Below, in pieces: positions 1 to 64,000 of a DNA stretch of 64,000 bases; position 1 is the stretch's first letter; each line of letters opens with the position of its first letter. The stretch lies in the NCBI GenBank assembly GCA_947650365.1, contig OX393555.1:14835550-14899549 (forward strand). The letters run 5' to 3'. A program made the translations under genes and the position numbers. The notes beneath the pieces were generated by a model. It was given only the letters and a program-made list of their open reading frames with translations. It did not search any database and had not been told where the DNA came from. This DNA comes from Chamaelirium japonicum. Lineage: Eukaryota; Streptophyta; Magnoliopsida; Liliales; Melanthiaceae.

Positions 1-88
1 AGGTTCGACAACTTGCCTACATCATCTCACCACATTCGTCGATTCCATTATTCTTCAAATCCGAGAGCAAATCGCCCAATTACAATAG

Positions 89-165
<77 letters not shown>

Positions 166-946
166 AAAAGATAGTTACAAGATAGACCAATCATGTATTG
201 ATCATACCCCAAGAAACCATAAAACATCCCTTATATAGGACCCCCAAAGAATTAATTAGAGTGCAAATAGAACATATAGGTTGGCACCCGTGCAAACGGA
301 AGGGATCGTGCGCACGATGGGGACATTGTACACACGTTTTTCCTGATCTGAAAAAACTACCGCGACGGTGATCTCCCTGCATCCAAGATCGTGTGCACAA
401 TCGGGACATTGTGTGCATGTTTATGCCCAGACAGTGCGCACATTTTTCCCATCGTGTGCATGTACGTTCTTTCCTATACCTCCATGCAGTGCGTATATTT
501 TTCCCATCGTGCGCATGTTCATTCCTGCGCTACTGTTCCGACCTGCTGCTCTAGGTTTCAGCGTTGTAGTCCCTTCCATCTCTTTGCTTCTTCCTTCTTG
601 GTCCTAATGGGCTTCAGGTGGCTCCTCAAATTTAATTTTCACACTCCAACAAAGACCTCCCCCTATTTATAGGTTACAAGCATATACAAGAGTACTCAAG
701 ATTATGCCACTTGTTATAAATCTAGCAAGTAGGAACATTCTAGAGTATTCCACATATTTCTGCAATAAAATTTATACATGATATTTTATAATATGCTAGA
801 ATATTCCAGAGAACTAGAGAACCTAGGACGGTTTCATAGGATTCTAGAACATTCCAAGTGAACTAACTTCTTCCAGAGCCCCTTAGGTGTTTGCTTGAAT
901 ACCTTGGGCATTTGGCTCAACAGGGGTGGGGCGAAAATAGAGTTAG
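1..946. other. Gene-free flank with minus-strand TATA-like motifs
   Basis: No coding region is convincing here. There is a CT microsatellite, two TATA-like motifs that read on the minus strand (around 231-240 and 662-671), and between 305 and 530 a cluster of short near-palindromic words of the type TCGTGYGCAC. The layout resembles the promoter part of a minus-strand LTR, but no LTR end or primer site is visible, so this stays unassigned. Confidence 0.4.
90..164. repeat. (CT)n microsatellite
   Basis: An uninterrupted CT dinucleotide run of about 75 bp, seen directly. Confidence 0.95.
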
Positions 947-3900
947 TGTAACTATTGTAGCTCTTATGTCATGAGCATGAATTTTTTGTATTAATATTAA
1001 TAAAGATAACTTTGGTTATTGCTTTAATTATAATACTACTTTGGTATATGTTAATTCATATGTAATAAGGACCCTAGGGAACACAGTAGGCCACTGAGAT
1101 GCATAGTGGCTGGTCCATGATTGGGAGACCTAGTAGATCAGTCATATGTAGACCTAGACTGAGTTCACAGTTTTGTTGATACTGATTACATTACAGGGAA
1201 TAAGCTATTGGCAGGAAGAGGAATATGGTGAAGTCTCCACCGTGGGGATGTTGGATCTCCATTCACCTGACCAAGCACGATGATCGTGTTGACCATGAAC
1301 CAAGATGGTGCACAGATTAGTATATCAAAGACTGGTACAAAAGCCGTCTTACTACTATAGATAATATGTCCTCATCCGTGAGGAACCATGAACACTGAGC
1401 TAACCGGCTGTGTGGTGCTTTGATGTGTCAATATGTGCAGACCTTTCATAGTCCAATACCACGGTACGTTGGGTTACTCGCTGGCGCTAGAGTGATATAC
1501 AACCCTTATAGGTTATCCGACATCCAGAGTTGGATGGTGCATTTTGATGAGTCAATTTAATTGTCCATACAATTAACCCAGGCCTAGTAGTTGTCAATAT
1601 GACTAACAACATTTCAGATGCTAAGTATAGCACTAGAAGAGTCTGGTGTTATAGATGACAAGTCATCAAATCCTAGTCATATGATCGATCAGGGTCCGAT
1701 GGTGCTCCACACCGCCCAAGTCAAATCATGGCAACAATATTAGGAGGGACTAAAGGTTATCAGAGTATAGTAGAGGACAGAGTTATGAGAGAGTAACATA
1801 AGTTTAGGATTACTAGAGTTCAACTCGCGTCGCACTCTGGGTGGCTACGCGGGTTAATCGGATTATGACTGATTAGCGAAACTTTCAGTATGTCACCGGA
1901 ATAATTAATTAGGGATTCGGTTGGAGCTAAAAATTCTAAACCCTAAAGGTTCCACCCTATCGATACGTATAGGAATTGTTCTCCGACCTGATTAGATACG
2001 TTAGATGCGAAGTAGCGTGATGGAGCGCAAGCCCGAAGCTGAAGAACCTAATTTACATGTATTAAGGGGCCCTAGGATATTTTGGTAAATACTTAAATAT
2101 AGCTTGGAACATATTGAATATTGATCTTAAAATGAGCAGAATAATTCCAGGAGCTTATAAACGCTGACGGAACTCGATTCCAAATAGCGCTCCTCACTCT
2201 ATCTCTCTTACAGTGCTCCCCCTTCATGAGGATGTTTTTATCTAAGGCATCACAAAAGGTAAGAGGAAGCCCTAATTGACATCCCTCTCATCCTTATCTC
2301 TAAGGGGCCGGCCCTAGCTTGCATATAGCACTAGGGGACTGGCTCTATAAGAAGAAACGGGGAGATAGAGGCCGGCCCTAGCACTCTCCCTTTCCAAAAA
2401 ATTCGAACGCCCCTTTCTCCCCCCCCCCCCTTTTTGTGGTTTCGGTTAAGGAAGAAGAAGGAGGAAGGAAAGAAAATAAAGAAGAGAGAAATAGAAGAAG
2501 AAGATCTTCGTGGCTCACCGTCGTCTTCGCTACATGTCTTCCTCCATCGACGCGTCATCCTTGCACTCAGAGATAGGACACCATGGGTTTCTCCCTTTGC
2601 AAAGGATAAGGTGCTATCCGATAGCATCCCTTTCGGTTTATGTATGGATCATTATCAACCATTGATCTGCTCTCTTCAAATAAAATATCTGAAAGGTATA
2701 ATGATTCTAAACACTTAACTAGATGCATATATATATATATATATCCTTCGTAGATCGTATTGTGCCTCTACGGTATCCGTACATATGTTAGGTTCATAGA
2801 TTTGTATGTAGATTATTTTGCGATATAATTGTGATAAAATATACACCAACCGGTCTTCCGATCCATGCAGTCTTTGCTTCCGCTGCGACTCTGGTATAAG
2901 GATTAAAATCCAATAATTGGTATCAGAGCATGCTTCGGCGTATATTTTATGCATGAATTCAAAAAAATATCAAATGAATATATGATAGCATATATTTTTA
3001 TCGGGGTTCAACATAGATCATGTATATGGATTGTGCTATATATCGTCTCTTTGCAGGTGCCACGCTAAATAATAATATATAATTGCACGGCTCTGGGGGG
3101 ACGGACCTTGTTTTTATTTTGATATATTGATTATTATAGTGCGTGTGGATTGTAAGGTCTTAGATGGGCGGGGGTGGATGTTGCCCACCTTCGGTTCCCT
3201 GGCCATGTTTCTAGGATTGTTTCATTATTTTTTCTAAAAAAATTATACATAAACGAGCACTTACTTAGAGCGTGTTAGTTTTTTGATCATAGGAAGGAGA
3301 TAAGTGATCCAGGATGCTATATTCATTACTCGGGCAAATAGTACCATGAAGTACGAAGACCCAGCAAAAGCGTGTATGTTGGCGATAATCGGGATCATCG
3401 TCGGGAGATCGTGCAGAATGGGAGAATATGATATCTTGGATGTACTAGTCAGGTTCAGGGGTCGGACCCTGAACTTGATTCAGTTTGAGATTTTGTTTTT
3501 GTTATACTCTTTACTTTGTGTTTAGAGAACCCCGATGATAATTAGTTTATCAGTTTTTACTTGTGAGTCTCTCTCTAGATCAGGCTTAGGGTTATTACTT
3601 AGTTTATGAAATCATTGGCGTCTCTATATGTTTCTAACACATGCGAATCCAATGGCTATCTAAAAGAAAATGTGGTAACCAACCTCGTGACAGTTAGGTA
3701 GCCGAGTACTGTGCATCGAGGATACACACGGTGTTAGATTTGTTAGAAGATAACTAATGACTTCATTGAGAGTATGTTAATCCTAGTGGGATGCCCTTTC
3801 CCAAATGGTCTCAGCGACGAAATTAGGTTAGGATTTTACTAAGTGATATCTGTTCTTAGTTGGCGTTTAATGGTAGTAAGAACTTATCATGATTTGGTTA

Positions 3901-6412
3901 TGCCGCCATTAGGTTGAGGTCCGACGGAGGTTGTTGAATATCCCTAATAGGTCAGCATCGAAACCTATAATGAGGTAAGACCTACTATAACATCAGGCAT
4001 CAAATTATGAATGAAGTATCATGGTAGTGGGAGTCCTTTCCACGTTGACCTTATGCTAGGCTCCAAATCTTAGGTTTTGAACAAATTAGTGGAGCATCAA
4101 GATCTTTAAAATATATATAATGTGAGCCTTATAAGAAAGACAAAAGCCGAGTATTCAAGGTAGGGACGATGATATTTTCTAATAGTACAAATACTTCACA
4201 AGAAAGTTTATAATCCTAATATAAGTACAATAGAGTAGGGTCTAAGTCTTGGAGGTCGTGACCTTTCTAGATATGCATAAAACCACATAAAAGAAGGGAT
4301 GTGTAAGAGCTTCCCTCCAAAGGGGAGCCCCTGAGCTCCACAATCAATCGGCTAAGGGTCTGGTGAGAGGTATGCAGTTTAATATTCCTTCGGGACATGG
4401 AGGACGCTGGTGCCAGTGGGTGACGTCTTTTACCTGCACCACAGGGGTCTATGAACTCTCATGCCGACGCCACTAAGATTTGTGGAAAGCATATAAAAGC
4501 TTGTGTGAAGCTATCGTTGCCGTGTATGGCGGGTCACATAAAGCTGGTCAAAAGGAGACTGAGAGGTCTTTCAATTTGCCATGAGCAATTCTGATAAAGA
4601 CTGGGTTATATACACCTCGTTGGTAAAAGTGGTTGTATGCTCTCACCAGGATACTGTATTCAATTCAAGGCTGATAGTCTCAGTGCTTGGGCCTAGAGGA
4701 TTTTGATTCCTAGATGTCTACACTAGAGGTGGTGAAGATATAGCGACTGGAGTAAACATTATCTATTTTTTAAATATATAAAATAGATTATAGTATACCC
4801 TAATTTTAGCTTTGTGTTACTGTTTATAGAAAATATGACCAAGTTCGACCCCCTTTCTTCCATCCTCAATGATAACAAACTAACGGGACCAAACTACGAG
4901 GACTAGAAGCATAACCTGATGCTCGTCCTAAAGGTTAGCAAGTATACGATTACCCTAAGTATCTCTCAACTGGCCATATCGGGACCAAGTGCTACTGAGG
5001 TCCAAATAAAGGAATGAAAATACTGGCTAGAAGCTGATGAGATGTGTAAGTGCTACATAGTGGCCTCCTTATAGATCGTCCTTCAGAAGTAAGTCGAAGA
5101 CATGCCCTTTGCTTCTAACATGATGCTCTACTTAAAGAAAATATTTGAGAGTTATAATCGGATGACTCGTTACCTGACCATCAAGAAATTGGTATCCACA
5201 AAGATAGCAGAAGGGACTCTAGTTTAGGATCATATGATAAAGCTGTTTGGCTATGTGAATGAACTTGGTTCTTTCGATGTCATCTTGGATACCGAAATTT
5301 AAATCAATATTTTTCTCGCTTCTCTACTGGGAACATTTAAGAGCTTCATTACTAACTTCAGCCTTAACAGATTAGAGATGACTAACGCAGAGCTCCTAGC
5401 GATGCTCCAGGTGGTAGAGGATAGGATGATGGCATCTCTAAACATAGAGCGAAAGTTTTTTCTAAAAACCAAAGGCAAGGTTCAAAAAAAAAAGTCTGTG
5501 ATTCCCGTGAAGGTAGGCCAGATATAATTATAGGTTTCTAAGCAAGATAGTCCGGTGAATTCCAAAGGAAAATATTTTCGATACAGTAAGAAATGGCACA
5601 AGAAGGGTGACAGTCGTGCGACTCCCAAGAAAGCTGAAATATGTATATCTCAAATCCACATAGTGGAATCACTTGTTGTATCCAGTTGTTCTCTAGTTTC
5701 ATAGATTGTGGATTCTGGTTCCACTAACCATACTTGCAATATTTTACAGGGGTTCAAGGAGACAAGAAAATTAAGTGATGAGGATATCATCTTGAGTATG
5801 GGGACCGAGATGTGGCAGAGGCTATGGCAGTTGGAGATATCATCCTGCAGTTCTTTGATGGAAGATGTTTATTAATTAGAGATACTCCTTATGTATCGTT
5901 ATTGTGACGAAACTTAATTTCTGTTTCCTTATTGAATAATGAAGGTTTTTAGTTTTATTTGATTCTTCTGGTGTATCAATTAAATTGAATAGTTCCTTTA
6001 TTTATAAGAAAAAGATACATAATGATCTCTATATAATTAACTCCACTTGTAAATAGGATAACATAACTAAAGCCTATATAATTAACTCATCTAAAAGGAA
6101 AAATCCCTTAGATAACCCAACACTCATGTGGTACCTGAGGCTTGGACACATAGCCTCAGATAGCATTCACAGGTTTGTCAAGACTGGACTTTTAAGTCCA
6201 GATGTTTCAGAAAGCCTACCAACGTGTGAGCCTTGCTTGGAAGACAAAATGACCAAAAGAACTTTCCAAGCCAAGATAAAATATCTCATGAGATATTGGA
6301 GTTAGTACACACTAATGTATATGGGCTCATAAGTGTCCGTGCTATAAAAGAATTCGAGTATTTTATCACCTTCACGAACAATTATTCGAGGTTTGGATAT
6401 ATATACCTAATG
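947..6412 (+). mobile_element. Ty1-copia fossil: 5' LTR, primer site, gag and start of pol
   Basis: The LTR spans about 947-2912 (TG...CA, about 2 kb) and is recognised because parts of it recur at 7346-7898 (minus) and 12891-13694 (plus). A primer-binding site complementary to initiator-Met tRNA (TGGTATCAGAGC) lies at 2918-2929. The untranslated leader runs to about 4830. The gag-type start (NDNKLTGPNYED, near 4870) follows, then an aspartic-protease-like VDSGSTNHTC stretch near 5705, a pre-integrase zinc region (WYLRLGHIAS, near 6130) and the beginning of integrase near 6300-6410. The element is broken, with many breaks, and stops at a microsatellite. The remaining pol and the 3' LTR of the same family lie further right, in opposite orientation. 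Confidence 0.8.
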
Positions 6413-6427
6413 TGTAGCTCCATCTCT

Positions 6428-6495
6428 TCTTCTTCTCTCTCTCTGTCTCGTTCTCTCTCTCTCTCCCGTTCTCTCTCTATCACGTTCTCTCCTGA

Positions 6496-6529
<34 letters not shown>

Positions 6530-6530
6530 C
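6428..6530. repeat. Interrupted (CT)n followed by (AT)n
   Basis: An imperfect CT-rich tract grades into about 11 TA units. It marks the point where recognisable copia integrase sequence ends. Confidence 0.85.
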
Positions 6531-7345
6531 ACGGGCTGTTGTGGATATGGGTTGGGGATAGGGTCGGTTAAGGTCTTAGTGGGAGGGGATAAAGATAAGA
6601 AAGATAGGGATATATCATCCCAATCCTGCCCAATAATTCCCATCCGAATTTCGGATTAAAACAACTGGGGAGGGAGGTCAAGAGAGCCTAAATTATGCTA
6701 GGAGACCGGGAGGTAGGCTCTAGGGATGGTCGGGCTCGGTCCCGAGCCCTGAACCGGGCTCGGTTGGAATCCGGGTGTGATTCGTCCATCAACCGGGCTG
6801 AAAAGAATAATCAATCGCAACTATCAAACTGGAAGTCGGAATAGGGCCCGAGAGGATTCGTTGGAAAGGTCTCATCAACGCGAACGCGTTAGCGCTTGGT
6901 ACATAATTTTCTGACCTCTGTATCTTTTGAAAAGAAGGAAAGACTCCAAAACTCAAAATAGCAATAACTATTCACTCGGGTGTCGGATTGACCCTGACTC
7001 AGGCTCATTGGAAGGCTCTCTCAGAGCCTCATCTAACGTATCTTGTTTCGTTACGATCCGATCACCCGATCTCTTGTGGAAAACAAAACGGCTACAACTA
7101 TCGACCAATTATCGCTTTTCTAGGGTTTACCTGCCGGGCTACCGAAACTGGCTGCGCATACACATGATCGTTGCACGGAACGCACCATCGCGACATGCTC
7201 GAAGTTACGGAGAATGTGAACGTAAAATATCTCATAGGTTTACAATCCATTTATTGGGGAAAAGCCCAAAGAAAAAGTCTGGCTGTAAAAAGACGAAACT
7301 AGCCATGGAGGATTTCTATTATTCTCAAATCTAACACCACAGGTG
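6531..7345. other. Unassigned 0.8 kb between copia pieces
   Basis: No gene is recognised. The plus-strand frame at 6927-7334 (135 codons) has no family features. A short perfect inverted repeat (AACACC-ACA-GGTGTT) lies at about 7332-7346, immediately at the edge of the next LTR piece. Confidence 0.3.
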
Positions 7346-9790
7346 TTATAGCATATCACTCTAGCATCAGCCGAGTAACCTAACGTACCATGGTATTGGA
7401 TTATGGAAGGTCCGTACACGTTGGCACATCAAAGCACCGCACAGCTGGTTGGCTCATTGTTCATGGTCCCTCAAGGTTGAGGACATATTATCTATAGTAG
7501 TAAGACGGCTTTTGTACTAGTCTCTGATACACTGATCTATGCACCGTCTTGGTTCCTGTTCAACACGTTCATCGTGTTTGGTTAGGTGAATGAAGATCCA
7601 ACGTCCCCACGGTGGAGACTTCACTATATTCCTCTACCTGCTAATAACTTATTTCTGGTGAAGTGACCAACATCACCAAAGCTGTGAACTTAGTCTAGGT
7701 CTACATAGGATTAGTCTACTAGGTCTCCCAAGCATGGACCCACTATGCACCTCAGTGGCCTACTGTGTTTCGTAGGGTACTTATTACATATGAATTAATA
7801 TATACCAAAGCAGTATTCTAATTAAAGCAATAACCAAAGTCATCTTTATTAATGTTAATACAGAAAATATATACTCAAGTCATAAGAGCTATAATAATCT
7901 CCCACTTGGCCTAGCAGGGAATAACAGTCTTAACTCCAATGGCATCCACGTGTTTCCCAAAAGTCTTTATTGGTGGTGTCTTTGTAAAAGGATCCGCCAT
8001 GTTATTGTAGATACTACCTGAGTCACTGCAACTTCCTCATGCTTCTGCAAGTCCCAGATAACATATTTTGCTTAATATGCTTGCACTTCTGGTGATATTT
8101 TGGTTCCTTGGATTGTGTTACTGCTCTACTATTATCGTAGTAAAGGATAATAGGATCTTAAGCTTCCGGTACACATCCTAAATCTGCTACATCGTCTTCT
8201 TTGCCGCCTCGTACACCATAACGTACTCAACCTCTATCGTTGAATCCGTAATGCATCCCTACTTCACGCTCTTCCAATTGACAACTCCTTTTATCAATGA
8301 AAACACAAACTCTGACTTTAATTTTCTCGATTCTGGATATGCTACAAAGTCAAAATCCATATATCCAATCGGCATCAGATCTTGTGAAGAGTAGACTAAC
8401 TCATAATCTCTTGTTCTACGGAGATACTTGAGTATACTTTCTACAGCAGTCCAGTACCCCAGACCCTGGTTTGACTGATACATGCCCATCATGCCTACTG
8501 TATAGCATATATCTGGTTTTGTGCACTACATGACATGTATCAGACTCCCTACAGTTAAAACATAAGGTATCTTTTGCATCTCTGTCCTCTCCTCAAGAGT
8601 CTTATGATCTTGATCTTTGGACAGCTTTATTCCATGTCTGAATGGAACTAGTACATTCTTGGAGTTATACATATTGAATATAGTATCTATATAGGCTGAC
8701 TGTGACAATAAGAGAATCTTATTATGACGATCTCAATTTACCTTAATCTCTATAACATAACTCGCTTCCCCCATGTCTTTTATGTCAAACTGAGAGGACA
8801 ACCACACCTTCACAGTAGGCAATGTTCCAATATCGTTTTCAATGAGCAACATATCATCTATGTAAAGAACCAAAAAAATTACTACAGTCTTATCGCTTCT
8901 TTTATAAACACATAGTTCATCCATATTCTGTTCAAATCCATAATACTAGATAGCCTGATCAAAATGTATGTTCTAACTTCTGGATGCTTACTTAAGTCTA
9001 TAAATGGATCTTTGCAACTTGCACACCAGGTTTTTTTAACCTGATACGACAAAGTCTGGAGGCTGAGACATATAGATGTCTTCTACCCGTTGAGGAATAT
9101 GATCTTAACGTCTATTTGCTAGATCTTTCAATCATAATGGGCTGCAATAGATAAGAGGATCCGGATAGAGTTAAGCATAGTCACTGGGGAAAATGTTTCA
9201 TCATAGTCGATCCCTTCTTGCTGGCTGTAACCTTTAGCGATTAATCTAGCTTTATAAGTCTCAACGATATCATTCGGATCTCTTTTCTTTTTATACACCC
9301 ACTTATACTCAACATATTTAATATTGTAAGACGGTGTTACAAGTGTTCAGACCATGTTTTGGGACATCGATACCAGTTCTACCTCTATGACTTTCTGTTA
9401 TGCTGCATGGTCAAAGGACACCATCGCTTTTTCATAGTTAAGATGATCATCCACTTGAAACTCTAGATCTACCAAGAAGGCTTCTCCAATATATCTATCA
9501 GGAGCTCCAGTGGTCACCACACTACGATGACCCTGCATTGGTTCCATTGGAATCGATTCTATAATATCATTAATCTTAATGGTATTAGCTCCCATTTTGT
9601 TCTATGTTTGTGCATTTTTATCAGTACCAAGTAATTCTTCAAGAACTACTTTACTGGTGGGTTTATGGTCTATTAAATAATTCTACTCTAGGAATACGAT
9701 GTTCATCAAAATGATAACTTTTAAATCCTCAGGATCATAAAATAGACCACTATTTTGTCCCTTTTGGATACCCCATGAACATATAGGGAG
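7346..9790 (-). mobile_element. Ty1-copia fossil: 3' half of pol plus part of the 3' LTR
   Basis: On the minus strand, copia sequence begins near 9780 with a MGYPKG-type motif that lies between integrase and reverse transcriptase. It continues with reverse transcriptase containing LVLYIDDMLL (near 8870) and reaches the RNase H side near 8300. A polypurine tract (AAGTGGGAG, about 7900-7908) precedes an LTR part (about 7898 down to 7346). That LTR part is homologous to 947-1500 of the plus-strand LTR. This is the same family as 947-6412 in opposite orientation, broken, with several breaks. Confidence 0.75.
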
Positions 9791-12700
9791 AGGATCAGAA
9801 CACCCCGACCGGCCCCTCGCCGGAGCACAGGCGAGCGCATATACACCCCCAGGTCAGCCCCTCCTCCTCCCATCTCCTCCGCGACCCCCTTCCTCCTCCC
9901 TTGCCGCGGCCCGCACGGGCGGACACCGCCGCCGCACCGAACCCCTCCCCAGCGCACCACCACCGACCGTAGACCCCGCGCGACCCACCCCGCCGTCCAA
10001 GCTTTTGGGGCTCCGACGAGGGCTCCGGCCGCCTCCCACCGCGCCTCCTCCATGGGGGTGGTGCGAGAGAGGCCGGCCAAGCGCTCGCCGGCGCTCCAGG
10101 CCGCCCCTCCCGTCGGTCGCCGGCGCGCAGGAACCCCCCCCCCCCCCCGGCTGGACGTCGCATGGAGAAGAAGGAGTTGGGGGGGGTAGATCAGTAATTT
10201 CAGGTTATTAATTAAACCCCAGACCCGACTTGTTTAAACCCTGAACCCGACCCGACTTCCCACTGCAGACCCGACCCGACCCGACCAGAACAGTGAACCG
10301 GTCTGGTTCACCTGAACCAAACCCGTGAACCAGTGAATTTTGGTTCGACTGCCATTTCTCCGTCCGAACTTGGAATTGGACGAAACCAGCGCCATTTCGA
10401 CCGGCTCGGAAAATACTACCTATTGGGCATAGTCTAGAATAGTAATTATACTGTTTAATACCCTGTTTTATCCTTTGACCCGATATTATCGCGGTACCGT
10501 GGTTTGACCGCCGTTTTATCGTTCGAACTCGGATTCGGACGAAACCAGCGGCATTGTACTCAGAACTTTGAGTCCCACCTATTAAACCCAGAATATAACC
10601 CTAGAACCCCTTCTACCCTAGTGAACTAACCATGCAATTGGTTTCACCGGTTCTACGTGGTTTGACCCGAAACCATTCGACCGAAGTCGGATTCCAGCAA
10701 AATTGGAACCATCGAAAAGGGTTCTTCGAGCCCGATTCGATGAGTAGGTTTAGCTTCTGATTACTTGTTTGATCTAGTATTGTTTAGGTTCGAGTTCTTC
10801 AGTCACACGAATTGGCGTGCTGTCGACTCAATGTTGGTTCCCTATCGAGGGTGCCCGACTATCCTTGGTATAGAACCCTCATCGTAGATTCTTCTGTTTT
10901 AATCGATAGCATTGTGATATAGAGCTGTGCATGTTATCAGACTGTGATTGTGGTGATCCAACGGAGGCGGATCAGAAGCAACTAGCAAGCCGGAGTCGTG
11001 TGCGATCGACAACCAGGTGACATCTACTACCCTTGCGTGGTCTTTATTAGTGGGAAATGAGAATAACTAAGGGTAGGTGTCCATGACACTGCATGCGGGC
11101 CCCGCCAGGCATCGTCGCATGTGGTCAAATGGACCCCGCCTTGCATGCGGAGTCGCGAGTCCGGCGATGCATGCTTAAAATATTAATAAAATAATAATAA
11201 TGATTGCTTTTGATTGTATGGACACCGTAATTAGGATTCCCTTAAATTAAATAATAAATTAAATAACTAATAATTATCGGGGCCCACCCTTCTGAGAGGA
11301 GTATGGCAACCCTAGCACACGGGTCACTGGGATGAGTGTTTTACTTTATTGATTTATTATGTTGCATGGGTTGCGAGAGCAGTACGGGACCATGGGTAAA
11401 TTGTTGGAAATTGATAAGCATTAAATAGACTTTTTTGTAGCTTCATTGTATATGTTGAAAGATGTTATGTGTGAATCTACCTGGTTAGAGGGTAGGGATC
11501 CCGTGCGCGCAAGGGCCGTGAACCACCCTGCGCGTACAGCCGAAGTTAAGTAGGTTAGGGGTCACGGGCAAGGGTTGTGGTAAAGCCAATAGGAGGTGCC
11601 CTCGAGTAGGGATTGGCCTAGCAACCCTGTCCCGGGGAGTTGAAGTCCCCATAGTAAAGCAAGTTGGGCGGTAGAGCTCCACCGTGAAAGACGGGAAACC
11701 CCTTATGATCATCTGGGTGACTAGTGCATGGTGTTGGTGGATGCACGGCGAGAGAGTTGGCCCTCTACATCGAAATAAAATGCCCTATAGTAATGCCCGA
11801 CCGGGGGCAGGATGAACAAAATATCCGGGGTTCACATTTTGATAGTGTGTGTTTTATTTATATATGAATTTAGAATTGAGTGACTGTTTATATGATGACT
11901 TCGTGACTTTATCTGAACGTCTTATTTAATTTGTACGTTAATGCTGTAGAACATTGAATGGACTTCATGTTAGATAACCTAGTGACAGTAGGAATTGCAT
12001 GTGAATATAGACTACTGATAGGTTTAGGTATCATTCTGCAAACTTTGATTCTACTAGAACTGATAGATCTTATCTTAATTTATTAAGATTAGTTGTCTCA
12101 TATTATTAAAGACTATTAGGATGTCACTAGCCATTAATTTGGCTAATCTCCCAATTTCCTATTGGGGGCTACTCTTTCCCACGAGTAGGCTCAGTTGTAC
12201 GTCCGGAGGCTCAGAAGTAGCAGTAGGAGCCCAGAGGCGGAGTTAGAGTTGCAGTGTTACCTTTCTGCTTAGTACGTTAATCTTGTAGTCTTTTCTCTTC
12301 AGACATGGTAATTGTATTGGAATAAGAGTTCTTATTAGTTAGTTAGTATTCTATGGTTGTAGTTGCAATGGTTCCAACTGAATTCTTTTGGGTATGCCTC
12401 TCCTCAAGGCCCCAAGCCTAGGATAGATCATGATGAAAATATAAGTGCATATAAATGACTAAATTGATTAACCATGTAGATATGAACCCTATACTGGTGC
12501 ACCTGAGTGTTAGGGAGTGGTTGAGACTACTTGGCTAGCCGTCGGAGGCTTGAGCCTCGTGCTCCCTCAGATAGACTCCTGTCAGTATGTAGTAGCACCG
12601 ACAGGTCACTCATACTGAGAGGATATGACTTTTGAAGGTTGAGCTTGACTAGATAATATCTTCTCTCTGTTGATAATTTCTCTTTCTTTGCTTTTTAATA

Positions 12701-12890
12701 AAAATATTTTTTGAAAAATCAAATTTAAAAGATTCCCCTCTTGTTTCTCCCTCCTTCTTGTTTTTCATATTAGAGAGCGTAGAAGCCCTGTGAGAACCCA
12801 AATTGGTGTAATTAATTGACCAGACCCAGAACCCTCTTCTTTTTCCCATTTCACACCCCAGGGATCGGTCTTCAGATTTCTGGGGCGTGA
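9791..12890. other. Gene-free insert, possible second LTR-type element
   Basis: The stretch starts with a strongly GC-rich block (9780-10190), whose open frames are composition artefacts. An AT-richer region without recognisable proteins follows. On the minus strand the right edge (about 12892) begins TGTCACGCCCCAG, a typical start for plant Ty3-gypsy LTRs, so part of this block may be an old LTR. No primer site, polypurine tract or pol was found to confirm it. Confidence 0.3.
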
Positions 12891-13694
12891 CATATGCAAC
12901 CCCTGCAGGTTATCCAATATCCAGAGTTTTATAGGAGCATTTTGATGAGTCAATATGTCTACACAATTAACCCAGGCCTGGTGGTTGTCAATATGATTGA
13001 TAACGTTTCAAATGCTAGGCATAGCACCGGAAGGGTGTGGTGTTATAGATAACAAATTATCGAATCCTAGTCATATGATCGATCAAGGTCTGATGGTGCT
13101 CCCTACCGCCCGAGTAAATCATGGCACCTGTATTAGGAGGGACTAAAGGATATCAAAGTATTGTAGAGGACATGGTTACGAGGAAGTAACATAAGTTTAG
13201 GATTACTAGAGTTCAACTCGTGTCGCACTCTGGGTGGCTACACGAGTTAATCGGATTAAGACTGATTAGCGAAACTTTTGGTATGTCACCGGAACAGTTA
13301 ATCAGGGATCCGGTTGGAGCTAAAAATCCTGAACCCTGAAGGTTTCACCCTGTCATTGCGTATAGGAATTGTTCCCCGATCTAGTTGGATACGTTGTAAA
13401 GTAGTACGATAGAGCGCAAGTCCGAAACCTGATAACCGAATTCACATATGTTAAAGGCCCATAGGGGTATTTTAGTAAATACAAAAATATGGCTTGGAAC
13501 ATATTAAATATGGATCTCAAAATAAGCGTAATAATTCAAGGAGCTCATAGACTCTGCAGGAACTCGATTCCAAATAGCGCACCTAACTCTATCTCTCTTA
13601 TAGTGCTCCACTTTCGTGAGGGCGTTCTCGTCCAAGGCATCACGGAAGATAAATGGAAGCCCTAGCCGACCTCCCCCTCATTCTTATCTCTAAG
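12891..13694 (+). mobile_element. Copia LTR piece (right-hand part)
   Basis: About 800 bp align with 1494-2312 of the 5' LTR of the first copia, including the same order of short words such as ACCCAGGCCTRGTRGTTGTC. Identity is high but clearly imperfect, which points to an old insertion. This piece starts at the LTR position where the minus-strand piece at 7346 stops, so the two are complementary parts of one LTR type. Confidence 0.75.
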
Positions 13695-13960
13695 GCCGCG
13701 TTTGGTAACCGGAATATTTAACTAAAAAAAAGCAATACGATTATAGGAATCTCATTCTTTTGTAATCGGATTGTCTTGGTATTGTTTGGTTACACAGGAA
13801 TATAAAAGGGAAAGCAATCTGGTTCCCATTCCTGAATGAGGTGGTCTGTTTGGTTGGGAAGGGAAAAGAAAATGAAAATCTTATCAAATTATTTAAATAT
13901 CACTATGATATTGAATAAGAGTCTAAGCTTCAGACTCATTTGCTCTCTATCTTCCGCTTG
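13695..13960. other. Possible DNA-element terminus, no gene
   Basis: The stretch opens with GGCCGCGTTTGGTAACCGG, a wording common at the ends of plant non-autonomous DNA transposons. The opposite terminus was not found. No coding sequence is seen. Confidence 0.25.
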
Positions 13961-14557
13961 GTGCAGATTTAGTACGGTTTCTATAAGGAAAATATAAATT
14001 TTCTGCACTCTGCTGTGAAGTTAAGTAAAAAGCAGTTTTGTTATGTGCTGTAAAGTAATGGGCAGTGAGGTAAATGAAGTAAAGTGAAATTTTTTAAGGA
14101 TCAGGAGCCCCAATTAAATTAATACATCAAATCCCAACAGCTATATTCTACCCACAACAATCATATTCAAGCTCCTCCTCCGCCCATTTCATCCCCCACC
14201 TCTTTTCCTCCGGTGAGTATTTGCAACTCCACTCCGACGACCACGATCCCTTCTGATGATTTGGTGTAGGATTGAAGTACTCCACATCAAATTAGGTTTC
14301 ATCAAATTTGATGTAGGGCGGGAACACTACACATTAAACTGCGCTTTTAACCCAATCGTACATCAAATCTGATGAAAATTTTGATGTAAAATTGGATATG
14401 CTCTAAGTCCACCAAACCCCCCTCACCTCGAGGGTACGTTCTCAAAAAAATAAAAAAATTCCTAACGAACGTCAGGTCCGTCGACCAATTCCCTTTGTCT
14501 TATGCATCGGCGCCGTCCCAAAAGCTACAATCTACAAAGTTTCACGATAGTGGTTAA

Positions 14558-14800
14558 TTGCTCAGAAGGTCTACACATAAGGAACTTGTTGCGAAACTTC
14601 ATATGGTGCTCACGGATGCCTCCCGAGATCCTCCCGGCCCTTCTCTGGGGGCGGTGGACCTGGCTCATGGTACGGCATCGGCCTCTGGGACGCAGTGTGC
14701 TGAACTTTCTGACGGCGATGCGGTGGCTAAACGGCGGAAGGAGGGTGACCCTCCAACTGAAGCCATCGTTAAAGACCCTCATCCCTTAGTGACTGCCTAA
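14558..14800 (+). pseudogene. Coding-like fragment, copy 1 (unknown product)
   Basis: This is an 80-codon open frame with protein-like composition (THKELVAKLH, SASGTQCAEL, AKRRKEGDPP). I do not recognise the family. Copy 2 keeps the same words in the same frame with mostly conservative differences, although the frame has a stop upstream of both. It may be an exon fragment captured by a transposable element and then duplicated. It lacks a credible start. Confidence 0.3.
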
Positions 14801-15595
14801 CACCATGAAGTGGGGGGCTTGGGGTCCAACTACCAGATTGTCATGCTACAGTGTTTTGTGAGTCAACGTGAGATCCTACAGATGATGTGCCGACATGTGT
14901 GTTTCCGCCTGAAGGTGGCCCACTGTAGTGCCGATAGGCACGGCATAGGCATGCGCTAGTTTAGTACGGCTTCTATAAGGAAAATATAAATTTTCCGCTC
15001 TCTGCTGTGAAGCTAAGTAAAAAGCAATTTTGTTATGTGCTGTAAAGTAATGGGTAGTGAGGTAAAGTGAAGTAAAATAAAGTTTTTTAAGGATTGAGCC
15101 CCAATTAAATTGCTACGTCAAATCCCAACGGCTATATTCTACCCACAACAATCATATTCAAGCTCCTCCTCCACCCATTTCATCCCCCGCCCCCTTTTCC
15201 TCCGGCGAGTACTTGCAACTCCACTCCGGCATGCACATGCATCTCCACTCCAGCGACCACGATCCGTTCCAATAATTTGGTGTAAGATTGAAGTGCTCCT
15301 CATCAAATTAGTTTTTATCAAATTTGATGTAGGGCGGGAACACTCCACATTAAACTGAGCTTTTAACCCAATCCTATATCAAATTTGATGAAAACTTTGA
15401 TGTAGAATTGGAGATGCTCTAAGTCCTTCAAACAACCAAGTAATTCCTAAACGAACCAGTTGGGGTCCATGCCAAACCCCCTCATGAGGATTCTCAAAAA
15501 AATAAAAAAATTCCTAACGAACGCCAGGACCGTCGACCAATTCCCTTTGTCTTATGCATCGGCGCCGTCCCAAAAGCTACAATCTGTGAAGTTTC

Positions 15596-15853
15596 ATGAT
15601 AGTGGTTAATTGCTCAGAAGCTCTACACATAAGGAACTTGTTGCGAAACTTCATATGGTGCTCACGGATGCCTCCCGAAATCCTCCCGGCCCCTTCTCTG
15701 GGGGCGCGGGACCTGGCTCATGGTACGGCATCGGCCTCTGGGACACAGTGTGCCGAACGTTCTGATGGTGATGCGGCGGCTAAACGGCGGAAGGAGGGTG
15801 ACCCTCCTGCTGAAGCCATGGTTAGAGACCCTCATCCCTCAGTGACTGCCTAA
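15596..15853 (+). pseudogene. Coding-like fragment, copy 2 (unknown product)
   Basis: This is the counterpart of the fragment about 1,040 bp to the left. The part from about 15700 to 15853 reads open and shares DLAHGTASASGTQC and AKRRKEGDPP with it. Several substitutions between copies fall at third codon positions (for example in the GDA and KRRKEG region). That is weak support for past coding, before or shortly after duplication. The product is unknown. Confidence 0.3.
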
Positions 15854-15938
15854 CACCATGAAGTGGGGGGCTTGGGATCCAACTACCAGATTGTCATGCA
15901 TTCATGCTACAGTGTTTTGTGAGTCAACGTGAGATCCT

Positions 15939-16556
15939 ACATGGTAGAACAAGGAATAGTACAAGGGGAGGAACGTCCAACCCCCATTCCCTCTTCCAGC
16001 CAAACCCAGGCTGCCTTTGGCTCTACCCATTGAACTGTAGTGTGCAGATAGAGAGGCATGGCTGCCGGCCCTCCCCTCACATGCATCCAGTGGCCTTTGC
16101 CCTGTCTTCCCTTTGCCTTCCTCTGTTTTCCTTTAAATACCCCCCCTCCCCACCTCTTGCAAATTGAAAGCAAGTAAAAAGATTAGAGGAGAATTGATTT
16201 CTGGGGTTTCTGGGAATTTTTCCAATTCCTATGAAACCCAATTCTCAGTGTCCTTTCATCAGTTCCTCACATTGCCCTCTTGAGAACAGAGTGCAACAGT
16301 AAGTTTCTAACCCCCATTTTGTCCCATTTTCAGTTTTTGCTACTTAATCTCATATCTGACTCTGAAGTTGTTTCTCGGGTTATTACGTGTCATGAACTCG
16401 TGATTTCTCGTCGTATGCGATGGTCGATCGTGCTACGGGGAGCGGGACTGTTGCTTCGTTTCGGCTCTCTGGCTTTTAATTTACGTAGAAGAGAGGAACG
16501 CAATTCCTTATATCAAATCTCGCTATTGTTCGTCTTAGTCTTTTTCCCACTTTATG
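15939..16556 (+). other. Possible promoter and first non-coding exon
   Basis: A TATA-like TTTAAATACC lies near 16130-16140, and a good splice donor (ACA|GTAAGTTT) lies near 16298-16305. Together they resemble the start of a transcription unit. The 110-codon frame at 16280-16612 crosses the donor and has no recognisable domain, so it is not called as a gene. No downstream exon was identified. Confidence 0.25.
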
Positions 16557-17118
16557 AAGATCATAAGAGGGTTCTTCGCAGGTTGCATGAGTTTAAACTG
16601 TGTAACCAATAAGACGTGTCTCCCTGCTGACCAACGAGCCTTTTTGGTTTCTTGTTATGTCCCTCTTTTGCTAATTTTCTTGGTCGGATTTTTGGCACCA
16701 ATCTTTAGGAAAACATTAGAGGGTTCCTCGTAAGTTGCACGAGTTAAAACTATGTAACCAACAAGACATGTCTCCCTGCCGACCAGCTACCCTTTTAGAT
16801 TTCTTGTCATTTCCCTCTTTTGCCAATTTTTCTTGGTCAGATTTTTGTCACCAATCTTTAGGAAAACATTAGAGGGTTCCTCGCAGGTTGCATGATCTCA
16901 AACAATGTAATTAGCAAGACATGTCTCCCTGCTAACCAACTGGCCTTTTAGGTTTCTTGTCTTGCAATTTTTTCTTGGCGATGCTTTTTTCTCCAATATT
17001 TAGGAAAACATAAGAGGGTTCCTCGTAGGTTTTTTTTTGAGAAATGGTTCCTCGCAGGTTGCATGAGTTCAAACTGTGTAACCAACAAGACAATGTCTCC
17101 CTGCTAACCAACTAGCCT
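16557..17118 (+). repeat. About 150-bp tandem repeat, 3.6 copies
   Basis: The word AGAGGGTTCYTCG recurs at about 16570, 16719, 16870 and 17014. Each is followed by GTTGCAYGAG, then AAGACRTGTCTCCCTGC, and ends in CCAATCTTTAG before the next GAAAACAT. Unit lengths are about 142-153 bp. The last unit has a small internal insertion with a T run. Copies are clearly diverged. Confidence 0.85.
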
Positions 17119-17234
17119 TTTGCCATATCGACTGCTGGTAAAAAATTATCGTCAAATCTCTTTTTTTAAAAAAAGTTGACTAACCTCTCGTCAATCTTCC
17201 ATATAGTAGATCCAATCTTTCTGTAAATAATGAT

Positions 17235-18156
17235 TGTTGAGCAGATACTCCCGCATCAGCTAAGGGGTGGGAGTTCTGTGTCTTCATATACTCATTGCCC
17301 CCTCGCCCTCGTAACCGGTTTTGAGAGGGCACAGGATTAGTGACATGGTATCAGAGCTAGGTCCCACCCCACCCCATCTCCCCTCCATAAGGCCTCGTGC
17401 CATCCACTTTCAGCTCTTTCTCCGTGTGTGGGTAAGTCCCCGTTGAATGTCAACCATGATGCAATTTTGTTGTCATTTTTGTTGGTTTTGATGCATATTG
17501 ATGTGTGGGTGCAAGCCTGATAAGTTGGGAGTATTTATCTGCCTGGCTCCCTGAATGCCAACCAGGGAGCTGGTCACAGTGCAGTTGACTCACTCCCTAG
17601 TTGGCATCAGTGGAGTCATGCAGACCTATATAAGTACATGGCTTGCAGTTTCAGGTGCATCCCCCCCCCCCCCCCCCCCCCCCAACTGTTTCAGCTCTTA
17701 ATCATTATATACACTTGTCTCTCTTCAGCCATTTGATTATCCGGTAAGAACATAGAGTAAAATTCTATAATTTATTTGAGTTATGCTCATTGACAAAGTT
17801 ATAAGAGGGGTCTTTGCTAATTCCTCCCCATCTATTAGGCCAATTACCGAAGGGCACCCCCACGTCGGCATTTGAGTAAACATACCTTGTGTACACAGCG
17901 CACAGCTTCAGTAACACATGTATATGAAATAAATCACCATGTATTTCTATGGATCCGAAACATACAACATAAAAATCGGATCCATTATGAAAAGCAGAAG
18001 CAGAAGAAGATTATACCTCCGACCATAACGTGCTGGGGACGACGATATGGAGGTTACTTGATTCCCAATCGAAGTATCTCCCTTGCACACGGCATGACCC
18101 ATGCGGCCGAAAATTCTCACAGCCGAAATCCTTGTGGCTGACCGAAACCCTAGCCA

Positions 18157-18253
<97 letters not shown>

Positions 18254-19220
18254 CTGTCTCGATCACATAAACAATGAATTTAAGTCCTTAGGTCCATCTT
18301 CTTACTCTCAAAACATGATCAGATGTAAATGGGTACTCAAAAATCAAGCGACGTTTTGATGGCACCATCGAATGCTACAAAGCTCCCTTAGTGGCCAAGG
18401 GGTTTCACCAACAAGCTGGCCTAGACTATTACGAGACATTCAGTACAATTGTGAAGCCAACTACAATCCACACTATTCTTACGTTGGCTACTTCTCTTGA
18501 TTGGCCACTGATAACTTGATGTTAAAAATACTTTTCTCCATGTGGGCTCTTATTGAGAAAGTCTTCATGACTCAACCACTCTGGTTCATGGATCCTCGAG
18601 AAACGAATCATTTTTGTCATCTTCACAAAGCTATTTAAGGCTTAAAACAAAATCCAAGGGCCTGATTTTTACACTTTAGATAATTCCTTTTACGCCTTGG
18701 GTTCATTCAGAGTCAAGTTGATCGATCGACATTTATCTATCATCGTTCCTCTAACCTCATGGTGCTACTCCTATATGGAATTGACATCGTTCTCATGGGA
18801 AATTATTCTTCTTCTCCTGTACTGCTTGATCACACTTCTCGGTAAAGAATTTGACATTAGCATTATGGCTGTCCTAAGCTTTTCTCTTTGGCTAAAAGCA
18901 TCTACCGATATGTGTGGACTGCATCTCTCTTAAACCAAGTGTACATTGAATCTTCTACATTGCAGTAGTATGTTTGATTGATTGCAAACCATGTAATACC
19001 CCAATCGATCGCTGCTAAGTCTCAATTGTCTATGACTGATGGCGAGCCATAGTCTCTAATGCTACCGAATATTAGCATATTGCTGGACCCTATAGTATTT
19101 ATCTCTCACCGAGCCTAACATTAGGTTTGTTGTTCAGCAAACCTCTCAGTTCACGAGTGCTCCCCAAAACCACTCATCTCGTCACCGTAAAAAGGATTCT
19201 TTGTTATCTCAAAGTCTCTC
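17235..19220 (+). mobile_element. Ale/Retrofit-type Ty1-copia fossil with very short LTR
   Basis: The 5' LTR is about 111 bp (17235-17345, TGTTGA...GACA). It has the AGCTAAGGGGTGGGAGTTCT wording and an ACCGGTTTTGAGAGGG block that I associate with short-LTR Ale-type copias. The primer site TGGTATCAGAGCT follows directly (17346-17358). Reverse-transcriptase sequence (KAPLVAKGFHQQAGLDYYET, from about 18380) and more diffuse pol sequence reach about 19200. The 3' end is missing because the element meets the duplicated block at 19221. It is broken, with several breaks, and also carries a poly-C run and a GA run. Confidence 0.75.
18160..18253. repeat. (GA)n microsatellite
   Basis: About 94 bp of perfect GA repeats inside the copia internal region. 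A separate run of 23 C residues lies at 17661-17683 in the same element. Confidence 0.95.
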
Positions 19221-20078
19221 TCGGCATTTTGAACAAGATTGTGTATAATTTGGATAACTAACAAGAATAAAGAAGAAGACAATCGGTCGATCACCCTGCC
19301 TTAGACCACAAAATGGACGAACCCATGACATAGATTTCCCATTAACTAGAAGAGCCAATCTCGTCGAAGACACACATTCCACAATCCATTGCACCCACCT
19401 ATTGGCCATCCCCAATTGAAGCATAATCCTTCCAAGTGCTCCCCAATCGACCCTATCATATGACTTCTCCAAATCCACTGTTACCACCAACAGTGCTTTG
19501 GATGCCGGTGCGATATGCAAATTATGTATAATCTCTGGGGCCAAAAACAAGTTCTCTTTGATCAACCGTCCTAGTACAAAAGCAAATTGACTCGGATCGA
19601 TAAGGTCAGGAAGTAGCATCTTTAGCCTATTAGCTAACAATTTGGCAATAAACTTATATCTCTAATTGCACAGACCAATCGGCCTAAAGTCTTAAGTACC
19701 ATAAGTCTCTCCACCTTCGGAATCAAGGTAATGTATGTGTCATTCCAGGTAACCAGCATTTTTCTTGTTAAGAAGAAACTTTGAATCACATAGCAAAGAT
19801 CTTCCCCAATATCACCCCAACTAAATTTGTAAAATTCACCATTGAATCCATCTGGGCCGAGAGCCTTATTTGTCGGAGATGTCATGACCTTGGATCTCCT
19901 CAGGAGTGGGTATAGTAACAAGAAATGGATTCATATGAGCAGAAACAAACCTTTATACAAGACCATTAATAGGAGCCTCTGTGTTCACCCTGGTATCGCA
20001 CTCCCACCTATCCAGAAATGCCGAGAGTAAACCCTCCTGGATGCGAGCTGCATCACTTACATCCTCTCCTGCCAAGCG
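19221..20078 (-). mobile_element. LINE (L1-type) reverse-transcriptase fragment, copy A
   Basis: The minus-strand frames encode non-LTR reverse transcriptase. The upstream part (19634-19921) has PTNKALGPDGFNGEFYKFSW and TWNDTYITLIPK. The downstream part (19209-19640) has DPSQFAFVLGRLIKEN, VDLEKSYDRVDW and CGLRQGD. These are the conserved fingers and palm regions of plant L1-clade LINEs. The catalytic FADD block is absent because the copy ends at 19221. The frame is interrupted between the two parts, and no endonuclease domain or poly(A) end is present, so this is a dead internal fragment. Confidence 0.9.
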
Positions 20079-20164
20079 TAGGTCCTGAAGAAGATATATG
20101 GATCAAGGGAAGAAAGAAGGGAAGATCAACAAAATCCGATAGAGAGAAGAGGAGGAGACAATGG

Positions 20165-20860
20165 TCAGGCTCCCAACGTGCTGAGCGCACCCGGGAATAC
20201 AACGAAAGGGAGGGCCGGGCTCCTGATATGTTGAACGCACCTAGAAAAAACAATTAAATAGAGAACGAGCTCCTTACACGTTGGGTGCACTAGAGAATAC
20301 AACGTGAGAGACGGATAGGCTTCCGGCGTACTGAGCGCACTAGGGAATACGACGTGAGAGAGGTTCAAGTCTTGGCGTACAGAGCGCACCAGGACATACG
20401 ACGGATAGAGCGCCAGACTCCCGGCATGCTGAGTGCACCAGAGAATACGGCATGAAAGAGGGTTGGGCTCCTGGTGTACTGAACACATCAAAAAATACGA
20501 CGGATAGAGCGTCGAGCTCCCGACGTGCTAAGCTCACCAGGGAATACAACGGATAGAGGGACGGATTTGTAGCTTGCTAAGCACATCGATGAATACAGTG
20601 CAAGAGAGGGTCCGGATCTCGGTGTGCTGAGCACACCGGAAAAAACGGCATAAGATAGGGATGGACTCATGGTGTGCTGAGTGCACGAGGAAATTAGATG
20701 ATGGATAGAGGACCGGGCTCTTGGCATGCTGGATACACATGAGGAATACGACGAGGGTTGGGCTTTTTGGCATGCTGAAAGCACCCGGGGAATATATCGA
20801 AGAGGGGGTGAGGCTCTCAGTGTGCTAAAAGCACCCAAGGAATACGGCGAGGGTATTGCG
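20165..20860. repeat. Degenerate about 50-bp minisatellite, copy A
   Basis: The words CTGAGCGCACC and GGGAATACGACG recur about 13-14 times with a spacing of roughly 45-58 bp, joined by GAGAGAGG and a GGGCTCCCGGC-like linker. Units are strongly diverged from one another, although the whole array is almost identical to the one in copy B. So the array is old and the block duplication is young. Two or three related units lie apart at about 22706-22880. Confidence 0.85.
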
Positions 20861-23120
20861 CAGCAGACGAGATGGAGCCCGACATAGAGAAGGATCGAAG
20901 ATGCGGATACGAGGTCCGGCGCCGTAGATCCCCAAAATGTCAGATCTCATCGGTGCATCCCATGCTGCACTGATTCGATACGGTACAAGACACAGGAAAA
21001 ACCACAGATAAGATGGACACAAGATTTTACAGAGGTTCGCCCAAATGGGGCTATGTCCTCTCTCTCCGGCAACCACCTCCTCCAGGAATCCACGATGAAG
21101 ATATATATAAGATTACACCCGACGACGCTCTATATCCTTTAACAAATCCTAATTAACATATCTCTCCACCACAAAAGTTGATTATGCGCATCAACGGAGA
21201 CCAAACTGTCTTCAACATGTGCCAACGATCCTCCAAAAAACCACCAAATAGAGAAGACCAAAACTGAACATGCTACATGATAAATAGAGAAGAAAGCTTT
21301 ACCTCTTTATGCGCTCTCTCTTTTATCAATCTGACAGATCTAACTGAACAGATCGCACATGGTAATCTCCATAGAGATAACCCTCATGGGTTTTCATAAA
21401 AACTATGATCTAGATACTCATCAGTCATGATCTGCTAGATCAAACATCATTAAAGCACCATGGATCTCCCAACGGCCTTGCGCTTATCCTCTCAGAGTCG
21501 CTCCATCATGGCCTCGGTCTATGCAATGTGGCCTCGCCGTCCATGGCTCGCCACATTGCCTGAAGGTATCTTCCCCAGAAAGGGGGTCTTCTCTAGGTTT
21601 CCTCCAAGTAGAATTCCTCTGAGATTGGTCACCAAACACCCGCACAGTGGTGCTCCAACACGGCATCATGGACACCGCTTGTTAGCCCTTCAACAGCCCG
21701 GGGGAGGAGCAAGGCACGCTTCTCCCTCGGGTTCATCTTCTCCGAAAGAAGCTTCACAAAGAGTCATCGCTGATTGATCAAAAGTTCAAGGATCAAAGAT
21801 GATCAAAAAAAAAATTCCCAAAACCCTAGATTCATTTATATACTAGGGGAATAGGTTACAAGAGCTTAATCCCGAATTTCTCCTCAAAATAGCCAAAATT
21901 AGAAAGTCAAAACGTACTTGACTTGATCAAACCCGTGTCTGCCTGGCACAGTCGTGCACACGACCTGGGAAAGTCATGTGCACGACTTCCTGATGCAAGT
22001 CTCGTCTTTCTGGTGACAGACGCGTTGAGAAATTCGGGCTCCTGGTGGTGCAGACGACCCAACAGTCGTGTGCACGACACCTATCATGCACATGACCTGA
22101 GAGGGTCGTATGCACAACCTGCCGAGGAGGGTTTGACTTGAGCCATCATCAGCAATCTCCACCATAGTGAGATGTCACAAACTAGACGTCTATTCGTCGT
22201 CTTCAAAAGCACTCTGATAGTGCCACTGCTGGTATTACAAACCCGCTTCCTAATGGCGCTCCAAACGGCACCCTGATGGTGCCAAATGACCCCCCTCAGT
22301 ATCTTGAACATGCATCTTGAAGACGCATCGAAAAAACACCCTGTCTGTGCCTGCATTCAAACATGTGTCCTACACCTCTGACCGGTGTATATACCCAACT
22401 GAATACCAATGGCCGATCATCATGCTCGATGATCACCTTCTCTATCCATCCTCCAGTGGACATGATGCCTGGAGTCTCCTTCGACGTCTAAACGAGCTCC
22501 ACCTCAACTGATGTCGCTCCACCACCAATGGACAAACGTCTAAAGTCACATACGACGTCCAACAAGCTCCATCTTTACGATAGACTTGTGTCAGTGGGCA
22601 ATCCCACCGGATATGCTCCCGCTCGACGTCGCAAACATGTGACTCTCCTTCAAATAGGACTCCGAGCCAACCGGCTCTCCTTCAAATAGGATTCCAAGCC
22701 ACCACCACAATGCTCAATAGATGTTGGGCTCCAGGTGTGCTGAGCACACCCAAGAATATGGCGAGGACTGGGCTCCAGGTGTGTTGAGCGCTCCCGGGGA
22801 ATACAGCATGAGAGAGAATAAAGAATGTGGCGCGAGAGAGGACCAAGCTCCCAGAGTGCCGAGCGCACTGAGAAAGATGACGAACGTCTAGCGTATGGAG
22901 GCCACCCTGGGGAGAGAGGCCGGCAACCGGCGATGGTGCAGAAGAGCAATTTGGTGTTATGCAATCATTAACGACATCGAAGTCGAGAAGTAAGGCGTCA
23001 GTGGACCTTGATATTCATTAACCTAGAGCACACCCCAAATTATTGCTTCTTCTCTCACCGAATTAACATGCAATGGCATTGAAATAGCACCGAACAAGTG
23101 TTGTACACTGTGGTGGAGGA
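20861..23120. other. Unassigned DNA of the duplicated block
   Basis: No protein family was recognised on either strand, here or in the counterpart at 29541-31801. Notable contents are a TTACAGAGGTTCGCCCAAATGG stretch (near 21027), a cluster of GTCGTGYRCACGAC palindrome-like words at 21945-22110 and scattered minisatellite units near 22730. Because it lies between the LTRs of the minus-strand copia in copy B, it is best read as that element's non-coding interior. Confidence 0.4.
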
Positions 23121-23416
23121 TGTAACGACCAAGAGCCAATAGCCATGAGCCAAGACTCCTGAGGCTGTGATGCCAAGATGGATGAGGTGAGGTGTACAAG
23201 GCCACGAGTTAGCCCCACATCACTTGGAGAGAAATAGATCATGAGCTACTTGTATAATTTGTACTCTCAAACATAAAAGATCAAACATAAAAGATATGTT
23301 CTAGGTGGTTCGATGGTAACCACGCTAGCGCAAATCCTTAAGGTTGAGGGTTCGATACCCAATAGACCAATATAGGACAATATCTTGTGTTTGGGGGCTC
23401 ACTAACTTTCCTACCA
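23121..23416 (+). mobile_element. Cassandra-type LTR, left part, copy A
   Basis: The piece begins TGTAACGACC, runs through AGACTCCTGAGGCTGTGATG and GAGTTAGCCCCACATCACTT, then the tRNA-like module (about 23301-23366) and its ACAATATCTTGTGTTTGGGG tail. It stops before the 5S-like module that copy B retains. The sequence at the right edge repeats 16-17 bases (TAGCGCAAATCCTTAAG) that also occur inside the tRNA-like module about 92 bases earlier. Confidence 0.8.
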
Positions 23417-23432
23417 ATAGCGCAAATCCTTA

Positions 23433-26400
23433 AGCTCACCGCTGGCCCCGCGCCCGGCCGCTGCCGGGCCGTCGCAGCCCGGCCTTCGCTGCCACCTGCG
23501 CCGGCCCCGAGCCCGACTCGCGCCCGCCGCCCGGCCTCCGCTGCCGCCTGCGCCCCCGCGCGCCGCCGTCACAGCCCGCATCTGGTCGTCGAACCCGCCA
23601 CCTGCACCCCGGCCTCCGCGCGCACCACAGCCGGCCACCGCTGCAGCTGCCCCCGCGTACCAGAACCAGAAGAAGAAGAAGAAAGAAAGAAAAGAAAGAA
23701 AAAGAAAAGGAAGGAAGAGAAAAGGAAAGAAAGAAAAAAAAAAGAAAAGGGAAAGAAAAGAAAAGGAAAGAAAAGAAAAGGAAAAAGAAAAGAAAGGAAA
23801 GAGAAAACAAAAAAACAAAAAAACAAAAAAAAAAAAAAAAGAAGAAGAAGAAGGAGTTAGAGTCGCCATACCTGACCCGCGATGACTCCACCTCCTCTCT
23901 TTGCGCCGTCGTCACCGCTTTTGGCCACGATGACTCCGCCTCCTTCTCTCGTTACGCCTGCGTCATCGACCTCGGCTGCGATAATCGGCCTCGCCATTGC
24001 ACTCCCACACCGAAGAAGGGGCAATAGTCCTCCGCCGAGATGCACCGTGGTCGTCCTCGCACTCCAGCCGCCGCAGCCCCGGCCGACCCTGCCACTGTCG
24101 CTGCTACTCCCGTGGTCCAAAAAAAAAAAAAAACAAGAAGAAGAAGAAGAAGAAAGAGGAAGAGAGAGGCGGCGAGAGCAACTCGCACCTCAGCCGCGCT
24201 CCTCCATCCTCCTCGCCTCGGTCTTCGCCGCATCGCCGCTTCGAGCCCGTCTTCGCAACAACCGTCAGATCACGCGCCATCGTAGCCGCCGCCGACGAAA
24301 GAGGCGACACCGGGAAGACGGAGCAAGTCGCATGCAACCCCAGGCAGCTCTCTTCCGACAACGGTCTTCAGAAGCCGACAGAAGCTTCGCGAAGAAGCAC
24401 AAAGGCGGATGAAAAGGGGTAGGGGTCCTTAAATAGACTCCTCACCCCGCCCACAAAAGGAATCAAGGACAAGTGCTCTACGATTCCTACGTGTCCAAAC
24501 CCTACGCGCTCTCACCGTCGCACTCGTCCTTGAGGGGGCATTTGTAGACACACGAATTTCGTCAGACCCGAACCCGACTTACGTGTGCCGACGCGGATGC
24601 AAACCCGACGACTCGGACCCGACTCGCACCTAGCAAAAGAGGAGCGGACCCCACTTCAAGGGGGGGGTCGGCCCCTACTAGGGTCCGAACCCCATGGGGC
24701 CGGCCCCTACTAGGACCCGAACCCCATGAGGGCCGGCCCTATTGGGACCCGAACCCCATGGAGGGGCCGGCCGACCCTGCAAGGAAGGAGAAGAAAAGGA
24801 AAGAAAAGAAAAAGAAAGAAAAGAAAGAAAAGAAAAGAAAAGGAAAGAAAAGGAAGAAAAGGAAGAAAAGGAAGAAAATACTGCCATGCGCGGGGGGAGG
24901 TTGCGTATGACGTCTACACACACGCAGATCTGCGCCGATCCCTCGATCCGACGCACAAGAAGAAGCGCCCCGATCGCCATCGATTTCATGTGCAAAATCC
25001 AGCCATAATTGCACCCGCCAGAAAAGAAAAACAACTAAATGTTATTCCCCTCATCAATGGATGAAGAAATCCCGGGTAATTATGAGAGAGATACAAAAGG
25101 GATTTAAAATTAAAAGTTCCCATATCTCTCTCCCCTCCCCTTTGCCTATAAATAGAGGGGGTGGGGGAATGAAGAAAAGAGGGAAGATTGAAGACGAAGT
25201 GCGGGAGCTCTACAGAAGAGGAGACGCTTCTTCATCGACCCAAGGCTTCACGAGGCACGGTCAAGCCTGTCCCGAGGGATCGGCTTACTGAAAGTCCTCA
25301 TCAACGTGAAGACCCTTGCACACGAAGATCATTCCTTCGACTCCGTGCACGAAGAAGAAAGCTCGGAGAAGAAGAACCCTTCGACTCCGAAGACGCCAGA
25401 AGCAAAGGCCGGAGAAGAAGATCGGAGCGGCACTACCCCGTCGTCTCCTACAAGCCTTCGACTCCGATCAAGCCCAAAAGGCCGGAGAAGAAGCTCGGAG
25501 CGGCACTACCCCGTCGGCTCCAACAAATCCTCGATCCCGATCAAGCCCCAAAGCCCGGAGGAGAGAAGCGAAGCGTCATCACCCCGTCGTCTTCGACTAA
25601 CGCCTGCGCCATCCACGAAGAAGAAAGCCTGGAGCAGATCGTCTGAAGCGTCGCTACCCCGTCGTCTTCATCAACAAAAGCCGACGCTACAACCGTCGCA
25701 CAGAGACCGTCGCTACCCTCATCGTCTTTATCAATAAAAGCCGACGCCACAACCGTCGCACGGAGATCGGTGCTACCCCCACTATCTTCGAAAGCATTCT
25801 TCGACTCCGATCACGCCAAAGAAGCCCGGAGAAGAAGAGAAGTCCAGTCGACACGCAAACCGTCGAAGCACCGAAGAAGTAGCCCACGTCGTTCGAAGAA
25901 GAAGATCGAGTTGACGCTGAAGCTAAAGCCAGCGCAAGAAGCCAAAGCAAAGCCCCAGTAAAGCCCGCGCCAAAGCAACGCAAGTGCCAAAGCCAAGCGA
26001 CTACGCCGGCCACGAGCAAAAGCACCGCACGTTCTAGCCGATACGACGCGAAGTCCGGAAGAACGAAAGCATCGCAAGTCTCTCCCAGCTACGTCCAAGT
26101 GCAAGCGCCGAAGCAAAGCAAAAGCCAGAGCCACGCCGGAGCCAAGCCAAAGCCAAAGCCAAAGCCAACGCCAAAAGCTCGATCGACGCCGCGAACCGAC
26201 GATCAAGGACACCAAGGTCAAGCAAGGAACAAGGAAGACGCGAAAACCGAGGAACGAAGCTGAAGACCCCCTAGCCGAGAAAGCACGAAGCACGGAAGGG
26301 ACAAAAGAACAGCGGAAATTTCTTAGCCTCTCCAAAACCCTCTCCCTGTAAAGACCCCTGTCCTGGGCAGCCCCTTCAGCACTCTCGCACGAACACCACG

Positions 26401-26566
26401 TGGAGACGCGGATCAAAGGGATCCCCCAGAAGATCTTTCCCACAATCCCCTGATCAAAACTCGCCGCAACCCGGACTCGCTACACCCGAGCCACCCGGGT
26501 CCCGGCCACACTTGTAATCTCGTGTGATTCGCAATAAAGACGACCCGCGCTTTTTCCGCGTCCACA
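23433..26566 (+). mobile_element. Ty3-gypsy fossil (Tat-type): 3' untranslated region and 3' LTR
   Basis: The LTR is about 24543-26566 (TGTAGACAC...CCACA, about 2.0 kb). A polypurine-type GAGGGGGCAT precedes it. Inside the LTR there is a TATA box (CTATAAATAG, about 25145) and an AATAAA signal near 26533. The same LTR with its upstream region returns inverted at 52915-55560. The region before the LTR is GC-rich and purine-rich, contains long A/G tracts and codes for nothing credible. The 5' part of the element is missing. The open frames through the LTR (for example 25188-25737) are low-complexity artefacts. Confidence 0.75.
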
Positions 26567-26599
26567 GTGTCGTCACGGTAGCCCACCATTCGGAATTAG

Positions 26600-27830
26600 T
26601 AGTTGTCGCTGAATTTGTCTTTGCCGCTTCTTTGGAAACGAGGGAGAGAAAAGGCCATCACTGATTTACTAAGATTAGCCTTCAACCCTGTACATATATG
26701 TATTTGTTCAAATAAACTCTTGAGGCCCCATGCATCCAACATAGATACTCTTGTGTCACAAAGAGTATATCATCAGCAAAAGCGACCATACACACTTGCC
26801 TAGCTGCATTCGATGATTTGAGACCTGTAATATCTCCTTGATCCATGGCATTTTGAACAAGATTGTGTATAATTTGGATAACTAACAAGAATAAAGAAGA
26901 AGACAATCGGTCGATCACCCTGCCTTAGACCACAAAATGGACGAAACCATGACATAGATTTCCCATTAACTAGAAGAGCCAATCTCGTCGAAGACACACA
27001 TTCCACAATCCATTGCACCCACCTATTGGCCATCCCCAATTGAAGCATAATCCTTCCAAGTGCTCCCCAATCGACCCTATCATATGACTTCTCCAAATCC
27101 ACTATTACCACCAACAGTGCTTTGGATGCCGGTGCGATATGCAAATTATGCATAATCTCTGGGGCCAAAAACAAGTTCTCTTTGATCAACCGTCCTAGTA
27201 CAAAAGCAAATTGACTCGGATCGATAAGGTCAGGAAGTTGCATCTTTAGCCTATTAGCTAACAATTTGGCAATAAACTTATATCTCTAATTGCACATACC
27301 AATCGGCCTAAAGTCTTAAGGTACCATAAGTCTCTCCACCTTCGGAATCAAGGTAATGTATGTGTCATTCCAGGTAACCAGCATTTTTCTTGTTAAGAAG
27401 AAACTTTGAATCACATAGCAAAGATCTTCCCCAGTATCACCCCAACTAAATTTGTAAAATTCACCATTGAATCCATCTGGGCCGGGAGCCTTATTTGTCG
27501 GAGATGTCATGACCTTGGATCTCCTCAGGAGTGGGTATAGTAACAAGAAATGGATTCATATGAGCAGAAACAAACCTTTATACAAGACCATTAATAGGAG
27601 CCTCTGTGTTCACCCTGGTATCGCACTCCCACCTATCCAGAAACGCCGAGAGTAAACCCTCCTGGATGCGAGCTGCATCGCTTACATCCTCTCCTGCCAA
27701 GCGTAGGACCTGAATTATGTTTGCCCTGCGGCGGATTTGCGTACTACGGTGGAAGAAACGAGTGTTCTGGTCACCCCACTTCAACCATTGAACTCAAGAT
27801 TTTTGGGAACATAATGATTCTTACATACTC
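26600..27830 (-). mobile_element. LINE (L1-type) reverse-transcriptase fragment, copy B
   Basis: This is the longer copy. In minus-strand order it shows WLKWGDQNTRFFHR (near 27780), PTNKAPGPDGFNGEFYKFSW (near 27480), DPSQFAFVLGRLIKEN (near 27220), DLEKSYDRVDW and CGLRQGD, then the catalytic block VAFADDILFVTQ (near 26790). These are reverse-transcriptase regions from just upstream of the fingers to the active site. The frame is interrupted in at least two places, and neither an endonuclease domain nor a 3' poly(A) end is visible. The upstream edge near 27830 fades into unrecognised sequence. Confidence 0.9.
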
Positions 27831-28212
27831 AAGGAATGCTCCGGCTTCATTTGATTCTCCTCCACACGATTACGCTCCCACCCCTCATCAGATGAACAAG
27901 AATTTGAAAGGTGCTGCAATCCACCTTTTATGGTTGGATGAGATCCTCTCAGTTGTATTTTGGTTTATTAGTTTTCGAACGGTGCAATCACCTCCTACAT
28001 TCAAGGGATTGATAACCCACGGTCTAGGATTTCCCTCCTGTATAAATCTTTATGCAAGAAATAAATAAAGGAAGGAATTCTATTTCTACGAAGGTGTTTC
28101 TAGTTAATTTAGAACTTAGCTAAATGATTACCTCATTAGATGAGTTGGCATCTATTTATATCTAAACTAGGACACCCCCAAAATCTTAATGTTATGCGGG
28201 CGCGCCCATGCA

Positions 28213-28257
<45 letters not shown>

Positions 28258-28841
28258 TTCAAAGAGAATACTCTCTAAATTGATGGTCACTATCTCTTTA
28301 TATAGGGAGAGAATGCACACAATTACAATACCACAGACCATATGGGTCTAAACTATGACTACATCTAACACCCCTCCCTCAAACTAATATAGGGTAAAAA
28401 CCAGCATCAATTTGCCTAACAAAGGAAAAGAAAAATTATAAAGTAAAAGATAATGCCACGCTGACATGCAAGCAAGTCCTCCTAGGAATTTGATTAACTT
28501 GCAAACAAGATAACTGAGGGACCGGGCAAACCTGCAAGCAGATCAATTAGAATATAGGTAATGGTCGTTGAGGCCCGATGCTAAACAGGCCGAGCGATGA
28601 CGAAGGTAGCTGACAATGGTAAAAGTCGACGTAGAAGAGATCATGGTGGGATAGAGAAAAGAGCAAAGGGAAGAGAGATGTGGACACGTGAGACCCCATA
28701 GGAGGCAAGCACTTGGCTGAAGTAAGTGCTCGATACCTCGTGAGAGATCTCGATCGTTATAATTGAAGAAGATATATGGATCAAGGGAAGAAAGAAGGGA
28801 AGATCAACAAAATCCGATAGAGAGAAGAGGAGGAGACAATG

Positions 28842-29540
28842 GTCAGGCTCCCAACGTGATGAACGCACCCGGGAATACAACGAAAGGGAGGGCCGGGCTC
28901 CTGATATGCTGAACGCACCTAGAAAAAACAATTAAATAGAGAACGAGCTCCTTACACGTTGGGTGCACTAGAGAATACAACGTGAGAGAGGGATAGGCTT
29001 CCGGCGTACTGAGCGCACTAGGGAATACGATGTGAGAGAGGTTCAAGTCTTGGCGTACAGAGCGCACCAGGACATACGACGGATAGAGCGCCAGACTCCC
29101 GGCATGCTGAGTGCACCAGAGAATACGGCATGAAAGAGGGTTGGGCTCCTGGTGTACTGAACACATCAAAAAATACGACGGATAGAGCGTCGAGCTCCCG
29201 ACGTGCTAAGCTCACCAGGGAATACAACGGATAGAGGGACGGATTTGTAGCTTGCTAAGCACATCGATGAATACAGTGCAAGAGAGGGTCCGGATCTCGG
29301 TGTGCTGAGCACACTGGAAAATACGGCATAAGATAGGGCTGGACTCATGGTGTGCTGAGTGCACGGGGAAATTATATGATGGATAGAGGACCGGGCTCTT
29401 GGCATGCTGGATACACATGAGGAATACGACGAGGGTTGGGCTTTCTGGCATGCTGAAAGCACCCGGGGAATATATCGAAGAGGGGGTGAGGCTCTCAGTG
29501 TGCTAAAAGCACCCAAGGAATACGGCGAGGATATTGCGCA
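28842..29540. repeat. Degenerate about 50-bp minisatellite, copy B
   Basis: Same array as at 20165-20860, unit for unit, with only scattered substitutions between copies. Both lie in the interior of the minus-strand copia-type element. The stacked minus-strand open frames here come from the repeat and are not genes. Confidence 0.85.
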
Positions 29541-31983
29541 GCAGACGAGATGGAGCCCGACATAGAGAAGGGTCGAAGATGCGGATACGAGGTCCGGCGC
29601 CGTAGATCCCCAAAATGTCAGATCTCATCGGTGCATCCCATGCTGCACTGATTCGATACGGCACAAGACACAGGAAAAACCACAGATAAGAAGGACACAA
29701 GATTTTACAGAGGTTCGCCCAAATGGGGCTATGTCCTCTCTCTCCGGGAACCACCTCCTCCAGGAATCCACGATGAAGATATATATAAGATTACACCCGA
29801 CGACACTCTATATCCTTTAACAAATCCTAATTAACATATCTCTCCACCATAAAAGTTGATTATGCGCATCAACGGAGACCAAACTGTCTTCAACATGTGC
29901 CAACGATCCTCCAAAAAACCACCAAATAGAGAAGACCAAAACTAAACATGCTACATGATAAATAGAGAAGAAAGTTTTACCTCTTTATGTGCTCTCTCTT
30001 TCATCAATCTGACAGATCTAACTGAACAGATCGCACATGGTAATCTCCATAGAGATAACCCTCACGGGTTTTCATAAAACCTATGATCTAGATACTCATC
30101 AGTCATGATCTGTTAGATCAAACATCATTAAAGCACCACGGATCTCCCAACGGACTTGCGCTTATCCTCTCAGAGTCGCTCCATCATGGCCTCGGTCTAT
30201 GCAATGTGGCCTCGCCGTCCATGGCTCGCCACATTGCCTGAAGGTATCTTCCCCAGAAAGGGGGTCTTCTCTAGGTTTCCTCCAAGTAGAATTCCTCTGA
30301 GATTGGTCACCAAACACCCGCACAGTGGTGCTCCAACACGGCATCGTGGACGCCGCTTGTTAGCCCTTCAACAGACCGGGGGAGGAGCAAGGCACGCTTC
30401 TCCCTCGGGTTCATCTTCTCCAAAAGAAGCTTCACAAAGAGTCATCGCTGATTGATCAAAAGTTCAAGGATCAAAGATGATCAAAAAAAAAAATTCCCAA
30501 AACCCTAGATTCATTTATATACTAGGGGAATAGGTTACAAGAGCTTAATCCCGAGTTTCTCCTCAAAATAACCAAAATTAGAAAGTCAAAACGTACTTAA
30601 CTTGGTCAGACCCGTGTCTGCCTGGCACAGTCATGCACACGACCTGGGTAAGTCATGTGCACAACTTCCTGATGCAAGTCTCGTCTTTCTGGTGAAAGAC
30701 GCGTCGAGAAATTCGGGCTCCTAGTGGTGCAGACGATCCAACAGTCGTGCGCACGACACCTATCATGCACATGACCTGAGAGGGTTGTATGCACAACCTG
30801 CTCGAGGAGGGTTTGACTTGAGCCATCATCAGCAATCTCCACCATAGTGAGATGTCACAAACTAGACGTCTATTCATCGTCTTCAAAAGCACTCTGATAG
30901 TGCCACTGCTGGTATTACAAACCCGCTTCCTAATGGCGCTCCAAACGGCACCCTGATGGTGCCAAATGACCCCCCTCAGTATCTTGAACATGCATCTTGA
31001 AGACGCATCGAAAAAACACCCTGTCCGTGCCTGCATTCAAACATGTGTCCTACACCTCTGACCGGTGTATATACCCAACTAAATACCAATGGCCGATCAT
31101 CATGCTCGATGATCACCTTCTCTATCCATCCTCTAGTGGACATGATGCCTGGAGTCTCCTTCGACGTCTAAACGAGCTCCACCTCAACTGATGTCGCTCC
31201 ACCACCAATGGACAAACGTCTAAAGTCTCATACGACGTCCAACAAGCTCCATCTTTACGATAGACTTGTGTCAGTGGGCAATCCCACCGGATATGCTCCC
31301 GCTCGACGTCGCAAACATGTGACTCTCTTTTAAATAGGACTCCGAGCCAACCGGCTCTCCTTCAAATAGGATTCCGAGCCACCACCACAATGCTCAATAG
31401 ATGTTGGGCTCCAGGTGTGCTGAGCACACCGAAGAATATGGCGAGGACTGGGCTCCAGGTGTGTTGAGCGCTCCCGGGGAATACAGCATGAGAGAGAATA
31501 AAGAATGTGGCGCAAGAGAGGACCAAGCTCCCAGAGTGCCGAGCGCACTGAGAAAGATGACGAACATCTAGCGTATGGAGGCCACCCAGGGGAGAGAGGC
31601 CGGCAACTGGCGATGGTGCAGAAGAGCAATTTGGTGTTATGCAATCATTAACGACATCGAAGTCGAGAAGTAAGGCTTCAGTGGACCTTGATATTCATTA
31701 ACCTAGAGCACACCCCAAATTTGTGCTTCTTCTCTCACCGAATGAACATGCATATGGCATTGAACTAGCACCGAACAAGTGTTGTACACTGTGGTGGAGG
31801 ATGTGACGACCAAGAGCCAATAGCCATGAGCCAAGACTCCTGAGGCTGTGATGCCAAGATGGATGAGGTGAGGTGTACAAGGCCACGAGTTAGCCCCACA
31901 TCACTTGGAGAGAAATAGATCATGAGCTACTTATATAATTTGTACTCTCAAACATAAAAGATCAAATATAAAAGATATGTTCT

Positions 31984-32046
31984 AGGTGGTTCGATGGTAA
32001 CCACGCTAGCGCAAATCCTTAAGGTTGAGGGTTCGATACTCAATAG
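31984..32046 (+). promoter_or_regulatory. tRNA-like Pol III-type module in Cassandra LTR
   Basis: TGGTTCGATGGTAACCA resembles a tRNA A box and GAGGGTTCGATAC a tRNA B box (consensus GGTTCGANTCC), about 45 bp apart. The region is not a complete tRNA: no acceptor stem can be drawn. Near-identical modules lie at 23301-23366 and 32511-32571. It is followed by ACAATATCTTGTGTTTGGGG, a tail that also follows the 5S-like module. Confidence 0.6.
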
Positions 32047-32117
32047 ACCAATAGAGGACAATATCTTGTGTTTGGGGGCTCACTAACTTTCCTACCAAGA
32101 TGTGTTTTAAAATTATG

Positions 32118-32208
32118 CACCGCTACGGATTTCGTAAGAACTCCGTAGTTAAGCGTGCTCGAGCAAGAGTAGTACTAGGATGGGTGACCTCCCTGGGAAG
32201 TCCTTGAA
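32118..32208 (+). promoter_or_regulatory. 5S rRNA-like Pol III module in Cassandra LTR
   Basis: About 90 bp match the interior of plant 5S rRNA: AAGAACTCCGTAGTTAAGCG (A box region), then GAGTAGTACTAGGATGGGTG and ACCTCCCTGGGAAGTCCT (intermediate element and C box). The ends of a real 5S gene are absent and the block sits in an LTR, so it is not a 5S gene. In Cassandra this block is thought to give Pol III promoter activity and 5S-like folding. Confidence 0.85.
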
Positions 32209-33270
32209 CGGACACGGGCAATGCGGACAATATCTTGTATGTTTGGGACGGATGTTATAAAATGGTATCAGAGCCGGTTCTCCTCGGGATTGGGGGGTCT
32301 AACCCTACACGTGGACGTGTAGCCCTTAAGGAGGGTGGATTGTGACGACCAAGACATAAGAGCCAAGACTCCTGAGGCTGTGATGCTAAGATGGATGAGG
32401 TGAGGTGAGGTGAGGTGTACAAGGCCACGAGTTAGCCCCACATCACCTAGATAGAAGGAAATCCTGAGCTACTTATATAATTTTCCCTCTCAAACATAGA
32501 AGACGCATTGTTGGTGGTTCAATGGTAACCACACTAGTGCAAAACCTTAAGGTTGAGGGTTCAAAACCCAATAGACCAATAGCCGGAGTTGGATCGACCA
32601 CGAACGAGGAGGAAGAAAGCTGCGTAAGGGAGAGAGTGAGATCTAGCCACACCTTCTCCCTCTACTATGCTGCTGGACGATCTGAAGATCGAGGAGATCA
32701 CCTACCAAGAGCTCCTTAGCACATCACAAAACATACATCGCTATCCATCCGAAGACGCATTGGTGTGGCTGAATTTGTCATCGAACGCTAGCCAACCGAA
32801 GAAGAGATGATCTGAGAGGGTGCTTTCCCTCCTCTTTGAAGTGAGAGCTCCCTCCTCTTTGATGGCGGTGAGGACGAGATTGTTTTGTAGAGCAGAGGAG
32901 GAGGTTGGCGCTTGGGATCGACTTGGGACTCGTGGATCTAAAAAGGAGGCCTACGAGATGGTTGAAAGACACAAATCTATTGAGCATGGTCCTCCTTCAA
33001 CTAGTGAGGACCAAATGAACCGGTGGCGAGTCCGGCGGATCGACGAGAGGCCGGAGGAGACAACCTTGAGTTAGGAGGGATCCAACCCCCAGGCAAGCAA
33101 CTTGGTTCTGATACCATGTTATGCAAGAGAAAGAGAGACTAGGATTCCGAGGAAAATACTCTCTGAATTGATCATATTATACTAACACTACCTCTCTTTA
33201 TATAGGGAGTGAAAGCACGCAATTACTATACCACATATCATGTGTGTCTAGACTTTGACTAGATCTAACA

Positions 33271-33690
33271 CTAAATAACCGAAATCTATTCCAAGGAATA
33301 GATGAAGGATTGGGATTCGTTAATCCACGCATATGGGCATTGCCCAATCATTAACAGTCAACCATTTGGGGGGTTATTGGGTCACCCCCATGCCACGCAC
33401 GGCCAACGCGCGGCTAAACCCAACATTACACACATTCACTAATGTGTGCACAAATACGTGTGTACATGTATTACTTAGATGCGGGGGTGCTCGATAATTG
33501 GCCTATTCTAGTTGGGCAGGAATTAGCGAAAATATCCTTTATAACATGTTTCTCATGAACTCCAATCATTATAAGCTTATTGTTACATGCTAATCAAAAT
33601 AAATATTGCGTCTAAAGAGCAAAATTGAAATATTGCGTCTAAGGAGCAAAAATGAAATGATCATGGCGATGACGGTATCGATTCGGGCAT
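33271..33690. other. Spacer and 3' region of the HIPP gene
   Basis: No gene is seen. Next to the HIPP stop codon there is a two-copy 27-28-bp tandem repeat (ATTGCGTCTAARGAGCAAAA, about 33604-33657), which would lie in the 3' untranslated region. Confidence 0.5.
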
Positions 33691-35049
<1,359 letters not shown>

Positions 35050-35144
35050 TCTCTAGTATGTGAGGATGGCGAGTGACTTGTAGGATCTCTTGGGTTTAGC
35101 AAAGGAGAAGATTGTGTGAAGAGAGGGTGAGGAGAGGGTCACTC

Positions 35145-35152
35145 TATATAAC
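35145..35152 (-). promoter_or_regulatory. HIPP proximal TATA box
   Basis: GTTATATAGAG on the minus strand lies about 95 bp upstream of the proximal ATG (35049-35047). The spacing suits a plant TATA promoter with a short leader. An identical motif is found in the duplicated unit. Confidence 0.55.
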
Positions 35153-35327
35153 TAGAGGGTCATGTAGTGTAAGGGTTAGGAAAGGGCTGAGAAGGTTCAT
35201 GCTGAAATTCTCACCAAGCAAACATACTCTTCATTTCAACCAAACGACTTGAGCAGTTGGTCTTAAGACCAAGTCATGGGGTGGGGTTGGGTGTCGGCTA
35301 CATCCAAAGACCATGCAATCTTAGGTT

Positions 35328-35526
<199 letters not shown>

Positions 35527-35856
35527 ACGTTAAGTCAACGTTTTCTACCCTCCATAGGACCATAAAAGTTTATCCCAAAAAAACATTTCTTCGGATAGCC
35601 CAAAACGTACTCCTAAGAGTCATATTTTTGGAGCCCAAAATCGAGGATCCAGGCTACGGAACCCTTTTTTTATAATTATGAACTCCAAGAATGTCATAAT
35701 CAGAATCCTATCCAAACATGGCCTACTTTTCTATAACTAAATCTTGCTCGATTGTGAAAGCAAAAACAATCGAGAAAGTAACAATATGGAAACTAAAGTA
35801 GAAGTATCAAATGAGTTGTCTATTTCCATCTAATAATAAAAAACTTTTTTTTTGTT

Positions 35857-35955
<99 letters not shown>

Positions 35956-35971
35956 GGGGGGGGTAACATGC

Positions 35972-36079
35972 CTTCATTCTCTAGTATGTGAGGATGGCGA
36001 GTGACTTGTAGGATCTCTTGGGTTTAGCAAAGGAGAAGATTGTGTGAAGAGAGGGTGAGGAGAGGGTCACTCTATATAA
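35972..36079 (-). promoter_or_regulatory. HIPP distal duplicate: exon 1 copy and TATA box
   Basis: The duplicated ATG-AAG lies at 35977-35972 with the same GC donor context, and the TATA box (TTATATAGA) at about 36071-36079. If active, transcripts from here could splice the distal two-codon exon straight to exon 2 at 34412 and give the same protein. Use of this start is an inference. Confidence 0.5.
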
Positions 36080-36255
36080 CTAGAGGGTCATGTAGTGTAA
36101 GGGTTAGGAAAGGGCTGAGAAGGTTCATGCTGAAATTCTCACCAAGCAAACATACTCTTCATTTCAACCAAACGACTTGAGCAGTTGGTCTTAAGACCAA
36201 GTCATGGGGTGGGGTTGGGTGTCGGCTACATCCAAAGACCATGCAATCTTAGGTT

Positions 36256-36306
<51 letters not shown>

Positions 36307-36330
36307 GTTGGGTGTCGTCTACATTCAAAG

Positions 36331-36437
<107 letters not shown>

Positions 36438-36507
36438 ACGTTAAGTCAACGTTTTCTACCCTCCATAGGACCATAAAAGTTTATTTAGTTTTCACTTTTC
36501 ACAATAC

Positions 36508-36684
36508 ATCGAGGGTGCTAGTTAGCTCAATTGATAAAGTCTTTTGGTGATTGTACCAAAGGCCTGTGATTGATTCTTGTCTTCATCAAAATAATAACTT
36601 GTAGCCATCCTAGTCTTAACCGTCCTCAGATGTGATGTTGATTTATTTATCCAAAAACATTATTTTTCAATGCATAATTTGTTC

Positions 36685-36766
<82 letters not shown>

Positions 36767-37020
36767 CAGTTGGATTTTAAGGTCAAGTCAACGTCCTCTA
36801 CCCTTCGTAACAAAAGTTTCTTTAGTTTTCACAATACATAGAGGGTGTTAGTTAGTTCAACTGGTAAAATCTCTTGGTGGTTATACCAAACGCCTATGAT
36901 TAAATCTCACTTTCATCAAAATTATAACTTGTAGGGGTCCAAACCATAACCGTCCTCAGATGTGACGTTGATTTGTTTCCCAAAAAAATTTATTTTTCAG
37001 TGCATAATTTAATTAAAATT
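36508..37020 (+). mobile_element. Two tRNA-like SINE copies in tandem (family 2)
   Basis: The copies start at about 36508 and 36843. Each opens GGGTGYTAGTTAGYTCAAYT (A-box-like), has a degenerate B box about 45 bp later (GATTGATTCT / GATTAAATCT) and shares TAACCGTCCTCAGATGTGA. They are separated by a CT microsatellite and by repeated flanking sequence (AAGTCAACGTYYTCTACCCT), so one arose from the other by local duplication, not by two insertions. The right end (TGCATAATTT) has no clear poly(A). Confidence 0.55.
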
Positions 37021-37687
37021 AAGCATAGAAGCAAAGCTTCTTACGTTAGAAATTTCACAATTAATATCACCTCTAATAATGTAATATGGTTTTGCGTAAA
37101 ATTGTAATAGGATGTTGTTTCATGTAGACTATTCTGCCTATAATGTGTTAAAGAAATTGTTGAGTTGTGTGGAGCCTGATGACTAGAGCAGAGTCCAATC
37201 GGTGAGATACCACCCGATTCATGCTGGGTCCATGCTTGGGTTCGGGGATAGTGCCCCCAAGGCGATCTTTTCGGGTGTGTTTTCGTAATTTGATCCATAC
37301 TGTATAGCCTTGGCCATATAAGGCTAATTAGGGAAGTCGTCTCTATTGTTTCATTCTTCATTTTGTTTTCTTATAGGATAAATGATTTTGGTGCGGCTCC
37401 ATGGTTTTTTTTTTCGAAAAGGCTTTTCCAAGTAAGTCTTGTGCATCTTTGTGATGACTTTCTGGTTGGTTTTTTACCTTCTATCCCTCTCTACTTAGAT
37501 TCTTTTGTGGTTAATGTGACCCAACCTCATTGAGATTGACTGGAATTGGGGCAATAAATGGAAAGAGGCCGACGAGTGGAGGATGGAGCAAGGTGATGCT
37601 TGAGGCCAAAGGTGGAGCAAACCAGAGTTGGTGAGGCCAAAGGAGGTCAATGATGTCGAGGCCGGAGAAGAAGAAGGCCGACAGTGC
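37021..37687. other. Intergenic, no gene seen
   Basis: The minus-strand frames here (for example 37041-37361 and 37495-37743) show no domain or codon pattern that supports coding. The purine-rich GCCGGAGAAGAAGAAGGCCG stretch just before the Cassandra LTR resembles the region right of it, as expected for an insertion site. Confidence 0.4.
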
Positions 37688-37992
37688 TGTAACACCCACC
37701 ACAAACACATAAGATAGCGTTCGCTTTGTTCATTGCCGCACAAAAACTTCCCATAAGGTCACCCATCAAAGTATTATTCTCGTCCGAGCACGCTTAACTA
37801 TAGAGTTCTTACGAAATTCATAGCGGTACATGGTTTTAAAACACGTCTTATATGCTTGGATGGAAAAAACTATATAAGTAGCTCAGGATCTCTTTATCTC
37901 CAGGTAATGTGGGGCTAACTCGTGACCTTGGATACGTCACCTCATCCATCTAGACATCATTGCCTCAGGAGTCTTGGATCTTGGTCATCACA
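37688..37992 (-). mobile_element. Solo Cassandra LTR
   Basis: About 305 bp, starting on the minus strand TGTGATGACCAAGATCC and ending GGTGGGTGTTACA. It contains the 5S-like block (AGTTAAGCGTGCTCGGACGA and GATGGGTGACCTTATGGGAA), and AGACTCCTGAGG is shared with the TRIM at 31802. It lacks the tRNA-like module: CATATAAGACGTG joins TTTTAAAACCATG directly. No primer site or second LTR is near, hence a solo LTR. It is the oldest-looking Cassandra copy here by divergence from 5S. Confidence 0.85.
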
Positions 37993-38536
37993 CTGTCGAG
38001 ACTAGTTGGTGAATGGAGACCGACGATGGTTGAGGTAGGAAGTGGAGGAATTTGGTTGTAAGCTGTGTCATACAAAACGGTGACCGAAATTGGAGGTGCC
38101 GGAGGCCGATAGAACCGACAATGTCGAAGGTCAATGAATTGAGGAAGCTAACAGTGGAGGAGGCCGGCGGTGCCGAGGCCAAGTGAGACCAGCTAGACAT
38201 TGTACCATGTGCCTTTAAGATAGCTAAAAGCTTGCATCAAATAGTAATTAAGATTTTTTTTTTTTGGAGAAGGACAAAATTACCCTTGTTAGAGTGGTCT
38301 CTACAAATGCTAATACACCAAGAGACAATTGTTCGAAGCCTGCCAACTGCATGAGCACAAAGTTTTTTACCTCGCCGAAGACCATATCAATCCAACACAA
38401 AGATGTATAATACCTTGCCAACCTGCGTCACCCAAACCGTGTCCTCCACTTCTAGAACTCGATGACTATTGATCTTCTGCCTGCGACGAACAATTCACTT
38501 GATCGACATCATCGTCATAATATTAGAAACCTGTAA

Positions 38537-38750
38537 CCCACCGGGGGATATGAGAATTGGGTCAGAACAACTGATGCATTGGTGAGGAGGTTGTGGGCTC
38601 AACTCCTCCACCTCTCTATTTACCCACGAGTGAAGCGGGAATTACCGAGTGGGTCGGGCTTTCACTCTCAGAGGGAGTAATCTGAGCCTGAAGTGGGCCA
38701 TTGCTCGAAGGTATCGGGACATCTGCCAATCGATCCCATTAAAAAAAAAA
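38537..38750 (+). mobile_element. SINE family 1, copy 1
   Basis: About 214 bp with a tRNA-like head (B-box-like GTGGGCTCAACTCCTCC), a conserved body (GAGTGGGTCGGGCTTTCACT, then GGCCATTGCTCGAAGGTATC) and a ten-A tail. Flanks TAGAAACCTGTAA (38524-38536) and TAGAAACCAGTAA (38754-38766) are a 13-bp target duplication with one difference. Confidence 0.8.
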
Positions 38751-38860
38751 CTCTAGAAACCAGTAATCTGTGGTAAAATCTTTGCTGAAAGGCTTCTAAA
38801 ATGGAATTAGCATTAACTAAATTTGGGCAAATCCATTTGATGAAAAGAATAATAAAGTAA

Positions 38861-39071
38861 CCCACCGGGATAGGAGAGTTGGTAAGCAATTTATGCTTTG
38901 GTGAAGAGGTTGTGGGTTCAATCCCTCCGTCCCCCCTTATCGAGTTACATAGGTGTGTAGGAAAACCTCCGAGTGGGTCTGTGCACATTCTCGAAGGGAT
39001 CAGTCCAAGCCCTAAGTTGGTGATGTCCATTGCCCGAAAAGTTTCGAGACACTTGCCGATCTCAAAAAAAT
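38861..39071 (+). mobile_element. SINE family 1, copy 2
   Basis: Same family, with head CCCACCGGGATAGGAGAGTT, B-box-like GTGGGTTCAATCCCTCC and an A-rich tail. It is flanked by a perfect 13-bp target duplication, AATAATAAAGTAA (38848-38860 and 39075-39087). The body is more diverged than copy 3. Confidence 0.85.
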
Positions 39072-39236
39072 ATTAATAATAAAGTAAAAAAAGGGAAATT
39101 TAAGATACTATCATGGTCTAGTATCTGAGGATGAAGCCGGCAGTGGTGACAAATAAGAACTTCTTGGTCTTGCCTAGTATTAAGAGCAATAGAGGGGGCA
39201 AAAGAGGAAGTGAAAACTATTTGTTTAACCCAATAA

Positions 39237-39629
39237 AAGCATCCACAACAGACTCCCTAATTCCTACCAGATTCTTTGGGCTCTTAGATGTCACATAGGC
39301 AAAGTATGGAGTGGGAATTGAAGTGCACTCCAACATACTCCTCAATTTTTTCTCTATTTCTTGTGAAAAAACCACATCAGGGGTCCACAAAGCAATACTT
39401 GGCGGGGATTGTTTCGAAAATTAAAAAAAAATAAGGTAGTTTATTTTATTCAAACTTGGGCTATCTAATCTTTCTCTACTCCTCTCCACAGCCCTATGGA
39501 GAGGAGTAGAGAAAACCAACTCAGGCGAAAGGTTTGGGAGTTTGTTGGAGGGGTATTTTCTGCCTGGGACCTCTTTCTTTCCCTATAATTCCGAAGGATG
39601 AAAGCAATAGGAGCCTGTTGGAGATGCTC
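39237..39629. mobile_element. Tourist-like MITE
   Basis: The ends AAGCATCCACAACAGACTCC and GGAGCCTGTTGGAGATGCTC are imperfect inverted repeats flanked by TAA (39234-39236 and 39630-39632), the 3-bp target duplication of the PIF/Harbinger (Tourist) group. About 390 bp, non-coding. Same terminal wording as the element at 42567. Confidence 0.7.
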
Positions 39630-39684
39630 TAAGGTCCCTTTTATATATACAACTACTGCCTCCCCCCCCCCTCTCTCAAAACTA

Positions 39685-39688
<4 letters not shown>

Positions 39689-39765
<77 letters not shown>
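39689..39765. repeat. (GA)n microsatellite
   Basis: About 77 bp of perfect GA repeats, followed after 45 bp by a run of about 15 G. The Arg-Glu open frames are artefacts. Confidence 0.95.
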
Positions 39766-39767
<2 letters not shown>

Positions 39768-39958
39768 GTTGTGGCTCCATTTCTTTTTTTGAAAGGTTGC
39801 TACGCTTGAGGGGGGGGGGGGGGGGAGGGGAGGGTGCCACGTTTGGGACCTCCGGCTTATATTATAGTATCACATCACTAATTCATTGCAATTAGGATTC
39901 ATATATATTGCCTATATTATAATATTAAACGAAGACCTAGATGGTGGACCCTTACCCT

Positions 39959-40702
39959 TAGGGCTGTTAATGGACCGGGTTCGGGTCGGGCCATCCCATG
40001 CCAAGGTCCAGCCCAAACTTATGAGTGTGTGCCAATGTCCAGCCCGGGCCCAAATTAAAATTTTTGAACTTGGCCCAAACCCGGCACTTTTTTATGAAGC
40101 CCAAGCCCAAGCCCAAACCCGGCCCAAATTAAACCCGTATTTCTAGCACGGTATATGCCTAAATCATTTTTTCTTCTCTTGATCACACAATAAAAGTGAA
40201 AAATTAGCACTGATTATGATATACATTAAAAGGATATCTGTGAAATAATGCTCCTAAAGTCAGAGGCATTGATATTCGTAACGTGGGCTCTTTTAAAACT
40301 ATGTATTCATTGTTTCATTGTTTATAAAAAGAGCAATGCTAATCAGTCCGAAGGTTTTCCCGATTCCGCTCAACCCGATTGATGTGGCAGCATACAACTG
40401 GTGGTGTAAACGATTTATCTGCCACTAGTGGGTTTCAACCACCAGTTGCACGCTACCATGTCAAACGGGCCGGCGAAATAGGAAAACCTTCGGGTTGAAT
40501 AGTATTTCTCATATAAAAAATATAGATATATTTTGGGCTTCAGGTCGGGTTAGTGGTTGTCCATACCTAGTCCATAACATAGTTGGGCTTGAATGTTAGA
40601 GCCCAATCCTGCGCAAAGCCCAAGCTAACTCTGTCCAAACTAAGCCCAAATGAGACCAGCCCTAGTGGGCCTCGGGCTGGCCTGAGCCCATTAACAACCC
40701 TA
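39959..40702. mobile_element. hAT-like non-autonomous element
   Basis: The ends TAGGGCTGTTAATGGACCGG and CTGAGCCCATTAACAACCCTA form a terminal inverted repeat of about 15-17 bp. The flanking octamers CTTACCCT and CCTTCCCT agree at six of eight positions, compatible with an old 8-bp hAT target duplication. The interior consists of GCCCAAACCCGGCCC-like words and encodes nothing. It is interrupted by a second element at 40331. Confidence 0.7.
40331..40510. mobile_element. MITE nested in the hAT-like element
   Basis: The ends GAGCAATGCTAATCAGTCCG and (reverse) GAGAAATACTATTCAACCCG are imperfect inverted repeats. The subterminal CCACTAGTGGGTTTCAACCACCAG area folds further, so most of the 180 bp can pair. 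TATAAAAA flanks it on both sides (40323-40330 and about 40512-40519). Confidence 0.65.
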
Positions 40703-40927
40703 CCTTCCCTTCACGTATCACAGCCACTCTTTGCTTTCACGTGTACAAGATCACCGAGCCGCGCTCCTCGCGGACAGAAAAACATTGGGAAACATGAAAG
40801 ACTCTCGGCCATTCTGGATCGTGCGCCTCACAGACATGAAACCGTTTGGGAAATTCAAAAACGTGGGACTAAGATGATCATTGTTTAAAATCTTCGCATT
40901 CTCTATTTATGTTGTGCTAACAGTCTG

Positions 40928-41152
40928 ATTGGTTCACTGTAGGTAGCACTACACCGTGCAGTGGGGATGCAACGCATGCAGTTAAAACATGCAGCTTTTT
41001 GTTGCGTGTTTCAACTACATGATTTTGTATAAGAGTTTCTATAGGTGGTAATTGGAATTGCACCAATTTCTAGAAACTACAGTGAACCAAACAGTTAGCA
41101 AAGTGCAGTGCATGTTGACGCGTGGGTGATAACTACAGCGAACCAAACAGGT
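40928..41152. mobile_element. hAT-like MITE
   Basis: The ends CTGATTGGTTCACTGTAGGT and ACTACAGCGAACCAAACAGG are inverted repeats about 225 bp apart. Further internal copies of CTACAGTGAACCAAACAG suggest partial internal duplication. No coding capacity. The target duplication was not readable. Confidence 0.6.
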
Positions 41153-42469
41153 TGTAAGAGTATTATCTAAGCACACATGGTTAGGATTCATCAAATAATA
41201 TAGGATTCTAAGTTAGACAATGATTGCATTTGCATTGCTATTATTCTATACTAGTATGAAACCGTACCTGATTGTTAGGTATTTCGGTGTTGATCTTGAT
41301 TGGCACTAAACTGCCGAACATAATGGGTGGTAGGGAGGGAAAGGAAAGGCAATGACGCCTCGGGCAATGAAAAAAAAGGAGGAGGTGAAGGGGGAAAGGA
41401 AAGATAAAGGTGCTAACTTCGGAGATGGATGACAGAGGTGCCGGTGTAGAACATGAGTGAGGGAGATGTCGGGCATCTGGTTATGCCCATGACGAAATTA
41501 AAGGGGTATAGAGATTCATAAGGGATGGGGCATGGAAGGGGGAGGATAGGGTAGACTAGTAAAGAAGAATGGGGTATGAAGTAGTGGGGGTATCTTTCTT
41601 TCTTTCCTTTTTTTTTTTTTTTTTTTTTTTTTTTGAGATGTAAGATAGTGACTAGTGGGGGTATTCTTGTCTTGCTATAATTGAAAAAAGGAAATGATTT
41701 CTCATGGGAAGTGGGTTATAGTTTTCGTTTTTGGGGTGTGAATAACATTTTTGGCAAATTAGGAATAAGTCCTTATATAACTATTTTGCAAAATTAGCCG
41801 CAGGACATCATAATTTGTTATATTAGCTAAGGTCTCTATAAGTATACATCGTCTTCTGAAAGAGTATATATTCGTCGTCAGAAACGGTATATATTCGTCG
41901 GGAGGGACTGGAGCTATATTTTGAAATTAACTTGTCCTGCAACTAAAAGTCATCTCTCAAAAAGAACTTACATCAAACTTCCCCTAAAACCTTTCCTACT
42001 TTTCAAACACAAGCATGTGGGCCACACTTATAGCAATACAGGCCACCCAAGGCACCACACACCTCGGCAGCATTTGCCAACATCTCATACAGTCGAAAAT
42101 AATATGGCAAAAATCGACAGTGATACATTTGCCGACCACCAAGGCCTCCCGAGCCGCCATAGAATCCGTGAACGACAGGCGGTTGGAGGGGTGGTTGGTA
42201 ATGGGAGCTGTGGGCTTGAAGCTAGAAAAGGTCCTCGGGGACCAGTTCAAGATTTTCGGCAGCACACACTTACTACTACAAGGTCTTCGTAGTTGACTCC
42301 TAATTTGATTTGTGTAAGCGAATCGGTAAAACCTATCGGTATGAATAGCATTTCGCTATTTGATTTTTTCATCATCACTCAGTAAATCCCGAGATTTTAC
42401 TTCAATTGGAGTCAAAAAAATTTGTGGAGCGTAGTTTAAAAGCACATTTTGCATTTTATCGTTATCGTG
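41153..42469. other. Intergenic, no supported gene
   Basis: A T run of about 27 lies near 41608-41634. The frames at 41921-42292 overlap on three frames and both strands. None shows a recognisable family, although their composition (41996-42265) is less random than the surroundings. The AT-rich 170 bp before 42470 could be the promoter of the PPR-like remnant. Confidence 0.35.
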
Positions 42470-42566
42470 ATGGCGGTGGTAGCAGCATCGCCCAGGTTTC
42501 AGACCAGTCAGCCACTTGATGCACTTTTGGCAGCCATCAAAACATGTGCATCACACTCAAGGTTAA

Positions 42567-42953
42567 GAGCATCTCCAATGGGTTCCTTTGGATTTCTTTC
42601 TTTCGTAGTTTACCAAATGAAATAGAGAAAGCAGTCAAAAGAGGACTCCAACGGGCTCCACCAAAGTTTTCTATTTTGATATTTTCCTAATCTTCTCCCT
42701 AAGATTAGGGACAGAAGTAGGAAAAACTAAGAATAGTAGGCCCCAGTTTGCATTGAATGAAAATCTATTGACTTTCTTACTTTTCAGAAATGCCCTTTTA
42801 AAGGTTGTTTTCATGGGTTCTGATTTGGTCTTTTTATACAAAAATAAGGAGAGATTGAGGAGCCCATTGTAGTACTCTTCCATTCCTAGTCTATGTGGCA
42901 GTTATATGCTTTGAAGAATATAGAAGAATCATAGGAACCCGTTGGAGATGCTC
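42567..42953. mobile_element. Tourist-like MITE in the PPR-like remnant
   Basis: The ends GAGCATCTCCAATGGGTTCC and GGAACCCGTTGGAGATGCTC are an almost perfect terminal inverted repeat of about 20 bp, flanked by TAA on both sides (42564-42566 and 42954-42956). About 387 bp, non-coding. Confidence 0.8.
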
Positions 42954-43050
42954 TAAGTGTGCAGGCACATCATACAATTCACACTAGAGGGTAATGTCTG
43001 TATAGTAGGAGACACTAGCAAAGTCAAGCCCACTGTACTCCACATAAGTC

Positions 43051-43615
43051 TAGGGGTGTGCATCGGTTCGAAACCAACCTATTTAGACAAAACCCAAACT
43101 GATCCAACCTTGGTCGGTTTTGAGGATTTTCAATCCAATCCAAACCGAAATGAGGTTGGAATCCCAATCCGATCCAAACCGAAATGAGATTAGAACCCCA
43201 ATCCGATCCAATTAAAATCAGTTTGGATTGGATTGGATGGTCAGTTTAGGCTTTGGCCCATATTTGGGAGGTTTTTTTCTCCTTCTATTAGGACTTATTT
43301 TTAACTTAAAAAATAATAATTGTTATCAAATCATTAATCCTAAATAAGATTTTTAACTACTTTTGAGTTATCCTACAATATTGCAAAGGTTGCTGGTAGA
43401 AGGGTTTATGAGGTCATATGGTATACTTAATAAAATACTATATGTATATACATATGTCGGTTTAGTTCAGTTTAGGTCGGTTTTAGATTTACAAATCCGT
43501 CAACTGATCCAATCAAGTGAGTTTTTTAAAAACCCAATCCAATCCGATCCATTGAGTGCGTCGAAACTGATCAAAATCGACCGTTTTGGTTTGGTTTGGA
43601 TCCTGCACACCCCTA
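43051..43615. mobile_element. hAT non-autonomous element with perfect 8-bp target duplication
   Basis: The terminal inverted repeat is TAGGGGTGTGCA (12 of 12). The target duplication CATAAGTC lies at 43043-43050 and 43616-43623, identical. The 565-bp interior is built from GATCCAAACCGAAATGAG-like words and has no transposase, so it depends on a hAT enzyme encoded elsewhere. Confidence 0.9.
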
Positions 43616-43835
43616 CATAAGTCTGATTCCGTCGATGGTATGAATCAAGGCCATTATGCATACATGTACTTTTTATTTATTTTTCAACACCAGTGTCTCC
43701 AATAATCAAGATGAATCGAAGGAAGGCCTTTATTTTATTTTTTTCTTGTTGAGAAATCAACTTTCCTATACAATCCGTAATTTTCCCCAAGATGTACGTA
43801 GAGGCTAACCTTACAGTCCACCACATGTTTTTTTT

Positions 43836-43983
43836 TTAAAGCACCCCACAGCTTCTCATCTATAGGAGGGTTAAGGCAGCCTCCAACCAGTTATTAATTC
43901 GATGCAAGCAGGAATCGATCCCAAGTCACAAGTACCAACAGCAAGAGACTTTACCAACTCACCTAGCTGGCACTGACTCCATC
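43836..43983 (-). mobile_element. SINE family 2, separate insertion
   Basis: On the minus strand it reads GTGCCAGCTAGGTGAGTTGG (A-box-like), then GGGATCGATTCCTGC (B-box-like) about 45 bp later, and ends in GCTTTAAAAAAAAAA. The head aligns with the copies at 36508 and 36843. The flanks TCCACCACAT and TCCATCATTT could be a decayed target duplication. Confidence 0.65.
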
Positions 43984-44039
43984 ATTTCTCGCACAAAGAC
44001 GAGCACATTTGTTTGCTCTTTGTGGGCAACACATAGGAG

Positions 44040-44790
44040 TTTTTTTTTTTTTTTTTGGGTTCATTTAACAAACGGAACCTAGGAGATGTCACATGCCAGC
44101 GCAACAGAGTAGCCCGCCACCCGACGGGAGCCACAAAGACCGTCACCTAGGCGGAGACACCGCTGCCACTTCGGCGGACCTAACAACCACCACAACATTG
44201 CCACCACCGGCGGAAAACAAAGCCACATTGGATGGATCACAAAGCCCCAACATGAAAATAAAATAAAAACTAAAAAAACAACCCACACAAAAAAGGATCC
44301 AAAAAAAATCCAGACCAAAGCTGAGCTCGCCGGGCTCCGGAAAATACCACCACCAGCTGTCCAGCCGCAAAAACGTTTGGGACATCGATAACCACCCAGT
44401 CGTCATTTTCGGGATCCGCTCCACCTGCAAGGGTGGAGATCACAAGACCTATCGCCGGAAACAACCGCCGTTGGCGGGTCGAGGGCCGGTTCAGCCAAGC
44501 CCGTTGCAGACCAGCAAGAGGCCGCGACTCCAAAGCCGGGCCTAGGCCGGCGAAACATGCAAAGGGTCCCCACCGTCCTCGGAGCTCCAATCACAAAATG
44601 CCACCGCTAGGGAAGCCCCTATCTACAAGAGGAGGGAAGGGGGCCATATCCGACCCCTAGTCACCACCGGACCAACGTCCTGGCCTCCCTGGAGCCACCG
44701 GCGGCGTCCGAGGAGGCCAAGATGGCACGTCGAAACCCTAGATCTAGGGGGAAATGAATGGGTGAGAAAAAGGTGCTCCGAGCCCTAACA
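44040..44790 (-). mobile_element. Poly(A)-tailed retroposon, non-coding (LINE-related?)
   Basis: Minus-strand sequence of about 750 bp ends in a tail of about 17 A (44056-44040), as expected for target-primed reverse transcription. The body is GC-rich with many GCCGGCGG-type words and T-rich stretches. The frames 44143-44590 are long but show no reverse transcriptase or other domain. The exact upstream end and a target duplication were not identified, so it could instead be a processed copy of an unknown transcript. Confidence 0.4.
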
Positions 44791-44883
44791 TGTATCTCCC
44801 CCAACAGAAGCTGAAACACTGACCGCCAAGTAACCCTCTATGAATGGCTGAGGGTTCAGCTTCCATTTGCACGTTATGGTATC

Positions 44884-45277
44884 AAGGACTGCAAACGAAC
44901 CAAAGTACGTGTAAGCGGCTCGATAAAAGCTCGTTCGAGTTCGTTTGATCATCAATCGATCCAAGCCCACGCCTAGAGCTTATGCTCGTTCAATAAACGA
45001 GTCAAGCTCAAGCAGACCAAAGCTCGGCTCGGTTGGGTTCACGAACATGAACAAGCTCCATAAGGGACCATTCAAGTTAATTCGATCACTAATTGAGCGA
45101 ACCCTAGACTTAAATTTAGGCTCATTTAATAAACAAGCCAAGCTCAAGCAGACCAAAGCTCGGCTCAGCTTGATTATTAAGCAAGCCAAGCCCAAGCCTA
45201 AGCCTGAAGCTTAGGCTCGTTGAATTAATGAGTCAAGCTCAAACAAACCAAAGCTCGGCTAGATCGTTGCAGCCCTA
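44884..45277. mobile_element. hAT-like non-autonomous element
   Basis: The ends AAGGACTGCAAACG and TTGCAGCCCTA form a short imperfect inverted repeat. The flanking octamers ATGGTATC (44876-44883) and ATGGCATC (45278-45285) differ at one position. The interior repeats CAAGCTCAAGCAGACCAAAG about every 130 bp. No coding capacity. Confidence 0.7.
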
Positions 45278-46049
45278 ATGGCATCTAAGGACATTCTTCC
45301 CGAGGAAGAAAGAAGATTTTTCGGAAAAAAAAAATACCATATTCTTGACATATCCACTTCACCCTATGACATTCTTCCATTTTTAGAGCGAAAAAAAAAA
45401 ACGCTCCGACCTAAATTTCTTCACATCCGGCATTGATCAATAACTAAAGTTTTTTTGAACAAATCGAATACGATTCTCGCCCACAAGACTCTAAGAATGT
45501 TTAAAGAAGCCTAAATCATCCAGGCCTGGAGCTTTCAAAAGATCCGATGGCCTGGAGAGTGGCCTTGCAAAAGATCCGATGGCGGGTGGGTGGGTAGAGA
45601 GAGAGAGAGAGAGAGTAGAAGAAGTGGCCTCGGAGAACGACTCCAAGGTGTAATCGGGGAACCAAACGTGGGTAAAGGAGGAAAGGGACATAACACGTGA
45701 CCTTGATCAAAGGTTCAAATAAGTGTTACGACATATTTCCTCTTGCTCTGTAGTGCCAAGCCACCTAGTGTCGAGCTTTTCTACCGGTTAGGTTATCAAA
45801 ATTCTGAGCATTTCTATCGCTATTGTGATGAGTTTTGATCCTTTGTCTATGTTGTGTCTACAGACTAACAGGTGTACATACCACTATGGTGGTCCCGTCA
45901 AAAACAAAAGAAAACCAAATATGCTTTCACAAGAAAAAAAGAGGAAGTACATATCTTATTAGAGCAGAGGCTAATGGATGATAAATTAAGTATTAATTAA
46001 GTCACAATAAAAGCTAAATAACCACTACAAGTATGCAAGAAAATAATAA
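45278..46049. other. Intergenic, no gene seen
   Basis: Short A runs, a GA run of about 18 bp at 45597-45615 and no supported coding sequence on either strand. Confidence 0.4.
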
Positions 46050-46510
46050 GTAAAATTAATAGGGTAAATTGATGTTAGGTTCTTTAAACAGATCGTATTT
46101 AACGATATGGATAGACAAATAGATGGTTTAGCGTTAGGTCCTTCTGTTTGAAAAATATATGTTTTACCCCTGCATGTAGCTGTACAGTTAAATCACATTA
46201 AAGCTTAACAATTCGGTCTAAAAAGAGTAACAAATTTTACTACAGTGAAATCGATTTAGCAATTTTTTTAAAAAAAAACTCACTGTAAAAAAATTGCTAC
46301 AATGAAATCATTGTAGCACCTTCATTTTGTTACTCTTTGCTATAGTGACGTTAACATTTGTGATTTTAGCATTAGAGACAGTTTTGTCATTTAAAGGAGA
46401 AAACTCAACGAAGGGACTTTCGCTGTAAAATGGATCTTTTCGGGAGGGACCTGATGCAAAACCTCTTGTTGTCTATTCTTTTCACTAAATCGATCTCTCG
46501 TCAAGGACCA
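46050..46510. repeat. Dispersed repeat, copy 1 (partner near RPS17)
   Basis: The words GCTACARTG, AGTAACAWTT, TTTTGTCATTT and ATGSATCTTTTYGGRRGRAC occur in the same order at about 50790-51220. The region is rich in internally inverted ATTGCTACAATG / CATTGTAGCA words. It is of unknown class and non-coding. Confidence 0.5.
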
Positions 46511-46647
46511 AATAGTAAGCCCCCCAAATGAAAATCTAGGGCAAAGATGACGCGATATCTCAAAATTAATGATGGAGAAGTCATGAGTAATGGTATTGAA
46601 AAGTTGAAGAGGTTTCATAACTTGCTGGTTTTTTGAGAGGTGTATCG

Positions 46648-46746
46648 CATTGCCTTAGATCGTCCACAAAAATATCAGCAAGTTCTAAAACTTCTTGGTA
46701 TATCAAATGTGCCCCTCAAGTTAATGGTTAAAATGGACGATCGATA

Positions 46747-46781
<35 letters not shown>

Positions 46782-47066
46782 ACATCGGCGGGTGTCCCGA
46801 AACCTTTCGGGCAATGGCCCACTTCAGGCTCGAACTAATCCCTCCGGGAGTGAAGCCCGACCCACTCGGCAATTCCCACTTCACTCCTGGGTAAATCGAG
46901 GGGAGGAAGAGTTGAACCCACAACCTCATCACCAAAGCATCAGTTGCTTTGCCAACTCTCCAATCCCCTGGTGGCTTTGCCAACGATCGATATAGCTTTT
47001 TAGATTTGATGTATATGGAGGTTTGAAATTTTTTGACTTTTTGTGGATGTCCAATCTAAGGCAATG
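46648..47066. mobile_element. MITE with a SINE inside
   Basis: The ends CATTGCCTTAGATCGTCCAC and (reverse) CATTGCCTTAGATTGGACAT, both followed by CCACAAAAA, are terminal inverted repeats. Without the SINE and its target duplication the element is about 170 bp. No coding capacity. The superfamily is not determined. Confidence 0.65.
46751..46982 (-). mobile_element. SINE family 1, copy 3
   Basis: Minus-strand copy with head CCACCAGGGGATTGGAGAGT, B-box-like GTGGGTTCAACTCTTCC, body GAGTGGGTCGGGCTTCACTC and a tail of about 30 A. A 19-bp target duplication (ACGATCGATATAGCTTTTT) lies at 46737-46755 and 46983-47001. The long pure tail and perfect flanks mark it as the youngest of the three copies. 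Confidence 0.9.
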
Positions 47067-48616
47067 TGATCGTGCTCGCACAAAAAATCAGAGAATTCTG
47101 AAAATTCTATCCAACTATTAGGATGACGGGGAAAAGTATGAATCAAAAAATGATGAATCTACTAGAATTAGGACAGAGTTTGCTTAGACTACCTGAATCT
47201 CTAGAAGCATTCCAGTAATGTAAGAAAAACCAAGCCTTGCAGCAGCTCCGATGGTAGTGAAGATCAAAGATTTGCTCGCATTTGAACCCATCCATGTTGT
47301 AATCTCAACTAAAACCGCCATTGTCGATCCCAAGCCAGGATGAGAAAGGTTGTTAAGTTCAAAGCTAATCGTAGCTCAAACTATGACATGAAACCTAATT
47401 CGATAAACATGAATGCTAGGTCGTCACCCGTAAGTAGTGATTTATCAAATGCATCTTACATTATAGTAAAAGTAGAATATAATGTAGATCTTAGCAAATA
47501 TGAATTGAAATGTGGCCTATCAACATGAATGTCCTAGCTCCACCCTTGACTAAAACTAAAATACTGGATTTGGAATGCAATCAAAGCCTAAGAGTATGAG
47601 ATTTAAAATATACCTTAAGTGCCACCAGAAATGTCCAATTATTCCATTTCTAATAATGGGTACCACCCAAAAGATCAAAAAAGAGAACAAAATAAACAAG
47701 TGAGCATTTCCATTGTCCAAAAGTTTGAGAATTTGGGTTTGGGTTCGGACCATGTAAAAAAGCAAACAGGTTTGGATTCGGATTCAGATTTGGTCGGCTC
47801 GGCTGTTTTGGCAAAATAATATTAAAAAAAAGAGATAATTTTAGTGTCTGATTCACCCGATTCGAGCCCGAATCGATCGTTTCTGATCCAAGTCTTGTGA
47901 TATATGAAACATGGAATAGTTACTAACTACATATATTTCATTCAAGTGTACAAGCATGGTATGAACCAAATCCGCATCATACCTGATTTTGGGGCATAAT
48001 GTGGGTTCGGTGGCTCGGATAGACCAAAATCCGAACCAGTTCAGGTTCAGAAGACCATGATTATCCCTAGCAATTTCAAAACTTAATTGAAATTACACAT
48101 TCTACTAAAGCTGTAATATTTTTTCTCCTGCTTTTGAGAGAATCAAGATACCAAAATAATTGCCAATCTATTCTAGCCCCATTTTAATATGCTCTATCAC
48201 ATAGAATTCAGTTGGATATATGGTTTCAAGAAGGAAAAAATCACTAGGGTTCATATGAATTGTAATAAATGGGATTAGATCTTATTTGACCATTAATAAT
48301 AACATCAATGACAAGAACATGTAGATCAGCTATTGCGCATTTTCTTCAAGCGTTTTTTTTATTTCTTTTTCTTCATAAATCGAGACATTCTCGAGAGTTT
48401 GTATGGGTTGTCCTTAATCTTAGGGTTGTAAGTCTCCTCTTTCCGCTCTTTTCACTTCTAATAGCTTCCTTCCTACTGAAATCGGAATATTCCCGAATGG
48501 TTAAAGGCTTTCAATACCAAACATATCATTATTTTACAAATGTAAAAATTTTATATCTCGATTTGAAATATTGAGGAAATATATTTTTCATATTAGGATT
48601 CTATATGTTGCATTCT
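47067..48616. other. Intergenic, possible old hAT remnant
   Basis: No gene was found. Between 47730 and 48060 there are GGTTTGGATTCGGATTCAG-like and CCGAACCAGTTCAGGTTCAG words, typical of the interior of plant hAT-like elements, but both termini could not be paired. The plus-strand frame at 48308-48574 is AT-rich and has no recognisable family. Confidence 0.35.
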
Positions 48617-48801
48617 AATTATTATGAATCGATGTATCTAGAAATTTTACAGCACCATGATCAAAGTGGACATGCGATTTAGGTGTTACATTTACATTTA
48701 AAACTATATTAAATGTAAATGCAATACCTAAATCACATGTCCACTTTGATCATAGTGCTCTAAAAGTTCTAGATACATAGATCATCATAATAATTGTGCT
48801 A
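48617..48801. repeat. Foldback element with about 85-bp arms
   Basis: The left arm (about 48617-48703) and right arm (about 48708-48801) are inverted copies with few mismatches. The core words ATGATCAAAGTGGACATG and TTTAGGTRTTRCATTTACAT pair across a loop of only a few bases. It is probably a MITE, or the remains of an inverted duplication. Such a transcript would make one long hairpin. No coding sequence. Confidence 0.8.
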
Positions 48802-50172
48802 GGGTATACCAATCAATGAATTCTATGAATATGACACAGAATCAAGCAATCAAATTTCAAACTTGGTTACGTCGGAATTCCGGAAAGCTGGGATATTTTG
48901 GTAAAATTTTGTGAAATATCATGGATAATTTGGGACATCAGTACACAAGAAGAAAATTTCGGTGTATTTAGGCAAATTTATGTATATGATGTTTTGTTTA
49001 GGTATCCCGGATTTTTCATTCCTAGCATCGAATAGCCACGCATGAGACAAATGCCACAAATATGAACAGGTCAATATAATGATGCAAGAAAAGTAAGAGT
49101 AAATTGCGTAATATAACGGTGAATAGAAATAAATTTTGATTCATAATAAACGAGCGACAAACTAATGAAAATCCAAATGGAATTGGCGAGTAAAAGAGAT
49201 TAGGAAAGGCAATATAAAGAAAAAAGGGAGAACTACCTCTGTAATGACCGTGCTCATTGTTAGGGTATGATATGGACCATGTCGAGCATCCTACAAAATG
49301 GTTATCGGATGGAAGCTAATGTCCAGCGATAGTCGTGTGATGTGATTACCACAAAGAGAAACAAAATGAGAAAGCAAATACTCTGCACGTATGGATTGGG
49401 ACGATGAGTAGCTTTCAACACGTAACGGGCATCATCTATCAACCAAGGTTTTTAATGTCGATTTCGTTATCGATGTCGGTAGGTCAAAAAAAGAAAATTT
49501 GCAGGATTTCGGTCAAATGTCGATATAAATTGTGTTTTTTAATAAAAATTTTGGTGGAAATTTGTTAGATATCGATCAAATTTCAGTCATATGTTGATCA
49601 AATATCGGTATGTTATGAAAAAAAAACTCTGAAGGGAGAAAAAAGATGAAAATTTTCACTAAGAAGAGAGACTATTTAACTGAAAAAGATGGTTTTAAGC
49701 GAGATTGTCCAAAAAAAAACATAAACATACGAATGTCATTTTTTGGTCAAAAATGGGTCATTCCAGCGGACATTTCGTGATGTCGAACCGAAATTTGGTA
49801 CTATAGAGATTTCTGTCAATTTCTACATCGGAACCTAAAAAAATACATGTTTTGATCATTTCAAAGAAATTTGGTAAGAATCAAAACAGATACATCAACC
49901 ATGAAATTTGCAGTTCTAATCATGAAAGACAAGAACATACCCTAAAGATCTCAACTTTTCATGGATTCCAAGTTTGGAACAAGCAAAACATTAACAATCG
50001 AGAAATCAAAGAAAATCATAAAAAAATTCGACGACCACCAAAGATAGATAAACTAGTTCTCAATTGTTTCCAAATGAAAGCAGGGAAATAGTCACCACCA
50101 CAGTGTTTAAAACTAAACACATCGCAAGCAAAATCCTACAGAAGCATACTGGCGCCGCCGATGATGGTGTGC
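48802..50172. other. 3' flank of RPS17, no other gene
   Basis: Between 49440 and 49830 repeated words of the type TTTCGGTCAAATGTCGAT resemble degraded transposon interior. Nothing is supported as coding. The 3' untranslated region of RPS17 should lie in the last few hundred bases; no unambiguous AATAAA was seen. Confidence 0.4.
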
Positions 50173-50601
50173 TTAGTTCCGACGGCCGGGGAAGCCGCCA
50201 CCAGGGCGCCCGGCGTAAACGGGAGCGGAGGGGGCGTCGGCCTGCTGCTGGACGCCGGGGAGGTCGGCCATGCCGAGCGAGGCGAGCATCTCGATGGTCT
50301 CCTTGTCGACCTCGATGGCGTCGATCCTGATGGCGGACTCGTCGGGGACGAAGTCCATGCGGCGCTCGCGCTCCTCCTCCTGGAGCTTGAGGGAGATGCC
50401 GCGGACGGGACCGCGCTGGATCCGGCGCATCAGGTGGGTGGAGAAGCCGGCGATCTTGTTGCGGAGGCGCTTCGACGGGATGATCGCCACCTCCTCCAGG
50501 ATCTTCTTGTTGGTGTGGAAGTCCAGCGTCATCCGCGAGTAGTAGCGCTCTATCACCTGCCGGGACGACTTCTTCACCGTCTTCGTCCTCACGCGACCCA
50601 T
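50173..50601 (-). CDS. RPS17: 40S ribosomal protein S17 (eS17)
   Basis: This is an intronless frame of 142 codons. The product is a component of the small cytosolic ribosomal subunit, on its head side. The start [20 protein letters not shown] is the conserved eS17 N terminus. It is followed by [51 protein letters not shown] and FVPDESAI, then a variable plant-type tail rich in Gly, Pro and Ala. The length matches plant eS17 (about 140 residues). A longer frame opens 31 codons upstream (50694), but that segment is leader sequence with telo-box words, and ATG at 50601 gives the family start. Coding GC is very high at third positions, in contrast to the AT-rich surroundings. No breaks were seen, so it is probably functional. 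The lack of introns does not by itself show a processed copy, because upstream promoter motifs are present. Confidence 0.95.
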
Positions 50602-50631
50602 CTCCGCCGCCGCCGCTTCTTCCTCAAGTGC

Positions 50632-50732
50632 TAGGGTTAGGGTTTCGCCTCTGGTCCGTTCCGATCTGCGCTCTAGGGTTTGGGGCTGCGGCACGTGTGC
50701 GGTATTTCTACGGACGCCATTGTTTAGGGTTT
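50632..50732 (-). promoter_or_regulatory. Telo-box cluster of the RPS17 promoter and leader
   Basis: The telo-box core AAACCCTA occurs on the gene strand at about 50632-50645 (as AAACCCTAACCCTA), 50674-50681 and 50725-50732, within 130 bp of the start codon. A CACGTG G-box core lies at 50692-50697. Telo-boxes are characteristic of plant ribosomal-protein genes and link expression to growing tissue. Their presence argues that this copy has its native promoter. Confidence 0.75.
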
Positions 50733-50789
50733 AAAATCATCTTCTGATAACGGCGTCTAAGGGGAGCCATGTAACATCTTTATCACGTT

Positions 50790-51220
50790 AACGCCGTTTA
50801 TAAAGGTTGGCCAGTTTTTAAAATAGTAACATTTGTGTGACCATTGTTAAAGAGTGCTTTGCATTAGTTTTTTTGCTATAGTACTTTTGTTGCAGTATTT
50901 TTGCTACAATATTTTTTAAAAAGTAACATTTTCGTGTAAGAAAGTGTCAATTGCTACGATGTTTTTTGCCACAGTGTTTGCTATAATATTTTGTTGCAGT
51001 ATTTTGGATCTCGCACCAGAGTTTCACAATGTAAAACCGGTTGCTCGTGATATGTTCGAACGAAGGTTAATTGAAGGGTGATTTTGTCATTTTAATGGGG
51101 AAGTAAAAAATTGTGGCTAGGGACCTGCACTAAAATGCATCTTTTTCGGAGGAACCTGATATAAAATAAAAAAAATCATGTCCTTACTATAAACCCAACC
51201 TGTTTTTAGGGACCTAAAGC
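50790..51220. repeat. Dispersed repeat, copy 2
   Basis: Partner of 46050-46510. It has repeated TTTTTGCTAYAGT and TTGCTACAATATTTT words, then TTTTGTCATTTTAATGGGG and ACTAAAATGCATCTTTTTCG. It lies 60-500 bp upstream of the RPS17 telo-boxes and so forms the distal promoter region of that gene. Confidence 0.5.
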
Positions 51221-51519
51221 TTAGTCCTCCATATTAATTATAATAAGTGCCTTGGGATGAACCCTAAACGGACCCATAAGAATCAACAAAATGGCATCAA
51301 ATTCTCTCTTTGGAAATATAAGCATATTGAAATTCCCCAAACCTTTGGTTAGAGGTTTGATTTAGATTTCAGAGTCTTCAAATTTTTTAGAAGAGCTTCA
51401 TGCCTGAGATGCAAATATAGCACCTAGAGATAGGGGTGCATTTAAGTTGAGATTAAAGAGATAGAAAGAAAGAGGGGAACGCTTCAAACAGCTAGGAAGA
51501 GAGAGGGTCGTAGTTCCTA

Positions 51520-51608
51520 ATGCAATTAAGGAAGGGGGGACGATTTTCCAAGCCTTCTCTTAGATTTATCCTGAGGACAACAGGCCCCCCTTCTCCTTTG
51601 TTCGGTTT

Positions 51609-51647
<39 letters not shown>

Positions 51648-51669
51648 TCATCTCAGATGTGAAGAGAAG

Positions 51670-51758
<89 letters not shown>

Positions 51759-52914
51759 TCATCTCAGATGCAACGAGAAGATTGTCTCTTTCTCCCTCTT
51801 ATCTTCTTTTCATAATGTGGGTGTGAGATTGAGGAAGATCGCTTGTACTCTGAGGCACTCAAAGATTTGAGTGCAATGATCTGAAACGATTTGCGAGATC
51901 GGGTGAACCTAAAGAGATTTATCTCTCCATTACGCAAGGATACTTATGTCTTCTTCAACTTTGAAGAAAAACATCGCGGTGTTAAATCCCGCATGAAGGT
52001 ATTGTTGGAAGATGGAGGCTAGGGTTTGGAGAGAACGGTATGCTCTTCATTGAGGGACTCAAGCCCAATATATATGTACATGTATACCCATACAACCCGA
52101 CCCGACTGTACATGTAACCCGACCCATCTCTATACATTAACACTCCCCCTTAAACTCACGGTGGATCATAGACCGAGAGTTTGCTGATAAAATGCCGGAA
52201 GCGAGCAATCGTAAGGGGCTTCGTCAGAAAATCAGCAGTCTGCTCCGATGATGGAATGAATGGCAAGGAGATGGTATGGTGAAGAAACTCTTGGCAAACG
52301 TAGTGACAATCAACCTCAATGTGTTTTGTTCGCTCGTGGAAGACCAGGTTGCTAGCAATCTGAATAGCACTCCGGTTGTCACAGAAGAGAGGCGTGGGTC
52401 TGGATATCACAACTTCCAGATCGAGTAGAAGGCGGTGAAGCCAGACAATCTCTGCGGTGGTTGAAGTCATAGCCCTGTATTCGGCTTCGGTGCTGGAGCG
52501 AGCAGCAGACTCCTATTTCTTGCTTCGCCAAGAAATAAGAGAATCACCAAGAAACACACAGTATCCGGTAGTAGAACGGCGAGTGGCCACATATCATGCC
52601 CAATCTGTATCGGAGTAGGCACGCAGCACCAACGGAGAGATGGAGGGAAAAAGTAGTGAACGGGTGATGGTGACTCGGAGGTAGCGGATAATCCGAATGA
52701 CTGCTGCATAGTGAACTGAACGTGGAGCCTGAACAAACTGACTGACAATGCCAACAGCATGGGCAATGTCTGGCCGGGTCATAATGAGGTAGACAAGCAT
52801 CCCAACCAGCCTCTGGTAGTGGGAGACATCCTGGAGCGGCTCACCATCTGTAGCAAGAAGCTTCAAATGAAGCTCCATGGGTGTGTCAGCAGTGCGAGAG
52901 TCAGTAAGAGCAGC
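51520..52914 (-). mobile_element. Ty1-copia fossil: end of pol and 3' LTR
   Basis: On the minus strand, late pol sequence covers about 52914-52156. It includes YQRLVGMLVYLIMTRPDIAH and the RNase H region with TAEIVWLHRLLLDL, FCDNRSAIQIA and TKHIEVDCHYV. A polypurine tract (TAAGGGGGAG, 52144-52153) precedes the 3' LTR, which starts TGTTAATG at 52142 and runs to about 51520 (lower end uncertain). It is broken, with a few breaks. The upstream part of pol is cut off by a Ty3-gypsy insertion at 52915. Confidence 0.8.
51613..51755. repeat. Two (CT)n tracts with a repeated 30-bp spacer
   Basis: CT runs at 51613-51644 and 51672-51755 are each followed by GTTTCATCTCAGATG and GAGAAGATT, so one unit was duplicated inside the copia LTR. 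Confidence 0.9.
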
Positions 52915-55030
52915 TGTATGTGCAGAAAAAGATTTGGGTCGTCTTTATTGCAAACACATGAAGATTAAAAGAGTGTCGGGACCTGGGGACTCGGGGGTGG
53001 TGAGCCGGGGGCAGCGAATATTGATCAAGAGATTGTGGGAGAGATCCTCTGGAGGGTCCCTTTGATCCACGTCTTCATGTGGTATTCATTCGAGAGCTCT
53101 GAAGGGGTTGCCCAGGATAGAGGTCTTTACAGGGTGAGGGTTTTTGAGAGGCTAAGGAGTATCCGCCGTTGCTTTTGTCCCTTCCGTGCTTCGTGCTTTC
53201 TCGGCTATGGGGTTTTTAGCTTCGTTCCTCGGTCTTCGTGTCTTCCTCGATCCTTGCTTGACCTCGGCGTCCTTGATCGTCGGTTCGCGGCATCGATCGT
53301 GCTTTTGGCATCGGCTTTAGATTTGGATTTCGGCTTTGGCTTGGCTTTGGCGTGGCTCTGGCTTTTGCTTTGCTTTGGCGCTTGCGCTTGGACATAGACG
53401 GGGGGAGACTTGTGATGCTTTCGTTCTTCCGGACTTCGTGTCGTATCGGCTAGAACGTGCGGTGCTTTTGCTCGTGACCGGCGTAGTCGCTTGGCTTTGG
53501 CACTTGCGTTACTTTGGCGCGGGCTTTACCGAGGCTTTTGCTCTGGCTTCTTGCGTTGGCTTTTGCTTCGGCGTCGACTCGATCTTCTTCTCGGATGGCG
53601 GTGGCTACTTCTTCAAGGCTTCTAGCTTCTGGCTTCCTCAACGGTTTAGGTGTTGACTAGACTTTTCTTCTTCTCTAGGCTTCTTTGGTGTGATCGGATT
53701 CGAAGTGTTCCTTTGAAGACGGTGGGGGTAGCACCGATCTCCGTGCGACGGTTGTAGCATCGGCTTTGCTTTGAAGACGACGGGTATAGCGATGCTTCGG
53801 GTATTCCTCTCCAAACTTTCTTCTTCGTGGATGGAGTGGACGTTTGTCGAAGGCGACGGGTGATGACGCTTCGGTCTTCTTCTCCAGGCTTTTGGGCTTG
53901 ATCGGAGTCGAAGGCTTGTTGGAGATGACAGGATGGTGCCGCTCCGATATTCTTCTCCGACCTTTGCTTCTGGCATCGGAGTCGAAGGGTTCTTCTTCTC
54001 CGAGCTTTCTTCTTCGTGCACGGAGTCGAAGGCTTGATCTTCTTGTGCAAGGGTCTTCACGTTGATGAGGGCTTTTAATGGACTAAGCCGGTCCCGAAGG
54101 GATAGGCTTAATCGTACCTCGTGAAGCCTTGGGTCAATGAAGAGCTCTTCTCCTCTTCTGCAGAGCTTCCTCGCTTTGTCTTCAGCTTGCGACCTGTGAC
54201 CCCTTCGACCTCTTGAGCCTTCCCCCTCCCCCTCTATTTATAGGTGAGGGGGGAGGGGAGAGATATGGGAAGTTTAATTTTAAATCCCTTTAATATCTCT
54301 CCCATAATTACCCAATATTTATTCTTCAATTGAAGAGAGGAATAAACTTTTATTTGTTTTCCTTTTCCGGCGGGGTAATTATGGCTGAATCTTGCACATG
54401 AAATCGATGGCGACCCAGCTCTTCTTCTTGTCCGTCGGATCGAGGGATCGGCGCAGATCCACGCATAAGTAGACGTCATACGCAACCTCCCCCCACGCAT
54501 GGCGGTCTTTCTTTTCTTTTTCTTCTTTTCTTTTTCTTCTTTTCTTTCCTTTTCTTTCTTTATTTTCTTTCCTTTTCTTTCTTTCTTTCTTTTCTTTCCT
54601 TTTCTTTCTTTCTTTTCTTTCTTTTTCTTTTCCTTGCATGGCCGACCGCCCCCTACCCACGGGTAGGGGGCTCAGGTTCCAAGAAGGGGGGCCGGGTGGG
54701 CCCTACTTGGGGATGGGCTCACCTGGCCTCTTTTTTGGCGCGGGTCGGGTCCGGTTTCCCCTTTTGAGTCGGTGCATGCGAGTCGAGTTCGAGTCCGGGT
54801 CCGAGTACGTGTCGGGTTTGCATCCGTATTGGTGCATGCAAGTCGGGTTCGGGCCCGAGTGTATGTCGGGTTTGCCTCCGCATAGGTGCATGCCAGTCGG
54901 GTCCGGGTTAGACACAATTTGTGTGTCTACAAGTGCCCCCCCAAGGATGAGTGCGCTGGCGGAAACATGTAGGGTTTGTGCACGTAGAGCACTTGTCCTT
55001 GATTCATTCCTTTTGTGGACGGGGTTGGGG

Positions 55031-55075
55031 GCTTATTTAAGGGCCCCTACCCCCTTCATCTCACACATTGCTCTT
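55031..55075 (+). promoter_or_regulatory. Promoter-like sequence for the antisense gene
   Basis: A TATA-like TTATTTAAGG (about 55031-55040) with a CATCTCACACATTGC stretch about 30 bp downstream reads on the plus strand, about 100 bp inside the 3' LTR border and upstream of the antisense gene. The other copy of this LTR region (24410-24440) keeps TATTTAAGG on the equivalent strand. Activity is inferred. Confidence 0.4.
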
Positions 55076-56197
55076 ACAAAGGCTCCGCCGACTTTCGGAG
55101 ACCGTCGTCGGAAGAGTGCTGCCTGGGGTTGCACGTGACTTGCTCCGTCTTCTTGGTGTCGCCTCTTTCATCGGCGGCGACGGCGATAGTGCGCGACTTG
55201 AAGATTGTTGCGAAGGCGGGCTCAAAGCGATAGGGCAATGACGACCGCGGCGAGGAGGACGGAGGAGCACGGCGGAGGTGCTGGCCGCCTTCGTCTTCCT
55301 CTTTCTTCCTCTTCTTCTTCTTCTTCTTCTTTTCTCTTCTTTTCTTTTTCTTTTCTTTCTTCTTCTTCTCTGGTTCTTCTGCCTCTGGTTCGTGGAGGCA
55401 GTGGCCGGGGCGTGGGGTGCAGCTGCGGCACGGGGCCCGGGTGCGGAGGTGCGCGGGTAGTGGCGCGCGCGGGGTGTGGCTGCGGCGCGGGCGGGCACGA
55501 AGACCAGGGCGGCGCGGGGCAGGCGATGGCGTGCGGTAGTCAGGCGGTCGCGGCTCCGGTTTGGTCGGGCGTCGATCGGGCCGGAGCAGTCGAGGCGAAC
55601 CCCCCCCCCCCCCCCCCCCCCCCCCGACTAGATTGGAGAAGAAGAGGAGAAAGGGGGCTATGGGACCCCTCCCCTCTTTTGTTTGTTGGGTTCTGATTGG
55701 GGGGAGAGGAGGCTGCGGGCCCCTCTCTTCCTTTTAAATAATTTTTTTTTTGAGGGGTCGGGTGCGGAGAACAGCAGCGGCAGTAGTGGGATCCACGGAC
55801 GGTGTTGTTGGCTGTGGGTTCACAGGCGAGTGGCATAGAGCGGCGCGGTGGCCGGCTGTGGATCCAGTGCAAGCGGGGTCCCGGCCGGGCACGGGTCCAC
55901 GAAGGTGACGCTACGTGGATGACGCAAGTGGGCGCAAGCGTGTCACAGCAACGGCGGGCGGCGGCAGGTAGCCGGCACGGGTGGTGTCGGTGCGGGTAGC
56001 GTGCAGACACAGCACGACGAAGGGGTGGTTGGCCGGCACGGGCAGCGCACGGACCCCGGGAGTGCGGCGCGAAGGCCAAGGCGCAGTGGCGACGTGACTT
56101 TGAGTCGAGCGGCCCCAGTCGAGTCGGAGAAGGGACGCGGTGGCGTGAGCCGGGCGGTCCTCCTGACAGGGGGCTGTGGACCCCTCGGGTTTCAATT

Positions 56198-59100
56198 GTG
56201 AACCCCTTTTTTTTTTTGCGCAGCTTCCCCCTGCTTGTTTTGACTTGCTTCTCTTCGTGTCCCTTCAGGATTCAAGTTTTCAAGGGTTTGACTTCACCAG
56301 GGTGGATAGCTGAGGACTTCTCCGATAGAAGTAGGTTCCTTCGCTTCGCCCTTACTCGGGTGTACCGCTACCGCAACTCGAGGAGAGAAGACCTTCTGTT
56401 GTTGCTCCGGGTTTTTATCCACGAGCGCATCACAGAGGATGGAGTCGCCGATGCGACTTGCAGGATGCCGAAGCTGAGCAAGAAAGTCTACACCGACGAG
56501 GCGATCTCCATGAAGCTCCTTCGTCCAAGCTTGAGTACGCCCTTTCACCATTGTGAAGAAGATTTTGTGCCCACACCGGTAGTTGCCTCGAAGATCTGCT
56601 CCCGCTTGACCCGATGGGGTGCCGACTCCTGGCCTCGGGGGGACGTCCAGTACCTCTGCGCTTTCGTGAGTGGATGAGCGAGCTCTCCGAAGTCTTTGGG
56701 GCGGAACCTGAGATGAAGCTGTTGTCAAAGTTTCTAGCGCCCGCTCGTCGAGAATATAGCCGTCCTGAGGAGATGTTTCGAGCTCTCTGTGAACTCTGGT
56801 GTCCAGCTACCAACACTTTTCTCACTGGAGCGGGAGAGATAGGGATCTCCCTCCGTGACGTCCACATCGTTTTTAAATGCCCTGAAGTGCGGAATTACTA
56901 TCAAGAAGAGGTGCCAGCTTTGAAGGACTTGCTAGATAGCAGCTTTGCCCCGAGCTCCTGCCTTCTTTTGTTCAAGGCATACGTCGTCATTGCAGTGCGG
57001 GATCAGTCGAACCGGGTTCGCCCTTCCTCTTGGGTCGACTTCTGGTTCAGAGGCGAGTACAGGTCCCCGGCACCTTCAGCTTACCCGATGTAGAAGGTTG
57101 CTCAAATGAAGAGGCCTCCACTGTGTTCTTTTGTGAGACCTATTGAGTCCTTGGCCCGAGTGAGGCATTCAATGGACGGAAAACAGAGCCCCTGGGAGGT
57201 CCTTGGTCTGAGGCGTGACTGCGAGGAGTGGCGGGCAGTTTATCGAGCCACCGGGCTGGTCGTCCTCCTTTGTCGGTTTGTGCTTCCCTGTCCCAGCGAG
57301 GTCATCCGTCCGGGGACCTTTCTTGCAGCCTCCCGGATGGCGAGGGGGGAGCTTTTCAATCTAGCTCCGGCAATGTTATGCGCCTTGTACCAGGGGCTGA
57401 GTGGTACTTACTGGAGCTTGTCCAGCTCGGACAATGCCAAAGGGGAGCTCGGTCGGTCTAATGCCTTTGGACCTCTGCACTATCTGTATGGCTGGACGGC
57501 TCTTCACTTCCCAAAAGGGATTTTCGTCAGACGTGGGCATCCAGCCGACCTGCCCTTCTTGCCGGGCGTAGGAGGTATCTTAAATGCTTTTATCAGCTGG
57601 GAGCGCCCGAAGGAGTATGCTCGCACTCTTTTGCAGAGAATGGAAAGCACCGACTTCGAGTTTTTGTCAGAGCACTCAGTGCTACCTTTAGAGAGGTCGA
57701 CAGTCCATGACAACGAGGAGCTCTCGGATGGCTTGTATTGGAATATGGTCAGCTGCCGCCCCGGCTACTTGGTTTGGCGTCGGGTGGATATAGTGGAAGT
57801 GGAACAGTACTCCCCTCACCGCTTCGCTCGTCAGCAAGGATTTCGGTAGTAAGTTCCCGGTATGCCTCAGCGGTTGCAAGGGCGCATCAACCCACAGGAA
57901 GGTTATCGCCTCTGGGCGTCTCTTTATGCTCGACTGACTAGTGGCAGCTTCTTCCCTGGGACCAAGTCGGGGTTTTGGGATGCCACCACTCCAGGCTACG
58001 GCAAGTGGATTGAAGAGCGAGTATCCTCCTTGCTTGTGAGTCTCCCGGTTGACGTTCTGGCGAGCAGTGAGTTTAAAAATTTTAGCTTTGATCCTTCGGC
58101 GAGAGTGGAGGATCGTCGCCTCTAATTGGGGATTCAGATGACCGAGAAGAGTTGCAGTCGTCTTTCCAGTGCCCGTCGGGTTCCCTTTTCGGTTCCCGTG
58201 TTAGAAGCCGACCTCGCTAATACCCCCGGGCTGTCCTTTCTCTCGAAGATCGCTGTTGAGGGTGCGCCGCCCAAAAGATGAAAGGTGTGCATTCCCCGCG
58301 GGATGACTTCGAGGGTTCCTTGTCCGGTTGAGGATGTCGGGGAGCCCGGCCTTCTAAGAGATGAGGTGATCCCTCCGTCTGAGGCGGCTTCGTCCGACCT
58401 TGCAGGTATGAAGTTCTCCTTGTTTTGCTTCCTTTCCGTGCTCAGGAGGTTCCATTATACTGAGTAGTGTGTTTCTTTTGGGCAGATTCTGTTATAGTGG
58501 TGGAATGCGAGGCGAACTCTTCAAAGGCATCTCACGGGCATTCGTTTACTGGGGCCACGCAGGAAGTGCCTGGGGAGTGTGGGCTAGATGTTCCTCCGGA
58601 TGATCTGGACCTCCTCGAGATTTGCGGGGAGAACTTCCCTAGTGGCGATATCGATCTGGATGGCATCGACGTCGACGCTTTGTCTTTTCACGAGGAGGTC
58701 GAAGTTTCGAGTGTCGACAAGCGACGTTCCCCGACTACCGTTCTCTCAAGCTTGGTGGAGGAGACGATTGTTGCAACAATGGCGGCAGTTTCCCCAGTTT
58801 TGCCGGCCTCGTTTGCGAAGGCAGCTCCCGTGGCGACCACAATATAAGGGAAGGTTTTGCCCACGTACTCTTAGGCACCTCGCCCGAGTTTAAGGCCGAG
58901 GAGCAGAGTTTCGGAGTTTCTTCTTGCAAGTTGCCGGCAGTACATCAAGTCGACGCTAGAGCCCTTTCAAGACGTGGGCTTTGGTGCCCTCCAAGACTGG
59001 TGGTCTACCGATGGTGCAGAGTTTTGTGCGAGCCTGGAGGAGTTCAAAGTAGACAGTTCTTCTTTTGTTGCCCAGATGAACTTGCTCATGACTGACAGCG

Positions 59101-59450
59101 AGGCTTATCGCTCCCGGCGGGCTCTATTGGAGGGGAGTACTCCTTCTGAGTTGGCGGCCGCCGAGGCGAGCTTGTGTCAGTCAGAGCACCAGCTTTCGGA
59201 GGCCGCTTCCAATCTGTCGAAGGCTCAAAAGAAGATAGAATCGGTGCGCGCCTCGCTTCGAAAGGCAGAGTCTCGTTTGGAGCGAGCTGAGATTGCGGAG
59301 AGTGCTTTGAAGACAAGCTTCCTGAAGCAGCAATCAGACTTGGCGGCCCATCGCGAGCTTTTGGCCACACGTCCTTTGGAACTTCAGCGGGTGGAGGCTA
59401 CTAGGGAGGAGTTACTATACCGCCTTCGAGCTTTGGATACTTTCTTTTAG
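56198..59450 (+). mobile_element. Antisense plant-mobile-domain gene carried by the gypsy element (fossil)
   Basis: Plus-strand frames over 3.2 kb carry one recognisable order. A lead-in with MLLSKFLAPARREYS-like wording and GEIGISLRDV lies near 56700-56860. A plant mobile domain follows at about 57106-57849 (LPCPSEVIRPGTFLAASRMA, FGPLHYLYGWTALHFPKGIF, YSPHRFARQQGF). An acidic linker lies at about 58467-58850 and a coiled coil at about 58974-59450 (heptad-like SELAAAEASLCQSEHQLSEA). Plant mobile domain proteins are related to host silencing factors of the MAIN/MAIL type, and antisense copies are known in Tat-lineage elements. The gene is broken, with several breaks, and is treated as a fossil. 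Confidence 0.65.
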
Positions 59451-60901
59451 CTGCTCCTTGTCTTGTGATCTTACATTGTAGTTTTACTTCAGAACTTATG
59501 TCATGTACCTCCTTCTTTTGAATATCTAATAATATCATAATATTCCGCCACTCATTTCTATGGACCATTGTTGGCTTTTTCTTTTGGTCGGACTGAACCT
59601 GAACTGACTTCTCAGGCTGCCTACATACCCCCCTAAGAGGGATCAAGTCGCACGTAGTTCATTTTTTTTTTTTGCAAGGAGTGTGGTCTTGCTTTAGGCA
59701 GAGTACCTTTTAAGGAACTTGCCGTTGATAAGGCCGAGCGTGAGCCTTTCTGGCGTGGTGAGGAGGTAAGCGTCGTTGGAGTAGACTTCTTTGACGGAGT
59801 GTGGTCCATCCCACTTGGCATCAAACTTCTTCCCTCCTCGATGCAAGAGAATGATGGGGCGTTTGGCTGCCAGCACCAGTTCTTTCGTTTGCAATAATCG
59901 AGGATGGATCTTCTTATTAAAGGCGCGAGTCAGTCTGGCCTGATAACACTACAGACGTTGCTGAGCTTCGAGGCGCCTTTCATCCAAGGCCTCTAATTCT
60001 GCTACGTGGAGCTGGGCATTGTCGTCACTAGTGAGGCCTTCCTGGATTGCTATCCTGAGCGATGGCATCTGGAGCTCGAGCGAAAGAACGACTTCTACTC
60101 CATAGACGAGGGACTAAGGAGTTGCTCGCGTTGGCGTGCGAAAAGACGTTCGGTAGGCCCATAGCGCGTCGCCCATGCATTTGTGCCAGTCCTTCTTTGT
60201 CTTCGAGACAGTTTTCTCCAGCAGCTTGTAGAGAGTCTTGTTGAAGGCCTCCGCCAGACCGTTGGCAGGAGCGTTGTACATTGTTGAGCACTTCTGCTTA
60301 ATGTCATACTTGGAGCAGAATTGGCTGACAGCAGCATTCTTGAATTGCTTTCCGTTGTCCGTTACGATGTAGCGAGGGATTCCGTATCGGAAGATGATGT
60401 CATTCTGGATGAAGCTGATGACGGAGTGCCTTGTAACTTCTCGTAAAGGTATTGCTTCAGCCCATTTGGAGAAGTAGTCCGTTGCTGCTAGAATATAAAG
60501 ATATTGCTTGGACGATTTGGGCAGGGGGCCGACAATATCGAGTCCCCATCCGTCGAAGGGCTATGACGCGATTGTTGGGTGCAGAGGCTCTGCGGTTGAC
60601 GGATGTAATATCCGTGTAGCTGGCAAGTGTGACATTTCTTTGTGAACTCTAAGTTGTCCTTAATCATGGTGGGCCAGTAATAGCCCATCCTCTTGACGCG
60701 AAAGTAGAGTTTTGGACCGGACTGGTGCGAGTCGCAGATTCTAGCGTGTACTTCTTCCAGTGCTTTTGCCTCTTCCTTTGCTAGGCACCTCAGGAGCGTG
60801 CCATCGTAACTTCAGCGACACAGCTCATTGTTGAAGTAGTAGAACTTCAGAGACCGTCGACGAATATCAACTTTGCGCTTTGGATCGTCAGGGAGTTTTC
60901 C

Positions 60902-60992
60902 TGTAACATCCGCCCCAAACACACAAGATATCGTTCGCTTTGCCCGTGCTCGCACGAGAACTTCTCAGGGTGGTCACCCATCCTGGTACTTA
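60902..60992 (-). mobile_element. Cassandra LTR piece
   Basis: On the minus strand this is the right end of a Cassandra LTR: the 3' part of the 5S-like block (AGGATGGGTGACCACCCTGA), then ATATCTTGTGTGTTTGGGGC and GGATGTTACA. It sits inside the gypsy pol region on one side and is cut by another LTR element at 60993 on the other. The rest of it would lie beyond the right window edge. Confidence 0.75.
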
Positions 60993-61789
60993 TGGGGGAA
61001 AATCTTCGTGCCGACCCGAAGACTTCGCCTCACCAGTCAATTGAAGTTTCGAGTCGAAGAGATCGTTACTCGATCTGTTGATTGAAGTCGTTGCTTTCGA
61101 TATGCAAACAGAGAGAGATGCAATCAGAGAATTGACACGAGAGATGTGATCTCGGAGTTCAGCCGAAGCCTACGTCTCCGTGCTATAGGGAGCAACCCGA
61201 ATTCACTAACACTTATATCAAAGTGATCTCGACAGGCCGAGTATCACTGAAAACACTCTGGTCTCTTCGGAGGAGAGAAGAAGATCAAAGAGAGGTGGAA
61301 GATGGGAAGCTGAGAAATTCCAGAACTCTGGATTCTGAAAGTCAGATCTCAGAGTGGAAATCAGAAATTTCGGATCCATTTACATTCGAAGGCTCTGCTA
61401 TTTATAGGATTCTCTGGTGGTAAATGGCGGTTTTTTGCTGTCGTATCTGGGGATCTTCCAGGTAAAGCTAGTGGGCCCTGTTGCCGTCTCCCGGGGGATT
61501 CCACAGGCTCCTGGACCCAACAAGCAGGGCCGGTGGGTCCCGTTGTAATTTCTGGGGACCCACCAGGCAGGGCCAGTGGGTCCCGCTGTTGTCTTAGTGG
61601 GCCCACCAGGCAGGGCTGGTGGGTCCCGCTGTTTTGCAGACTTCTTGACAAAATTTGCACCCACAGTTACCCCCTCCAAGTTAGTAAGGAGTCATCCTGG
61701 CTGGCTTGGATTTTTGGTGCAAAACCTGTCAACTCCCTGTTCACGAAAAAATATGAAGAAGCTCGTCGAGTTTTTAGCATAAAAAGGAT

Positions 61790-63110
61790 TGATCGGTCAA
61801 AGTTGACCGATCAGTCAACTTTGGCCGATCGGTCAAATTTGACCGATCAGTCAATTTTGGCCGATCGGTCAAATTTGACCGATCAGTTGATTTTGGCCGA
61901 TCGGTCATGTTTGACCGATCGGTTAAAATCAACCGATCAAGGTTTGAGTGATCGGGCAAAAAACCAAGTTTTTTGCCCGATCCAGTAGAAAATCGACCGA
62001 TCTGTTGATTTTGACCGATCGGTCATGTTTGACCGATCGGTTAAAATCAACCGGTCAAGGTTTGAGTGATCGGGCAAAAAACCAAGGTTTTTGCCCGATC
62101 TAGTAGAAAATCGACCGATCGATTGCTTTTGACCGATCGGTCATGTTTGACCGATCGGTTAAAATCAGCCGGTCAAGGTTTGAGTGATCGGGCAAAAAAC
62201 TAAGTTTTTCACCTGATCCAGTAGAAAATCAACCGATCGGTTGATTTTGACCGATCGGTCATGTTTGACCGATCGGTTAAAATCAGCCGGTCAAGGTTTG
62301 AGTGATCGGCAAAAAACTAAGTTTTTCGCCTGATCCAGTAGAAAATCGACCGATCGGTTGATTTTGGCCGATCGGTCATGTTTAACCGATCGGTTAAAAT
62401 CAACCGGTCAAGGTTTGAGTGATCGGGCAAAAAACCAAGTTTTTTGCCCGATCCAGTAGAAAATCGACCGATCGGTTGATTTTGACCGATCGGTCATGTT
62501 TGACCGATCGGTTAAAATCAGCCGGTCAAGGTTTGAGTGATCGGGCAAAAAACTAAGTTTTTCGCCTGATCCAGTAGAAAATCGACCGATCGGTTGATTT
62601 TGATCGATCGGTTAAAATCAGTCGGTCAAGGTTTGAGTGATCGGGTAAAAAACTAAGTTTTTCGCTTGATCCAGTAGAAAATCGATCGATCGGTTGATTT
62701 TGACCGATCGGTCATGTTTGACCGATCGATTAAAATCAGTCGATCAAGGTTTGAGTGATCGGGCAAAAAACTAAGTTTTTCGCCTGATCCAGTAGAAAAT
62801 CGACCGATCGGTTGATTTTGACCGATCGGTCATGTTTGATCGATCAGTTAAAATCAGCTGGTCAAGGTTTGAGTGATCGGGCAAAAAACTAAGTTTTTCG
62901 CCTGATCCAGTAGAAAATCGATCGATCGGTTGATTTTGACCGATCGGTCATGTTTGACCGATTGGTTAAAATCAGCCGGTCAAGGTTGGCGGGATCGGGC
63001 AAAAAACCTAGTTTATTGCCTGATCCAATAGAAAATCGATCGATTGGATGAATTTGACCAATCGGTCAAGTTTGACCGATTGGTTAAATTCAGCCGGTCA
63101 ATTTGAAGTT
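61790..63110. repeat. About 118-bp tandem repeats with internal hairpins
   Basis: The word GGTTTGAGTGATCGGG returns at about 61940, 62058, 62176, 62294, 62411, 62527, 62621, 62739 and 62863, mostly 116-118 bp apart. That makes roughly ten units, some shortened. Each unit holds GTTGATTTTGACCGATCGGTCA followed, after TG, by its near-perfect reverse complement, giving a stem of about 22 bp. The palindrome TTGACCGATCGGTCAA occurs dozens of times. Left of 61930 the array degenerates into 30-bp half units. Confidence 0.9.
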
Positions 63111-63365
63111 TCGAACCTGCCCTTCAGAGAAGGTAGTATAGCTTGTTCTTCTTCTTGATCTTTGGGCAGAGTTTCTGAACATTGATGAAGTTTGATTATT
63201 TCTGTTTTTTGAATCTTCGGTTTGCCTGAATGAGGTTTTGAACCGGCGGTCCGGTTCACTCGGACCGGTGGTTTGCTTGGACCGGTGGCTCATTTGGACC
63301 GGTGGTCTGACGTTTCGTCTGGTCCCGACTGTTCGCCTGGTTTTGCGCTTGCTACGGATAGATGC

Positions 63366-63450
63366 CACGTGTACCTGCAAAAACACGCGATTTGATATGG
63401 TGACTACACGTGTCCTCTCGATTTGTGCGCCTAATTCCCTCAGGATACTT
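63366..63450 (+). promoter_or_regulatory. Promoter-like sequence with two ACGT motifs before the antisense frame
   Basis: CACGTG (63366-63371) and ACACGTGTCC (63406-63415) are G-box/ABRE-type motifs. They are followed by a TATA-like ATACTTAAG near 63445 and by the frame starting at 63563. The arrangement resembles a plant Pol II promoter on the plus strand, antisense to the element. Function is inferred. Confidence 0.4.
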
Positions 63451-63562
63451 AAGCTTCTCTGGCTGTCATTTTTGCCTCACGCTTTCAGAAAATTTTCGAA
63501 GTCCAGAGCTTTTGCTTCCGATCTCCCATTCTCTGTTTCCTTGTCCTTCCTCGATCGATCGA

Positions 63563-64000
63563 ATGGCCTCCTCTGGTAACTCGAAGAAGATGAGCGCGGT
63601 CCCCTCGAAGAGGAAGGGGAAGGAGATTGCTGAAGAATCATCCCCCCCCCAAAGGTCGCGGCAAGGGCAAGGCGGTGCTGGTGGAGTTGGGCCAACTGGG
63701 CAAAAGGCACGCTGGAGTTGGATTTGCTTCCGCTCCATCAAGGCCGGAGCACATCCCGAAGGCAAAGTTTGTCTTGGGTCCTCTGTTGCCTCTGACTGAG
63801 GAGCCTGCTTACATCTACAACACAGGTGGCGAGTTTACCGACAAGAAGAGGGCGAAGTGGCAAAGGCTGTTGGCATGCTTCACAGAGGGGAAGAACCGGC
63901 CTTCACTGCCTGGGATCCAATCTGGCTTTGGCATCGACAAGCAGACCGTGTTTGTGAACGTTGCCAGCATGGAGCAGGTGATGGGGACAGTGGTCTCCGT
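63563..64000 (+). mobile_element. Start of an antisense frame in the second gypsy element
   Basis: The ATG at 63563 opens MASSGNSKKMSAVPSKRKGK, a lysine/serine-rich N terminus with a possible nuclear signal (PSKRKGK). Coding-like sequence continues to the window edge, but not in one frame. The position between the promoter-like motifs and the window edge corresponds to the antisense gene of the left neighbour. No mobile-domain motif is reached within the window, so the product is not assigned. Confidence 0.4.

Follow-up and report, generated by a model that had tools for sequence, protein, structure and literature searches.

The window analysed here, a single stretch of 64,000 nucleotides, contains what is probably an old and broken copy from a mobile Cassandra subfamily in which each LTR bears two modules resembling small-RNA genes, a tRNA-like head lodged in a 115-bp insert and a 5S rRNA-like module behind it; taken jointly with the whole of the explanation proposed below, we put the probability of this reading at about 0.6. 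The subfamily itself, mobile, dual-module, and with shuffled modules, is real. The first-pass annotation had already named the window element a Cassandra-type TRIM, and its PBS, its two LTRs, its 5S internal boxes 18 nt apart, and the match of its 5S module to the RF00001 covariance model all uphold that identification. The parts of the element, followed by the other Cassandra copies in the window, are listed here; numbers such as L005 refer to loci fetched from the host assembly, and the A- and B-box words were identified against what we take to be their consensus.

31802-32582, plus strand: decayed Cassandra-type element, starting with TGTGACGACC at 31802
31802-32259, plus strand: 5′ LTR, 458 bp, dual-module type in the order U3, insert, 5S, U5
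31932-31938, plus strand: TATATAA within U3
31972-31981, plus strand: 10-bp direct repeat, copy 1, AAGATATGTT (AAGACGCGTT in L005)
31982-32096, plus strand: 115-bp insert separating U3 from the 5S module
About 31982-32055, plus strand: putative tRNA-like head of the insert
31987-31997, plus strand: A-box-like word TGGTTCGATGG
32030-32040, plus strand: B-box-like word GGTTCGATACT (GGTTCGATACC in L005)
32056-32096, plus strand: insert tail, its first part resembling the start of the LTR's own U5 by local alignment
32097-32106, plus strand: 10-bp direct repeat, copy 2, AAGATGTGTT, overlapping the 5S +1
32101-32217, plus strand: 5S rRNA-like module, RF00001 match of 42 bits
32105-32108, plus strand: TTTT, a likely Pol III terminator
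32147-32158 and 32177-32189, plus strand: 5S box A AGTTAAGCGTGC and box C AGGATGGGTGACC, 18 nt apart (motifs as given in the accessible text of PMC7215508)
32225-32259, plus strand: U5 end of the 5′ LTR
32263-32274, plus strand: PBS TGGTATCAGAGC behind the 5′ LTR (the Cassandra PBS according to the accessible text of PMC7215508)
32327-32340, plus strand: polypurine tract region
32341-32582, plus strand: 3′ LTR, truncated, ending before tail and 5S
32500-32509, plus strand: 10-bp copy 1 of the 3′ LTR
32510-32582, plus strand: insert head of the 3′ LTR
23121-23417, plus strand: segmental-duplicate copy of the 5′ LTR, block present, cut before 5S
37688-37994, minus strand: solo LTR without insert, 5S-only type, extent as aligned
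60904-60990, minus strand: Cassandra LTR fragment, 3′ part of 5S plus U5

The two LTRs enclose a non-coding internal domain of about 80 bp, and 5S sequence is found only in the 5′ LTR, the 3′ LTR being truncated before its 5S part. Within the block common to both LTRs 63 of 70 aligned positions are equal, and the pair differs at 7/70 positions inside the block versus 14/159 outside it (p = 0.81), differences from which we take the window copy to be old. Its TATATAA lies 14 bp further upstream than that of L005 because of a local tandem repeat. The initial observation is confirmed by alignment: the element's two LTRs and the LTR at 23121 contain the block, and it is missing from the solo LTR at 37688, where U3 runs directly into 5S. 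The block-bearing LTR at 23121 is part of a roughly 4.2-kb segmental duplication (19223-23417 versus 26847-32098, in pieces 97.9 and 98.7% identical) and is therefore no independent evidence for the block.

Confinement of the block to this duplicated locus, which would have told against a subfamily, is not borne out by genome search. The 1.52 Gb host assembly holds 660 U3-to-insert junctions versus 10,665 insert-free U3-to-5S junctions (24-mers with at most 3 mismatches for both; reversed controls 0 and 1). A 22-mer from the A-box region has 700 matches at no more than 2 mismatches (control 0), and each of 154 parsed heads (154/154) is accompanied by a Cassandra module no more than 80 bp away, on one side or both, as judged in 83 of the first 89 loci, six window or overlapping copies having been left out. 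Because the 700 heads are close in number to the 660 junctions, and because all parsed heads lie beside Cassandra modules, the head is probably not a free-living repeat, although these contexts are a sample and no census. The block pattern had 0 matches in pattern scans of viral_contigs. A total of 95 loci were fetched from the host assembly: L001-L020 and most of L021-L038 were chosen as best matches to the whole block, and 51 further regions were picked from 100 of the 700 head matches, so that this latter sample is biased toward chromosome C1, and toward well-matching heads, among the 100 matches listed.

The insert has one shared insertion point. The insert is 115 or 116 bp long in 83 of 87 parsed dual LTRs, and the 10-bp copies on its two sides are identical in 45/87 and within one mismatch in 75/87 (the parse began with 109 dual LTRs and set aside 22 that the search expression did not match). 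In the 5′ LTR of L005/L038 both copies read AAGACGCGTT, and the element is flanked by ACTTC twice. Of 25 alignments between neighbouring dual and 5S-only LTRs, 19 have a largest gap of exactly 125 or 126 bp, which corresponds to the insert together with a single 10-bp copy, and 6 have a 117-bp or split gap; dual LTRs measure about 460 bp versus about 340 bp in 5S-only Cassandra. Since one insertion point and one length are common to the copies, we favour a single insertion whose presence was later reshuffled. The earlier view that the block was acquired once thus fits as regards the insertion event and fails as regards a clade: the tree of 58 LTRs, built from LTR sequence outside the block, does not group the dual LTRs, and a dual clade was rejected. 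Insert presence changes at least 13 times on this tree (bootstrap 12-14; 14.2 on average with shuffled labels), and the well-supported branches alone force only 2 changes.

Dual-LTR elements have target duplications of their own. Our parse for mobility kept 78 of 89 loci, leaving out L001, L005, L006, L018, and L019 (which repeat other loci), L002, and also L008-L011 and L033 (which have an insertion in common with L007). Fifteen of the 24 sampled two-LTR elements that are dual in both LTRs are flanked by a perfect 5-bp target duplication, homopolymeric in two cases (AAAAA and CCCCC); 2/24 have a duplication with one mismatch, and in 7/24 no duplication was seen at the ends, which were placed automatically. 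LTR pair identity among the 17 elements with no or one mismatch ranges from 90.0 to 100%, and in L070, whose duplication is perfect, the LTRs are identical at 467/467 positions. We conclude from the 15/24 perfect duplications, one of them around identical LTRs, that the dual-module subfamily has transposed. Perfect duplications are also found i) around mixed chains of 5S-only and dual LTRs (L017, L052, L073, and L086); ii) around chains of three or four LTRs (L041, L056, L071, L076, and L084); iii) with other LTR types (L007 and L042); iv) at the solo dual LTRs L050, L060, and L074; and v) at L048, a 5S-only pair on the other strand. L037 is an array of eight LTRs, mostly alternating between the 5S-only and the dual type, and no target duplication was found in its flanks. 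The block can accordingly be regarded, as the first-pass annotation had it, as a subfamily trait and not as damage: it is heritable, it has one insertion point, and the dual LTR that carries it has moved.

LTRs occur in which the insert is missing, doubled, placed behind the 5S module, or unaccompanied by any 5S. Doubling affects both LTRs of L023 and of L046. Both LTRs of L091 have the order 5S, tail, head, with GATAA duplicated, and this reversed order is rare, its junction having 4 matches in two places; L093 pairs a 5S-only 5′ LTR with a head-only 3′ LTR, with TTCTC duplicated. The head is joined straight to U5 at 24 places in the host assembly (control 0), and of the 11 that were read, 8 are in U3-head-U5 LTRs, 2 in L091, where they are preceded by 5S, and 1 in L095, in which no U3 was found. 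Both LTRs are 5S-less in L094, with CTTAA duplicated, and in L090, with flanks CATCT/CATAT and an LTR pair that agrees at 288 positions and differs at 1, with a 10-bp gap besides. L042, with CCACC duplicated, likely captures the step from dual to 5S-less in one LTR, since its 5′ LTR is without a 169-bp stretch (tail plus 5S) and the pair is otherwise equal at 291/293 positions, apart from one 10-bp gap. From the breakpoints we infer that exchange took place through short repeats, the 10-bp repeat and GGACAATATCTTGTG, the latter common to tail and U5. Element length is 1006 and 1016 bp for the dual L038 and L070 and 668 and 666 bp for the 5S-less L090 and L094.

We propose that a 115-bp piece, consisting of a tRNA-like head and a tail that is partly Cassandra U5, became fixed at the 5S +1 of one LTR, where it would have come to lie between two 10-bp copies of AAGACGCGTT. 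The insert-bearing LTR would then have multiplied by ordinary LTR retrotransposition, with help in trans because the element codes for nothing, and its modules would have been exchanged through the 10-bp repeat and the word common to tail and U5. The head may function as a Pol III promoter of type 2 by co-opting the LTR's own TATATAA, which the insertion would have left about 27 bp upstream of the head's start, and the 5S module would retain the boxes inside it and the TTTT that follows its +1. Transcription begun upstream would reach this TTTT after about 135 nt, and a full-length transcript would therefore have to begin at the 5S +1 or read through. As far as sequence can indicate, a second working Pol III promoter in the same LTR is plausible. 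It is doubtful that the TRIM went further and switched Pol III promoter class, by adding a working type-2 promoter at the start of a type-1 (5S) promoter and reusing the same TATA, with some descendants dropping 5S and transposing with the tRNA-like module alone; if this is true, a Helenus-type element would have arisen out of Cassandra in a single genome.

Support for a tRNA-like head is moderate and lies in the geometry of the better-preserved L005, where TATATAA begins 27 bp before the second base of 10-bp copy 1, the A word starts at +15, the B word follows 43 further on, and a TTTT comes after them; their agreement with the presumed consensus is 9/10 for B and 6/9 for A. A pair this good at spacing 41-46 is expected 0.0008 times per 115-bp insert, a rate derived from a single background site in 124 kb, and 0.007 times at looser spacing. 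According to the accessible text of the sources, type-2 boxes are spaced 30-40 bp apart (PMC7279448), and plant tRNA genes frequently, though not in every case, carry TATA and CAA motifs upstream and T-runs downstream (PMC11700998). In the window copies the A/B words, taken alone, are near chance level: sites as good as the 14/19 match of the 5′ LTR number 160 in the window versus 128.6 in shuffles, and sites as good as the 15/19 match of the 3′ LTR and of the copy at 23121 number 40 versus 19.6.

Covariance models give the A- and B-boxes of the original description no backing, permissive Rfam scans of four stretches having returned no tRNA hit at E ≤ 10, and ARAGORN found no tRNA within the window. 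At lowered thresholds ARAGORN reported the block in both LTRs, calls that we discarded because four more stretches of the 811 bp scanned were reported as well. Conservation of the head was judged on the B box, the A box being part of the search word. Without its N column the B box varies like the rest of head and tail (15/544 versus 196/5146 letters, p = 0.28), and for want of any excess over head and tail we rejected box conservation as proof of function. Within the box the N column varies most (16/68 letters), which is suggestive only. TATATAA is only marginally conserved (p = 0.04) and might just as well be used by Pol II or for the 5S start.

It is a real possibility, falling short of an even chance, that the insert is a passive passenger, a filler in an LTR transcribed from 5S (or by Pol II via TATATAA), and that the A/B words are coincidence. 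The missing tRNA model match on four stretches, the near-chance words of the window copies, and a B box without extra conservation all agree with this, as do the 5S boxes, which are still less variable in dual LTRs (33/1496 versus 273/4751 letters for the rest of the 5S module, raw counts), and the ratio of 660 insert-bearing to 10,665 insert-free junctions, which gives no sign of advantage for the insert. A passenger would not, however, be expected to bring a box pair at tRNA spacing (0.0008 per insert, from one background site) or to sit directly behind TATATAA at -27, as in L005, nor would it account for L094 and L090, two-LTR elements without any 5S.

Those same 5S-less elements bear on termination. 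In L005 the 5S module matches RF00001 at 44.7 bits; its +1, counted 49 bases back from 5S box A, is the second base of 10-bp copy 2, and the model match begins two bases past it. In L038 and L070 runs of four T's are confined to the 5S start; in a set of 42 dual LTRs, some have an additional TTTT behind TATATAA and a few have one elsewhere. No run of four T's occurs within L090 and L094; a Pol III transcript of either would therefore have no such terminator inside the element, which fits poorly with Pol III termination there.

The insert may also have originated within Cassandra, by recombination or template switching in which a tRNA-like piece first replaced 5S and the dual LTR then arose as a fusion with a 5S LTR at AAGACGCGTT. 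We hold this reading only tentatively, at well under an even chance. The tail is partly a copy of U5 (local alignment score 37, maximum 26 in 500 shuffles), LTRs with a head and without 5S exist, and so do both module orders, all as such a history would have it; but head-to-U5 junctions are few (24), and the 5S-less LTRs look derived, because they have two different head variants and L042 was apparently made from a dual LTR. A source tRNA for the insert was not found, the whole-genome tRNA search, in which 63 of 68,688 candidates were scored, having yielded 63 places with 75 bits each. SINEs have an A- or T-rich 3′ tail and a flanking target duplication of about 5-20 bp. That a tRNA-headed SINE was put into a Cassandra LTR by LINE machinery, with a 10-bp target duplication, is unlikely: the flanking direct repeat and the tRNA-like head are in its favour, and the model is in print for Helenus (accessible text of PMC10886601), but the tail ends in CTTTCCTACC (CTTTCCTGCC in L005) and not in an A- or T-rich stretch, a plain SINE would not explain a tail that is partly Cassandra U5, and there is no sign of free head copies (700 versus 660, and 154/154 beside Cassandra modules).

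In this genome a second small-RNA-like module lies at the 5S start, LTRs of the 5S-only, tRNA-like-only, dual, doubled, and reversed types exist side by side, and at least one dual insertion is young enough for its LTRs to be identical; promoter uptake and replacement in TRIMs are for these reasons directly testable here.

The relation to known systems can be stated as far as the accessible text of the sources goes. Cassandra (PMC7215508, PMC10853983) has the same PBS, the same 5S boxes A and C 18 nt apart (RGTTAAGYRHGY and RRRATRGGTRACY in PMC7215508), the same two LTRs around a short internal domain, and the same tandem arrays (described in PMC7215508); the elements here differ in the tRNA-like module ahead of 5S and in an LTR of about 460 versus about 340 bp. 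How Cassandra acquired its 5S, and whether such a module was taken up once or several times, is treated in print as an open question (PMC10853983). The Cassandra-like TRIMs without 5S reported from Carduoideae (PMC10853983) resemble our 5S-less copies in being Cassandra relatives that lack 5S, but they have a different LTR sequence and a TATA box, whereas U3, U5, and internal domain of the 5S-less copies are plain Cassandra, with the tRNA-like module in the place of 5S. Kojima 2024 (PMC10886601), with a screening limit for TRIMs of less than 1000 bp, describes Helenus, Ajax, and the class TRIMp3. Ajax and the proposed TRIMp3 have the same kind of small-RNA-gene-like promoter in a TRIM LTR, but one promoter type per element, as against the two putative ones here. 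The first-pass claim of novelty survives in part: TRIMs with a tRNA-like LTR (Helenus) or a 5S LTR (Cassandra, Ajax) are separately in print, going by the accessible text of PMC10886601, and no report of a TRIM with both modules together was found in the open-access literature. Helenus, of which the only plant example in the accessible part of PMC10886601 comes from Selaginella, has the same kind of tRNA-like A/B words (putative ones here) in both LTRs, the same lack of coding capacity, and the same 5-bp target duplications, and the 5S-less L090 and L094 have the Helenus layout; the elements here differ in being built from Cassandra parts and in having no tRNA model support. An origin by SINE insertion into a TRIM LTR has been proposed for Helenus-type elements (PMC10886601), and the Cassandra subfamily described here bears on this proposal that such elements arise through insertion into an existing TRIM.

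At locus L037 of the host assembly G000 (G000:C8:6500000-6509000), positions 2098-5755 hold a tandem Cassandra array of eight LTRs in which insert-free LTRs carrying only the 5S module largely alternate with dual LTRs, which carry both the tRNA-like insert and the 5S module. Six other fetched loci (L007, L008, L009, L010, L011, and L033) represent one Cassandra insertion found at six places on six contigs; because the flanks are identical or nearly so, this insertion was probably multiplied as part of a larger repeat.

A single tRNA score, 75 bits, recurs on many small contigs of the same assembly, from C539 onward, and on six of these two such matches lie on opposite strands, separated by about 28.9 kb; judging from the recurring score and this paired arrangement, these contigs look like fragments of the plastid genome within the assembly.

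Within the window, three other repeats were observed:

34586-36484, neighboring near-identical duplicates (96-98.8%) with microsatellite runs

48617-48795, a near-palindrome matching its own reverse complement at 88%, possibly a MITE

61877-63101, a satellite-like array whose 118-bp unit is composed of palindromic GACCGATCGGTC words

The tRNA-like block itself lies in a segmental duplication of about 4.2 kb (19223-23417 versus 26847-32098, 97.9-98.7% identical), the second copy of which contains about 1 kb of additional sequence (27715-28763). Immediately past the right junction, at 23417, part of the block has been copied again over a short stretch, TAGCGCAAATCCTTAAG, an arrangement that resembles a templated repair junction.
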